Shown here in pieces: positions 1-49,606 of a stretch of 49,606 nucleotides of DNA (positions are counted from its first letter, which is position 1; the number at the start of each line of letters is the position of its first letter). The notes under the pieces are model-generated. The model searched no databases. It was not told the DNA's origin and was given only the letters and a program-made list of their open reading frames with translations. Location: NCBI GenBank assembly GCA_014382695.1, contig JACNJF010000141.1, positions 1 through 49,606 on the forward strand, in the 5' to 3' direction. A program made the translations under genes and the position numbers. Origin of the DNA: Gammaproteobacteria bacterium. Its GTDB lineage: Bacteria; Pseudomonadota; Gammaproteobacteria; GCA-001735895.

Positions 1-160
1 TAAAAAAATAAACTAATTGATCTGGATTGTTGGAGCCCATAGCGCATTGTTTTAAAATAGAACGAATGAGATATAGCTCGCTTTAACGCAGCAGGTATCC
101 TGCATCAAGGTTGTATTAAGGACGAGCCGCAGGATGTGATTTTTTTACGTTTAGAATATT

Positions 161-190
161 GGAACCGGATCATTTTCGACAGCGTTTAAT
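161..190 (+). promoter_or_regulatory. candidate ECF-sigma promoter upstream of the sigma gene
   Basis: A GGAACCGGA element at 161-169 resembles the GGAAC -35 box of ECF (RpoE-like) sigma factors. About 16 bases later comes AGCGTTTAAT at 181-190, a possible -10. The same two blocks recur before the anti-sigma gene at 734-761. This suggests autoregulation by the sigma factor encoded next to it. The -10 ends only three bases before the ATG, so a transcript from here would be leaderless or nearly so. Inferred from motif similarity only. Confidence 0.5.
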
Positions 191-193
191 AAT

Positions 194-730
194 ATGGATA
201 TTCGAAATTACTGGCCCTTCAGGAAAGATTGTCACTCACAGTTTGAGTCTCTACTCGGGCCTCATCTCAACAGGCTTTATAAGCTGGCCTATCGCCTGAC
301 CGGTCAGCGTGACGATGCTGAAGACCTGGTGCAGGATCTACTGCTCAAACTTTTTCCCCGCCTGCAGGAAATGCAGCAGATCGATCAGCTCGCGCCGTGG
401 TTGTCGCGGATTTTATATCGACTGTTTATCGATAATATCCGGCGCCAGCAAAGGTCACCCATCGATCTGATGGGCGACGAGGAAATCATCTATGAAACCC
501 ATGCCAGCCCGATGGACGGGCCGGCCGAGGTTACTCATATCGAGCTGACCCATGAGCGGATTAACCAGGCCCTGCAGCAGTTGAGTGAAGAGCATCGTGT
601 GCTGGTAATGCTGCATGATGTCGAGGGCTATAGTCTGCAGGAAATTAATTCGATGACGGATATACCGATCGGGACGATCAAGTCCCGATTAAGTCGTGGG
701 CGGCAGAAATTACGCGAAATCATGCAATGA
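194..730 (+). CDS. ECF-type RNA polymerase sigma factor
   Basis: A 178-residue protein with the two-domain layout of extracytoplasmic-function sigma-70 factors. Region 2 lies around residues 25-85, with the core-binding/-10 melting segment YKLAYRLTGQRDDAEDLVQD. Region 4 lies around 125-175, with a helix-turn-helix in which IPIGTIKSRLSRGRQKL is the typical recognition helix. The length is normal for the family. No good Shine-Dalgarno sequence precedes the ATG, and a candidate ECF promoter ends three bases upstream, so translation may be leaderless. The next gene encodes its likely membrane anti-sigma factor, and the third gene a secreted acidic protein that may belong to the regulon. Which signal it answers to cannot be told from the sequence. 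Confidence 0.93.
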   Translation: MDIRNYWPFRKDCHSQFESLLGPHLNRLYKLAYRLTGQRDDAEDLVQDLLLKLFPRLQEMQQIDQLAPWLSRILYRLFIDNIRRQQRSPIDLMGDEEIIYETHASPMDGPAEVTHIELTHERINQALQQLSEEHRVLVMLHDVEGYSLQEINSMTDIPIGTIKSRLSRGRQKLREIMQ

Positions 731-733
731 TTG

Positions 734-761
734 GGAACCGGAATTCTCCTCTAGCGTTAAT
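734..761 (+). promoter_or_regulatory. second candidate ECF-sigma promoter, before the anti-sigma gene
   Basis: GGAACCGGA at 734-742 followed by AGCGTTAAT at 753-761 repeats the two blocks seen at 161-190, with a spacer one base shorter. It lies in the 51-base gap between the sigma and anti-sigma genes. It would allow extra transcription of the anti-sigma factor and the secreted protein when the sigma factor is active. A chance match is possible, but two GGAACCGGA...AGCG(T)TTAAT copies in one operon is suggestive. Confidence 0.5.
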
Positions 762-781
762 ACTAGTGCGAGGTAATTAAA

Positions 782-1453
782 ATGAAATGTGAAGATATTA
801 ACCGTTATATAGATGACTTTCTGGATCAGAATTTAATTCCTGAGGATTTGAAGGTTTTTAAAGGTCATCTGTCAGGCTGTAAAGTCTGTGCCGATAAACT
901 GGAAATAGCCAGTAACCTGTTAACAGGTTTAAGGCAGTTACCGGTTGAACCCCCTGCAGCGGGGTTCAGAGCACGAGTTTTTTCACAGCTGCGGCAACAA
1001 TATCAGCAGCCGCGTGAATCGGGTTTCCGCTTTGCAGCCGGTTTTGCGAGTGCCATGGTAGCCAGTCTGGCGATATGGTTTGTGAGTACCCTGTATGTTC
1101 CCGATGACATCGTTGAGCAACCACCGATGATATCTGTAGCAATGCATGAGACGCAGACGGTACGCCTGCTGTTTGATTCGCAGAAAGATTTTCAACAGGT
1201 AACACTAAGCATTGATCTACCTCGCAATATAGAGCTGGACGGTTATCCCGGGCAAAAAAATCTGTCCTGGCAGACCCAGTTACAGAAAGGACAGAATATT
1301 CTTGCCTTACCGGTTGTCGCAACCGCTTACGGGCAGGGTGAACTGCTGGCTCAATTGAATTATGGGGATAAGGTGAAAACCTTCCGAATTGTAATGAAAA
1401 CAAATGCAGATGGGGTTCAGCGCTACCCGCTGAATCAATATTCACCTGCATGA
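782..1453 (+). CDS. zinc-finger transmembrane anti-sigma factor
   Basis: A 223-residue protein. It starts with an anti-sigma zinc-finger (zf-HC2-like) domain: Cys3 and then His29-x3-Cys33-x2-Cys36 match the HxxxCxxC zinc-binding signature. A hydrophobic segment at about residues 82-106 is a single membrane span. The C-terminal 115 residues would be periplasmic and have no motif I recognise. The expected role is to hold the upstream ECF sigma factor at the membrane until a periplasmic signal releases it. GAGG about eight bases before the ATG is a good ribosome site. It sits 51 bases after the sigma gene and 21 bases before the next gene, so the three probably form one operon. Confidence 0.85.
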   Translation: MKCEDINRYIDDFLDQNLIPEDLKVFKGHLSGCKVCADKLEIASNLLTGLRQLPVEPPAAGFRARVFSQLRQQYQQPRESGFRFAAGFASAMVASLAIWFVSTLYVPDDIVEQPPMISVAMHETQTVRLLFDSQKDFQQVTLSIDLPRNIELDGYPGQKNLSWQTQLQKGQNILALPVVATAYGQGELLAQLNYGDKVKTFRIVMKTNADGVQRYPLNQYSPA

Positions 1454-1474
1454 TTAATTTAGGAGATTGATGTC

Positions 1475-2149
1475 ATGAAAAAATTAAATATAGCGATAGC
1501 ATTAGCACTGGGACTGGCCGTACCGTTTGCGGCAATGGGCGCAACTGTAGACGATGAAGTCACTATTCGTGTTATGAATATGTACGAGAATACGAATAGT
1601 GCGATTACACAGAATATAGAACTGCCCGATTCAGCCAGTGAGCAGGCAGCTGAGAATGCGTTCCAAAGAACACAGACTCAGGTTCGTGATCGTAACGCGG
1701 ATGGTACTGGCCAGGGGCCTGGTTCAGGTTCTGCACCCGGTGATGGTAGCGAGACTGATGGATATGGTCCCGGACCTGCCGCAGGCGGTGGCGATAATGC
1801 CGGTTTTGGCCCTGGCCATGAACAAGGTGCTGGAAATGGTGCCGAAGCAGGTGATCTGCAACGTGATCGTATCCGCGACCAGGATCGGGAACATGTTCGT
1901 GATATGGATCAGGACCGGGTCATGGATCAGGATCAGGATAGAACCATGGATCAGGATCGAGAGCAGATTAGAGATACTGAGCATGTCTTCGATCATGAAC
2001 CGCCAGCCTCTCAGGAGCCGCAGCAGGAACCTCCTATGATCCAGGAAATGGAGCAGCAGCAGAATCAGATCGATAATGAGCCTGTTGAGTTGCCGGAGCA
2101 GGATAGAGACGCTCAACAGAATCAACATGGTCAGGGTTCTGGCGGTTAA
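1475..2149 (+). CDS. secreted Gly-rich, DQDR-repeat acidic protein of unknown function
   Basis: A 224-residue protein not assignable to a known family. Residues 1-22 form a signal peptide ending MGA, so it is probably periplasmic or secreted. Residues 72-127 are rich in Gly, Asp and Pro. Residues 128-172 contain repeated charged units of the type (M)DQDR or RDQDRE. The tail at 175-224 is rich in Gln, Glu and Pro. The mature part has no Cys and is probably disordered. Alternating Asp/Arg repeats might bind cations or polyanions, but that is a guess. AGGAG lies before the ATG. It is the last gene of the sigma/anti-sigma operon, and a strong terminator follows, so it is a likely output of that sigma factor. 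Confidence 0.75.
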   Translation: MKKLNIAIALALGLAVPFAAMGATVDDEVTIRVMNMYENTNSAITQNIELPDSASEQAAENAFQRTQTQVRDRNADGTGQGPGSGSAPGDGSETDGYGPGPAAGGGDNAGFGPGHEQGAGNGAEAGDLQRDRIRDQDREHVRDMDQDRVMDQDQDRTMDQDREQIRDTEHVFDHEPPASQEPQQEPPMIQEMEQQQNQIDNEPVELPEQDRDAQQNQHGQGSGG

Positions 2150-2187
2150 AGGATATGTGATAGAGCATTACTATTATGGATGATAGA

Positions 2188-2221
2188 CCAGCCCGCAAAT
2201 GCTTTGCGGGCTGGTTTTGTT
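2188..2221 (+). terminator. Rho-independent terminator of the sigma operon
   Basis: A perfect 12-bp stem (CCAGCCCGCAAA at 2188-2199 and its complement at 2203-2214) closes a three-base loop and is followed by TTTTGTT. It lies 39 bases after the stop of the DQDR-repeat gene and ends the three-gene transcript. Confidence 0.93.
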
Positions 2222-2281
2222 CGTGTGAGTTCTGCCGTTAACGGATATTAGAGTGACGTGCTTATTATAGGGAGAGGTATC

Positions 2282-3550
2282 ATGAAAAATTCAGCTTACA
2301 GAGGCTATATTTTTAGCCTGCTGCTGTTACTGTTTTCGCCTGCATTGCTGGCGACCGCAGAGTCGGACTTTAATCTGGGGGTTGACGCTTTCAAGGGTGG
2401 AGACAATGCCGCTGCTGCGGGCTATTTTGAATCCGCACTGGAGCAGGGAATGGAGTCTGTCGCACTGCACTATAATCTGGCCAGCAGTTACTACAAGCTG
2501 GGCCGCTACGCAGAGGCAAAAAAATATTTCCAGATTGTTAATCAGACCGCAGAGATGCACGAACTTGCCGAGTATAACCTTGGCCTGATTGCCACCAGGC
2601 AACAGCAGTGGAGACAGGCCCGGCGTCACTTTAATGAAGTCATCGATTCCGGTCGCGACGAGAAGCTGAGTAAACTCTCGCAACGACAGCTGGAAGCCCT
2701 GAAAAATAAGGAGAACCAGATTACCGCTTATGTTTCGGCTAATCTCGGTTATGACGATAATATCACTTCGGCCTCATCTGATTCGGTGCTTGGTAACTCG
2801 GATACCTTTTATGATCTGTATGCTTCGGTAGACTACCTGATCAGTGGTAAACGGCGCGAAGGCTGGGTCGCGGATGCCAACCTGTACAGCATCGATTATA
2901 GTGACACCAATAACTATGATGAATATCAGTATTCGCTGGGTATCAAAAGAGCGCTGTTACTGAATGACTGGGAAACCAGTGCTCAGCTGAGCCTGTCGAA
3001 AAGTGTATTCGGCGATGACGATTATCTAAGCACGAGCAAAATTGATTTGTATGGACGTAAAGTGTTATCGCGTACTGACCGCTTGTATTTACGTTACCGG
3101 CTGGAAGATATTAGCAGTGATCAGCCGCTGTATGACTATCTTGATGGCTGGCGGCAGCGTTTTAAGGTGGAGTTTCGGCAGTACAACCGGGATGATTCCA
3201 GGCAGGTCTATTACGAACTGGAATTGAATAATCGAAGTGAACTGGTGACCTCTCTGTATGCCTATGATTATTCACCCTTGCGCCATACGGTGCATGCAAA
3301 ATACATCCGCTATCTGAATGACAGGTGGCACCTGAGCAGTGACCTGTCCTACCGCTTCAGCAACTACCCGGACTCTGCCACGATGAACCGTAATGATGAA
3401 CAGCTGAGGCTGGAACTGGGGGCGGATTACCGGATCGACAGTAGCTTTAAGCTGACCGCTAAATTGCAGTTTACCAATGTCGATTCAAGCGAAGATCGCT
3501 ACAGCTATGACAAGTCAGTTATCAGGTTTGGACTCAGCAAGTTTTTTTAA
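2282..3550 (+). CDS. TPR plus outer-membrane beta-barrel protein
   Basis: A 422-residue protein. A GTG at 2258 is in frame, but the ATG at 2282 is preceded by GGGAGAGG and begins a clear signal peptide (about residues 1-26, ending LLATA), so I chose 2282. Residues about 28-145 form three or four tetratricopeptide repeats. From about residue 155 to the end alternating polar/aromatic beta-strands make a barrel, and the last residue is Phe, as the outer-membrane assembly machinery prefers. This layout of a periplasmic TPR domain before a barrel recalls Slam (DUF560) and PgaA-type exporters. The barrel here is shorter than PgaA, and no specific family is certain. It follows the sigma operon but lies beyond its terminator. 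Confidence 0.72.
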   Translation: MKNSAYRGYIFSLLLLLFSPALLATAESDFNLGVDAFKGGDNAAAAGYFESALEQGMESVALHYNLASSYYKLGRYAEAKKYFQIVNQTAEMHELAEYNLGLIATRQQQWRQARRHFNEVIDSGRDEKLSKLSQRQLEALKNKENQITAYVSANLGYDDNITSASSDSVLGNSDTFYDLYASVDYLISGKRREGWVADANLYSIDYSDTNNYDEYQYSLGIKRALLLNDWETSAQLSLSKSVFGDDDYLSTSKIDLYGRKVLSRTDRLYLRYRLEDISSDQPLYDYLDGWRQRFKVEFRQYNRDDSRQVYYELELNNRSELVTSLYAYDYSPLRHTVHAKYIRYLNDRWHLSSDLSYRFSNYPDSATMNRNDEQLRLELGADYRIDSSFKLTAKLQFTNVDSSEDRYSYDKSVIRFGLSKFF

Positions 3551-3693
3551 GTAATGTCTCTGCTGAGGTCGCGAGGTCTGGCTGAGGGGACGCCAGCCAT
3601 CTATGTCAGTATCTATTTATAGGTAAGGCATCGCACACTATTTCGTCTATTATGAGTGACATCGTTTAATCAGTTGAAGACTTAACACGGAGC

Positions 3694-4608
3694 ATGATGA
3701 GCCTACTATCCTCTTTACAGTCACAATTTTCGATCGACGGCGTTGCCAGTATTGTCAATTGCAGCGATGACTTTCCTGTAATTCAGATCAGCAATTCCTA
3801 TGCAGATGCCAGCATTGCACTGGATGGGGGGCAGGTTCTGACCTTTCAACCAAAGCTTCAACAACCGGTGTTGTGGTTGAGTAAAAAGGCCATCTATAAA
3901 CCGGGCAAGAGCCTGCGGGGTGGTATTCCTGTCTGCTGGCCCTGGTTTTCCGATCATCCGACTGAAAAGAGTTTTCCGGCTCATGGTTTCGCGCGTAACC
4001 ATCGCTGGCAACTGGAAGCCATCGAACAACAGACGGACCAGTCAACCCTGGTTCGACTGACGTTACCAGCTAGTGATGCCACACGAAATCTCTGGCCTCA
4101 GCCATTCGAACTGGAACTGAAGGTAGTGGTCGGGACCGAGTTATCGGTCTCTCTGACGATGACCAATCTGAGCGATCACCCCTGCACGATGACCAGTGCG
4201 CTGCACACCTATCTGCAGGTTGGTGATATTCGCGAGATTGTCATCAGCGGCCTGGATCAGACCCCTTATATGGATAAAGTTCAGGACTTCAGTCTCTTCG
4301 AGCAGCAGGGTAATGTGCGCTTTAGCGGTGAGCTCGACCGGATCTATCAAAACACCCGCAGCGATATCATCATTCATGACGGCGTATTAAAGCGTCAGCT
4401 GAAAATTGCCAAATCCGGTAGTCTTTCAACCGTGCTATGGAATCCGTGGGTTAATAAATCTGCCGCTATGAATGATTTTGAGGAGGATGGTTATCAGCAT
4501 ATGCTGTGCGTGGAAGCGGCGAATGCGGCAGATGATATTATTCAGCTGCAGCCTGCGCAATCTCATTGCCTGCAGACCGTGCTCTCGGTGCTTGACCAGC
4601 ATGCCTGA
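3694..4608 (+). CDS. D-hexose-6-phosphate mutarotase (YeaD-like aldose epimerase)
   Basis: A 304-residue protein of the galactose-mutarotase superfamily, YeaD branch, which interconverts alpha and beta anomers of hexose 6-phosphates in the cytosol. Family hallmarks are GGIPVCWPWF near residue 75, HGFARNHRW near residue 90 with the first catalytic-region His, SALHTYLQVGDI near 168-180 with the second His, and a C-terminal VEAAN segment carrying the catalytic Glu. The length is normal. GGAG lies just before the ATG. A second in-frame ATG is the next codon. It appears monocistronic and converges on the diguanylate cyclase gene with a nine-base gap. Confidence 0.9.
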   Translation: MMSLLSSLQSQFSIDGVASIVNCSDDFPVIQISNSYADASIALDGGQVLTFQPKLQQPVLWLSKKAIYKPGKSLRGGIPVCWPWFSDHPTEKSFPAHGFARNHRWQLEAIEQQTDQSTLVRLTLPASDATRNLWPQPFELELKVVVGTELSVSLTMTNLSDHPCTMTSALHTYLQVGDIREIVISGLDQTPYMDKVQDFSLFEQQGNVRFSGELDRIYQNTRSDIIIHDGVLKRQLKIAKSGSLSTVLWNPWVNKSAAMNDFEEDGYQHMLCVEAANAADDIIQLQPAQSHCLQTVLSVLDQHA

Positions 4609-4617
4609 AACGCGCGT

Positions 4618-5898
4618 TTAACCACTTGTGACGTTGTTACGGCCATGCTTCTTGGCCTGGTACATCAACTTATCGACATGAGCAATCGCTTCGTTGACGG
4701 TGATGTTGAATGGCCTGGAAAAAGTCGACACCCCGATACTGGCGGTCACTTTTACCTGTTCACCTTTATACTCCAGAGTATGCTTTTGAATATCCTGGCG
4801 AATGTCCTCCGCCTGTTTTACGGCGACCGATTTGGGTGCGGCTTTAAGCAATAGCAAGATTTCTTCGCCGCCGATACGGAACGCGAAATCGGTCGCGCGA
4901 ATCGATTTTAGAATGATGTTGGCGACATCGATCAGGGCCTTATCACCGGTCAGGTGACCGTAGGTATCATTAATTGACTTGAAATGGTCCAGATCGATCA
5001 TCATCAGTGATATCGCATAATTCTGTGAGTCGGCCATGGCGAACTCCTTTTTGATCAGACTGTTCATTGAGCTGCGGGTTAACAGTTTGGTCAAAGGGTC
5101 CTTGTCGATATTTCCCAGCAATACATCGGTATTGGAGATGGTAATGACATTAGTCAGCATCAGGCTTAACTTGTAAATACTCATCAACTCACGGTAGAGC
5201 GGTAAAACATCGCTATAATCTTTCTTTTCCAGAAAGTAAAAAACGTTTAAGGCATCAATACGAATACGTGCAACCATCTCATGAATGTATTCCATAAAAG
5301 GTTCATTCTCTTTCAGACTTGATTCGATATTCAGCAGGATGTCGGACTCGATCAGAAAGCTGGGGGCCAGACTTCTATTTTCCTTCTGAATCGCGAATAT
5401 AAAACTTTTTAACCATATAAAACGACCTGCCGAGATCGCGTTATGAGTTTCCCTGGTGACACTGATTTTTTCCAGATACTGATCGATATCCTTTAAATCC
5501 TGGGCCAGAATACGATTGAGATAGCCTTTTGCGGTGAACGCACGGATCAGGCGGAAAAAAGTAAACGCGGAACGCAACGTCTGTTGTGAGTGGCTGATTT
5601 TATAGATACTGTGTATGGTGCCTTCCTGCAGAATATCCAGCGCGAATGAAAAGTCGACAAAAGGCAGGCGCAGATCGTAATGCATTTCTCCCAGCGCGAT
5701 ATAACGGGTCCTCAACTCATCGTCGCTAAAGCGTAACGAAGAAATAAAGTAAGCCTTCTGTTTTTTTATCAGTTGTTCGATCTGTTGAGGGCTTTTGAAG
5801 TAGCTGTCAAAATCCGTATTGGAGAGCAGTTGATCATAAAATTGCTGAAAAATCTGATCCAGGTCTTGGTTTAATGCTTCAAGGATTTCCAGATGCAT
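4618..5898 (-). CDS. globin-coupled diguanylate cyclase
   Basis: About 426 residues. Of two adjacent ATGs, the one at 5898 has AGG seven bases upstream, while the one at 5904 has it only one base away. Residues 1-150 look like a globin-coupled sensor domain: the segment GEMHYDLRLPFVDF around residue 73 matches the proximal-His region that ligates heme in DosC/HemAT-type sensors. A helical middle region leads to a GGDEF domain from about residue 262 to the end. The active-site motif is GGEEI near residue 344. RATD, five residues before it, fits the RxxD inhibitory I-site. The protein should make cyclic di-GMP under control of oxygen or another heme ligand. Heme binding is inferred from the His motif only. 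Confidence 0.85.
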   Translation of the reverse strand: MHLEILEALNQDLDQIFQQFYDQLLSNTDFDSYFKSPQQIEQLIKKQKAYFISSLRFSDDELRTRYIALGEMHYDLRLPFVDFSFALDILQEGTIHSIYKISHSQQTLRSAFTFFRLIRAFTAKGYLNRILAQDLKDIDQYLEKISVTRETHNAISAGRFIWLKSFIFAIQKENRSLAPSFLIESDILLNIESSLKENEPFMEYIHEMVARIRIDALNVFYFLEKKDYSDVLPLYRELMSIYKLSLMLTNVITISNTDVLLGNIDKDPLTKLLTRSSMNSLIKKEFAMADSQNYAISLMMIDLDHFKSINDTYGHLTGDKALIDVANIILKSIRATDFAFRIGGEEILLLLKAAPKSVAVKQAEDIRQDIQKHTLEYKGEQVKVTASIGVSTFSRPFNITVNEAIAHVDKLMYQAKKHGRNNVTSG

Positions 5899-6062
5899 TG
5901 ACATACCTCACACTAGTGCCAAATTTATATCGCGGATGGTTTTACGGGGTTTTATATCTTATGATCAATATTTTAGCCTAGTTTAACGATTAAGTTTTGC
6001 AATTGATGTCTTTGACTGAAAATATTTCGCTGCAGGGTCCAAGTGGTTATTGATATGGTCCA

Positions 6063-7541
6063 ATGTTAAACCTTTCTCCTGTCCGATTGCTCACCCTGGT
6101 GGTGGCGGCGGTATTGCTGCTGTTGCTACTACTGGTTGCGGTGTTACTCACCGATACCCTGCTGAATATCCGCCACAATCTGGAACGGGCACCTGACTGG
6201 GTGTGGATGCTGGTACTCACCGGTTTCGGCTTTTTCTCTCTGTTCTCCGGCTGGCTCATCATCCGTATTTTACGTCCGTCCAGAAAGGCAGCGCAGCCTT
6301 TACCAGAGGTTGTGGATGAAGACAGTGTGCGCGAAAAACTGGCGCAGACTAAAGCCAGCGGGGTCGATACTGCGCTGGCCGAACAGGAACTCGAAAAACT
6401 CCAGCAACGGCGTCAGGCAGGCATCATACATATCGCACTGTATGGAGAAATCAGCAGTGGAAAATCGAGCCTGATCAAGGCCCTGCTACCGCATGCCGAG
6501 GTTAACATCTCGGTCAAAGGCGGTACCACACAGCAGCTCGATGAGTACCGCTGGAGTAGTGCAGCGGGTGATCAACTGGTTCTCACCGATATGCCGGGAT
6601 TGAATGAAACGGGTCTGCAGCAGCAACAGCTATCGCGCCAGGAGGCGTTGCGCGCACATCTGGTGATCTATCTCTGCGATGGCGATCTGACGCGCAGCCA
6701 GATGGATGAACTGGCTCAGCTGGCCGGATTAAAAAAACCGCTCATTCTGGCGCTGAATAAAACCGATCGTTATAGCGCCGAGCAACTGCAACAGCTTAAA
6801 GAGCGCCTGCAGCAAAGAGTCAAGGAACTGAACATTCGCGAGCTGATCACTATCCGCAGTGCGACCACGCAACAAGTTATACGCATCACGGCGGATGGTT
6901 GTGAGGAACCGGTAGAAAGAGCGCAGCCGGCGCTGCTGGATGAGTTGAAGGCTGCCATACAGCGCATCATCGATGGCGATCCGCAGGTACTCGAAACTCT
7001 CAGGGATAGCGCCGTATTCAGCCTGATCGGAAGTCAGCTGGATACCGCTCTGGCGCAACAACGGGAACAGCAGGCGCTGGATATTACTCGCTCTTATTCT
7101 ACAAAAGCGGTGGTTGCTGCAGTGGCGGCGATCACTCCTGGCACCGATATTCTGATTCAGGGCTACCTGGCTACGCAGATGATCAAGGAGCTTTCCGAGC
7201 TGTATCAGATCCCGGTACGTAAGCTGGATGTAGAACTGCTGTTGAAGCTGGTGCAGCAGCATGTGCGAACCCATGTGACGCTGTTGCTGGCGGTCGCGGG
7301 TAATGCGTTGAAGGCTTTTCCGGGCGCAGGTACGCTGACTGGTGGCATACTGCATGCGATCGCCTATGGATTTCTGTTTGAAACACTGGGCAAGAGTATT
7401 GCCCGCTCATTACATAGCCGGGGCGAATTGCACCCGCTACAGGTCGCCAGTCAATTTGAGGAAAATCTGGGTGAAAATATTAAAACGTCTGCAGGGTATT
7501 ATGCCGCACTGGCTTTCCGACAGCTCCGCAAAAAAGACTGA
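6063..7541 (+). CDS. membrane-anchored GTPase with DUF697-type C-terminus (first of a pair)
   Basis: A 492-residue protein. Two hydrophobic spans at about residues 9-32 and 47-70 anchor it in the membrane. A helical stretch leads to an Era-like G domain: P-loop GEISSGKS at 128-135, switch II DMPG at 176-179 and NKTD at 232-235. The C-terminal 200 residues contain hydrophobic helices like the DUF697 region found in such GTPases. The cellular role of this family is poorly defined. It is followed immediately, with a 41-base overlap, by a second gene of the same design, so the pair probably arose by duplication and is translated together. Confidence 0.82.
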   Translation: MLNLSPVRLLTLVVAAVLLLLLLLVAVLLTDTLLNIRHNLERAPDWVWMLVLTGFGFFSLFSGWLIIRILRPSRKAAQPLPEVVDEDSVREKLAQTKASGVDTALAEQELEKLQQRRQAGIIHIALYGEISSGKSSLIKALLPHAEVNISVKGGTTQQLDEYRWSSAAGDQLVLTDMPGLNETGLQQQQLSRQEALRAHLVIYLCDGDLTRSQMDELAQLAGLKKPLILALNKTDRYSAEQLQQLKERLQQRVKELNIRELITIRSATTQQVIRITADGCEEPVERAQPALLDELKAAIQRIIDGDPQVLETLRDSAVFSLIGSQLDTALAQQREQQALDITRSYSTKAVVAAVAAITPGTDILIQGYLATQMIKELSELYQIPVRKLDVELLLKLVQQHVRTHVTLLLAVAGNALKAFPGAGTLTGGILHAIAYGFLFETLGKSIARSLHSRGELHPLQVASQFEENLGENIKTSAGYYAALAFRQLRKKD

Positions 7542-8844
7542 CACACACACGCTAGAGGAAGATTCATCCGGGCAGCAGAATCTCAATCTGGCGCGGGAAA
7601 GCCTGCAGGATCTATTGCAGGACAGCCGCGTTCCCGCACAGGTGCGTGAATCGCTGGCGGCGGATTACGCCGAGATAGAACAGATGCTACAACGCCTGCA
7701 GCAGGGACAGATTCATATCGCGGTGTTCGGTCGCGTGAGTGTGGGCAAATCGGCCCTGCTGAATGCGCTGCTGGGAGAGCAAAAGTTCAGCACCAGCGCG
7801 CTGCACGGTGAAACCAAAGTGGCTGATAAGGGCCAGTGGATAGAGTATCAGGCCGGTAATATCTATCTGATCGATACCCCCGGCATCAACGAAATCGAAG
7901 GCGAGCAACGCGAACAACTGGCCAGAGAAGTGGCGGCGCGTGCCGAACTGGTCCTGTTCGTGGTGGATGGCGACCTGACCCAGACCGAAGTGAGCGCGCT
8001 GCAGACCCTGGCCGCTACGCACCGCCCCATCCTGCTGGTACTGAACAAGATGGATCGTTACCGCCCGGCCGAACAGGCACAGCTGCTGGAGTCGCTGCAG
8101 CAGCATACGAGCGGCTTGGTGGATCCACAGAATATTGTCAGCGCTGCGGCCGATCCGGCTGAGCAGCTGGTGATCCGCATCGATGAACAGGGCAAAGAAC
8201 AGGAGTCGACGCGTAGACCGGCAGTGGATGTGTCAGCCCTGAAAGCGCGTCTGTGGGATGTACTACAGGCTGAAGGCCAGACTCTGGCCGCGCTGAATGC
8301 GAGTCTGTTTGCCGGCCAGCTGAGCGATCAGGTGGGGCAAAAGATTATTCTGGCGCGGCGCGAAGCCGGGCAAAAAATAATCCGCAGCTACTGTATCGCT
8401 AAAGGGGTCGCAGTCGCTTTTAATCCGATTCCGGTGGCGGATCTGGTGGCAGCACTGATGGTCGATGTATCGATGGTGGTGCATCTTTCACAGCTGTTTG
8501 GGCTACCGCTGTCACGCAAGGAAGCCGGTAGCCTGATTAAAACCATCGGTGCTCAGGTTATCCTTTTAATGGGGACAGTGTGGGCGGTACACTTTGTGTC
8601 TTCGGTATTAAAACTGGGTTCGACCGGCTTATCCGCACTGGTGACTGGTGGTGCGCAGGGTGCAGTGGCTTATTACAGTACCTATATCGTGGGTCAGGCG
8701 GCGGAACAGTATCTGGCGCATGGAAAATCATGGGGTGACGGCGGACCAAAGTATGTGGTCAGAAAGATACTCGATAATCTGGATCGGGACTCGATTCTGC
8801 AACAGGCCCGACAGGATATCAAAAGCAGATTATCAAAAGCCTGA
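7501..8844 (+). CDS. GTPase with DUF697-type C-terminus (second of a pair)
   Basis: About 447 residues from the ATG at 7501. The frame is open upstream to 7342, but that part is the out-of-frame shadow of the preceding GTPase and looks unlike protein; AGGG lies just before 7501. G-domain motifs are GRVSVGKS at about 77-84, DTPG at 125-128 and NKMD at 182-185, the same spacing as in the upstream protein. Hydrophobic helices near residues 280-400 resemble DUF697. Unlike its partner it has no N-terminal membrane spans. The two share GDLT after switch II and NK(T/M)DRY, showing they are paralogues. They may act as a pair at the membrane, but the process is unknown. Confidence 0.82.
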   Translation: MPHWLSDSSAKKTDTHTLEEDSSGQQNLNLARESLQDLLQDSRVPAQVRESLAADYAEIEQMLQRLQQGQIHIAVFGRVSVGKSALLNALLGEQKFSTSALHGETKVADKGQWIEYQAGNIYLIDTPGINEIEGEQREQLAREVAARAELVLFVVDGDLTQTEVSALQTLAATHRPILLVLNKMDRYRPAEQAQLLESLQQHTSGLVDPQNIVSAAADPAEQLVIRIDEQGKEQESTRRPAVDVSALKARLWDVLQAEGQTLAALNASLFAGQLSDQVGQKIILARREAGQKIIRSYCIAKGVAVAFNPIPVADLVAALMVDVSMVVHLSQLFGLPLSRKEAGSLIKTIGAQVILLMGTVWAVHFVSSVLKLGSTGLSALVTGGAQGAVAYYSTYIVGQAAEQYLAHGKSWGDGGPKYVVRKILDNLDRDSILQQARQDIKSRLSKA

Positions 8845-8912
8845 GGGTCTCAGGGGAGTCTGCTGAGTTACCCATTCCTGCCTGGCTGAGCAGCTTCAGG
8901 GTGAGCTAACCA

Positions 8913-9824
8913 TTATTGGCCACGATATTTATTTCTGTATTCAGTCGGTGTACAGCCGAAGCAGCATTTGAAGCGTCGGCTGAAATGACTGGGGCTGCTA
9001 AATCCAAGGTCATAACAAATTGTCGTAATGATGTCTCCCTTGCGCAGGCGGTGAGCGGCTTCCTTCAAACGTAACTGTTGTTGCAGTTCTACCGGTGAGC
9101 AGCCGAGTTTGTTTTTGAATTCGTAATACAGGCGACTCCGGCTCATACAGGCAACCAGGCACAGGTCATCGATCGATAAAGCACGTGCCAGATTTTTCTT
9201 TATCCAGCAAAGCACTGCTGTCATGTGGTTTGCGTCGGGCTCATCCGAGCTATAGCTGAGTAGAAAATCACGCTCCTGTTTGCGCATCATGCGAATAATC
9301 AGCTCTGAAATATTCAGATCAATCAGCAGGTTTCTGTCGGTGTGGTTTTCCATAAAAATGTTGAGCAGGCGGGAGAGTAACTGTTGTGTCGAGCTGGAGT
9401 GGCAGGTATGCAAAACCTGTTGGTCATAACTCCACTCACGCTGTAATGAATCGAGGGGGAATGATTCGTTCATACAGTCCGCAATGGAGAGTACTTTTTC
9501 CTTTGAAATTTCAATGGTCAGGCAGCTAGTGGGGGCATTTTTTGTTGCTTTTGGGAAGTCGATTTCAACACTGGAACCGGGGGCCATTATAAACGATTCA
9601 TGGGGCAGAAAAGGTTTAGCTTCTCGCCCCGGGCTATGCATGATTTTTTCGCCTTGAATCATGCCGCAATATAGAATTTGATCGGCGTACAGAGCAATGT
9701 TTGAAACGCTTTCATAGGTATCGTAGATACTGACTTCAGACTCCGGTCCGGCAAACTGGATTCGGTTTTCTATCAACTTTGTGGGCATCCTCCGTCTGTT
9801 AATATCCTCTTGCGTTCTGTTCAT
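8913..9824 (-). CDS. AraC-family transcriptional regulator
   Basis: A 303-residue regulator. Residues about 20-200 resemble the ligand-sensing N-terminal half found in AraC_N-type regulators. Residues about 203-300 contain the two helix-turn-helix motifs of the AraC family: LSIDDLCLVACMSRSRLYYEF is split across the first, and ICYDLGFSSPSHFSRRFK forms the second, followed by the standard FGCTPTEYR end. AGGT lies four bases before the ATG. It is the last minus-strand gene after the AOR cluster, 63 bases from the membrane-protein gene. A role as regulator of that cluster or of the divergent moaA promoter is a reasonable inference but unproved. The effector could be an aldehyde. Confidence 0.85.
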   Translation of the reverse strand: MNRTQEDINRRRMPTKLIENRIQFAGPESEVSIYDTYESVSNIALYADQILYCGMIQGEKIMHSPGREAKPFLPHESFIMAPGSSVEIDFPKATKNAPTSCLTIEISKEKVLSIADCMNESFPLDSLQREWSYDQQVLHTCHSSSTQQLLSRLLNIFMENHTDRNLLIDLNISELIIRMMRKQERDFLLSYSSDEPDANHMTAVLCWIKKNLARALSIDDLCLVACMSRSRLYYEFKNKLGCSPVELQQQLRLKEAAHRLRKGDIITTICYDLGFSSPSHFSRRFKCCFGCTPTEYRNKYRGQ

Positions 9825-9887
9825 AGGACCTCGATCTTCTCAAAAAAGTTAATTTTTATTATTGGGTTAAATTGTCACGTGCAATAT

Positions 9888-10358
9888 TCATAGCCTGGTT
9901 ATGCTCAAGCGCTTTGCTGGATTGCTGTTGTAAGCCTGCGGGGTAAATTTTGTCTGGAAGCTGATCGGCATAATATTGTGGTGGCGTACTTTTCGTGTGC
10001 TGTGGCTCATGATGGAGGAAATTACAACCATCGTGAATAGTATGCCTAACTGGAGGTGACCAGTGGTTAGTGGTATCAGCAATAAGAGTAGTATCTTAAC
10101 CAGAATGGTCAGTCCACGGAGTTCAAATAAAGCGATAGCACTGGCGTAGAGATCGATCGCGAACATGCCCAGTCCACTGATAATGACGCCGAGTGTCCAG
10201 GGCCATAAAAATTCTGCCGGCTGCTCAAAGTAGAGTCCACCTAGCAGGATACTTAAACTCAGGATATGTACGCTACGCAGCAGATTGAGTATCAGTCGTT
10301 GCTGGGGCATAGCGCGATACAACTCAGGAAATACTAGCTGGCGTAAGCTATTTGACAT
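9888..10358 (-). CDS. small multi-span membrane protein of the AOR cluster, function unknown
   Basis: A 156-residue protein with about four hydrophobic segments (roughly residues 25-42, 50-68, 82-98 and 102-117) and a basic, Ser/His-rich C-terminus that follows the segment SHSTRKVRHH. I do not recognise the family. It starts 12 bases after the ThiF-like gene stops, so it is probably co-transcribed with the AOR maturation genes. Possible roles include a membrane anchor or quinone contact for the oxidoreductase or an ion transporter. None of these is supported by a motif. Confidence 0.65.
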   Translation of the reverse strand: MSNSLRQLVFPELYRAMPQQRLILNLLRSVHILSLSILLGGLYFEQPAEFLWPWTLGVIISGLGMFAIDLYASAIALFELRGLTILVKILLLLLIPLTTGHLQLGILFTMVVISSIMSHSTRKVRHHNIMPISFQTKFTPQAYNSNPAKRLSITRL

Positions 10359-10370
10359 GTGTCTATGAAG

Positions 10371-11111
10371 TCAGTGGCTACAGATCGGGCAACTGGGATT
10401 TCTGGGAACCTGAACCTGTTGCCATTGCATATTCAGTCCATCAAATAACAGCAGTTTGCCGACCAGTTGCTGAAAATTTCCGGTCAGAATCAACAGTGCA
10501 TCGAGCGCCTGTAATGTGCCCATAACGCCGACCACCGGTCCCAGTACCCCTTCCATTTCGCAGCTCTGTGCATTTTCATACTGGCTGCTGTAAAGGCATT
10601 GATAGCAGGGGCCATCGGTATCCGGGATATAGTTCAGTATCTGTCCTTCGAGTCGAATCGCCGCTGCCGAAACGAGCGGTGTTTTAGTGCTCACGCAATA
10701 ACGGTTTAGCACAAAACGGGTCGGAAAATTATCGCTGCAATCGATCACGATATCAGCCTGGTGGATCTGTTGCTCAAGTTCGGTATGGTCCATTTCATGC
10801 GCAATGGTTTCAACCTTGCACTCCGGGTTAAGGGCCAGAATGCTGGCTCTGGCAGAATGTACCTTGAGTTCCCCGACCTGATCCTGTCGATGAATAATCT
10901 GACGTTGCAGGTTAGAGGATTCAACCACATCAAAATCACAGATTATCAGTTTGCCGATGCCCGCAGCCGCCATATACAGGGCACAGGGTGAACCCAGGCC
11001 GCCCATACCGATGATCAGTGCCGTGCTCTGCAGGATTTTCTGCTGGCCCTGTGGTCCGATGCTGGAGAGTTTTATCTGGCGACTGTAGCGAGCTTCGTTG
11101 TCCGGTAACAT
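10371..11111 (-). CDS. ThiF/MoeB/HesA-family adenylyltransferase
   Basis: A 246-residue E1-like enzyme. The ATP-binding loop GMGGLGSP lies near residues 35-42, with SSNLQRQ near 65-71 and DCSDNFPTR near 119-127, all standard for MoeB/ThiF. Two CxxC pairs (CYQC near residue 167 and CPIC at the C-terminus) bind structural zinc. The family adenylates the C-terminal Gly-Gly of MoaD or ThiS so that sulfur can be attached. A MoaD-like carrier is encoded two genes upstream, so this is probably the dedicated activating enzyme for making the pterin dithiolene of AOR. Its length matches MoeB without a rhodanese domain. Confidence 0.87.
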   Translation of the reverse strand: MLPDNEARYSRQIKLSSIGPQGQQKILQSTALIIGMGGLGSPCALYMAAAGIGKLIICDFDVVESSNLQRQIIHRQDQVGELKVHSARASILALNPECKVETIAHEMDHTELEQQIHQADIVIDCSDNFPTRFVLNRYCVSTKTPLVSAAAIRLEGQILNYIPDTDGPCYQCLYSSQYENAQSCEMEGVLGPVVGVMGTLQALDALLILTGNFQQLVGKLLLFDGLNMQWQQVQVPRNPSCPICSH

Positions 11112-11116
11112 GGGTA

Positions 11117-11431
11117 TTAACCACCGCCTTTATGAAAGTATTTAAAGAACTTATCAAAAAAATTATCCGATTGAAAGGCGCTATTTTGCAGCACCGTGAA
11201 TTGCACACTTAACACCGGTAACGCTATCGCCCCCAGGCGTCGTGGAGGCAGTGGTTTCAGGCTGATTAATACCTGAAATGGATTGTGTTGATGGATCACC
11301 AGCCAGTCACTGTCCGATTCAGCCTGACAGCGATAGGGTGAGCGTTGGTTAGTGAAGCCGCTGTTGAGTACCGATTCGAACTCCTGCTGGGTATAGCCCA
11401 TTTCAAATACACAGGTTTGCTCGGTGTGCAT
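11117..11431 (-). CDS. small unknown protein between MoaD-like and ThiF-like genes
   Basis: About 104 residues from the ATG at 11431. A GTG at 11449 would overlap the end of the moaD-like gene by eight bases and give 110 residues. No family is recognised. The central part, with the segment PLPPRRLGAIALPVLSVQF, looks like a compact beta-rich fold. The C-terminus is HKGGG, resembling the exposed Gly tail of ubiquitin-like carriers, but the same GGC GGT GGT codons could simply be the ribosome site for the next gene. It lies six bases before the ThiF-like gene, which argues for a role in AOR or cofactor maturation. Confidence 0.65.
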   Translation of the reverse strand: MHTEQTCVFEMGYTQQEFESVLNSGFTNQRSPYRCQAESDSDWLVIHQHNPFQVLISLKPLPPRRLGAIALPVLSVQFTVLQNSAFQSDNFFDKFFKYFHKGGG

Positions 11432-11441
11432 GCTGCAGTTA

Positions 11442-11693
11442 TTATCCACCGGCTACGGGAGGCCAGATAGCAACGCTATCCTCCTCCGCCAGCTTTTGCT
11501 GTTTGCGCGCGTCGCCACATACGAAGTGGCCATTCAATAAAACGATATGTGCAAGTTCTGCCGAGATGCTGAATCGGTCAATCAACTGTTGTACCGAACT
11601 GCCTTCATCGATAATGATTTCACGCCGGAAGCGTTGTGTGCCCGGCGGTAATAAAGCCATCAGCGACGCATACAGTTCGATATACACTTTCAT
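11442..11693 (-). CDS. MoaD/ThiS-family sulfur carrier
   Basis: An 83-residue ubiquitin-like protein with the beta-grasp pattern of MoaD. It ends in PPVAGG, the C-terminal Gly-Gly that is adenylated and thiocarboxylated. LLNG near the middle and EEDSVAIWPPVAGG at the end are typical of MoaD. It begins one base after the FAD-oxidoreductase gene stops and is followed by a ThiF-like activating enzyme. It should supply sulfur for the pterin dithiolene ligand of the tungsten or molybdenum site in AOR. AOR-type clusters in other proteobacteria also carry a MoaD-like gene. Confidence 0.9.
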   Translation of the reverse strand: MKVYIELYASLMALLPPGTQRFRREIIIDEGSSVQQLIDRFSISAELAHIVLLNGHFVCGDARKQQKLAEEDSVAIWPPVAGG

Positions 11694-11694
11694 C

Positions 11695-12945
11695 TTAACT
11701 AAACCCTATTTCCTGAGTACATTCCATATACGCTTCCATCAGACAACTCGGATCTTTGATCAATCGATCTTTCCAGTCGCCTAATTTAATCCTCGATTCA
11801 ATCAGGCCTCGCAACACGCCGATATGCTGGGTTTTACCGACCGTACTGGCACCGACCAGGGTATCTTCTGAAAATTGCAGGTTGATATAGAGGAAATCGT
11901 TTTCATTGTAGAGATGAGCTGAATCTCCGCCCTCTACCCCCATCCATGATCCAAACGAACAGGATATGAGTCCGAGAGTATCCAGTACATTCATATTCAC
12001 GGAGCCATGATGGCGTGTCTTTTTACCGCACATGTTAAGCGCGGCAATACGACCATGATCGGTGGCGGTGGGCTGGATCGCCTGCACCGTATGCTCTGCC
12101 GTTGAAAAGTCCAGACCCTGTGCGACATCGCCCGCTGCGTAGATATTGGGTTGACTGGTTTGCAGGTAATCATCCACCAGAATACCCTGGTCGGTAATAA
12201 TTCCGCTACCCCGCACCAGTTCCAGACTGGATTTTACACCGGTTGCGGTAATCACCAGATCTGCCGCCAACGAGTTACCATTGTCGAGCTGAACGCTAAC
12301 ACCTTTTTCTGCCGGATTAATTGCATTCACCAGGCACGAGGTATTGACCTTGATACCTTTATTTTCGCACCAGCGCTTGAGTAACCCACCCGCCCGCTCA
12401 TCCAGCATGCGTGGAACCATGCGATTGCCTGTTTCAACCACGTTCAGATTGACCCCGCGTTTGACCAGCGCTTCGAGGATAATACAGCCGATGAAGCCGG
12501 CACCGATTAACACCACATTCGATCCCGGTCTGGCCAGACTGATAATGTTTCTGGCATCCTGCAGGGTCCAGCAACTGTGTACACAGCTGCTGTCTATTCC
12601 CGGAATCGGTGGCCTGATCGGGGTAGAGCCGGTGGCAATTAACAGGCGGTCATAATTAAGTGCTTTACCCGATTGGAGTGTGAGCATCTGTGACTGCGGG
12701 TTAATGCTATCGACGTGATCCTGAATGATGGAGATGTCCAGATCATAATAGTGATTTTGCTGGCGGCGCAGATAGCTACCACTTTCTTCGATATTGCCAA
12801 CCAGTAAGTAGGGTAGCGCCATCCGTGAATAGGGTGGTTCTGATTCGGCACCGATCAGAGATATATCGGCCTCGGAGTCGTTTTTGCGAATGGTTTCAGC
12901 AGCAACTATGCCAGCCGGACCCGCTCCAATGATGATGTAGTGCAT
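11695..12945 (-). CDS. FAD/NAD-dependent oxidoreductase subunit of the AOR complex
   Basis: A 416-residue flavoprotein of the pyridine nucleotide-disulfide oxidoreductase family. The N-terminal FAD-binding GAGPAG is at residues 8-13, the second NAD-binding GAGFIG near 148-153, ATG near 105-107, and the FAD-contacting YAAGDVAQ near 270. There is no CxxxxC redox disulfide, so it resembles NADH oxidase/ferredoxin reductase-type members. Its place between the AOR gene and the MoaD-like gene fits the FAD subunit that links aldehyde oxidation to NAD in the trimeric AOR of aromatic-degrading proteobacteria. A terminator-like hairpin separates it from the AOR gene, so its expression may be lower. Confidence 0.87.
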   Translation of the reverse strand: MHYIIIGAGPAGIVAAETIRKNDSEADISLIGAESEPPYSRMALPYLLVGNIEESGSYLRRQQNHYYDLDISIIQDHVDSINPQSQMLTLQSGKALNYDRLLIATGSTPIRPPIPGIDSSCVHSCWTLQDARNIISLARPGSNVVLIGAGFIGCIILEALVKRGVNLNVVETGNRMVPRMLDERAGGLLKRWCENKGIKVNTSCLVNAINPAEKGVSVQLDNGNSLAADLVITATGVKSSLELVRGSGIITDQGILVDDYLQTSQPNIYAAGDVAQGLDFSTAEHTVQAIQPTATDHGRIAALNMCGKKTRHHGSVNMNVLDTLGLISCSFGSWMGVEGGDSAHLYNENDFLYINLQFSEDTLVGASTVGKTQHIGVLRGLIESRIKLGDWKDRLIKDPSCLMEAYMECTQEIGFS

Positions 12946-12962
12946 GATATAAGCTCGTATTA

Positions 12963-13001
12963 GGAAAAGAAAAAACCCTCTCCGGTAACATCGGAGAGGG
13001 T
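12963..13001 (-). terminator. Rho-independent terminator inside the AOR cluster
   Basis: On the minus strand a perfect 10-bp stem (ACCCTCTCCG and its complement; plus-strand arms 12975-12984 and 12992-13001) with a seven-base loop is followed by a T-rich tract. It starts seven bases after the AOR stop codon and lies before the FAD-subunit gene. It should end most transcripts carrying the ferredoxin and AOR genes and let only some continue. Confidence 0.9.
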
Positions 13002-13007
13002 ATTTGT

Positions 13008-14858
13008 TTACAGTGAAAGACGTGCTTTAGTTTCAGCGGTAATTTCACCCTTATCGGTCCAGCCTCTGATCTCGTAGTATTTGGGCAGCATTTCACCCAG
13101 TCGATTGACCTGGCCATCTGTCGGGCCGCCCTTGATTGCTTCTTCCAGCATACGCCTGGGTAGTTTGTCATCATTCGAGGTAAAGCCGGCATCGTTGTTA
13201 AACTGGCGCTCCAGGTTCCAGATGCGCTCGCCAACTTCCAGGCATTTTTCAACGGTCCAGTCACCTTCACAGGCACCATCCACCTGAGGGGCGATATTAT
13301 CCATGCCCCAGGCAAAGGTTGTGAACAGGCAAAGACCAGCCGAATCAACCAGTGCGGTGGCATCCTGGAAAGCTTTTACCAGTTCCGCTTTGCCTTCGGT
13401 TGCAGTTTGTTCGGTTTTCACCGGGATGCCGAGTATCTCTGAGGCGACGGTGTAACCTCGTACATGGCAGGCGCCACGGTTGGAGGTCGCATAGTTAAGC
13501 CCAATGCCCTGCAGGCCTCTGGGATCATAGGCCGGGAATTCAAGACCCTTGACCTGCATCGATAGCTCAGGTCGACCGTATTTTTCACACAGTCTTTTGG
13601 AACCGAGCCCCAGGTCTTTACCAAACCCCTGGCCGCTGACGAGGGCTTCCGTGGCCTGCACAAAGGCTTCGGAAGAGCCGAATCTAAGTTCTATGCCGCC
13701 GGTATCTTCCAGTGTCAGGTCGCCTGCTTCAAACATTTCCATCGCCGCTGCCACAGTACAGCCATAGGAAATCGGGTCAAAGCCATCTTCATTACACAGG
13801 AAATTGACAAAGGTAATGGTGTTCAGGTCATCGATGCCGGTATCGGCACCGAGTGACCAGGCGGATTCATACTCCAGACCACCGGAAGCACCCCAGTACT
13901 GCGGTTTATTTTCAATCGTAAAATGAGTTTTATCGACGGTAGATATACGTCCACAGGCAATAGTACAACCGAAGCAGGCCGCATTGGTGGTGAGGTTGGC
14001 TTTGCCATCACTCGCGCGTGGCTCATGCATGGCTTCACCGGAAATATTTTGTGCACCCTCAAACCCAACATTTTTCATATTGTAGGAAGGCAGTCCACCT
14101 ACGCCATTCATTACGTTCATCAAGACCTGGGTACCATAGGCGGGCAGGCCCTGTCCGGTGACTGCATTATCTGCGAGAACTTTTTTGGCGTCATTCACGG
14201 CGCTCATGAACTTGCCAAAATCCCTTACATTACCAACGCCGAGGGTGCCGCGAACGGCGACTGCCTTGAGGTTTTTCGATGCCATCACTGTGCCGACGCC
14301 GGAACGTCCTGCCGCACGGTGTTTGTCATTGATGATGCCGGAGTAGAGGCAACCGGTTTCTGCAGTACGGCCTACACAGGCGACACGAATCTGCGGGTCC
14401 TGATGTATCTGATGCAGGATATCATCGGTTTCCCAGGCTGATTTGCCCCAGATCGCTGCGGCAGAACGGAGTTCCACCTGATCGTTGGAGATCCACAGGT
14501 AAACCGGTTCGGGCGATTTGCCTTCGAAGATAATCATATCCCAGCCGGCATTCTTAAATTCATTACCGAGGAAGCCACCGGAATTGGAACAGGCGATGGC
14601 GTTGGTGAGTGGGCCTTTGGTAATCACTGAATAGCGGCCTGCGGTAGAGGCCATGGTGCCGGTGAGCGGTCCCGTCGCCATGATCATTTTATTTTCAGGG
14701 CTTAACGGGTCGCATTTTGGGTCGATTTCTTCGCACAGGTACTTGGTGGCGAGTCCTCTTTGACCGAGGTAATCATTGGCCCATTGCATATTCAGTGGTT
14801 CGGGTGTGCAGGTGCCTTGGGTGAGGTTGACGCGTAAAATTTTTCTTGTCCAGGACAT
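13008..14858 (-). CDS. aldehyde:ferredoxin oxidoreductase, tungsten/molybdenum subunit
   Basis: A 616-residue AOR-family enzyme that oxidises aldehydes to carboxylic acids at a bis-pterin tungsten (or molybdenum) site. The start at 14858 has AGGAGA upstream and begins MSWTRKILRVNL, the usual AOR opening; the frame is open further upstream but that part shadows the ferredoxin gene. The [4Fe-4S] ligands are Cys295-x2-Cys298-x3-Cys302 plus Cys510 in DSAGLC. Pterin-binding segments include GRSGVGTVMASKNLKA at 185-199 and the DPRG...YATSNRGACH region at 445-465. The length is normal for AOR. The adjoining ferredoxin and FAD subunit suggest NAD(P)-linked or reversible electron transfer. Tungsten versus molybdenum cannot be decided from sequence. 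Confidence 0.95.
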   Translation of the reverse strand: MSWTRKILRVNLTQGTCTPEPLNMQWANDYLGQRGLATKYLCEEIDPKCDPLSPENKMIMATGPLTGTMASTAGRYSVITKGPLTNAIACSNSGGFLGNEFKNAGWDMIIFEGKSPEPVYLWISNDQVELRSAAAIWGKSAWETDDILHQIHQDPQIRVACVGRTAETGCLYSGIINDKHRAAGRSGVGTVMASKNLKAVAVRGTLGVGNVRDFGKFMSAVNDAKKVLADNAVTGQGLPAYGTQVLMNVMNGVGGLPSYNMKNVGFEGAQNISGEAMHEPRASDGKANLTTNAACFGCTIACGRISTVDKTHFTIENKPQYWGASGGLEYESAWSLGADTGIDDLNTITFVNFLCNEDGFDPISYGCTVAAAMEMFEAGDLTLEDTGGIELRFGSSEAFVQATEALVSGQGFGKDLGLGSKRLCEKYGRPELSMQVKGLEFPAYDPRGLQGIGLNYATSNRGACHVRGYTVASEILGIPVKTEQTATEGKAELVKAFQDATALVDSAGLCLFTTFAWGMDNIAPQVDGACEGDWTVEKCLEVGERIWNLERQFNNDAGFTSNDDKLPRRMLEEAIKGGPTDGQVNRLGEMLPKYYEIRGWTDKGEITAETKARLSL

Positions 14859-14872
14859 GTTTGTTTCTCCTA

Positions 14873-15355
14873 TTAGGAAGCCGAAGCTTCGGCTGCGGGC
14901 AGGCTGCGAGCTGCAGATTTTTGCATTCGGCTGTAACCGGTCCAGTCCGCATCGATATAGGTAATGGCTCCGGTAGGGCAGGCCCTGGCACATTCGGGGT
15001 CGCCACCACACAGGTCGCATTTGACCACCTTGCCGGTGACCTGAGAATAGTTCACCGTACCGAATGGGCAGGCAATGGTGCATACCTTGCAACCGACACA
15101 GCTGGAATCGGAAATGACTTTGGCACCGGTTCTGACATCGATGCTGATGGCGTCCACCGGACAGGCACGCTGGCACCAGGCTTCATCGCACTGGGTACAG
15201 GTGTAGGGTGCAAAACGTCCTTCATGGTGAAAGTTAAACACTTTTATATAGGAACGCGAGGGATTAAAGGCGCCAGTGTGCTCGTAGGAGCAGGCGAGTT
15301 CGCATTGAAGACACCCGGTACACTTTGCCGCTTCGATATGTAAAGATTTCTGCAT
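14873..15355 (-). CDS. polyferredoxin (four [4Fe-4S]) subunit of the AOR complex
   Basis: A 160-residue iron-sulfur protein with 16 cluster-ligand Cys in four groups: 12/15/18/22, 53/56/61/65, 86/89/92/96 and 113/116/122/126. The pattern is that of DmsB/HycB-type electron-transfer subunits, which hold four [4Fe-4S] clusters. There is no twin-arginine signal, so it is cytosolic. It is the first gene of the minus-strand AOR operon, 14 bases before the AOR gene, and should carry electrons from AOR to the FAD subunit. The C-terminal 20 residues are Ala/Ser-rich and probably flexible. Confidence 0.93.
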   Translation of the reverse strand: MQKSLHIEAAKCTGCLQCELACSYEHTGAFNPSRSYIKVFNFHHEGRFAPYTCTQCDEAWCQRACPVDAISIDVRTGAKVISDSSCVGCKVCTIACPFGTVNYSQVTGKVVKCDLCGGDPECARACPTGAITYIDADWTGYSRMQKSAARSLPAAEASAS

Positions 15356-15393
15356 AGATCAATCCTCCTGTAATAGTGCGCAGGTGCCCACTT

Positions 15394-15467
15394 AATGGAT
15401 ACACTCTATTATTCTGCAAAGCTGATTGCTGGCTTGCCAGTCCAAATGGCTTGACTGAGTATCCATT
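15394..15467. promoter_or_regulatory. inverted repeat in the divergent AOR/moaA promoter region
   Basis: AATGGATACACTC at 15394-15406 and GAGTATCCATT at 15457-15467 form inverted arms that match except for one inserted base, centred between the ferredoxin gene and moaA. GTATTCAT at 15507-15514 may be a weaker third copy. Spaced repeats of this kind are common operators for AraC-type or dimeric regulators. An AraC regulator is encoded at the end of the AOR cluster. Binding is inferred. Confidence 0.45.
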
Positions 15468-15554
15468 TTTAAGTCAGAGATGAGAATTGTGTTGGACGTG
15501 GAGTGGGTATTCATGTAGGAATGGGCTTCCTGTATTGTGAAGCCTGGAGAAGTA

Positions 15555-16559
15555 ATGCACCCATCATCCGACTCTTTGCTGATTGACCGTTTCGGGCGTC
15601 AGATTAACTACGTTCGACTATCGGTTACTGACCGTTGTGATTTACGCTGCGTCTACTGCATGTCTGAAGACATGACTTTTGTCCCCAGAGAGCAGTTGCT
15701 GACGCTCGAAGAAATCAGTCGCATTGGGCGTTTGTTCGTTGAAATGGGGGTGGATAAAATCCGTATCACCGGCGGTGAGCCGCTGACCCGTAAGAATATC
15801 CTGCAGGTATTTGAATCACTCGGCCAGCTGACTGGCCTGAAAGATCTCACCATCACCACCAATGGCACTTTATTATCGAGCTACGCACAGGCCCTCAAAG
15901 ATGCCGGTGTGACGCGGGTTAATATCAGTCTGGATACGCTGGATACTGAACGATTTAAGGCGATCACGCGCGTCGGGAAACTGGCAAAAACGCTGCAGGG
16001 TATCGATGCTGCACTTGAGGCCGGGTTTCAAAGTGTCAAGCTGAATGCGGTCGTGTTAAAAAACCGTAATCATGATGAGGTGCATAAACTGGTCGAATTT
16101 GCGCGTCAACGCGGGATGGATATCAGCTTTATCGAGGAAATGCCATTAGGTATCGTGGGCGATCATGATCGTGCCGAAGCATTCTATTCGAGTGAACAGA
16201 TTCGGAATGATCTGCTCAAGTATTATCAGTTAACGGCCAGTAATGAATCGACCGGTGGCCCTGCGCGCTATTACCGGATGCCGGATAGCAACTCACGGGT
16301 GGGCTTTATCTCACCGCATAGTCATAACTTCTGTGATACCTGCAATCGAGTCCGGGTGACGGCGGAAGGACGGTTGTTGCTATGTCTGGGGCAGGAGCAT
16401 TCGATCGATTTACGCCGCTCACTAAGAGCGCATCCGCTGGATGATGCAGCGGTCAGGCAGGATCTGTTAAACGCCATGCAGATCAAACCTCAGGGGCATA
16501 ATTTTAATCTTGCACTACAGCCTGTGATTATGCGGCATATGAATACAACAGGGGGTTGA
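15555..16559 (+). CDS. moaA: GTP 3',8-cyclase MoaA (first step of molybdopterin synthesis)
   Basis: A 334-residue radical SAM enzyme from the ATG at 15555, which has GGAG upstream; an in-frame GTG at 15537 would add six residues. The radical SAM motif is Cys28-x3-Cys32-x2-Cys35 within TDRCDLRCVYC. The C-terminal [4Fe-4S] site that binds GTP is Cys260-x2-Cys263-x13-Cys277. The protein ends in Gly-Gly, the conserved MoaA tail needed with MoaC. It turns GTP into 3',8-cyclo-H2GTP, the precursor of the pterin cofactor. It is divergent from the AOR operon, whose enzyme needs that cofactor. No other moa gene except the MoaD-like one is in the window. Confidence 0.95.
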   Translation: MHPSSDSLLIDRFGRQINYVRLSVTDRCDLRCVYCMSEDMTFVPREQLLTLEEISRIGRLFVEMGVDKIRITGGEPLTRKNILQVFESLGQLTGLKDLTITTNGTLLSSYAQALKDAGVTRVNISLDTLDTERFKAITRVGKLAKTLQGIDAALEAGFQSVKLNAVVLKNRNHDEVHKLVEFARQRGMDISFIEEMPLGIVGDHDRAEAFYSSEQIRNDLLKYYQLTASNESTGGPARYYRMPDSNSRVGFISPHSHNFCDTCNRVRVTAEGRLLLCLGQEHSIDLRRSLRAHPLDDAAVRQDLLNAMQIKPQGHNFNLALQPVIMRHMNTTGG

Positions 16560-16650
16560 TAGTACGCTAATGTTTACTGCAGGTGGTGGATTGTACTGGA
16601 GCTGGTGACAGGGTCAGGCATTGAGCTCGACCGCTATTTCATGCGGATCT

Positions 16651-16688
16651 AAATAAAAAACAGCGGCGACCTATGGGGTGGTCGCCGC
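16651..16688 (-). terminator. Rho-independent terminator of the DUF5666-type gene
   Basis: On the minus strand a 9-bp GC-rich stem (GCGGCGACC and its complement; plus-strand arms 16663-16671 and 16680-16688) with an eight-base loop is followed by TGTTTTTTATTT. It lies 40 bases after the stop codon of the minus-strand lipoprotein gene. Confidence 0.92.
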
Positions 16689-16728
16689 CGAACTTGCGCT
16701 AACAATAACTTTTAAAGCTTATCGGAAC

Positions 16729-18645
16729 TTAGATGTTTTCAATACTGACCGCTACTGCACTACCGCTTGAGCGATCAACGACAACCTGAACTGCTAATCC
16801 GGAGCCTAGTAAGTCGTCCAGAGTCAGATCGGTCAGGGTGCCGAAGGCGGCATCATCATCCACGTTAGCGTTGCGAGCATCTTCGATAAGAGAATTATCG
16901 ATCACAGTTGCGGCATTCACACTGATGGTTTCACCGGCCACTACAAACGAAGTCAAGGTGACATTGCTGACCGGACCGTTCAGTTCGTTTGAGCTGGAAG
17001 TGCTGCCGCCGGTAGAGCTGGACGATGAGCTGGAGGATCCGAGCAGTACACTGTCCTGTGGTTCGAATTCCACTTCACGTGCAGTCAGGGTGCCATTTAC
17101 ACAACCGGTACCGGCGTTGTCACTGGTGGCCTGCACGATGTCGCCATCATTCAGCTGGTTAAAGAAGGCTGTACGTCCAATTGTCAGGTTGCTGCCATCT
17201 TCAAAGTTTGAATCCAAAACCTGGCTGACGTTGATGGTGACACCCTGGATGGTGAAGGTGAAGTTGATATCGGTACCACTCTTATCGGCAACCGTTCCTC
17301 TCAGGCGACAGTCGTTGTCGTTGTCCTTGGAAATCTCCAGGCGTGTCCAGGTGGTGGTGCCATTAATCGGGTAACCACGTGCTTCGATTCGCTGGCCATC
17401 AACATTACCAAGGAAGGTGGAGATGGACGGATTGTCAATATCATTGATGTCATCCTCCAGGCGGGTTCTGTCTTTCGGAGTAATGGTCAGACCCAGGCGA
17501 GTGACAAAACTGTTTGCATCGGCGCTGACCACGTTGTCTTCGGTGCGCACATTGTCTTCGGCTTCATCTTTAATACGCGTTACGCTGAGAGAACCATCGA
17601 ACTGCAGGCGTCCTTTGATCTCGATACGCAGCCCCTGGCTGAACTGGGCGACATCGTTAACGCGAATCTCATAGCCGTTAATGGTGACCAGGCCGCCAGT
17701 GCCAGTCGCATCTGCAACTACTTTCTGGATCACACCTTCGATTTCCAGCTCGCCGCTGCTGAAGCTACTATCAACCAGTTTATCGAGAAGGTCTTCACGT
17801 TCGATACGGGTTGCGGTGATTTGGGTCGCAGAATCGACACTGCCGTGAACTTCTACAAACATGCCATCGGCAAGAGGGGTGCTGTCGGGGAAGTCTTCGC
17901 TATCCAGAGCAGAACTCAAATACTGTACGGTTAAACCATTCAGAGTGAACTGTGAGCCGGTATGATTACTGACACGACCTTTAACTTCGGCTGTAAAGGT
18001 GCCGGGTGTTACCGATCCGACGGTGTTAGTACCATCTTCGATACGCGTGGCTTCAAATCCATTTTGAGAGGGGAAGCCGCTAACCACGATGATGGTGCTG
18101 TCAATTGGGAGTAGCTGATCCAGAGTCTCGGTCAGAAGAGGATCGCCAAAACGCAGGTCTGGACGCTGGTCTGAAGGGAGTCCAGATTGGCGTACGGCTT
18201 CGATCAGTGAGTCATCGATAATGGTGTCCGGGGTGATGGAGATAGTTTGACCCAGGATTACGAAGCTGGCGTCTGCGGAAACCGAGGAGACCTTTCCGGC
18301 CAGTTCGTTATCAAAAATAATCGTGCTGGCTGTGCCATTGCTGTCATCGGTGCGTGTGCCGCGAACCGTAACCACCTGACCCAGACCAAGCAGGCTCTTG
18401 ACCACATCATCGCTAGGATTTTTGGCCAGTTCGGAACCGTCATCGGCTGAAATGATGGTGGAGTTTTCAGTTTTATAACGTACGCCGTTGACATACACGC
18501 TGCCAAACTGGGTGATGACACCGGATGATGTTACGTCTGTAGCCAGTGGTGTATCTACGCTGCTATCACTGCCACCACCACAGGCTGCCAGGGCTGAAGT
18601 GATCAGGATGGTTGAAATGGCTGTCGAAAGTTTATTGTTTCTCAT
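16729..18645 (-). CDS. DUF5666-type repeat lipoprotein
   Basis: A 638-residue secreted protein. Residues 1-22 form a lipoprotein signal peptide ending in a SALAAC lipobox, with a CGGGSDSS linker after the Cys. The rest is built of repeated beta-rich modules of about 70-90 residues that contain phrases like SGVITQFGSVYVNGV and RIEIKGRLQFDGSLSVTRI, the pattern of DUF5666 domains. A stretch of eight Ser near residue 540 separates the last module. No enzyme motif is visible. Such proteins are common surface or periplasmic lipoproteins of unknown role in Proteobacteria. It has its own terminator and a long upstream gap, so it is monocistronic. Confidence 0.78.
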   Translation of the reverse strand: MRNNKLSTAISTILITSALAACGGGSDSSVDTPLATDVTSSGVITQFGSVYVNGVRYKTENSTIISADDGSELAKNPSDDVVKSLLGLGQVVTVRGTRTDDSNGTASTIIFDNELAGKVSSVSADASFVILGQTISITPDTIIDDSLIEAVRQSGLPSDQRPDLRFGDPLLTETLDQLLPIDSTIIVVSGFPSQNGFEATRIEDGTNTVGSVTPGTFTAEVKGRVSNHTGSQFTLNGLTVQYLSSALDSEDFPDSTPLADGMFVEVHGSVDSATQITATRIEREDLLDKLVDSSFSSGELEIEGVIQKVVADATGTGGLVTINGYEIRVNDVAQFSQGLRIEIKGRLQFDGSLSVTRIKDEAEDNVRTEDNVVSADANSFVTRLGLTITPKDRTRLEDDINDIDNPSISTFLGNVDGQRIEARGYPINGTTTWTRLEISKDNDNDCRLRGTVADKSGTDINFTFTIQGVTINVSQVLDSNFEDGSNLTIGRTAFFNQLNDGDIVQATSDNAGTGCVNGTLTAREVEFEPQDSVLLGSSSSSSSSTGGSTSSSNELNGPVSNVTLTSFVVAGETISVNAATVIDNSLIEDARNANVDDDAAFGTLTDLTLDDLLGSGLAVQVVVDRSSGSAVAVSIENI

Positions 18646-19330
18646 GTGATAAATACCTTAAAAAGTGAAAAATTAGTTGTTCAGATCTGGTGTCAATCTG
18701 AGCATGTGTGGGAATATAATCCCAATAAACTAGAATGTCAAAAGTAAATAATTGGCTATCTGGATCGCATCCGGTATCCCTCGGCGCTGTTAAGAGGTCA
18801 GACATAATAAGGTTTTCTCGTTTTCTGCCAGGCTAGAGTAAAAGGCAAAAGCCTTGGCTTTGAGGTGTTTGGGAAGGGTGTGGGTAATCAGGGTGATGAG
18901 TCAGTAAAGCCAGTTAATATATATCATGCCATTACGACGTTAAATAAAGCGAACAGTTCAACCTCATTGGATCCCGGATCAAATCAGTCTGCCGATTAAT
19001 CGATTGCAGACTCGATTCATTGTCTGGATGAATCTAAATGCCGGCAGCGGTAGTGGGACGATCCAGAACTGCAGTTCAGTAGCATGGGTGAGTGCTGATG
19101 AATGCGCTTGAGAATATCCGCAGCGAGCTGAACAGATCAGGTGGAACTTCATTCTGCGCAAGCTTCTACGGTCGCAGCGAACGTCACGCATCCTCTGCAA
19201 ATGCTATCCGGACGGTCGGCTGGAAAGAACTTTTTGTGCTTTACAGCGGCGATTCCGGGCGGAACTTAAGGTATAGTACGGCGGTCTTTAATTTACCGTT
19301 TTGGAATCTTTTTTGCGTGGAATCAAGCCT
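18646..19330. other. 685-base intergenic region without a recognised gene
   Basis: It lies between the divergent DUF5666-type lipoprotein and rhodanese genes. Open frames here are short and lack ribosome sites or family resemblance. I see a small hairpin (AAGGC-AAAA-GCCTT near 18842-18855) and a TATAGT hexamer at 19272-19277 that could be a -10 for the rhodanese gene, though no good -35 is in place. A regulatory RNA or long leader is possible but not supported by a clear structure. Confidence 0.4.
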
Positions 19331-19783
19331 ATGTTAAACCTGCTTTCTGCAGTCAGACTCTCTGCAGCCCGATCATTGTTGTTTCGTGCACTGGTACTGG
19401 TCCTTATCGCTCTCAGTCTGAGCGCCTGTACTGAGCCGCCTTATACCAATCTCGATAATGCCGGGTTAAAAGCGCTGCTACAGCAGGGTGTGCCTGTGTA
19501 TGACATACGTCGACCGGATGAATGGCGTCAGACCGGAGTGGTTGAGGGCAGTCAGCGTCTGACCTTTGTAGATGGCAGCGGTCGCCTGATGCCGGATTTT
19601 TTCACGCGCTTTAGTGCAGCTGTCGGCAAGGATGACCCGGTCATCCTGATCTGTCGTACCGGTAATCGCAGCAGTGTGCTGGGAAAACATCTGATGGAAA
19701 AGATGGGTTACACGAAAGTTTATAACGTGCGTGATGGTATCGTTTCATGGATCGGTGACCGTCAGAAGGTTGTACGTCTGTAA
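19331..19783 (+). CDS. rhodanese-domain lipoprotein
   Basis: About 150 residues from the ATG at 19331; an upstream in-frame TTG at 19301 is a poorer start. Residues 1-32 are a signal peptide ending in an LSAC lipobox with Cys33, so the protein is probably lipid-anchored outside the inner membrane. The rest is one rhodanese domain: VYDIRRPDEW near residues 56-65 and the active-site loop CRTGNRS with Cys108. Rhodaneses move sulfane sulfur through a Cys persulfide; exported single-domain forms have uncertain substrates. It is 30 bases before the VC0807-like gene. Confidence 0.85.
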   Translation: MLNLLSAVRLSAARSLLFRALVLVLIALSLSACTEPPYTNLDNAGLKALLQQGVPVYDIRRPDEWRQTGVVEGSQRLTFVDGSGRLMPDFFTRFSAAVGKDDPVILICRTGNRSSVLGKHLMEKMGYTKVYNVRDGIVSWIGDRQKVVRL

Positions 19784-19813
19784 TCGTTTAAATCTAAATA
19801 CAAGAGAAAGCCT

Positions 19814-20545
19814 ATGAATTCTCCCGAAGCGACTGGTCAGGCCACCCCCGTACATAAGCCGCGGCCATTCATTGATCTGCTGGTAAGTATTGTGCTGCCC
19901 TCCTTTATTCTGATGAAGATGAGTGGGGTGGATAATCTGGGTGCGAGTGGTGCCCTGATCGTTGCGCTGGCCTTTCCGCTGGGCTGGGGCCTGTTTGAAC
20001 TGATCCGATATCGAAAGTATAACTTTATTGCCCTGCTCGGCATGGTGAGTGTGCTGCTCACCGGTGGCATCGGGCTGTTGAAGCTGGATCCAGAGTGGCT
20101 GGCAGTTAAAGAAGCGGCCATCCCTGCACTGATCGGGGTGGCGGTACTGGTCTCTACGCTGACGCCTTATCCGTTGATTAAAACGCTGATCTATTCGCCC
20201 TCGATTATGGATGTGGAGAATATCCGCCAGAAGCTTGCTAGCCTGGATAATACGGCCGCCTTTGAGGGACGTCTGCTGCGAGCGACCTATCTGCTGGGAG
20301 GTACTTTTTTCTTTTCCGCGGTGATGAATTACATACTGGCGCGCTGGATCGTGACCAGTGCTGCCGGCAGTGAAGCCTTTAATGAAGAGCTGGGGCGTAT
20401 GACCCTGCTTAGCTATCCGATGATAGCGATTCCTTCGATGATCATGATGATTGGCATATTCTATTATCTGTGGCGCAGCATCCATCAAATGACCGGACTG
20501 GAGCTGGATGAAATACTGGCCAAGCAGCATCGTGAGAAACTGTGA
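19814..20545 (+). CDS. VC0807-family inner-membrane protein
   Basis: A 243-residue membrane protein with about six hydrophobic segments. The phrases SIVLPSFILMKMS near the start, WGLFELIRYRKYNFIALLG near residue 60 and YYLWRSIHQMTGLELDEIL at the end are those of VC0807-like proteins, which are distant relatives of septation protein A. The biochemical role is unknown. It is 30 bases after the rhodanese lipoprotein gene and ahead of the peptide-transporter genes, from which it is separated by 132 bases. Confidence 0.78.
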   Translation: MNSPEATGQATPVHKPRPFIDLLVSIVLPSFILMKMSGVDNLGASGALIVALAFPLGWGLFELIRYRKYNFIALLGMVSVLLTGGIGLLKLDPEWLAVKEAAIPALIGVAVLVSTLTPYPLIKTLIYSPSIMDVENIRQKLASLDNTAAFEGRLLRATYLLGGTFFFSAVMNYILARWIVTSAAGSEAFNEELGRMTLLSYPMIAIPSMIMMIGIFYYLWRSIHQMTGLELDEILAKQHREKL

Positions 20546-20677
20546 GAATGTTATTCTTCTGTCTGATTAAACGGCTAAGAGATGCGCAAGCCCTTTGACC
20601 AGACTGCTAATCCGTTGATTCAGCCTCGATTCATGACATTCCGCTAAACTGATAACAACTAACCATAACCCGATCTG

Positions 20678-21715
20678 ATGACGCAATATTTTATTCGACG
20701 ACTGCTGCTGATTGTGCCGACCTTTATCGGCATTACCATTCTGGTTTTCGTGATTACGCGCTTTGTGCCGGGTGGGCCAATCGAACGCATGATTGCAGAA
20801 GTGCAGCAGGCGGCGATGCAGGGCGGTGCGGGCACCATGCAGTCGACTACTTCGGGTATCGGTGGCGCGACCCTGGATGAAGATCAGATTCGTCAACTGG
20901 AACAATATTACGGCTTCGATAAACCGGTGCTGGTGAGTTACTGGGACTGGCTGATAAAGGTCGTGCAGTTCGATCTGGGGGTTTCCACGCGTTATAGCGA
21001 ACCGGTGTGGGATACGATCAGGGAGCGCTTACCGGTTTCTGCGTTTTATGGCATTACTACCATGCTGATTACCTACTTTATCTCGATTCCGCTGGGCTAT
21101 CTAAAGGCGATCCGGCATAACAGTCATTTCGATCATGCCTCTTCTGTGGTGGTGTTTATCGGCTACGCGATCCCTTCCTACGTGGTCGGGATTATTCTGC
21201 TGGTGGTGTTTGCATCGAATCTGGAGTGGTTTCCGATGGGCGGCTTCTATGGCGATGATTTCGATGATCTGGAATCGAAATGGGAGCAGGCAGCGGATGT
21301 GTTTTATCATGCGGCTTTACCCTTGATGGCGTATGTTGCCGGCAGTTTTGCGGTGATGACCTTCATGATGAAGAATGCGCTGATGGATAATCTGGCGGCA
21401 GACTATGTGCGTACTGCGATTGCCAAGGGCATGCCTTTTCGCGAAGCGATTACGCGCCATGCGATGCGCAACAGTCTGATCCCGATAGCGACCCATTTCG
21501 GGAACAATATCTCGGTGATTATCGGCGGCTCGTTCCTGATCGAAAAGATTTTCAACATCGACGGCCTCGGGCTGCTGGGTTACGAATCGATTGTGGAACG
21601 TGATTATCCGATCGTGATGGGGGTACTGGTAATTTCGGCGATTCTGCAACTGGTCGGTAACATTCTGTCTGATATCTGTGTGGCGGTGGTCGATCCACGC
21701 GTGCAGTTCCGCTAA
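20678..21715 (+). CDS. yejB: peptide ABC transporter permease YejB
   Basis: A 345-residue inner-membrane permease of the DppB/OppB family, YejB branch. It begins with the typical MTQYFIRRLLLIVPTFIGIT opening and has six predicted spans. The EAA loop that contacts the ATPase is near TAIAKGMPFREAITRHAMRNS. The insertion around residues 40-65, rich in Gln, Gly and Thr before LDEDQIRQLEQYYGFD, is normal for YejB. It starts the transporter operon: yejB, yejE, yejA and two ATPase genes, spaced by eight bases or less or overlapping. YejABEF takes up oligopeptides, including microcin C in enteric bacteria. Confidence 0.93.
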   Translation: MTQYFIRRLLLIVPTFIGITILVFVITRFVPGGPIERMIAEVQQAAMQGGAGTMQSTTSGIGGATLDEDQIRQLEQYYGFDKPVLVSYWDWLIKVVQFDLGVSTRYSEPVWDTIRERLPVSAFYGITTMLITYFISIPLGYLKAIRHNSHFDHASSVVVFIGYAIPSYVVGIILLVVFASNLEWFPMGGFYGDDFDDLESKWEQAADVFYHAALPLMAYVAGSFAVMTFMMKNALMDNLAADYVRTAIAKGMPFREAITRHAMRNSLIPIATHFGNNISVIIGGSFLIEKIFNIDGLGLLGYESIVERDYPIVMGVLVISAILQLVGNILSDICVAVVDPRVQFR

Positions 21716-21722
21716 TCGATCG

Positions 21723-22772
21723 ATGCCTGTGTTTAACTTCAATCCCCTCACGTTAAATAAAATAAAGCGCTTCAAGTCGATCCGGCGCGGCTATTACTCG
21801 TTTATTATCTTTACCCTGCTGGTGTTGCTGTCGTGTGCAGCCGAGATGCTGGTGAACAGTCGAGCATTGGTGGTGGCGTATCAGGGGCAGTGGTATTTTC
21901 CGACCTATGGCGACATTATTCCGGGCACGCAACTGGGTTTTGAGTATGAATACGAAACCAACTACCGCGTGCTAAAAAAACGCTTGCAGGGCAGTGATAG
22001 CGGTTTCGTGCTGTTGCCGCCGATCCCTTATAATCCGTATGAAACCGATCTGAAAAACAACCAGTTTCCGCCGTTTCCACCTTCCTTTGAGGATCAGCAT
22101 TATCTGGGAACCGATACCATCGGGCGAGATGTCGCTGCGCGTCTGGTGTATGGCTTTAGAACCGCGATCTTTTTTTCGCTGATCCTGCTGGTAGTCAGCT
22201 ACCTGATCGGGGTTAGCATCGGTGCTGCGATGGGCTACTTCGGCGGGTTGTTCGATCTGCTGTTTCAACGCATCATCGAAATCTGGTCGAATATTCCGTT
22301 TCTGTACGTGATCATGATCGTGTCTTCCATCATGATCCCTAATTTCTACACCCTGATTGCGATCATCCTGGTGTTTGGCTGGATCCAGATGACCTGGTAT
22401 ATGCGTACCGTGACCTATAAGGAAAAGGCGCGCGAGTATGTGATGGCTGCACGTGCTCTGGGTGCTTCACACAAACGTGTGATCTTTAATCATATTCTGC
22501 CGAATACCATTTCCATCATCGTCACCTTCATTCCGTTTTCGATTGCGAATGGCATTATCGCGCTGACCTCACTGGATTATCTGGGATTCGGGCTGCCGGC
22601 GCCGACTCCGAGCTGGGGCGAGTTGCTGAGTCAGGGCTCGAATAACCTGGAGTCGGTGTGGATCGTGTCTTCGGTGATTGTAGCCATGACCGTGATTCTG
22701 GTGATGGTCACTTTTATCGGTGAAGCGATCCGCGAAGCCTTCGATCCTAAAAAACACACAACCTACGAGTAA
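21723..22772 (+). CDS. yejE: peptide ABC transporter permease YejE
   Basis: About 349 residues from the ATG at 21723, seven bases after yejB stops; the frame is open further upstream within yejB, but the shorter start gives the usual YejE N-terminus (FNPLTLNKIKRFKSIRRGYYS). It is a DppC/OppC-type permease with six spans and the large periplasmic loop after the first span that marks YejE. The EAA loop is near REYVMAARALGASHKRVIFNH. It pairs with YejB to form the membrane channel. Confidence 0.93.
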   Translation: MPVFNFNPLTLNKIKRFKSIRRGYYSFIIFTLLVLLSCAAEMLVNSRALVVAYQGQWYFPTYGDIIPGTQLGFEYEYETNYRVLKKRLQGSDSGFVLLPPIPYNPYETDLKNNQFPPFPPSFEDQHYLGTDTIGRDVAARLVYGFRTAIFFSLILLVVSYLIGVSIGAAMGYFGGLFDLLFQRIIEIWSNIPFLYVIMIVSSIMIPNFYTLIAIILVFGWIQMTWYMRTVTYKEKAREYVMAARALGASHKRVIFNHILPNTISIIVTFIPFSIANGIIALTSLDYLGFGLPAPTPSWGELLSQGSNNLESVWIVSSVIVAMTVILVMVTFIGEAIREAFDPKKHTTYE

Positions 22773-22777
22773 TCACT

Positions 22778-24606
22778 ATGTCTGCTTACCTGAGAAGTTT
22801 ATCGAGTTCCATTCTACTGCTGATGTTTTCGATGTCTGCGCTACTGGCTAATGCAGAACTGCCAGCCAATATCAACTGGCTGACGAATGATGAAGATCCG
22901 GTTTATGCTTCGCCCGAAGCGGTCAAGGGCGGCACGCTGAAATCGGTGCTGCTCAGTTTCCCGTTAACCCTGCGTTATGTTGGACCGGATTCAAACGGCG
23001 GATTTCGCAGTGCCATTCTGGGCAATCAGATGTCGCTGGTAGTGACCCATCCGAATACCTACAAGCTGTTACCGTCGCTGGCTACCCACTGGGCCTATAG
23101 CGATGATAATAAAACCATGTATTTCCGCCTCAATCCAAAGGCACGCTGGTCGGACGGTAAGCCGGTTACCCCTGATGATTTTGCGTTTACCCTGGAGTTT
23201 ATGCGTTCCAAGGAGATCGTCGCCCCCTGGTACAACACCTACTACAGCGAGGAAGTGGGCGAGGTGGTGATCTATGATGCACATACCTTTTCGGTCTCCA
23301 GTGCCAAGCCGCGTCCGCGTAATGAGCTGGCATCCCACGTTGCATTGAATCCAACGCCGCGCCATTTCTATAAAGATTTAACCGGTTATGTGCAGAAATA
23401 TAACTGGGAAGTCGAACCGAATACCGGCGCTTATCAGATTAGTGAAATCAAGAAAGGCAAGAGCATTACCTTCAGCCGTAAAAAGGACTGGTGGGCGCAG
23501 GATCTGAAGTATTACAAGAATCGCTTTAATGTCGATAAAGTCCGATATACGGTGATTCGCGATATGAACCTGGCGTGGGAACACTTTAAGAAGGGTAATC
23601 TGGATATGTTCGGTATCACCCAGCCGGTTTACTGGCATGAAAAGGCCACCGGCGATATCTTCGATCAGGGCTATGTGCACAAGCTGTGGTTTTATAACGA
23701 GTCGCCGCAGTATTCTTCCGGCCTGTGGTTGAATCAGGATAATCCGATCCTGAAGGACTACAACGTGCGGCTCGGTATTGCGCATTCGTTTAACATCGAA
23801 AAAGTGAATCAGCAGGTGCTGCGTGGCGATTATGAACGCAAGCACAATATCCATAGCGGTTTTGGCGCGTTTACCAACCCGGATATCCGTTCACGCGAGT
23901 TCGATCTGGAAAAAGCCAATATGTACTTTGAAAAAGCCGGCTGGGGTGAACGCGGCGGCGATGGTATTCGGGTCAAGGATGGTCAGCGTCTGTCGTTAGC
24001 GGTGACCTACGGGGTGGATGATCATACCCCGCGTCTGGTGGTGTTGAAGGAAGAGTTCAAACGTGCCGGACTGGAACTGAATCTACGTAAAATGGACAGT
24101 GCCGCTTCGTTTAAGTCGGTGCTGGAAAAGAATCATGAGATCTGGTGGGGCGCACTCGGCGGGGGGCGCTGGCCGCAATACTGGGGCCAGTTTCATTCGG
24201 TCAATGCGCACAAACCGCAGACCAATAATATAACCAATACCGACGATCCCGAAATGGATCGGCTGATCGAGGCTTACCGCTCCGCCATGTCCACCGAACA
24301 GCGAGTCAAACTGGCGCACCAGTTGCAACAGCTAATTCATGAACAGAGTGCATGGATACCGAGTCTGGATGTGCCCTATGAGCGCATAGCCTACTGGCGC
24401 TGGATACGCCTGCCGGAGGTTCCGGGCACCCGCATTGGTGGTACAGGTCTGTCGCCATTCGATTTCAATGGTAGCTTCGATACCTCGGACGGCGGACTAT
24501 TCTGGATCGACAGCAAAATGAAGAAAGAAACTGAGGCGGCCCGCAAAAAAGATAAAACCTTCCCTGCTGTGACGCGAATCGATGATACTTATAAAGTGAA
24601 AAATTA

Positions 24607-24607
<1 letters not shown>
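22778..24607 (+). CDS. yejA: periplasmic peptide-binding protein YejA
   Basis: A 609-residue extracellular solute-binding protein, family 5. Residues 1-27 form a signal peptide ending LLANA. The mature protein shows the SBP_5 pattern: a PEAVKGGTLK opening, MYFRLNPKARWSDGKPVTPDDFAF near residue 115, and LRKMDS and WGALGGGRWPQYWGQFHS near 430-470, as in YejA. It captures oligopeptides in the periplasm for the YejBE channel. The stop codon overlaps the ATG of the first ATPase gene by one base (TAATG), which implies coupled translation. Confidence 0.92.
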
Positions 24608-25593
<986 letters not shown>

Positions 25594-25594
25594 C

Positions 25595-26581
25595 ATGGAA
25601 ATACTCAAGGTCGAAGAGTTGAAGATGCATTTTCCGGTGTATGGTGGCATTTTTTATCGCCAGATAGCACGGGTTTTTGCGGTGGATGGCGTGAGTTTTA
25701 GTATCGAGGCCGGTAAAACGCTGGGTCTGGTGGGTGAATCGGGTTGTGGTAAAAGTACTATTGGACGCGCGCTGCTGCGTTTATACGAACCGACCGCCGG
25801 TCGAATCAGTTTTGAAGGGAAAGACATTACCCATCTGAGCGGCAGCAGTCTGCGCGAATTGCGTTCCGATATGCAGATGATTTTTCAGGACCCGTTTGAA
25901 TCGCTCAATCCGCGCCACACGGTTGGTAGTATTCTGGAGGAGCCGTTCCAGATCCATCGCTGGGGAACGCCACTCGAACGCCGTCAGGAAGTGCTCAGAC
26001 TGCTTGATCGGGTTGGTATGCCAGCAGATTCGGTGCATAAGTATCCGCATGAGTTTTCCGGTGGGCAGCGCCAGCGTATCGGGATTGCGCGCGCCATCGC
26101 GCTGAAACCGAAGCTGATCATCTGCGATGAAGCGGTGTCGGCACTGGACGTTTCTATCCAGTCACAGATTCTCAATCTGCTGGTGGAGTTACAGCAGGAA
26201 ATGGGTATGGCTTATCTGTTTATCGCGCATGATCTTTCTGTTATCCGCCATGTTTCGGATCAGATTGCGGTGATGTATCTGGGCCGAATCGTTGAGATTG
26301 CGGAACGTGATTCACTGTATAAAAACCCATTACATCCCTACACTCAGGCACTGATTGCATCGATTCCGGTGCCGGATCCACGGCGCAGGAAAACTTTCAC
26401 CCCGTTGCAGGGTGAAGTGCCATCTCCGCTCAATCCGCCACCGTTCTGTCATTTTGTCGAGCGCTGTGCATATGCACAGGCGGTTTGCAGTCAGCAAACC
26501 CCGCAATTATCCAGTATCGATGGCTCAGACCCGTCGCATCGGGTTGCCTGCCATTTTGCCGGTCGCCTGTCGCACAAATAG
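25595..26581 (+). CDS. peptide ABC transporter ATPase, DppF/OppF type
   Basis: A 328-residue ATPase that completes the transporter. Walker A is GESGCGKS near residues 47-54, the signature FSGGQRQR near 155-162, Walker B IICDEAVSALD near 175-185, and the switch IAHDLS near 211. The family-typical insertion HFPVYGGIFYRQIARVFAVD lies near residues 11-30. The C-terminal Cys motif is CHFVERCAYAQAVC. Its best counterpart is the C-terminal half of YejF. The next gene, avtA, begins 70 bases on. Confidence 0.93.
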   Translation: MEILKVEELKMHFPVYGGIFYRQIARVFAVDGVSFSIEAGKTLGLVGESGCGKSTIGRALLRLYEPTAGRISFEGKDITHLSGSSLRELRSDMQMIFQDPFESLNPRHTVGSILEEPFQIHRWGTPLERRQEVLRLLDRVGMPADSVHKYPHEFSGGQRQRIGIARAIALKPKLIICDEAVSALDVSIQSQILNLLVELQQEMGMAYLFIAHDLSVIRHVSDQIAVMYLGRIVEIAERDSLYKNPLHPYTQALIASIPVPDPRRRKTFTPLQGEVPSPLNPPPFCHFVERCAYAQAVCSQQTPQLSSIDGSDPSHRVACHFAGRLSHK

Positions 26582-26651
26582 ATCAGCAGTACTCTAAAGC
26601 TGTATTGTTTGTGGCAGAATAGCCGCCTGTAAAAATTCCCGAGAACCCCGC

Positions 26652-27890
26652 ATGAACTTTTCTGACTTTGGTCAACGCTTTAGCCGTTACTCCGGCATCA
26701 CACACCTGATGGACGATCTGAGTGAAGGCCTGTTAAAAGAGGACATGATCATGCTGGGTGGTGGTAATCCAGCCGCCATTCCGCAGGTATTGCAGGTGCT
26801 TGAGCAGACCACACAGGAGTTGCTGGATAATGGAGAGCTGATCAATGCTGTTGTGAATTATGATTCTTCACAGGGCAAGCTGGCGTTTCTGGATTCCCTG
26901 GCGGAGTATTTTAACCGCCACTACGGCTGGGGTATCAGTCGAAAAAATATTGCGCTGACGCATGGTAGTCAGTCCGCTTTCTTTGCCCTGTTTAACAGTT
27001 TTGCCGGGCGCAGTAACGGCACCAGAAAGCATGTACTGCTACCGATTACACCGGAGTATATCGGTTATTCGGATGTCGGTATTGAAGAGGATCTGTTTGT
27101 CAGTCAAATGCCCAGCATCGAAATGCTGCCAGAGCAATTTTTTAAATATCACATCAACTTCAGCGATCTTGAAGTCACTGCTGACACCGGGCTGATCTGT
27201 GTGTCGCGTCCGACCAACCCGAGTGGAAATGTATTGACCGATCAGGAATGTAGCCATCTGGATCGGTTAGCGCGCCGGCATGATGTACCGCTGCTGGTCG
27301 ATAGTGCCTATGGCACCCCGTTTCCACACATTATCTTTAATCAGGTAACACCGTTCTGGAATGAGAATACGATTGTTTGTCTGAGCCTGTCCAAACTCGG
27401 TCTGCCGGGGGTGAGAACCGGTATCGTGATCGCGAATGAAGAGGTAATCCGGCAGTTGTCCAATATGACCGCGATTACCAGTCTGGCACCGGGTGGTGTC
27501 GGCCCGGTCATCGTGAATGCTTTGCTACGCAAACAGTTGCTGACCTCGTTGTGTGATGAAGTGATTCGACCGTTTTACCAGGCTCGTTGTGAACTGGCCA
27601 TCAACTGGTTAAAAAGTGCGGTGAATGATAATCGCCTGCAGATCCATTTACCGGAAGGGGCCATCTTTCTGTGGCTCTGGTTTGACGGGTTGTCGATCAG
27701 TACCAGTCGCCTGTATGAAGAGTTGAAACAGCAGGGTTTACTGGTGGTTCCGGGCCGGTATTTTTTTCCGGGTCAGGTGGATCCGGGGGCGCATGCCGAG
27801 AGCTGTATTCGGATGAACTATGTACAAAGTGAGCAGGATTTGCGCAAGGGGATAGATATTCTTGCGCGTGTCGTTAAGTCTTACTGGTAG
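26652..27890 (+). CDS. avtA: valine--pyruvate aminotransferase AvtA
   Basis: A 412-residue pyridoxal-phosphate enzyme of fold type I. The N-terminal phrase MNFSDFGQRFSRYSGITHLM followed by MLGGGNPAAIP is characteristic of AvtA. The PLP-binding Lys is K248 in SLSKLGLPGVRTG, and RPTNPSGNVL near 186-195 is the substrate/PLP-contact segment. It interconverts valine plus pyruvate with 2-oxoisovalerate plus alanine in the cytosol. It may be read with the transporter genes or from its own promoter. A strong hairpin follows the gene. Confidence 0.93.
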   Translation: MNFSDFGQRFSRYSGITHLMDDLSEGLLKEDMIMLGGGNPAAIPQVLQVLEQTTQELLDNGELINAVVNYDSSQGKLAFLDSLAEYFNRHYGWGISRKNIALTHGSQSAFFALFNSFAGRSNGTRKHVLLPITPEYIGYSDVGIEEDLFVSQMPSIEMLPEQFFKYHINFSDLEVTADTGLICVSRPTNPSGNVLTDQECSHLDRLARRHDVPLLVDSAYGTPFPHIIFNQVTPFWNENTIVCLSLSKLGLPGVRTGIVIANEEVIRQLSNMTAITSLAPGGVGPVIVNALLRKQLLTSLCDEVIRPFYQARCELAINWLKSAVNDNRLQIHLPEGAIFLWLWFDGLSISTSRLYEELKQQGLLVVPGRYFFPGQVDPGAHAESCIRMNYVQSEQDLRKGIDILARVVKSYW

Positions 27891-27898
27891 AAAGCGGT

Positions 27899-27928
27899 TA
27901 AGGAGTGCTCGAATCAGAGCACTCCTTA
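27899..27928. terminator. 12-bp perfect hairpin between avtA and a convergent small gene
   Basis: TAAGGAGTGCTC at 27899-27910 and its exact complement at 27917-27928 enclose a six-base loop. It lies nine bases after the avtA stop and is followed at 27951 by the end of a minus-strand gene, so it may serve both. No clear T-run follows on either strand, so it is not a classical Rho-independent terminator and may act as a 3'-end stabiliser. Confidence 0.6.
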
Positions 27929-27950
27929 CGACTATCTGCGTGGCATCGCT

Positions 27951-28082
27951 TTATTGGTCGGGCTGGGCTGATTTTTTGATGAACATGATGATGAAATAAA
28001 TCGCAATGATGATGACAAAAACGATCGTTCCGAGTGACATCAGGCCAACCGAGTCACTTAATAGATTCTTGAATAATTCCAT
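27951..28082 (-). CDS. DUF3149-type small membrane protein
   Basis: A 43-residue protein read directly from the minus strand: it starts MELFKNLLSDSVGLMSLGTI, has one membrane span of about 18 residues (VFVIIIAIYFIIMFI) and ends KKSAQPDQ. This matches DUF3149-type small membrane proteins, whose N-terminus is of the same MELxKDL...VGLMSL type. AGAGAAAAAATT before the ATG offers a modest ribosome site. The function is unknown. Confidence 0.75.
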   Translation of the reverse strand: MELFKNLLSDSVGLMSLGTIVFVIIIAIYFIIMFIKKSAQPDQ

Positions 28083-28204
28083 AATTTTTTCTCTTTATAT
28101 TTAAACCGCCACGATTCTAGGTTGAGATAAAGCGCATCACATTGACCCTGATCAAAAAAATTCGTCGAAGCTGACAGGCTTAAGTGGTAACCGTTAACAC
28201 AGGT

Positions 28205-30436
28205 TTATTTAGACGTATGAGTGAATACGCCGTCCCAGTCCTCGCCCGGTGAATTCTGGCGGAAGGCATTGATACGGTCCAGATACTCGGTATAAAGCTT
28301 ACAGTCTGGATAGGACTGCGACAGGTTGAAAAAATCCATCTCGGCTTTGTCCCAGTTTTGCTGGCGGAATACCATCAGTGCCTGCTTATAGCGGGAGAGC
28401 TCGGAAATCACTTCCTTGCTGACGTCATTTTTATGACCAATCGGTTCAAAGATGGCCACCGGTTCATTCTTGCCCTTAACCCGAACCAGATCCAGTTCTC
28501 TGAACACAAATTCATCGACCGCAGCTTTGGTCGTTTCACTGACAATGATGTTGACACCGTAGGCTTTGGTTAAGCCTTCCAGGCGAGAGCCGAGGTTCAC
28601 CGCATCGCCCAGTACGGTGTAGGCAACGCGGAATTCTGAGCCCATGTTACCGACATTCATGACGCCGGTATTCAGCCCGATGCCAATATTCACTTCAGGC
28701 CAGCCTTTTTCACGAAACTCCTGTTGCATCACCTTCAGCTCTTTCATCATGTCAAAAGCGGCATACAGGGCATGTCGCGCATGTTCGGGATCCTGTAGTG
28801 GGGCTCCCCAGAATGCCATGATCGCATCGCCCATGTATTTATCGATGGTGCCACGGTTTTTATGGATCATGCGTGTCATCGGGGTTAATAAGGCATTCAT
28901 CAGCTGAGTTAGCTGTTTGGGGTTGAGGCCTTCAGAAATGGTGGTGAAGCCACGTACATCTGAAAACAGTACGGTCATTTCTCGGCTTTCTCCTTCGAGC
29001 GAAAACTCTGTCGCGGTTTCGCTCATTTCATCCACCAGTTCAGGCGGAATATACTGGCCGAACATATGCGCCAGCTGGCGTTTACCACGCGATTCAATAA
29101 AAAATCCGTAGGTCATATGCAGGGTGAATAACAGGGCTATTAACAGCAACGGTGAGGCCAGTGGTAGTATCAATGAATTCTGCCAGGCCAGCAGCGTACC
29201 AGCAACGACGATGGCAGTAATAATGAGTGAGCTGAGGGCCGCCAGTATGGGAGGCAGGAAGATGAGTACCAGAAACATGGCGGCAGCCGTCAGTATTAGT
29301 AGCAGAAACTCATAACCGATCGACCAGGCCGGCTTATGCTTGATGGTCTGGTTCAGAATGCCGGAGATAATATTGGCATGAACCTCAACTCCGGGGTAAA
29401 TGTTTTCAACCGGGGTGGATCGTAAATCCAGCAATCCGGGTGCAGAGGTACCGAGTAAAACGATTTTATTCTTGAGTACAGCTGGATCGGCAGTCTTATT
29501 CAGAACTTTGTAGGCCGATACATAAGGGAAACTGCCTGTTTTTCCGCGATAGGGTACATACACTGCGCCGTTATGGTCGACCGGGATACGGTATTTTCCT
29601 AGATTGATCGCTTCCAGAGCGTAATAGTCCCGGCCATCTTTCTTACCATCGGTTTCTACAATCAATTCGAAATTTGGACTATCCAGTGCAAGGCTGGCAG
29701 TGGATAAGGCGAGTGATGAGTAGAGTTGATTGTTGTACGACTGAATCAGTGGCACACGTCGGAATACGCCATCATTATCCACCGAGGGATTATCGAAATA
29801 ACCGCCTGATTTAGCGGAGGTCTGCAGCACCGCTAGATTGGCACCGAAACCTTCGGCTTTATAGATCGGTAAGCGCTGAGTCCATTCGTCTGTCATTTCG
29901 GTGATGGCTTTGGGTAATTGGCCTATCTTTTCATCATCACCCTGTTCGACTCTCGATTTAAAGTAATAGCCCAGAACTACGTCCTTATTTTCCAGACTTT
30001 TACCAAACAGTTCATCATATTCCAGGGAAGGGCGTAGTTTTTCGAGGGTTTTTAGATAAATCTGATCGTCTTTTAATTCATTTTGCGCCAGTTTGGTGAA
30101 GGCATTGAGCCCTGAACTGGTATCTTGTTCGGCAAATACAATATCGAAGCCAAGCGTTTTTATCTGGTAATGATCGAATAGATTGTTCACCAGATTCGCC
30201 AGTTGATCTCTTTTCCAGGGGAATCGGCCAACTTTGGTCAGAGAGATTTCATCAATATCGACGATAACAACCTGCGTATCGATAGTGTCAGGTCGGGTGA
30301 AGTTTAAGCGAGAATCGTAGGTCCAGTTTTCCAGCTTCTGCAGGAAAGGGTAATGAAACAGACCGGAAGCGTCGATCAGTAATGACGCCAGGATTAGAAG
30401 ACTAAGCAACAGCCTTATAATGCGTTGCAGTTGCAT
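28205..30436 (-). CDS. CHASE2-domain class III adenylate cyclase
   Basis: A 743-residue membrane enzyme. A first span at about residues 6-22 is followed by an extracytoplasmic CHASE2 sensor (about 30-365), three more spans near 372-395, 398-418 and 423-445, and a class III cyclase domain at 485-665. Metal-binding Asp residues are D493 in FSDVRGF and D537 in KYMGDAIM. K533 and T607 are at the substrate-selecting positions, and N614 and R618 at the transition-state positions, which favours ATP and cAMP. A helical C-terminal tail of about 75 residues may be TPR-like. It lies downstream of FHA, PP2C and CHASE2-kinase genes on the same strand, and shares the CHASE2 input type with the kinase. Confidence 0.92.
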   Translation of the reverse strand: MQLQRIIRLLLSLLILASLLIDASGLFHYPFLQKLENWTYDSRLNFTRPDTIDTQVVIVDIDEISLTKVGRFPWKRDQLANLVNNLFDHYQIKTLGFDIVFAEQDTSSGLNAFTKLAQNELKDDQIYLKTLEKLRPSLEYDELFGKSLENKDVVLGYYFKSRVEQGDDEKIGQLPKAITEMTDEWTQRLPIYKAEGFGANLAVLQTSAKSGGYFDNPSVDNDGVFRRVPLIQSYNNQLYSSLALSTASLALDSPNFELIVETDGKKDGRDYYALEAINLGKYRIPVDHNGAVYVPYRGKTGSFPYVSAYKVLNKTADPAVLKNKIVLLGTSAPGLLDLRSTPVENIYPGVEVHANIISGILNQTIKHKPAWSIGYEFLLLILTAAAMFLVLIFLPPILAALSSLIITAIVVAGTLLAWQNSLILPLASPLLLIALLFTLHMTYGFFIESRGKRQLAHMFGQYIPPELVDEMSETATEFSLEGESREMTVLFSDVRGFTTISEGLNPKQLTQLMNALLTPMTRMIHKNRGTIDKYMGDAIMAFWGAPLQDPEHARHALYAAFDMMKELKVMQQEFREKGWPEVNIGIGLNTGVMNVGNMGSEFRVAYTVLGDAVNLGSRLEGLTKAYGVNIIVSETTKAAVDEFVFRELDLVRVKGKNEPVAIFEPIGHKNDVSKEVISELSRYKQALMVFRQQNWDKAEMDFFNLSQSYPDCKLYTEYLDRINAFRQNSPGEDWDGVFTHTSK

Positions 30437-30523
30437 AGCGTTCCCCTCTTAAGAACTAGGATGACAGATGTGAAGACAGGAAGTTAGCGATTAATTTTCA
30501 CTTAAATACATCAGATCAGAGTT

Positions 30524-31246
30524 TTATTTGGTATAAAATTCCATCTTTACGCCTGCGACTTCAATGATATCGTGATCTTTTAATGGGTGTGCATTCGAGC
30601 CGATCGGGCTGCCCGCCACTTTTGGAACCGTGTTATTAGGACCGCCATCGACGTGAATTAAAAAATAGCCATGAGGACGGCGGGTGATTGCTGCGACCTG
30701 AACACCCGGTTGTCCGATCGTTGTCAGTGCTTTTTTCAGGATTAACTCTTTTCCCGCATTGGCACCACTGAGTAACTGTAGACAGGCTGATTTACTGGTA
30801 TCGATCTGGTTTTTACTGGAGGCTACTTCAGAGGCGATAGCCGCAGAAATCTTTTGAACCGACTTTTCAATCTCCTTACTACCGGCTTCTTCCGGCATGC
30901 CCGCTTCGCCGGGGCGAATAATCATGGTCTGTTCGAAATCCTTCTCTGAACCTGCAGATGAATTCTCATAGGAGATCTGGTATTTACCCAGAGTGATCTT
31001 GTCACCGTTCTCAAGAGCGTGCTTCTTGATCAGTTTTCCATTTACATAGGTGCCGTTGGTACTGCCCAGATCTTCGAGGAAAGAGTCTTCAAGAATGGTA
31101 ATAACCTGTGCGTGACTGCCGCTGACCGAAAGGTTATCGATATGAATATCGTTACTGGGTTTACGCCCAATGGTTGTAGTTTCCTTGGTAAGAGGGATTT
31201 CTTCACGCTCCCCTGTAGTTGATTTCATTACCAATTTTGCGACCAT
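30524..31246 (-). CDS. FHA-domain protein with a second, degenerate FHA module
   Basis: A 240-residue cytosolic protein. Residues about 5-93 form a complete FHA phosphothreonine-binding domain: GR at 27-28, SxxH (S42, H45) and GSTNGT at 61-66. Residues about 158-239 resemble a second FHA fold (TTIGQPG near 175 and HDIIEVAGVKMEFY at the end) but lack the SxxH and NG core, so it probably does not bind phosphate. The linker contains FEQTMIIRP with Thr107, like the phosphorylated Thr site near FHA domains of other kinase substrates. It sits between the PP2C and cyclase genes. It is probably the reader for the kinase encoded nearby. Confidence 0.88.
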   Translation of the reverse strand: MVAKLVMKSTTGEREEIPLTKETTTIGRKPSNDIHIDNLSVSGSHAQVITILEDSFLEDLGSTNGTYVNGKLIKKHALENGDKITLGKYQISYENSSAGSEKDFEQTMIIRPGEAGMPEEAGSKEIEKSVQKISAAIASEVASSKNQIDTSKSACLQLLSGANAGKELILKKALTTIGQPGVQVAAITRRPHGYFLIHVDGGPNNTVPKVAGSPIGSNAHPLKDHDIIEVAGVKMEFYTK

Positions 31247-31425
31247 GTTTTGTCCAGCCTCGTATGTTGTTATTACTGTGAAAGTTTAGAGATACTTATT
31301 TTTCGTCTATATTATCAAAAAATTCAGTCTGAGCAGTTTTACTATTGTAAAGATTGCATCAGGGTAATTTTATTGATTCCTGTACAAAAATATAGTGGAG
31401 ACCAAAAACTTCACTTTCTTCCTTT

Positions 31426-32247
31426 TTAAAACCATTCAATTAATTTTTTGAACCAGCCCTGAGATTCGGAAAAATCTTCTTTTATCTTGCATAAGATAAC
31501 CGAGATATTATCCTTACCGCCATTCTGGTTTGCCTTAGTAATCAACTGCTTGGCAGCTTCTTCTAGATTATCACTAAATCTCTTAATAGTTAAGCTTATA
31601 TATTCATCTTCAACCAAATCGGTTAAACCATCAGAGCATAGCAGGTAGATATCATTTTTCAGGGCTAAATCCTCCTGTACATCCGGTGAAATGGTTGAGT
31701 CTATGCCTAATGCTTTTGTGACCAGGTTTTTGTTGAGTGATTTCGATGCTTCTTCAGGGGTATAGAAACCTCGGTCGATGAGTTCCTGTAGCAGGGAGTG
31801 ATCCTTGGTGATCTGGCTCAGACTTTTGTTGCGATAGCGGTAACAGCGTGAATCGCCGATGTGAGCCAGTGAAAAACGATTATCATAAAACAATATGACC
31901 ACCAGAGTGGTGCCCATGCCCCTAAGCTCGACATCTTCGGTAGATTTTCGATAGACCAGGTCGTTTGCATATTCGATTGCCTCCTGAACACAGAGTGATT
32001 CCAGCGTGAAACCGCTTTTAGAGTCAATTTGTCCAGTTTTTATAGAGGGAAGGTGTTGCTGGGAGAACTTGATGATGTTGTCTACGGATAATGAACTGGC
32101 GACTTCACCGCCGAGATGCCCACCCATTCCATCGGCCAGTACCAGTAGTCCCAGTGCACTGTCATAGCCGATGCTGTCTTCATTGTTTTGCCGAATTCTG
32201 CCGGTATCGGTTTGACCAACGATCTGAGTTTTACCCTGTAAATTCAT
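31426..32247 (-). CDS. PP2C-family serine/threonine phosphatase
   Basis: A 273-residue PPM/PP2C phosphatase. Motifs in order: RIRQNNED at 17-24, LADGMGG at 37-43, GDSRCYRYR near 137, CSDGLTD near 204, and GGKDNISV near 247. Asp39 and the later Asp residues bind the two Mn/Mg ions. No membrane span is seen, so it is cytosolic. It is encoded directly after the CHASE2-kinase and before the FHA protein, an arrangement like PppA-PpkA-Fha of type VI secretion loci, although no secretion genes are present here. It should reverse phosphorylation by the kinase. Confidence 0.92.
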   Translation of the reverse strand: MNLQGKTQIVGQTDTGRIRQNNEDSIGYDSALGLLVLADGMGGHLGGEVASSLSVDNIIKFSQQHLPSIKTGQIDSKSGFTLESLCVQEAIEYANDLVYRKSTEDVELRGMGTTLVVILFYDNRFSLAHIGDSRCYRYRNKSLSQITKDHSLLQELIDRGFYTPEEASKSLNKNLVTKALGIDSTISPDVQEDLALKNDIYLLCSDGLTDLVEDEYISLTIKRFSDNLEEAAKQLITKANQNGGKDNISVILCKIKEDFSESQGWFKKLIEWF

Positions 32248-32384
32248 TCACCTGTCTCACTCAAGGGAGGATATCTGGCCGTTAATAAGCGCTGTTGACT
32301 GAGTAGTTGTCCCGTCATTTCGGAGGTGTTCAATAGTATTAAAAAGGGCGAAAAAATCATAACGTATTCAACAACTCAAAAAAA

Positions 32385-35018
32385 TTATTGTATCTTGCTC
32401 AGGCACAGCCTTAGTTCTTTAGCGAGTTCAGTTCCGGTCTGATAGCGCTTCTCAACATCCTTGGTTAAGGCTTTATTAATGATAATAACCAGGCATTCAG
32501 GTAGTTCTGGGCGGTAAGTAGTGATGTCTGTCGCATCTTCGTTGGTGATTTTAAACATCAGGCTGGCCATGGAGTCTGCTTTAAACGGTAAAGATCCACA
32601 ACATAACTGATACAGCATGACGCCGAGTGAGAACAGATCGGATCTGCCATCCACTTTTTTGCCTGCTAACTGTTCGGGTGACATATACGACGGAGTTCCT
32701 AATACCATGCCCGTTTTGGTTTTACTGGAGTCGGTGATACGCGCAATGCCAAAATCGGTAATTTTAAGGCTGTCGGATTCCGGTTCGTACATCAGGTTAG
32801 CCGGTTTGATATCTCTGTGCACGACATTTTGTGCATGGGCAAAAGCCAGACCTTCGGCCGATCTCGCGACGATACTGATAACGGTCTTGATATCCAGCAG
32901 ATTGTCTTTCTTGGTGTTCGCAGAAAGGTCAGAGCCTTTAAGAAATTCCATCGCAATATAGGCCAGATCGTGTTCTTCACCGGCATCAAAAATAGTGACT
33001 ATATTGGGGTGACTTAAGCGTCCCGCTGTTTCTGCTTCTCTAAAGAAACGCTCTTTGACTTCAACCAGTTCATCATCTTCAAACTCCTGTGCCAGCGCCA
33101 TGGTCTTGATCGCAACCACACGACTAATCTTGGGATCACGTCCCAGATACACTATACCCATGGCGCCCTTACCAAGTTCTTTCTCAACCTGATAACGTCC
33201 GAGCATCGGTTTTTCTATGTCATTACCGTCCAGTAATAATGTGCCTCCGGCATGTCCACCGCTACCACCCAGTAAAACGGTTTCTTCCATTTGCTGTGAA
33301 CGATTGAGGCGGGAAGAGACATCGCGGAATTTAACATCGTGTTTGGAAATGAACTGATACACATTAGTCGCCTTATTAAACTGGCGCTTACGCTCAAAGT
33401 CGAGTGCCAGATTATACATGGCTTCCATCACCGCATTATCCATCGGGCATTTGCGGAATTTTTCAAAGGCCATGTCGAGCTGGCCCTGTGATTGAAACGC
33501 GATACCCAGCATACGGTTACTTTCTGAAGACTCTTCGTCTGACTTAAGCTTACCGCGCTCAGTCGCAAGAAAGCGTTTGGTCGTGATCAGTAAATGTCCG
33601 ATAACCAGTAAAGCAGCGGGCCCCATCAGTTGAATCCACAACGTGCTGGTGGTCATCAGCAGGTAGTGGGTGGTGATGATACCGACCAGAATCAGCAGGG
33701 TCAGCGCTGCTGCAACACCAGCCTTGAGGCGTGGCATGACCAGCATCAGATAGATAGCAACCAGTAAAAAGGCGCCCAGACGAGCCCAGAAAGCCCATTC
33801 CGGACTGACGAAGAAATCTTCATTTAGAATGCTGGAAACGGAGTGGGCCAGCGTCAGGGCTGGAGGCATGGCTGGATCAACAGGGGTTACCTGATTGGCG
33901 CCAACACCGACCGCCGTCGCCCCAATAATGACAATTTTGCCCTTGTATTTTTCGAGTGGAATTTTACCGGAGAATACGTCGTAGAAAGAATCGACCTGAA
34001 AAGCGGGAATCCCTTCAATATCACTGTAATAAAAAGTATTCATCAAAAGCTGACTATCGGTCTTGATTTTGAGCGAGCCCAGTTCAACACTTTCCGCCAG
34101 ATTAATCTTGATATCCGCATTGCTCAGATTAAGGCTTTTGGCCGCCAGCTGTAGAGCGATGGAAGGATAGAACCGGTCAAAGTGTTTAATCACCAGTGCT
34201 TCGGAGCGAATCGCGCCATCCACATCGGGAATAGCATTTAAATGTCCGATGGCGGCAGCCACCGAGCCTAAGGGGTTGATCGGTGGAATGGCATCGACAG
34301 AAGTTATTGGATAGAGCCCCTGAGATTGAGCCTGGACTCGATCATGAATGGTCGTTAATGCGTTCTGTAGAACGAAGTTAGGTAATTCCTGATCAGGTTT
34401 TCCACGCGGTATACCAAGTATAAAAGGCATGGCGAGGACAACGCGTTGAGACGCGGCCAGGCTGGCCGCCAGTTTGCTGTCGGTATCCAGAGCCTGTTCC
34501 GCTTCAAACAGTTTGGCTTTGAGGGTTTCCAGGTCCTGATTGAGGCGGGTATGTAGATTGCTTTCGAGGTAAAATGAGAGCAGCTCTGCATAGCTTTTAT
34601 TTTTACGTTTAGCTTCCAGTTGGCTGGATAGAGAGTCTATTTCAGCTGGGATATCATTAAAGCTGGCGTTTGAAAAAAAGTTGATAAGTTCCTGGATATA
34701 CACAATTCCCGGATCTTTCTGTGGCTCCAGAAAGTAAACGGTCTGACCGATTACCTTGACGCCACCTTCGGATAACTGGCGGATAAGTTCAGCATGTAGA
34801 TCGCGCGGCCATGGCCAGCGCCCGATATTGTTGATACTCACATCGTCTATCGCGATGACAGCAATTTTATCAGAGGGGAAACGCTCGGTGGATCTAACAC
34901 CCCAGTCATAAGCTTCACGCTCCAGACTCTGAAGCTGGCTTGAGCCAGAAGAAAAAACAATAACGATTGTAACGATTAGCCCTATAAACCAGTCGGTGCT
35001 CCAGAAACGGGATTTCAT
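32385..35018 (-). CDS. CHASE2-domain Ser/Thr protein kinase with C-terminal kinase domain
   Basis: An 877-residue membrane kinase. Span 1 is at about residues 9-25, the extracytoplasmic CHASE2 sensor at about 35-400, with spans near 409-428, 433-455 and 461-480. A helical TPR-like linker runs from about 500 to 572, and the Hanks-type kinase domain from 609 to 873. Kinase motifs are GKGAMG at 616-621, Lys638 in VAIK, HRDIKPAN at 734-741, DFG at 755-757 and GTPSYMSPEQ at 774-783. The order sensor-then-kinase is the reverse of PknB. A linker at 577-600 holds two Thr in hydrophobic settings (EETVLL, GGTLLL) that could be autophosphorylation sites. GGAGAGG precedes the ATG. It begins the signalling gene cluster. 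Confidence 0.93.
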   Translation of the reverse strand: MKSRFWSTDWFIGLIVTIVIVFSSGSSQLQSLEREAYDWGVRSTERFPSDKIAVIAIDDVSINNIGRWPWPRDLHAELIRQLSEGGVKVIGQTVYFLEPQKDPGIVYIQELINFFSNASFNDIPAEIDSLSSQLEAKRKNKSYAELLSFYLESNLHTRLNQDLETLKAKLFEAEQALDTDSKLAASLAASQRVVLAMPFILGIPRGKPDQELPNFVLQNALTTIHDRVQAQSQGLYPITSVDAIPPINPLGSVAAAIGHLNAIPDVDGAIRSEALVIKHFDRFYPSIALQLAAKSLNLSNADIKINLAESVELGSLKIKTDSQLLMNTFYYSDIEGIPAFQVDSFYDVFSGKIPLEKYKGKIVIIGATAVGVGANQVTPVDPAMPPALTLAHSVSSILNEDFFVSPEWAFWARLGAFLLVAIYLMLVMPRLKAGVAAALTLLILVGIITTHYLLMTTSTLWIQLMGPAALLVIGHLLITTKRFLATERGKLKSDEESSESNRMLGIAFQSQGQLDMAFEKFRKCPMDNAVMEAMYNLALDFERKRQFNKATNVYQFISKHDVKFRDVSSRLNRSQQMEETVLLGGSGGHAGGTLLLDGNDIEKPMLGRYQVEKELGKGAMGIVYLGRDPKISRVVAIKTMALAQEFEDDELVEVKERFFREAETAGRLSHPNIVTIFDAGEEHDLAYIAMEFLKGSDLSANTKKDNLLDIKTVISIVARSAEGLAFAHAQNVVHRDIKPANLMYEPESDSLKITDFGIARITDSSKTKTGMVLGTPSYMSPEQLAGKKVDGRSDLFSLGVMLYQLCCGSLPFKADSMASLMFKITNEDATDITTYRPELPECLVIIINKALTKDVEKRYQTGTELAKELRLCLSKIQ

Positions 35019-35281
35019 GCCCTCTCCACGTGAGATTTGTAATATTTATATTAACTTGCTGAGATGATAGGGAGATAATCGGATTTTTACCAGCTTAAAA
35101 TAAGTATTAAGGCTATTTTGGCTTTTTATTTATTCAGGAATTTTGGCTATGTGCGTGGAGTCGTATTACTATCTATAAAATGGATTAATTGTGTGGCCTG
35201 AAAAACTAGAAGTAGATCAACATCAGGATTAGTTTTGCATGAGATAATTTATCTTAAGATAGGTTTAAAATACTTGATGCC

Positions 35282-36889
35282 ATGAATACATTACTTGAAA
35301 GAATCGATCGCTTGACCGAAATCGGCATCGCCCTGTCTGCTGAGAAAGACACGGCCAAATTGCTTGAACTGATTATGATGGGTGCGAAAACGTTGACGCA
35401 TGCGGATGGCGGCACCCTGTATTTTTTAAAAGATAAAAAGCTTAATTTTGAAATTATATCGAATGACTCCCTGGGTATACAAATGGGAGGGACTTCCGGT
35501 AACAGAATAGAGTTTGCCCCGTTACCTTTATATCTCGAAGATGGTTCAGAAAACCATAATATGGTGGTCAGTCACTGTGTTCTGAGCGGAAAAACCATCA
35601 ATATTGAAGATGCCTACAATGAAGTCGGATTTGACTTTACCGGCGCGCGCAAGTTTGATCAGAACACCGGTTACCGCACTCAGTCCATCCTGACTTTTCC
35701 GCTGAAAGATCACGAGCGTGAAATAATTGGTGTTTTACAGTTAATCAACGCGACAGACCCGGCTACCGATCAAGTCATCAGTTTTAATGCCCTCGATCAG
35801 CAACTGGCGGAATCGCTAGCGTCACAGGCTGCGGTTGCGTTAACTCAGAAGCGCTTGCTGAATGAATTGCAGGAACTGTTTGAAGCGTTTATTAAAATGA
35901 TCGCGAGTGCAATCGACGATAAATCACCTTACACCGGTGGACATTGTCGGCGCATACCGGTATTAACCATGATGCTGGCAGAGGCGGTCGATCAGGTGGA
36001 TGCCGGGCCGATGAAGAATTTCCACATCAGCAACAGTGACCGCTACGAACTGGAGACGGCGGCCTGGTTGCATGATTGTGGCAAGGTGGTTACGCCTGAA
36101 TATGTGATGGATAAATCGACCAAACTGGAAACCATTTATGATCGAATTCATCTGGTTGAGCATCGTTTTGAAATCGTGTTACGCGACCTTGAAATCTCCT
36201 ATCTGAAAGATTGTATGCTGGCCATGCAGCAAAATCGTCCCACTGACGAGTTAACTGCCCGCTATGAACTAAATTGCTCACAGCTACGGGAAGACCTTAG
36301 TTTTGTACAGAAGGTGAATGTGGGCGGTGAATTTATGAGTGATGAGGATGTGGTACGGGTGGAGAGCATTGCCCGCCAGCAGTGGACGAATCATGCTGGC
36401 GAAAGACTGAGCTTACTGAATGATGATGAACTGTTAAATATATCGATCCGTAAAGGAACCCTGAATGACAGCGAAAGGGAGATTATCAATCATCACATTG
36501 TTGCTACGATCAAAATGCTGGAGTCGCTGCCTTTCCCCAAACATCTGAAAAAAGTGCCGGAGTATGCCGGAGGGCATCATGAAAAAATGGATGGCACCGG
36601 GTATCCCAAAGGGTTGAAAAAAGATCAGATGTCGATTCAGACCCGAATTATGGCGATAGCGGATATCTTTGAAGCGCTCACCGCTTCCGATCGGCCTTAT
36701 AAAAAGGGTAAAAAACTATCTGAATGTCTTAAGATCATGGGCTACATGAAAAAAGATAATCATATCGACCCTGATCTATACGATATTTTTGTGGCTAAAA
36801 AGGTCTATCTGCAATATGCCCAGGAATTTCTTGATCCTGAACAGATCGATACGATCGATGAGCCGATTGAGATTGCTTACTTGAACTAG
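35282..36889 (+). CDS. GAF plus HD-GYP-like phosphohydrolase with an insertion
   Basis: A 535-residue cytosolic protein. Residues about 10-185 form a GAF sensor domain. A helix links it to an HD domain: H221, then H264-D265 in LHDCGK, and later HHEKMDGTGYP at 432-442, the HD-GYP hallmark. Between these motifs lies an extra helical segment of roughly 100 residues (about 290-390) not present in ordinary HD-GYP domains; the GTL...ERE motif follows it at about 392-400. The family degrades cyclic di-GMP, but the insertion and the changed spacing make another cyclic nucleotide substrate possible. It is divergent from the kinase gene across 263 bases, so shared control is plausible. Confidence 0.87.
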   Translation: MNTLLERIDRLTEIGIALSAEKDTAKLLELIMMGAKTLTHADGGTLYFLKDKKLNFEIISNDSLGIQMGGTSGNRIEFAPLPLYLEDGSENHNMVVSHCVLSGKTINIEDAYNEVGFDFTGARKFDQNTGYRTQSILTFPLKDHEREIIGVLQLINATDPATDQVISFNALDQQLAESLASQAAVALTQKRLLNELQELFEAFIKMIASAIDDKSPYTGGHCRRIPVLTMMLAEAVDQVDAGPMKNFHISNSDRYELETAAWLHDCGKVVTPEYVMDKSTKLETIYDRIHLVEHRFEIVLRDLEISYLKDCMLAMQQNRPTDELTARYELNCSQLREDLSFVQKVNVGGEFMSDEDVVRVESIARQQWTNHAGERLSLLNDDELLNISIRKGTLNDSEREIINHHIVATIKMLESLPFPKHLKKVPEYAGGHHEKMDGTGYPKGLKKDQMSIQTRIMAIADIFEALTASDRPYKKGKKLSECLKIMGYMKKDNHIDPDLYDIFVAKKVYLQYAQEFLDPEQIDTIDEPIEIAYLN

Positions 36890-36950
36890 CAGCGTTGTGG
36901 TATTGCGCCAAAGCTGAGGTGTCAGCCTCTAAAGGACTGAGCGTTTTGTA

Positions 36951-38009
36951 CTACTCTTCTATATCGGCAGAATCGGCGCTATCTACGCCATCGGTTAGCA
37001 CGTAGGAAGAGATATCTTTTTCATTCAGCAGGAACGATGCCGCGGAGCTGCGTCGCCCGGTGTCACAGTAAATGACATATTTTTTTGAGGTGTCCAGCGA
37101 GTTAGCCTTCATGCGCAGGAAGATTAACGGAATATTGATGGTTCCTTTGATATGTTTAGCTTTATATTCCGCCGGTAACCGCACATCCAGCCATAAGCCG
37201 CCATTTTCAATAATCTGCTTGGCTTCGATATAACTGACCCAGTTTAATAACGGTTCATTCAGTAAAGAATTAAAGTCATCCTTATTCAGGCGCATCAGAT
37301 GTCCATCACTGAGCATGGTAACGGTAGCATTGCGCTTGCTGTCTGAAATCAGGGCTTCTTCACCGAAACTGTCACCGACTGAAAGCGTCGCCAGCTTGAC
37401 CCCTTTTGGATTGGCCGGAGTGGCTCTGGTGACCAGGCAGCGTCCTTCCTTGATAATGTAAAAATAATCCCCTGGATCATCCTGCTGAATGACGATGTCA
37501 CCCGGCTTGTAAACCGCCGTTTCCATACGCATAAACATGGCCTGGATATTGGCCGGGGGTATGCGATGAAAGGCGCGTGTCTGCAGTATGCGAGTCATCC
37601 AGTCTGTTGAGTCACTGTCATCCGACTCTTCCAGCGACTCCACTGAATAACTGCCGGTCTGATCCCATGTCAGCATAATATCGAGCATATCACTGTTAAC
37701 GCGAACGATGACCGAAGGTGTTTTGGCTCGTGCTGACACGGTACGTGGAAAAGAGTGGGCGAGGGGGTGTTTGCTTTCTGCGGAACCGCCGCTGATGGTT
37801 TTGACAATTTTTTTGTCGACGACCAATTCTATGTCGCCCTTGATGACATATACATGTGATTTGTCCATGTCACCTATTTTGAACAGGTAATGGCCGGTCT
37901 GGATAACTTCCGATTTTACCTTTTTAATCAGATCCTGAATGTTTTCGGAATTTAATGAATTGATCGGTGATAGTTCTTTTATTGATGATGGATCAATTTC
38001 AATTGACAT
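36951..38009 (-). CDS. two cyclic-nucleotide-binding domains fused to rhodanese
   Basis: A 352-residue cytosolic protein. Residues about 20-115 form a degenerate cyclic-nucleotide-binding fold. Residues about 145-250 form a second one with a good phosphate-binding cassette (GDSFGEEAL at 212-220 with R226 in RNATV). Residues about 262-345 form a rhodanese domain with active-site Cys315 in CDTGRRSS. There is no helix-turn-helix, so it is not a CRP-type regulator. Binding of cAMP could control sulfur transfer or a redox switch on the Cys. The adenylate cyclase encoded 6.5 kb away is a possible source of the nucleotide. It converges with the HD-GYP-like gene. Confidence 0.9.
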   Translation of the reverse strand: MSIEIDPSSIKELSPINSLNSENIQDLIKKVKSEVIQTGHYLFKIGDMDKSHVYVIKGDIELVVDKKIVKTISGGSAESKHPLAHSFPRTVSARAKTPSVIVRVNSDMLDIMLTWDQTGSYSVESLEESDDSDSTDWMTRILQTRAFHRIPPANIQAMFMRMETAVYKPGDIVIQQDDPGDYFYIIKEGRCLVTRATPANPKGVKLATLSVGDSFGEEALISDSKRNATVTMLSDGHLMRLNKDDFNSLLNEPLLNWVSYIEAKQIIENGGLWLDVRLPAEYKAKHIKGTINIPLIFLRMKANSLDTSKKYVIYCDTGRRSSAASFLLNEKDISSYVLTDGVDSADSADIEE

Positions 38010-38128
38010 AGCGGGTAATCTTGTTCCTTGGATGCAAATCTATGGGCCTATTTTGTAGGCGTTGAGGGCATAAATCAATAGGCTAATCTGCTTTTCTGGT
38101 TCTGGGTTAAAGCCGAGAATACAGTGTT

Positions 38129-39907
38129 TTAGCCGGACTGACGGGTAATATCGACGTACAGTTTTAATTTTTGTCCGGGTTGTAGATATTTACCAATATT
38201 GTTCCATTTTTTTATGTCTGCCACGTTCAGGTTGAATTTATCAGCGATGCGGGAGAGAGAATCGCCTTTTCTGACGGTGTAACGTAATGCATGTAACTGA
38301 TGTTGTGGGCTGGCGAACAGGCTCACGTTAAGGGCTTTAGCTTCAGTTTTTGGTGTTTGCCAGATCACCAGTTCCTGTCCAATCTTAAGGGTATCGATCG
38401 GAGCCATGCCATTCCATTTGGCGAGAGAGCGGGTGGAAACATCATATTTACGCGATATAGTCCAGAAACTATCCCCCGATTTAACCGTATAGGTGACTTT
38501 CTCGCCCTTATGCGCAGTATTCTTAATTTTTTTCAGCCGAGACCCTTCGCTTAAGGTATAGGCGCTGAGCGATTGGGTGGCGGTCGGAATAAGCAGGTAT
38601 TTGCCTGCACGAATCTGTGAATTACTGATGTCGTTTACATTTTTGATTAAGGTGGTGGTAGTGCGGTATCGGTTTGCAATCTCGCTTAAGGTATCCCCAT
38701 TTTTAATCTTGTATCTGACCCAGTTAATGCGTTTGTTTTTGGGTAACTCTGCCAGATTAAGCTTGAAAAGTTCGGTTTTTTCCTTCGGCAACAGCAGTCG
38801 ATGCGGCCCGTTGGGTGCCGTTGCCCAGCGATTAAAGGCAGGGTTGATCTGATACAGTTCCTTGGTTGAGATATCTGCCAGTTCCGCCGCCAGAGCCAGA
38901 TCAATCTGACTATCCATTTCAACGACTTCATAACTTAGTTCGTCTTCGATAGGCAGCAACTCGAGCTGATATTTTTCTGGATTGGAAAATAGTTCTTTCA
39001 GTGCTAATAGCTTTGGAACGTAATCCTTGGTTTCCGGCTGGATTTTGGTGAGTTGCCAGAAATCTTCGCCACGACCCTTGCTTTTATTGTAACGAATGGC
39101 AGAGCGTATTTTACCGGGGCCGGCATTATAGGATGCCAGTGCAAGTTCCCAGTCGTTATCAAACTGTCCGGCCAGAGATTGCAGGTATTCGGTAGCCGCC
39201 AGGGTCGACTCAATAATGTCGCGTCGGCCATCGTACCACCAGTTTTGCTTGAGTCCGAGATGTCGGCCGGTGGATGGTATGATCTGCCACATTCCAGAAG
39301 CACGGCCATGCGAATAGGCAAATGTCTGGTAAGCACTTTCTACGATGGGTAACAGAGCCAGCTCGGCAGGCAACTCCTTTTCTTCCAGTACATCGAGGAT
39401 ATACGGCAGAATGGGTTCGGCACGCTTCATTACGCGATCCAGATACTCGCGATGATCCAGATACCAGTCGAGTTGAGCCTGTACCCGGCTGTTTATTACC
39501 GAGTTCATTCTCATGCCCTGCTGCAGGCGATCCCAGGCATTGTTCTGATGGCTTAATGCGATTTCGGCTTGATGGATGATTTCATCTACCAGCAGTGCAT
39601 TTTCATCGCCAGCAAGCGATAGATCGACTTCCGATTCAATCGGCACGTTGACAACGTCAGAGATTTGAACGATGTCATCAGCGGTCTGTTCAAGCAGCGG
39701 CAGGCTGTTAGCGGCTATAATGACAGGTTCTGGACTAATCGGCTCGCCAGCTGAGGAAACCAATTCGACATTGCTGAGCGTTGATAGCGGCTGTTGCGAG
39801 CTGAGCTCGGTCGAAGCGGAATCCATCGTCATTGTCTGGCAACCACTTAACGTGATTAAAAGTGGAAGCTGAACTAAAATTTGTAGTAGAGTTTTATTTT
39901 TATTCAC
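38129..39907 (-). CDS. mltD: membrane-bound lytic murein transglycosylase D with three LysM repeats
   Basis: A 592-residue lipoprotein. The signal peptide ends in a TLSGC lipobox with Cys23. The SLT catalytic domain spans about residues 165-300: catalytic Glu in LLPIVESAYQ, GMWQIIPSTGRHLGL, and ALASYNAGPGKI. Three LysM domains follow at about 393-445 (VRYKIKNGDTLSEIANRY), 470-520 and 540-588, which bind peptidoglycan glycans. The enzyme cleaves the MurNAc-GlcNAc bond with anhydro-ring formation at the outer membrane. It is divergent from the methyltransferase-rnhA-dnaQ genes, as in many Gammaproteobacteria, but the usual gloB gene is absent between them. Confidence 0.94.
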   Translation of the reverse strand: MNKNKTLLQILVQLPLLITLSGCQTMTMDSASTELSSQQPLSTLSNVELVSSAGEPISPEPVIIAANSLPLLEQTADDIVQISDVVNVPIESEVDLSLAGDENALLVDEIIHQAEIALSHQNNAWDRLQQGMRMNSVINSRVQAQLDWYLDHREYLDRVMKRAEPILPYILDVLEEKELPAELALLPIVESAYQTFAYSHGRASGMWQIIPSTGRHLGLKQNWWYDGRRDIIESTLAATEYLQSLAGQFDNDWELALASYNAGPGKIRSAIRYNKSKGRGEDFWQLTKIQPETKDYVPKLLALKELFSNPEKYQLELLPIEDELSYEVVEMDSQIDLALAAELADISTKELYQINPAFNRWATAPNGPHRLLLPKEKTELFKLNLAELPKNKRINWVRYKIKNGDTLSEIANRYRTTTTLIKNVNDISNSQIRAGKYLLIPTATQSLSAYTLSEGSRLKKIKNTAHKGEKVTYTVKSGDSFWTISRKYDVSTRSLAKWNGMAPIDTLKIGQELVIWQTPKTEAKALNVSLFASPQHQLHALRYTVRKGDSLSRIADKFNLNVADIKKWNNIGKYLQPGQKLKLYVDITRQSG

Positions 39908-40034
39908 AGGTTTCTTTGTAGTATCGATTTTTAGCTCACGCGATGCTACAAGCCGAAGCCTATTAACGCAAGGCTATTCCGATAAACAGGGTTAATTGTT
40001 ACGAATAAGCTGCGGATACTTAACGAGAAAATTT

Positions 40035-40772
40035 ATGCAAGCTCACTTACGACTGAATTCATGGTATCAATCTTCGCTGGGACAGTATCTGCTGGAACAG
40101 CTGCAGGCCAAACTGGATTCGGTACTATCCACCAGCTTTGGATATTATGCAGTTACCATCGGCTGTGAAAGCATTGCTGCCGATTTGATGGATAGTTGCC
40201 GCATCAAGCATGTGTTCCGACTGGGTCATGCTGAAACCGATCACGATGCCATGGTTGATAGTGCCTCCTTACCGATAGCTGCCGACAGTACCGATATGGT
40301 GGTCCTGGTGCATGCATTGTCGCAGGCTAATGACCCACACGCTATTCTGCGTGAAGTGGACCGGGTTCTGATACCCGATGGCAAGCTCATCATCATTGAT
40401 TTTAACCCGGTTTCATTATGGGGTATTCGCCACCTGTTACAGGCCTGGCTGGATGATGCCCCATGGGCGGGCCATTACTATACGGCCGGACGGCTGAAAG
40501 ACTGGACCAGCCTGCTCGGGTTTGAGCAGACGCACCATATCAAATGTGGCCATGTTCTGCCGTTAAACTATCAGCGGCTGATTGCCCGATCACGCATTTT
40601 GACCAAATTCAGTGAGCGCTGGCTGAATTTTTCCGGCGCATTGAATGTGATGGTTTTTGAGAAAAATACGATTCCACTAACCCCGGTCAGAAGCCGCTGG
40701 GTCAAGCGTCAGATTCTTCCCGCTGCGGTCGCCAGACCCACTGTCGGCAGAGGAATGAAGTATGACAAGTAA
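40035..40772 (+). CDS. SAM-dependent methyltransferase (YafS-like)
   Basis: About 245 residues from the ATG at 40035; an upstream in-frame TTG at 39996 is less likely. The centre has the class I methyltransferase pattern of the Methyltransf_11 type: [22 protein letters not shown] near residue 95, then [17 protein letters not shown]. The SAM-binding glycine-rich motif I is weak (VFRLGHAE). The substrate is unknown. Its gene sits before rnhA, overlapping it by 11 bases, the order seen for yafS in other Gammaproteobacteria. Confidence 0.85.
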
Positions 40773-41208
40773 TAAAGTGACTCTGTACAGCGATGGAGCC
40801 TGTCGTGGTAACCCCGGTCCCGGTGGCTGGGGGGTTTACCTGCAATATGCCGATAGCACTAAAAAACTCTACGGCTTTGAACCGCAGACGACCAACAACC
40901 GGATGGAGATGACCGCTGTGATTGAGGGCCTGAAAGTACTCAAACGTAGCTGTGAGATAGAGTTGAATACCGATTCAAAGTATGTGCTGCAGGGTATTAC
41001 CGAATGGATGCCGGGCTGGAAGAAAAATGGCTGGAAAACAGCGGCACGTAAGCCGGTCAAGAATGTTGATCTATGGCAGCAAATCGATCAGCAACTGCTA
41101 CGGCATAGCGTTAACTGGAAGTGGGTTAAAGGTCATTCCGGCGTGCACGGTAATGAAATGGCCGATCAACTGGCCAATCAGGCCATCGATGAGAATCTGG
41201 CGTCATGA
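40762..41208 (+). CDS. rnhA: ribonuclease HI
   Basis: A 148-residue enzyme that cleaves the RNA strand of RNA-DNA hybrids. The four catalytic acids are Asp in [14 protein letters not shown], Glu in [13 protein letters not shown], Asp in [11 protein letters not shown] and Asp in [10 protein letters not shown]. The basic handle segment [11 protein letters not shown] is present. The length is typical of bacterial RNase HI. AGAGGA precedes the ATG. It overlaps the methyltransferase gene upstream and the dnaQ start downstream (ATGA), so the three are translationally coupled. Confidence 0.97.
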
Positions 41209-41906
41209 TCAATCGACAGATTATTCTGGACACCGAAACCACCGGTCTGGAAACCTCACTAGGCCATCGGATTATTGAAATCGGTTGCGTCGAAATGATT
41301 AACCGGCGTCTCACCAGTAATCACTGGCATCACTATATCAACCCGGATCGTGAAGTGGATGCCGGTGCCTATAATGTGCATGGGATCAGCAACGAGTTTC
41401 TGCAGGATAAGCCACGCTTCCATGAACTGGCGGATAGCTTTCTGGATTATATCCGCGGTGCTGAACTGGTTATTCATAATGCGCCGTTCGATATTGGTTT
41501 CCTGAATCTTGAAATGTCGTTGCTGGAGCAGCCCGGCCCGGCGATCCAGGATATCTGCTCGATTCTCGATACGCTGGTGATGGCGCGCCAGAAACATCCG
41601 GGGCAGAAAAATAATCTGGACGCTCTGTGCAGGCGTTATGAAATCGATAATAGCGCCAGAACATTGCATGGCGCGCTACTGGATTCGGAGATTCTGGCTG
41701 AAGTTTATCTGCTGATGACCGGTGGGCAGACAGCGCTGAGTCTGGAAGCCGATGAAGAAGAGGAGCAGCAGGATAAGTTGCAGCAACTGGTGACGGGCCT
41801 GCCACAGCAGGATTTACCACTATGGACGGCGAGCGAACAGGATCTGAAAAAACATCAGGATTATCTGCAGTTTCTGGATAAAAAAGCCGGTAGTTGCTGC
41901 TGGTGA
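41205..41906 (+). CDS. dnaQ: DNA polymerase III epsilon subunit (3'-5' proofreading exonuclease)
   Basis: A 233-residue DEDDh exonuclease. Exo I is LDTETTGLE with the first Asp-Glu pair, Exo [15 protein letters not shown] near residue 90-102, and Exo [25 protein letters not shown] near 150-172 with the His and Asp. The C-terminal tail ending at Cys-Trp is the part that contacts the alpha subunit in E. coli. It proofreads errors of the replicative polymerase. The start codon overlaps the rnhA stop. Confidence 0.96.
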
Positions 41907-42013
41907 AACTGATCAGTGCTCTGGTAGGTGTATTTGTTGAGCGTGGGCTATTGCTTGCCGAAGCGCGACATGTGGTAACGCTGAATCACGCCCAATAACG
42001 GGTATAAAACGCT

Positions 42014-42490
42014 TTACTTGCCTCTTAACAGGCGTGCCTTGTCGCGTGACCAGTCACGATCTTTTTCGGTCGCGCGTTTGTCATGCAGCTTTTTACCCTT
42101 GGCCAGACCGATGCTGAGTTTGGCGCGGCCCTTGCTCCAGTAAGCCGTAAGAGCGATCAGGGTATAACCCTTGCGTTCGATCAGACCGGAGATACGATCG
42201 ATTTCATGGCGATGGGCGAGTAGTTTGCGGACCCGCGTAGGCAGGACCGCATTATGGGTCGAGGCCGAAGTTAATGGCGTAATATGTGCACCACTCAGCC
42301 ACAGCTCGTTATTTTTGACGAACACATAACTTTCACTGATCTGTAATTTTTTTTCGCGCAGGCTTTTAGCTTCCCAGCCTTCCAGTTGAATGCCGACCTC
42401 GAGAGTTTCTTCGACGAAGAATTCAAATCTTGCCGATTTGTTTCTGGCAATGGTGTTATCCGGAGTTTTGGATTTTTTGCTCTGGCCCAT
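42014..42490 (-). CDS. smpB: SsrA-binding protein SmpB
   Basis: A 158-residue RNA-binding protein that delivers tmRNA to stalled ribosomes. Hallmarks: IARNKSARFEFFVEETLEVGIQL split near residues 13-36, GWEAKSLREKK, a GAHITPL segment, and the basic C-terminus GKKLHDKRATEKDRDW with the DK-R tail that enters the mRNA channel. The length is normal. The tmRNA gene itself is not in the window; the gap after dnaQ holds no tmRNA. It is divergent from the SRP RNA gene. Confidence 0.96.
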   Translation of the reverse strand: MGQSKKSKTPDNTIARNKSARFEFFVEETLEVGIQLEGWEAKSLREKKLQISESYVFVKNNELWLSGAHITPLTSASTHNAVLPTRVRKLLAHRHEIDRISGLIERKGYTLIALTAYWSKGRAKLSIGLAKGKKLHDKRATEKDRDWSRDKARLLRGK

Positions 42491-42653
42491 GATGGTTGAA
42501 AAAGCTGACTAAAAAATGTGAGCGCGTATTGTCAGGCTAAATAGTTTGCAAGACAAGTAAAACCCCGCTTTCATTTTGGCGCGACAACCAGTAAGATTCC
42601 GCATTCGATTTTATAGCTCCAGAATTACTTCTGGTAAGACTAATCCTGTTTAT

Positions 42654-42768
<115 letters not shown>

Positions 42769-42779
42769 CATTTCAAACT

Positions 42780-44506
42780 ATGAGTTACCAGGTACTGGCG
42801 CGTAAATGGCGCCCCAAAAATTTCACCGAAATGGTGGGTCAGCAGCATGTACTGCAGGCTCTGGTGAATGCTCTTGATAGTCAACGCCTGCATCATGCCT
42901 ATCTGTTCAGCGGAACACGTGGTGTGGGTAAGACCACCATCGCGCGTATTTTTTCCAAATCCCTCAACTGTGAAAACGGTATCAGCTCTTCACCCTGTGG
43001 CGAATGCAGTTCCTGTCGCGAAGTGGATGAAGGACGCAGCGTCGATCTAATTGAGATTGATGCGGCATCACGTACTGGTGTCGATGATATGCGCGAGTTG
43101 CTGGAGAACGTCCAGTACTGTCCAACCCGCAGCCGTTTTAAGGTTTATCTGATCGACGAAGTGCATATGCTGTCCAAGCATAGCTTTAATGCGTTGTTGA
43201 AAACGCTGGAAGAACCCCCCGAGCACGTCAAATTTCTACTCGCGACCACCGATCCACAAAAATTACCGGTGACCGTATTATCACGCTGCCTGCAATTCAA
43301 TCTGAAACGTATGTTTCCGGCCCAGATTCAGGGCCACCTGCAGGAGCTATTGACTCAGGAAGGCATCGAGTTTGAAGCGCAGGCACTGTTGCTGCTGGCA
43401 CATGCTGCCGATGGCAGTATGCGTGATGCGCTCAGTCTGCTCGATCAGGCGATTGCCTATAGTGCCGGCAATGTGAAAACGGAAGCGGTTGAAACCATGC
43501 TGGGTGCGATTTCCAGCGATTACCTGCTCCGTATTCTGGAAGCGTTGATCGAGCGTGACGCGACCGGGTTGATCGAAACCACACGTCAGTTGATCGAGAG
43601 AAGCCCTGATTATCAACGGGTGTGCTCGGATCTGATCAGTATCTTTCATCAGATGGCGCTGTATCTGAGCGCGGCGAAACTGGAGCCGGAAGAGGGCGTG
43701 CTGAAAGCATCGATAATCGATTGCTGTGCACGTCTGTCGGCCGAAGAAGTGCAGCTGTATTACCAGATCATACTGCAGGGACGTAAGGACCTGGATATCA
43801 CCCCCGATCAGTCGATGGGCTTCGAAATGCTGATGCTGCGCCTGTTGGCGTTTGCTCCGCTGGATGCAACTATTGGAGTTGCCGACAGGGAAGCGCCGGC
43901 GGAAAAAAAAAGCCTGTAATTCGTCCTGTCCCTGACCCTGGCGTCCATCCGCAGGCTGCGCTCAAACCGCAGCAAAAACCGGTAAATACGGTAAAAATTC
44001 CGCAGCCTCCCGCTGTAACCCCGGAAATCAAACAGCCCCCAGCTAAACCCGAGCCAAAACCGCCACAACTCGAAGCCAAAAAACCTGTGCCGGAAAAGCC
44101 GGATGATGTGCGTCAGGCAAAAGATGTATTGCACTGGTCTGAGTTGGCTTATGAGCTGGAGCTGAATGCCGTACCGCGTCAGATCGTGTTAAACAGTATT
44201 GTTGAATCGTATACCGATCAGCATCTGGTACTGGCCTTTCTACAGGAGCTGGAGGTGATGCTGAAGCCTGATCTGGAACGTCAAATTAAGCAGGCGATCG
44301 AACATAAACTTGGGGTATCATTAAACCTTGAGCTTAAAAGTTCAGCTTTATTAGCGGTGGAAACGCCGTATCAGGCGGGTGTCAGAAAGCAGGAGGAAGA
44401 GCGTCAGTCGATGATCCGTTCGATTCAGCAAGACCCGCTGGTGCAACAACTTAAAACCGTATTTTCCGCCGAGCTGGTGGAAAACAGTGTACACAAACGA
44501 GTTTGA
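42780..44506 (+). CDS. dnaX: DNA polymerase III tau/gamma subunit, with -1 frameshift
   Basis: The clamp-loader ATPase. The zero frame gives a 379-residue gamma-like product ending at 43919: Walker A GTRGVGKT at 45-52, zinc Cys 64/73/76/79, DEVH at 126-129 and the SRC sensor at 168-170. At a run of nine A (43903-43911) a -1 shift enters a frame that stays open to 44506. It adds a Pro/Lys/Gln-rich linker and about 140 conserved-looking residues, the tau tail that binds DnaB helicase and the polymerase. Full tau would be about 575 residues. No ribosome site precedes the ATG, which lies 11 bases after the SRP RNA. The second product could arise by ribosomal or transcriptional slippage. Confidence 0.93.
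43903..43911 (+). promoter_or_regulatory. slippery nine-A run for tau/gamma frameshifting
   Basis: Nine consecutive A. Zero-frame codons are GAA AAA AAA AGC CTG TAA, so gamma ends six bases after the run. Slipping back one base gives AAA AAA AAG CCT and continues into the tau tail. A AAA AAA fits the X XXY YYZ rule for -1 ribosomal frameshifting. A run of nine A also allows RNA polymerase slippage, as known for Thermus dnaX. AGCCTG at 43911-43916 and CAGGCT at 43952-43957 could pair but begin inside the slippery run, so their role is unclear. Confidence 0.8.
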
Positions 44507-44551
44507 TCGATGGGCATCGACTCGTACCCGGAAATCTATAGAGGTGATTAA

Positions 44552-44875
44552 ATGAAAGGTGGTTTAGGCAATATAATGAAGCAGGCGCAAAAGATGCAGG
44601 AAGACATGCAGAAGGCACAGGCTGATATGGCGAATATGGAAGTAACCGGTGAAGCAGGTGGTGGCATGGTTCAGGTGATGATGCGCGGCACCCATGAAAT
44701 CAACCGGGTCACTATCGACTCCAGCCTGATGCAGGATGATAAGGAGATGCTGGAAGATCTGATGGCAGCAGCGTTTAACGATGCGGTGCATAAAATTGCT
44801 AAAAAGAATTCGGACTCTATGGCGAACATGACCGCTGGCCTTAATTTGCCACCCGGATTTAAACTTCCGTTCTAA
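44552..44875 (+). CDS. ybaB: YbaB/EbfC nucleoid-associated protein
   Basis: A 107-residue DNA-binding dimer protein. [20 protein letters not shown] at the start, [21 protein letters not shown] in the middle and [10 protein letters not shown] at the end are the family hallmarks. The N-terminal half is a coiled helix. It lies between dnaX and recR, its usual place. AGAGGTG precedes the ATG. Confidence 0.96.
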
Positions 44876-44880
44876 TTCCC

Positions 44881-45480
44881 ATGTCTTCTTCTGCTGCGCT
44901 GGATAATTTGATCGATGCACTGTGCTGTCTGCCGGGTATAGGGCGCAAGTCGGCGCAACGCATGGCATTGTATCTGATCGACAAAAATCGGCAGGGTGCA
45001 CAGGCTATTGCGCAAAATATTAGCGCAGCGCTGGATAAGGTCGGGCACTGTGAGCGCTGCCGTAATTTTTCCGACGCAGCACATTGTCAGATCTGTGAAA
45101 ACGCCAAACGTCAGGATGGATTGCTGTGTGTGGTGGAAACGCCGGCCGATGTGATGGCAATCGAAGCGTCCGGCAGTTTTCAGGGTAAGTATTTTGTATT
45201 GCTCGGAAAGCTGTCTCCGATCGATGGCATCGGTCCGGATGATCTGGGGTTTGATCTGTTGCAGCAGCGCCTCGAAAGCGAGCAGATCGATGAAATTATT
45301 CTGGCGACCAATCCAACCGTGGAAGGCGATATCACCGCGCAGTATATCGCCGATCTGGCCGCTCGTTACCAGATAAAAACCAGCCGCATCGCACATGGCG
45401 TTCCACTCGGTGGAGAGCTAGAGTATGTGGATAGCGGAACGCTGGCCAGAGCATTGAATGCAAGACAGCTGTTTAGCTGA
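44881..45480 (+). CDS. recR: recombination mediator protein RecR
   Basis: A 199-residue protein of RecFOR gap repair. The helix-hairpin-helix LCCLPGIGRKSAQRMALYL lies at about 12-30, the zinc finger CERCRNFSDAAHCQIC at about 57-72, the Toprim domain from about 79 with VVETPADVMAIE, and the conserved GLxxPxG-type end as GVPLGGELEYVDSGTLARAL. With RecO it loads RecA at single-strand gaps. Five bases separate it from ybaB. Confidence 0.96.
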   Translation: MSSSAALDNLIDALCCLPGIGRKSAQRMALYLIDKNRQGAQAIAQNISAALDKVGHCERCRNFSDAAHCQICENAKRQDGLLCVVETPADVMAIEASGSFQGKYFVLLGKLSPIDGIGPDDLGFDLLQQRLESEQIDEIILATNPTVEGDITAQYIADLAARYQIKTSRIAHGVPLGGELEYVDSGTLARALNARQLFS

Positions 45481-45513
45481 TGTGTCAGATTGGCATCGGT
45501 TGAATGGGTACAC

Positions 45514-45630
45514 CACGAAGCACACGATGCGCACCAAGAGTAAATATAGTCCGCTTATTGCAAAGGTCATCAGCAAATTCAGCATCTACATCGAATGGAC
45601 GAAAGTTCTTTTATCTTCGTGAGCTTCGTG
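45514..45630. repeat. imperfect inverted repeat in the recR-HIT gap
   Basis: CACGAAGCACACGAT at 45514-45528 faces ATCTTCGTGAGCTTCGTG at 45613-45630; the complement of the latter is CACGAAGCTCACGAAGAT, so the arms agree at most positions. They bracket about 85 bases without a gene. CACGAA-type motifs repeated in inverted pairs often mark dispersed intergenic repeats in environmental Gammaproteobacteria. This may be a decayed copy. Other copies in the genome cannot be checked here. Confidence 0.45.
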
Positions 45631-45676
45631 AAAAATAAATTAACCATATGGCCAATACTTTTAAAGGGGATTGAAT

Positions 45677-46021
45677 ATGTCCGATACCATTTTTAGTAAA
45701 ATTATCAAACGTGAAATACCCGCCGATATTCTGTATGAAGATGATGACGTGCTGGCATTCAGAGATGTCAGCCCGAAGGCGCCAACGCACTTTCTGGTGA
45801 TCCCAAAACTGGCGATACCTACCATCAATGATATCCAGCCCGATCAGGCCGCACTAATCGGTAAGCTGGTGTTAACCGCCCAGCAGCTGGCAAAACAGGA
45901 AGGTATTGCAGAGCAGGGTTATCGGCTGGTGATGAACTGTAACGAAGATGGCGGGCAAACCGTGTTTCATATCCATCTGCATGTGTTAGGCGGTCGTGGA
46001 TTACGCTGGCCGCCGGGCTAG
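45677..46021 (+). CDS. HIT-family purine nucleoside phosphoramidase (HinT-like)
   Basis: About 114 residues from the ATG at 45677, with AAGGGGA upstream; a TTG at 45671 is also in frame. It begins MSDTIFSKIIKREIPADIL and has the histidine triad HIHLHVLGGR near residues 97-106, both typical of bacterial HinT. The family hydrolyses adenosine phosphoramidates and aminoacyl-AMP. It converges with the SET-domain gene, stop to stop with three bases between. Confidence 0.94.
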   Translation: MSDTIFSKIIKREIPADILYEDDDVLAFRDVSPKAPTHFLVIPKLAIPTINDIQPDQAALIGKLVLTAQQLAKQEGIAEQGYRLVMNCNEDGGQTVFHIHLHVLGGRGLRWPPG

Positions 46022-46024
46022 GCG

Positions 46025-46330
46025 TTACCAGTCTGCGCCGTAGTTATGGGTGATCTCTTCACCCTTTTCAATATCTTTCAGCGCGACCACCGATTTATCG
46101 TTGTAATAGCAGGCATTCGGTGAGTCGGAGTGATTGATGTATTTCAGTTCACAACTAACTTCAAAACCCGTTTTGTCATCCAGCCATAACACATAGCTGC
46201 CATCCTTGCCGGTCTGTTTGCCTTCAAGGTAACCGAGTATTGTGCCACCAGGAATATATTGGGTAGAAAATAGCCCTTTACCATGTATCGGGCTGTTATC
46301 GACGAAGGTTAAAGACTTTTTTTTGGGCAT
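46025..46330 (-). CDS. small SET-domain protein
   Basis: A 101-residue protein made of a SET domain alone. The start VDNSPIHGKGLFSTQYIPGGTILGY is the N-SET part, INHSDSPNA at about 65-73 is the SAM-binding NHS motif and GEEITHNYG at about 90-98 the C-terminal motif with the catalytic-region Tyr. Pre- and post-SET regions are missing, as in several short bacterial SET proteins. Lysine methylation of a protein is expected from the family; the target is unknown. Confidence 0.87.
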   Translation of the reverse strand: MPKKKSLTFVDNSPIHGKGLFSTQYIPGGTILGYLEGKQTGKDGSYVLWLDDKTGFEVSCELKYINHSDSPNACYYNDKSVVALKDIEKGEEITHNYGADW

Positions 46331-46341
46331 GGCAGTTAAGT

Positions 46342-46379
46342 TTTTCCGGCGGGCTGATATGGATCGGACCGCCGGAAAA
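46342..46379. terminator. hairpin between the lipase-like and SET genes
   Basis: TTTTCCGGCGG at 46342-46352 and CCGCCGGAAAA at 46369-46379 form a perfect 11-bp stem with a 16-base loop. It lies 12 bases past the stop codon of the minus-strand lipase-like gene and just before the SET gene start. The stem is flanked by T and A runs that pair with each other, so it could terminate on the minus strand, but no free T-run follows. Confidence 0.5.
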
Positions 46380-46391
46380 TGTGTGGATAAA

Positions 46392-47891
46392 TTACTTTAT
46401 AAAAACAGTGCTGTAGGCACCCGGGTCAACCGGGGGGATATTGGCATTAAATCCGGTGTTGATGGTCTTTATAATCTCATTGGCAATAATGGCATAGCCC
46501 CGCGCAGTAGGATGGACGCCATCCAGAGAAAAGCCTCCGCCTGTTGCATAAGTAGAAAATATAGTACCGGTTCCGTAATTGATGCCATCCGTTTTAAGGC
46601 CCTGCATCAGAGCTGCAACATCAATATAGAGCAGGTTGCTATCGGCATCGGCCAAAGCTTTGATGGCGGCATTGAAGGCTGTTCTGGCGGTATTAATGGC
46701 GTCGATTTCTTCCGGAACCAGCGCATCTCCATCCACTAAAGCTTCGCTAACGCCCCACACTTTGGTCGGGTCGTTATCCTTTAAGGTGCCGATTTTTGAC
46801 GAGGCCGTCAGGATGATCAGGTCATTTGCAGTCGCATGTCTAATGGATGGCACACCAAAACCGGTGAGATCCGTTAGACCTTCGTCATCTGTGATAACGA
46901 CCGCATTGTTAGTTCCAGCAGCAAAACTGATCGTACGTTTACTGATTTCTGCAGCGCTTAAAGCGAATGCTGGATTACTCAGGGCAGGGTTATAGGTAGA
47001 GTTGTAGCCTGCATTAACGGCAGCGGCTGTTGCGCTATCCAGGGGAACAGGATTATACGGCACGGTGGTGAAGAAGGGGATTGAGCTAACGTCCGGTATA
47101 TTAAGCAGAACCCCTTTGGCTGCGGGATTCGCCGTGGTAAACGCGCCCACTAATGAGGTATAAACTCCGGCAAAAGCCGTTGGGTCGGTAATATCGTTCG
47201 AGTCATAAGAGGCCGGATTGGCGTTGCCGGTCTGGTCGCTACCTTCACCACCCGTGGTTGCATAGGACAGCACATCGTTGTTTCCAATCCATAGAGTAAA
47301 GAAGGATGGCTGCTGGCTCGCTGCATCAGCGATCATGCTTGCCGTTGTTGAGGATGCAAAGCGTACGTAATAAGGGTTAGCGGTAGCAGGCACCGCTTGT
47401 AGTCCTGCTGCACTACCGTACCCGGCTGAACCGAGGTGGAACGACTTGGCACCCGGTACGCCCATATTATTAAAGCTGCCGGTAAGAGGAGCGAAAACCT
47501 CGGTCGTCGGGGTGCCGGCAATCGGTTCAGGGCTGGAGGTTGCCGCATTAAAGATCAGTCGATTGCCAAAATCCGGGTTGGGGTTGCCGCCAAACAGCAG
47601 ACCCCCCAGGTTGTCGCTGACCAGAGGCTGGGTAAAGGTACCACCGCCGACAGTGGCCAGCTGCCTGGCCAGTATCGCCGGGTAAGAGTTTTGCTGTGCG
47701 GAAAGATAAAGTGCGCCATCCGCATAGCCTGCTGTCAGAGAGTCGCCGAGACTGACGTAGTTACTGAAATCGGCCGTGCCGCTGCTATAGCTGGCGCTGT
47801 CACCCACAGGGTTATCGAAGTCCGAGTCACAGGCGGCGAGAACGGCACAGGCCATGCCTAAGCCTGCCAGTTTAATGATTGAGTTTTTCAT
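46392..47891 (-). CDS. SGNH/GDSL lipase-esterase lipoprotein
   Basis: About 499 residues from the ATG at 47891, which has AGGA ten bases upstream; an ATG at 47900 is also possible but too close to that site. The signal peptide ends in an LAAC lipobox, so it is a lipoprotein. GDSL-family blocks: YVSLGDSLTAGYADG near residues 45-60 with the catalytic Ser, WIGNND near 200 (block III, Asn) and LDGVHPTARGYAII near 460 with the catalytic Asp-His pair. It should hydrolyse esters or lipids at the cell surface. It lies 20 bases after a FadL-family porin gene on the same strand, so a joint role in lipid use is plausible. Confidence 0.88.
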   Translation of the reverse strand: MKNSIIKLAGLGMACAVLAACDSDFDNPVGDSASYSSGTADFSNYVSLGDSLTAGYADGALYLSAQQNSYPAILARQLATVGGGTFTQPLVSDNLGGLLFGGNPNPDFGNRLIFNAATSSPEPIAGTPTTEVFAPLTGSFNNMGVPGAKSFHLGSAGYGSAAGLQAVPATANPYYVRFASSTTASMIADAASQQPSFFTLWIGNNDVLSYATTGGEGSDQTGNANPASYDSNDITDPTAFAGVYTSLVGAFTTANPAAKGVLLNIPDVSSIPFFTTVPYNPVPLDSATAAAVNAGYNSTYNPALSNPAFALSAAEISKRTISFAAGTNNAVVITDDEGLTDLTGFGVPSIRHATANDLIILTASSKIGTLKDNDPTKVWGVSEALVDGDALVPEEIDAINTARTAFNAAIKALADADSNLLYIDVAALMQGLKTDGINYGTGTIFSTYATGGGFSLDGVHPTARGYAIIANEIIKTINTGFNANIPPVDPGAYSTVFIK

Positions 47892-47911
47892 AGATGTCAT
47901 GTCCTGTAATC

Positions 47912-49159
47912 TCAGAAAGTATAGTTAAGACCAAAACCAATCGCCGTTACAGAGGTTTTATAGCTGCCGGAGAATGGTATCAGGGTTCCAGACTGGTTGA
48001 AGTAATCATAGGAGCCGTTAAATTCATCAAACATCAGGTACAGAAAAGATCCGTCGATTTCCATATTCTCAGATAGTTTGTAACTGGCTCCGGCGGTCAG
48101 ACCAACGGAATCGTTTCTAGCGGTTTCCGGTGTGTAATAGCCATCCTTAATCGGAGAGTTGTCAAAATAGATGCCGCCTCTGAGGATTAACTCATCATCC
48201 ATCTTGTGCTGGACACCAAACCGATAGATGTTTACGTCGACATAGTTTCTCGGGTTCAGAGACAGGCCTGCGCTATTGTTGAAGTCAACATCCAGGTTTT
48301 TATAGGCACCCCAGTAAGTGCGGTTAAGGTCAAATGCCAGAGTCGTTTGCTTATTTAACTGGTAGGCGACGCCAATCGTTAACTCTGCGGGTAACACCAG
48401 GTTGGCATCAAAAGTGGTATCCGGGAAGGCGGCGGCCAGAGAGGCTGGAATGTTTTCAAAATCAGCCTTTTCATTGCGCGCTTCAAGTACTACCTTTGAG
48501 CGATAGCTAATGCCGATGGATAGCTGTTCGGAGGGTTTTGCATGAAAACCCAGATTGTATCCCCAGGAGTTCACGTTGGAGGCACTGATAGTGACGTTCG
48601 AGCGATTGCCGTTTGCATCCACCAGGGATGTGTTCAGATTGCGGTTGAAGTCTACCGTGCCGCTGACATAAGTAGGACCAAAGCCTACGCTATACTGGTC
48701 GTTGATCTGGTAGGCGATGGTGGGCTGAATGTAGATGGTTTTCAGTGCGATATCATTTACCAGATGGGAGCCAGGCCAGTCATTTTTCCACTCAACGGCA
48801 TTGCCGTAGGGTGTATACAGGCCAATGCCGTAAGAAAGCTTTTCATCCTGTTTCTGGGTGAAATAAAAATTGACCGGGGTACCCAGAGGGCTATCGGTTT
48901 CTGCACTCGTATTGGTACTTTCATTTTGATACTTGGTGACACCATCGATGAGTGTGATGCCAGCTGTAAGACTCGATTCAGCAGGTAGAAATGACATCCC
49001 GGCCGGGTTGAAAAACACGACCTCTGAGCTTTCTGTCATTGCTACACCAGTGTGTCCCATGCCAGTGGCTTTCTGTCCCTGCAGGGCGACCCTGTAGCCA
49101 CCAGCTAAAGCGCTGGATGCCAAACACAGACTGGCGGTAAAAATAATTAATTTTTTCAT
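47912..49159 (-). CDS. FadL/OmpP1/TodX-family outer-membrane transport protein
   Basis: A 415-residue barrel protein. Signal peptide residues 1-19 end ALA; the mature protein begins GGYRVALQGQKATGMGHTGVA, the N-terminal hatch typical of FadL relatives, followed by VVFFNPAGMSFLP with the NPAG motif. The rest has alternating beta-strands and ends in Phe (GLNYTF). The family moves long-chain fatty acids or other hydrophobic molecules across the outer membrane. It precedes the lipase-like gene by 20 bases, probably in one transcript. Confidence 0.93.
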   Translation of the reverse strand: MKKLIIFTASLCLASSALAGGYRVALQGQKATGMGHTGVAMTESSEVVFFNPAGMSFLPAESSLTAGITLIDGVTKYQNESTNTSAETDSPLGTPVNFYFTQKQDEKLSYGIGLYTPYGNAVEWKNDWPGSHLVNDIALKTIYIQPTIAYQINDQYSVGFGPTYVSGTVDFNRNLNTSLVDANGNRSNVTISASNVNSWGYNLGFHAKPSEQLSIGISYRSKVVLEARNEKADFENIPASLAAAFPDTTFDANLVLPAELTIGVAYQLNKQTTLAFDLNRTYWGAYKNLDVDFNNSAGLSLNPRNYVDVNIYRFGVQHKMDDELILRGGIYFDNSPIKDGYYTPETARNDSVGLTAGASYKLSENMEIDGSFLYLMFDEFNGSYDYFNQSGTLIPFSGSYKTSVTAIGFGLNYTF

Positions 49160-49282
49160 ATGCGTAGTTTTTTTGTGAATAGGATTAATGTTTACGCGCC
49201 AGAATACCAGTGATGATCGCGTTCTATTTTTTAGTTGAGTATCTCCGACAATTATTAGAATGTAAAGAATGACTTTTTATCG

Positions 49283-49576
49283 TTATCTGGAACTTTTGTT
49301 GAACAGCAACTGATCCAGAACATGGCGTCTATCCGTTTGAATGGATGGCTCAGCGATATCGACCTGGTATTGGCTGTATTCATATCTGGCCGGGTAGTTT
49401 TTTCTGAGCAGATCAAAAGCTTTTGCAAAGCTGTCCTGCGCGAGCCCATGCAGAGAAAGTAGATTCTGATGGTCACTCTCTATTCGATAGTGGTTGTTAA
49501 ATAATTGCAGCCAGAAATCTCTGTCGTTTTCGGGGTGGATCTTAAGGCGCTGTTTTTGCGGTAAGTAATCCTGCAT
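49283..49576 (-). CDS. small unknown protein near the window edge
   Basis: A 97-residue cytosolic protein I do not recognise. It is charged and rich in Gln, Leu and Tyr, with no signal peptide, membrane span or Cys. A helical centre (residues about 40-62, HGLAQDSFAKAFDLLRKNYP) is visible. It starts 30 bases from the window end and lies upstream of the FadL-type gene on the same strand with a 123-base gap. Since the frame is complete, with start and stop inside the window, it may be a real gene. Confidence 0.5.
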   Translation of the reverse strand: MQDYLPQKQRLKIHPENDRDFWLQLFNNHYRIESDHQNLLSLHGLAQDSFAKAFDLLRKNYPARYEYSQYQVDIAEPSIQTDRRHVLDQLLFNKSSR

Positions 49577-49606
49577 GCTCCAGTCCGTTGAGTGCTTAAA
49601 AAACTG

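Follow-up and report, generated by a model that had tools for sequence, protein, structure and literature searches.

The locus analysed here carries two near-identical motifs in one ECF sigma factor operon, the first directly before the sigma gene and the second between the sigma gene and the anti-sigma gene. This raises the question whether both motifs are promoters, which sigma factor would read them and whether a message from the first would start at the sigma start codon itself. The window, i.e. the whole stretch of DNA that was analysed, is 49,606 nucleotides long; its base 1 is the first base of contig G000:C167 in a draft genome of 3.99 Mb with 238 contigs.

The operon and its two motifs

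The genes for an ECF sigma factor, an anti-sigma factor, a secreted low-complexity protein and a protein with TPR domain and beta-barrel follow each other in this order (Table 1). The sigma protein matches Pfam Sigma70_r2 and Sigma70_r4_2 above the cut-off, and its length of 178 aa is below the limit of about 200 aa used for ECF (group IV) sigma factors. It scores 97.8 bits against TIGR02937 (cut-off 42.9) and 121.5 bits against the SigE equivalog NF007229 (NCBIfam), which is below the curated cut-off of 265. Among solved structures, its profile is matched best by SigH and SigE chains, which we take to be mycobacterial and to prefer GGAAC/CGTT-type promoters.

C3, H29, C33 and C36 are invariant in 32 aligned anti-sigma sequences and include the HxxxCxxC pattern of class I/ZAS proteins. 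The zf-HC2 domain was found in 30 of the 32 at E ≤ 0.01, the window protein scoring 20.5, below the Pfam cut-off of 22.2. Profile matches to RsiW and RsrA were obtained, and as in ZAS proteins the gene is located directly downstream of the sigma gene and a hydrophobic stretch is present. Judged by its predicted topology, the protein is presumably membrane-bound with a periplasmic part. The structural model features a helix at residues 90-104, at low pLDDT, and a beta-sandwich at residues 116-208. Structure comparison gave matches to the periplasmic sandwich only, which are common Ig-like folds (Z up to 9.5).

Table 1 Features of the sigma factor operon, with positions in the window
Feature	Position	Strand	Basis or remarks
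P1, upstream ECF promoter candidate	161..190	+	Motif, matrix score, position kept in relatives; -35 GGAACC 161-166, spacer 16 nt, -10 CGTT 183-186, predicted +1 A194
ECF sigma factor, 178 aa, regions 2 and 4 only	194..730	+	ATG without Shine-Dalgarno site
P2, internal ECF promoter candidate	734..761	+	Equivalent site in 50/60 orthologous loci; -35 GGAACC 734-739, spacer 15 nt, -10 CGTT 755-758, predicted +1 at about 766-768
Shine-Dalgarno-like GAGG of anti-sigma gene	770..773	+	Duplex energy -7.2 kcal/mol
Anti-sigma factor, 223 aa; N-terminal zinc-type domain, one membrane helix, periplasmic beta-sandwich	782..1453	+	
Secreted protein, 224 aa; signal-peptide-like start, conserved VTIRV..IELP, then charged low-complexity part	1475..2149	+	
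Terminator-like hairpin with T-rich tail	2188..2221	+	z -4.69; no flag in consensus scan
TPR domain and 14-strand beta-barrel, fourth gene of the module	2282..3550	+	

The upstream motif (P1) reads GGAACCGGATCATTTTCGACAGCGTTTAAT, and the internal one (P2), which begins 3 nt past the sigma stop codon, reads GGAACCGGAATTCTCCTCTAGCGTTAAT. A sequence-only reading of this DNA had described the two as similar motifs sharing 18 bases, and this is borne out: both contain GGAACCGGA and AGCGT(T)TAAT, the second block differing by one base in length. The inner stretch between the shared blocks is 11 nt long in P1 and 10 nt in P2. The same reading had placed the end of the first motif 3 nt before the sigma ATG and had noted that this ATG lacks a Shine-Dalgarno site. 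Both observations were confirmed, with P1 ending at 190 and the ATG at 194. Shine-Dalgarno-like pairing is absent before ATG 194 (duplex energy +0.4 kcal/mol, compared to -7.2 kcal/mol before the anti-sigma ATG at 782); the anti-Shine-Dalgarno sequence used for these energies was an assumed one. An in-frame TAG is located upstream at 152-154, and no alternative in-frame ATG, GTG or TTG was found from this codon up to and including the first 60 nt of the sigma gene, so that ATG 194 is the only likely sigma start.

The two sites in orthologous loci

Orthologous sigma loci were collected from relatives, from named genomes and from 369 sampled genomes of the class, with an orthologue cut that was set after seeing a score gap from 153 to 121 bits. 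After removal of duplicates (L026, L167, L126, L030, L031, L032, L035 and L038), 60 orthologous loci were obtained, and 17 loci of other ECF sigma factors served as controls, two of which (L040 and L168) are the same place. The 60 loci, which still include near-identical pairs such as L130/L132, carry 41 genus labels when unnamed loci are counted by title.

The pattern GGAAC[CT]-N14-17-CGT was found near the sigma stop codon in 50 of the 60 loci, compared to 0.46% of shuffled regions and 1 of the 17 controls. At least one locus with an internal site occurs under 36 of the 41 genus labels. In most relatives the motif takes the form GGAACCTTTT-N12-CGTGTNA; the extra GGA common to both window sites lies outside this family motif. 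The internal spacer is 16 nt in 45 of the 50 sites and 15 nt in the other 5, the shorter form being confined to the window and its close relatives. The anti-sigma start, in most cases preceded by a Shine-Dalgarno-like site, lies 15-34 nt past the internal CGTN in 48 of the 49 loci with both ends called (mode 23); the exception, L131, with a start at -16, is probably a wrong start call.

A motif at this position might be kept because it codes for the sigma C-terminus, which reads MEPF...RV in a number of relatives, and not because it is a promoter. Of the 50 internal sites, 29 end ahead of the sigma stop codon, and among the 42 starting ahead of it, 27 are in one common frame. However, 13 sites overlap the stop, 8 (the window included) are located entirely past it, and the other two frames are used by 12 and 3 of the 42. 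Since sites reach or pass the stop codon and all three frames are used, coding alone does not explain the motif. The same motif also stands upstream of the sigma gene in 28 of the 60 loci, which makes the coding explanation very improbable.

The upstream count was obtained with a matrix trained on the 50 internal sites and on no upstream site, applied to up to 200 nt upstream of the sigma gene. The threshold of 9.6 is the 99% level of shuffled sequences (mean -2.5, maximum 16.5, n = 1540). Owing to this training, the matrix count of internal sites (53 of 60) is circular, whereas the upstream count is not. Upstream sites at or above the threshold were found in the 28 orthologous loci and in 1 of the 17 controls, a locus with an RpoE-like sequence; the other 32 orthologous loci have none. 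An internal site alone exceeds it in 26 loci, an upstream site alone in 1, and neither in 6.

In the window itself, P1 is the top match of the matrix, and its score of 18.4 was reached in none of 6 simulated 49.6-kb strands. P2 scores 7.8 and fits the family matrix poorly, simulated strands giving 2-8 such matches each. It would not stand out alone, and its support comes from a position common to the 50 orthologous loci. The window contains 2 matches to GGAACCN{14,17}CGTT, compared to 0.35 expected; as 4 of 100 shuffled windows also reach 2, a chance resemblance of two short motifs could be considered from the window and the low P2 score. However, the motifs and their positions are conserved in orthologous loci beyond the genus and the family, and in view of the comparison with the 60 loci chance is very unlikely.

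Based on the same comparison, the proposal that both sites are ECF-type promoters of the operon is well supported. We infer recognition by the operon's own sigma factor from the co-conservation of sites and sigma family, which agrees with the SigH and SigE profile matches. Counting the present sigma factor, 6 ECF sigma matches are encoded in the genome of the window (G000), and according to the available part of PMC8103513 ECF promoters share AAC/CGT boxes. Another ECF sigma of the cell might hence read both sites, with the operon as the target of a cascade, but the sites track the present sigma family and occur in only 1 of the 17 other ECF loci for either position. We therefore regard a cascade as quite improbable and recognition by the own sigma as the preferred reading.

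The position of the sigma start codon relative to P1 bears on the nature of the message. Of the 28 upstream-site loci, 19 (the window included) have an in-frame sigma ATG at a distance of 7-10 nt downstream of CGTN, and the remaining 9 show other spacings. For comparison, Table 1 of PMC6180224 lists 32 sequences, of which 18 were used as ECF promoters of S. meliloti with a placeable CGTN box. The +1 falls on the 9th nt after CGTN in 11 of them, on the 8th in 3, on the 7th in 2 and on the 10th and 12th in one each. These sequences were taken to end at +1, as the lower-case start sites are their last letters. The 14 rows left aside were RpoD/RpoH-type, had other -10 boxes or had no mapped start; one of them, SMc01418, has CGTG with the +1 on the 11th nt. 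The spacing of 7-10 nt matches this range and would place the sigma ATG on the expected transcription start. In the window, the ATG comes 7 nt after CGTT, at the short end of the range. Among positions 7 to 9 after CGTT, only the 8th (A194) holds a purine; were transcription to begin one base later, at the 9th, the message would start with the U of the AUG and the codon would be lost.

Based on the ATG spacing and the S. meliloti start positions, a leaderless or nearly leaderless sigma message is the best reading, and in this wording the earlier proposal of a leaderless message is well supported. All 19 loci with a sigma start codon at the predicted +1 use ATG. In 11 of them the promoter itself contains an in-frame stop codon; a further in-frame start codon upstream of the ATG used is present in 10 of them, and none in the window. 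Shine-Dalgarno pairing in the 19 loci averages -6.2 kcal/mol for the anti-sigma gene and -3.4 kcal/mol for the sigma gene (Wilcoxon p = 0.002). This contrast is not uniform, as L141 (-9.3), L148 (-11.2) and L151 (-9.3) have strong purine-rich pairing upstream of sigma, and several others are near -5.5. One of two copies in a genome of the same genus (L055) has weak boxes (score 5.5) with an ATG placed alike. On the sigma tree, which was built quickly and has weak support at 27 of its 61 inner branches, the leaderless layout appears in several branches and requires at least 12 changes; it was seemingly gained or lost repeatedly and extends beyond a single clade.

It is possible, though somewhat unlikely, that the promoters are real and that sigma is translated mainly from longer messages of an upstream housekeeping promoter. 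The leaderless P1 message would then yield little sigma protein and mainly supply the downstream genes. Basal sigma does need a source, and in the 26 internal-only loci sigma must be made without a P1-type promoter. However, a weak consensus scan of the + strand ahead of position 194, on a contig that begins at window base 1, gave no sigma-70-like promoter. The constant ATG at +1 also speaks against this explanation, because leaderless translation favours AUG according to the available text of PMC3616915. A leaderless sigma message that is itself translated remains the reading we prefer.

Accompanying genes and motif matches elsewhere

The sigma factor is present in 38 of the 369 sampled genomes. 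A secreted-looking ORF follows the anti-sigma gene in 54 of the 60 loci, 5 of the other 6 being loci without a called anti-sigma start, and 50 of these 54 ORFs contain a VTI-V...LP stretch (loose pattern). The TPR-barrel protein occurs in 36 of the 38 sigma genomes, compared to 4 of the 331 others (Fisher p = 5e-43, with species that are not independent). At 35 of 42 sigma loci, its gene follows downstream in the same orientation, no more than 4 kb away. No further promoter match was found within 400 nt upstream of the TPR-barrel gene in 34 loci (score ≥ 9.6), except at L171.

The model of the TPR-barrel protein (pLDDT 93.7, pTM 0.72) has TPR at residues 26-141, followed by 14 long strands, and structure comparison points to the OmpG and CymA barrels (Z about 21). 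Slam, the outer-membrane protein of type XI secretion, combines a TPR part at the N-terminus with a C-terminal SlipAM barrel of 14 strands. In Pfam, SlipAM is matched by 3 of 34 members of the fourth gene (best E 0.00087), not including the window protein, and TPR_Slam by 5 of 34; no Slam entry is among the best 50 matches listed in either structure comparison. The four-gene layout recalls Slam-type secretion pairs.

In G088:C101 (L090/L171), a second TPR-barrel gene off the sigma operon has its own motif copy about 205 nt upstream. The Microbulbifer genome of L064 (G102) contains a second sigma/anti-sigma/secreted set with an internal motif in the sigma gene end (L091), so the module is duplicated in some genomes.

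The proposal that a genome scan for the motif would define the regulon did not hold: no clear regulon emerged, as matches are little above those of a reversed-pattern control. GGAACCN{14,17}CGTT gave 24 matches in the own genome and 13 for the reversed pattern, so the matches are largely background. GGAACCN{14,17}CGTG gave 14 compared to 10. With GGAACC-N16-CGTKTWA and at most one mismatch, 13 matches compared to 2 were obtained, the only exact ones being C95:312 and P1. Besides the two in the window, 12 of the 24 CGTT matches were inspected, and 6 of these lie inside a same-strand ORF of more than 200 codons. Similarly, 6 of the 14 CGTG matches are inside an ORF of more than 300 codons (the other strand was examined for L072 only), and of 10 CGTKTWA-pattern matches inspected, 4 are inside a long ORF and 3 opposite one.

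In 24 genomes (the own genome and 23 chosen for a sigma homologue), GGAACCN{15,18}CGTGTNA gave 39 listed sites compared to 23 control matches. Sixteen of the 39 are at sigma loci, and the 23 others equal the control number; they are not taken to define a regulon. The strict pattern GGAACCTTTTN{11,13}CGTGTNA gave 17 sites in 13 of the 369 genomes and 1 control match; 15 of the 17 are at sigma operons, the exceptions being L072 and L123.

Several single sites were recorded. Some of the 23 non-sigma sites in the 24 genomes precede genes for secreted proteins or lipoproteins, namely DUF4382 (L071), DUF2202 (L082), a subtilase (L079) and a TPR-barrel (L090). In the own genome, GGAACC-N16-CGTTTTA at G000:C95:312-340 (L008) is the only other exact match that is placed like a promoter. 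It lies about 130 nt before the gene for a 112-aa secreted-looking protein with PPGW repeats, for which no homologue was found in the 11 other genomes searched. A weaker candidate target follows the one-mismatch match at G000:C214:34633-34661 (L111/L210), 55 nt before an ORF that we take from its sequence to be GGDEF-like. At G000:C72:17449-17477 (L072), a perfect GGAACCTTTT-N12-CGTGTNA runs antisense to the last part of an ORF of 481 codons, and no evident gene follows it on its own strand; it is possibly an antisense or small-RNA promoter, or chance. In G050:C61 (L096), a match lies 98 nt upstream of the gene for a protein that, judged by its sequence, resembles the heat-shock sigma factor RpoH.

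A probable two-promoter circuit and its known counterparts

Taken together, we consider it probable that the operon is a two-promoter ECF sigma/anti-sigma circuit, in which both promoters are read by the operon's own sigma factor and the sigma message is leaderless. Transcription from P1 would start on, or within 1-2 nt of, the sigma ATG, and the leaderless message, continuing into the downstream genes, would provide positive autoregulation. P2 would give a second message with a normal ribosome-binding leader, encoding only the anti-sigma factor and the secreted protein. Freed sigma would lead to more sigma from P1 and to proportionally more brake and secreted protein from P1 and P2; the extra brake would limit the response and pre-load its shut-off. 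The exact +1, leaderless translation and feedback are predictions from the arrangement of the sequence.

The sequence-only reading had assigned P2 a separate control of the anti-sigma factor and the secreted protein. A separate message without sigma is indeed predicted, but a different regulator is not implied. As both sites fit the motif of one sigma family, P2 is likelier to give a second, sigma-less transcript under the same sigma. For the 26 internal-only loci, mainly negative feedback is predicted. The twin-promoter layout looks like an evolved way to balance switch and brake.

A further idea, which we hold to be rather unlikely, is that the condition of the translation machinery governs the ratio of sigma to anti-sigma, with a leaderless sigma message set against a Shine-Dalgarno-led anti-sigma message. 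If true, stresses favouring leaderless initiation would tip the circuit on with an unchanged membrane sensor.

In this gammaproteobacterial family, most loci retain a sigma-type promoter ahead of the anti-sigma gene, and about half have another ahead of sigma, in 19 loci at its start codon. The loci, which range from internal site only to both sites and from leadered to leaderless sigma, form a natural series in which brake feedback and leaderless translation can be tested. They also offer a ready-made motif and a conserved output, i.e. the secreted protein and the TPR-barrel, for what looks like an envelope response.

No description of the combination of P1 and P2 or of this sigma family was found in the literature searched, which covered few subscription papers. 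The usual description of ECF operons has sigma autoregulated from a promoter ahead of its own gene (PMC8103513, available part). In Acinetobacter, the available text of PMC12153292 describes SigAb as an autoregulated ECF sigma factor of a gammaproteobacterium, whose -10 box is CGTT and whose regulon is very small. Unlike the present family, its -35 is GTCAAC, and that text describes no internal anti-sigma promoter or leaderless start.

Two S. meliloti operons come close in layout (PMC6180224, available part). In rpoE6-ecfR6, a possible RpoE6-dependent promoter lies inside the rpoE6 ORF before the anti-sigma gene, and in rpoE8-SMb20593 nearly the same motif stands upstream of sigma and behind its stop codon. 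However, these sigma factors belong to groups ECF26 and ECF29 and have other motifs. For rpoE8, according to the same source, no anti-sigma factor is known and no start site was detected at the second motif; overexpressed RpoE8 also failed to increase expression of the following gene.

At M. tuberculosis sigE, promoter P2 is recognised by SigE itself and yields a leaderless ECF sigma message (PMC10027907, as far as its available text goes), and SigE is among the top profile matches of the window sigma. In contrast to the present operon, sigE P2 also needs the two-component system MprAB, and a twin anti-sigma promoter is not mentioned in that text. The available part of PMC4921905 disagrees, deriving the leaderless sigE message from a WhiB7-type promoter and placing a SigE/SigH-type sequence at the other promoter.

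In C. glutamicum, sigma is likewise followed by its anti-sigma gene, and a SigH-dependent promoter in the sigH coding region, PrshA, drives rshA alone (PMC3489674, available text). Unlike in the window, sigH-rshA of this actinobacterium is cotranscribed from four housekeeping promoters, and no sigma-dependent P1 is described there. The 26 internal-only loci are closest to this arrangement. Each half of the layout has a precedent, one in sigE P2 of M. tuberculosis and the other in PrshA of C. glutamicum.
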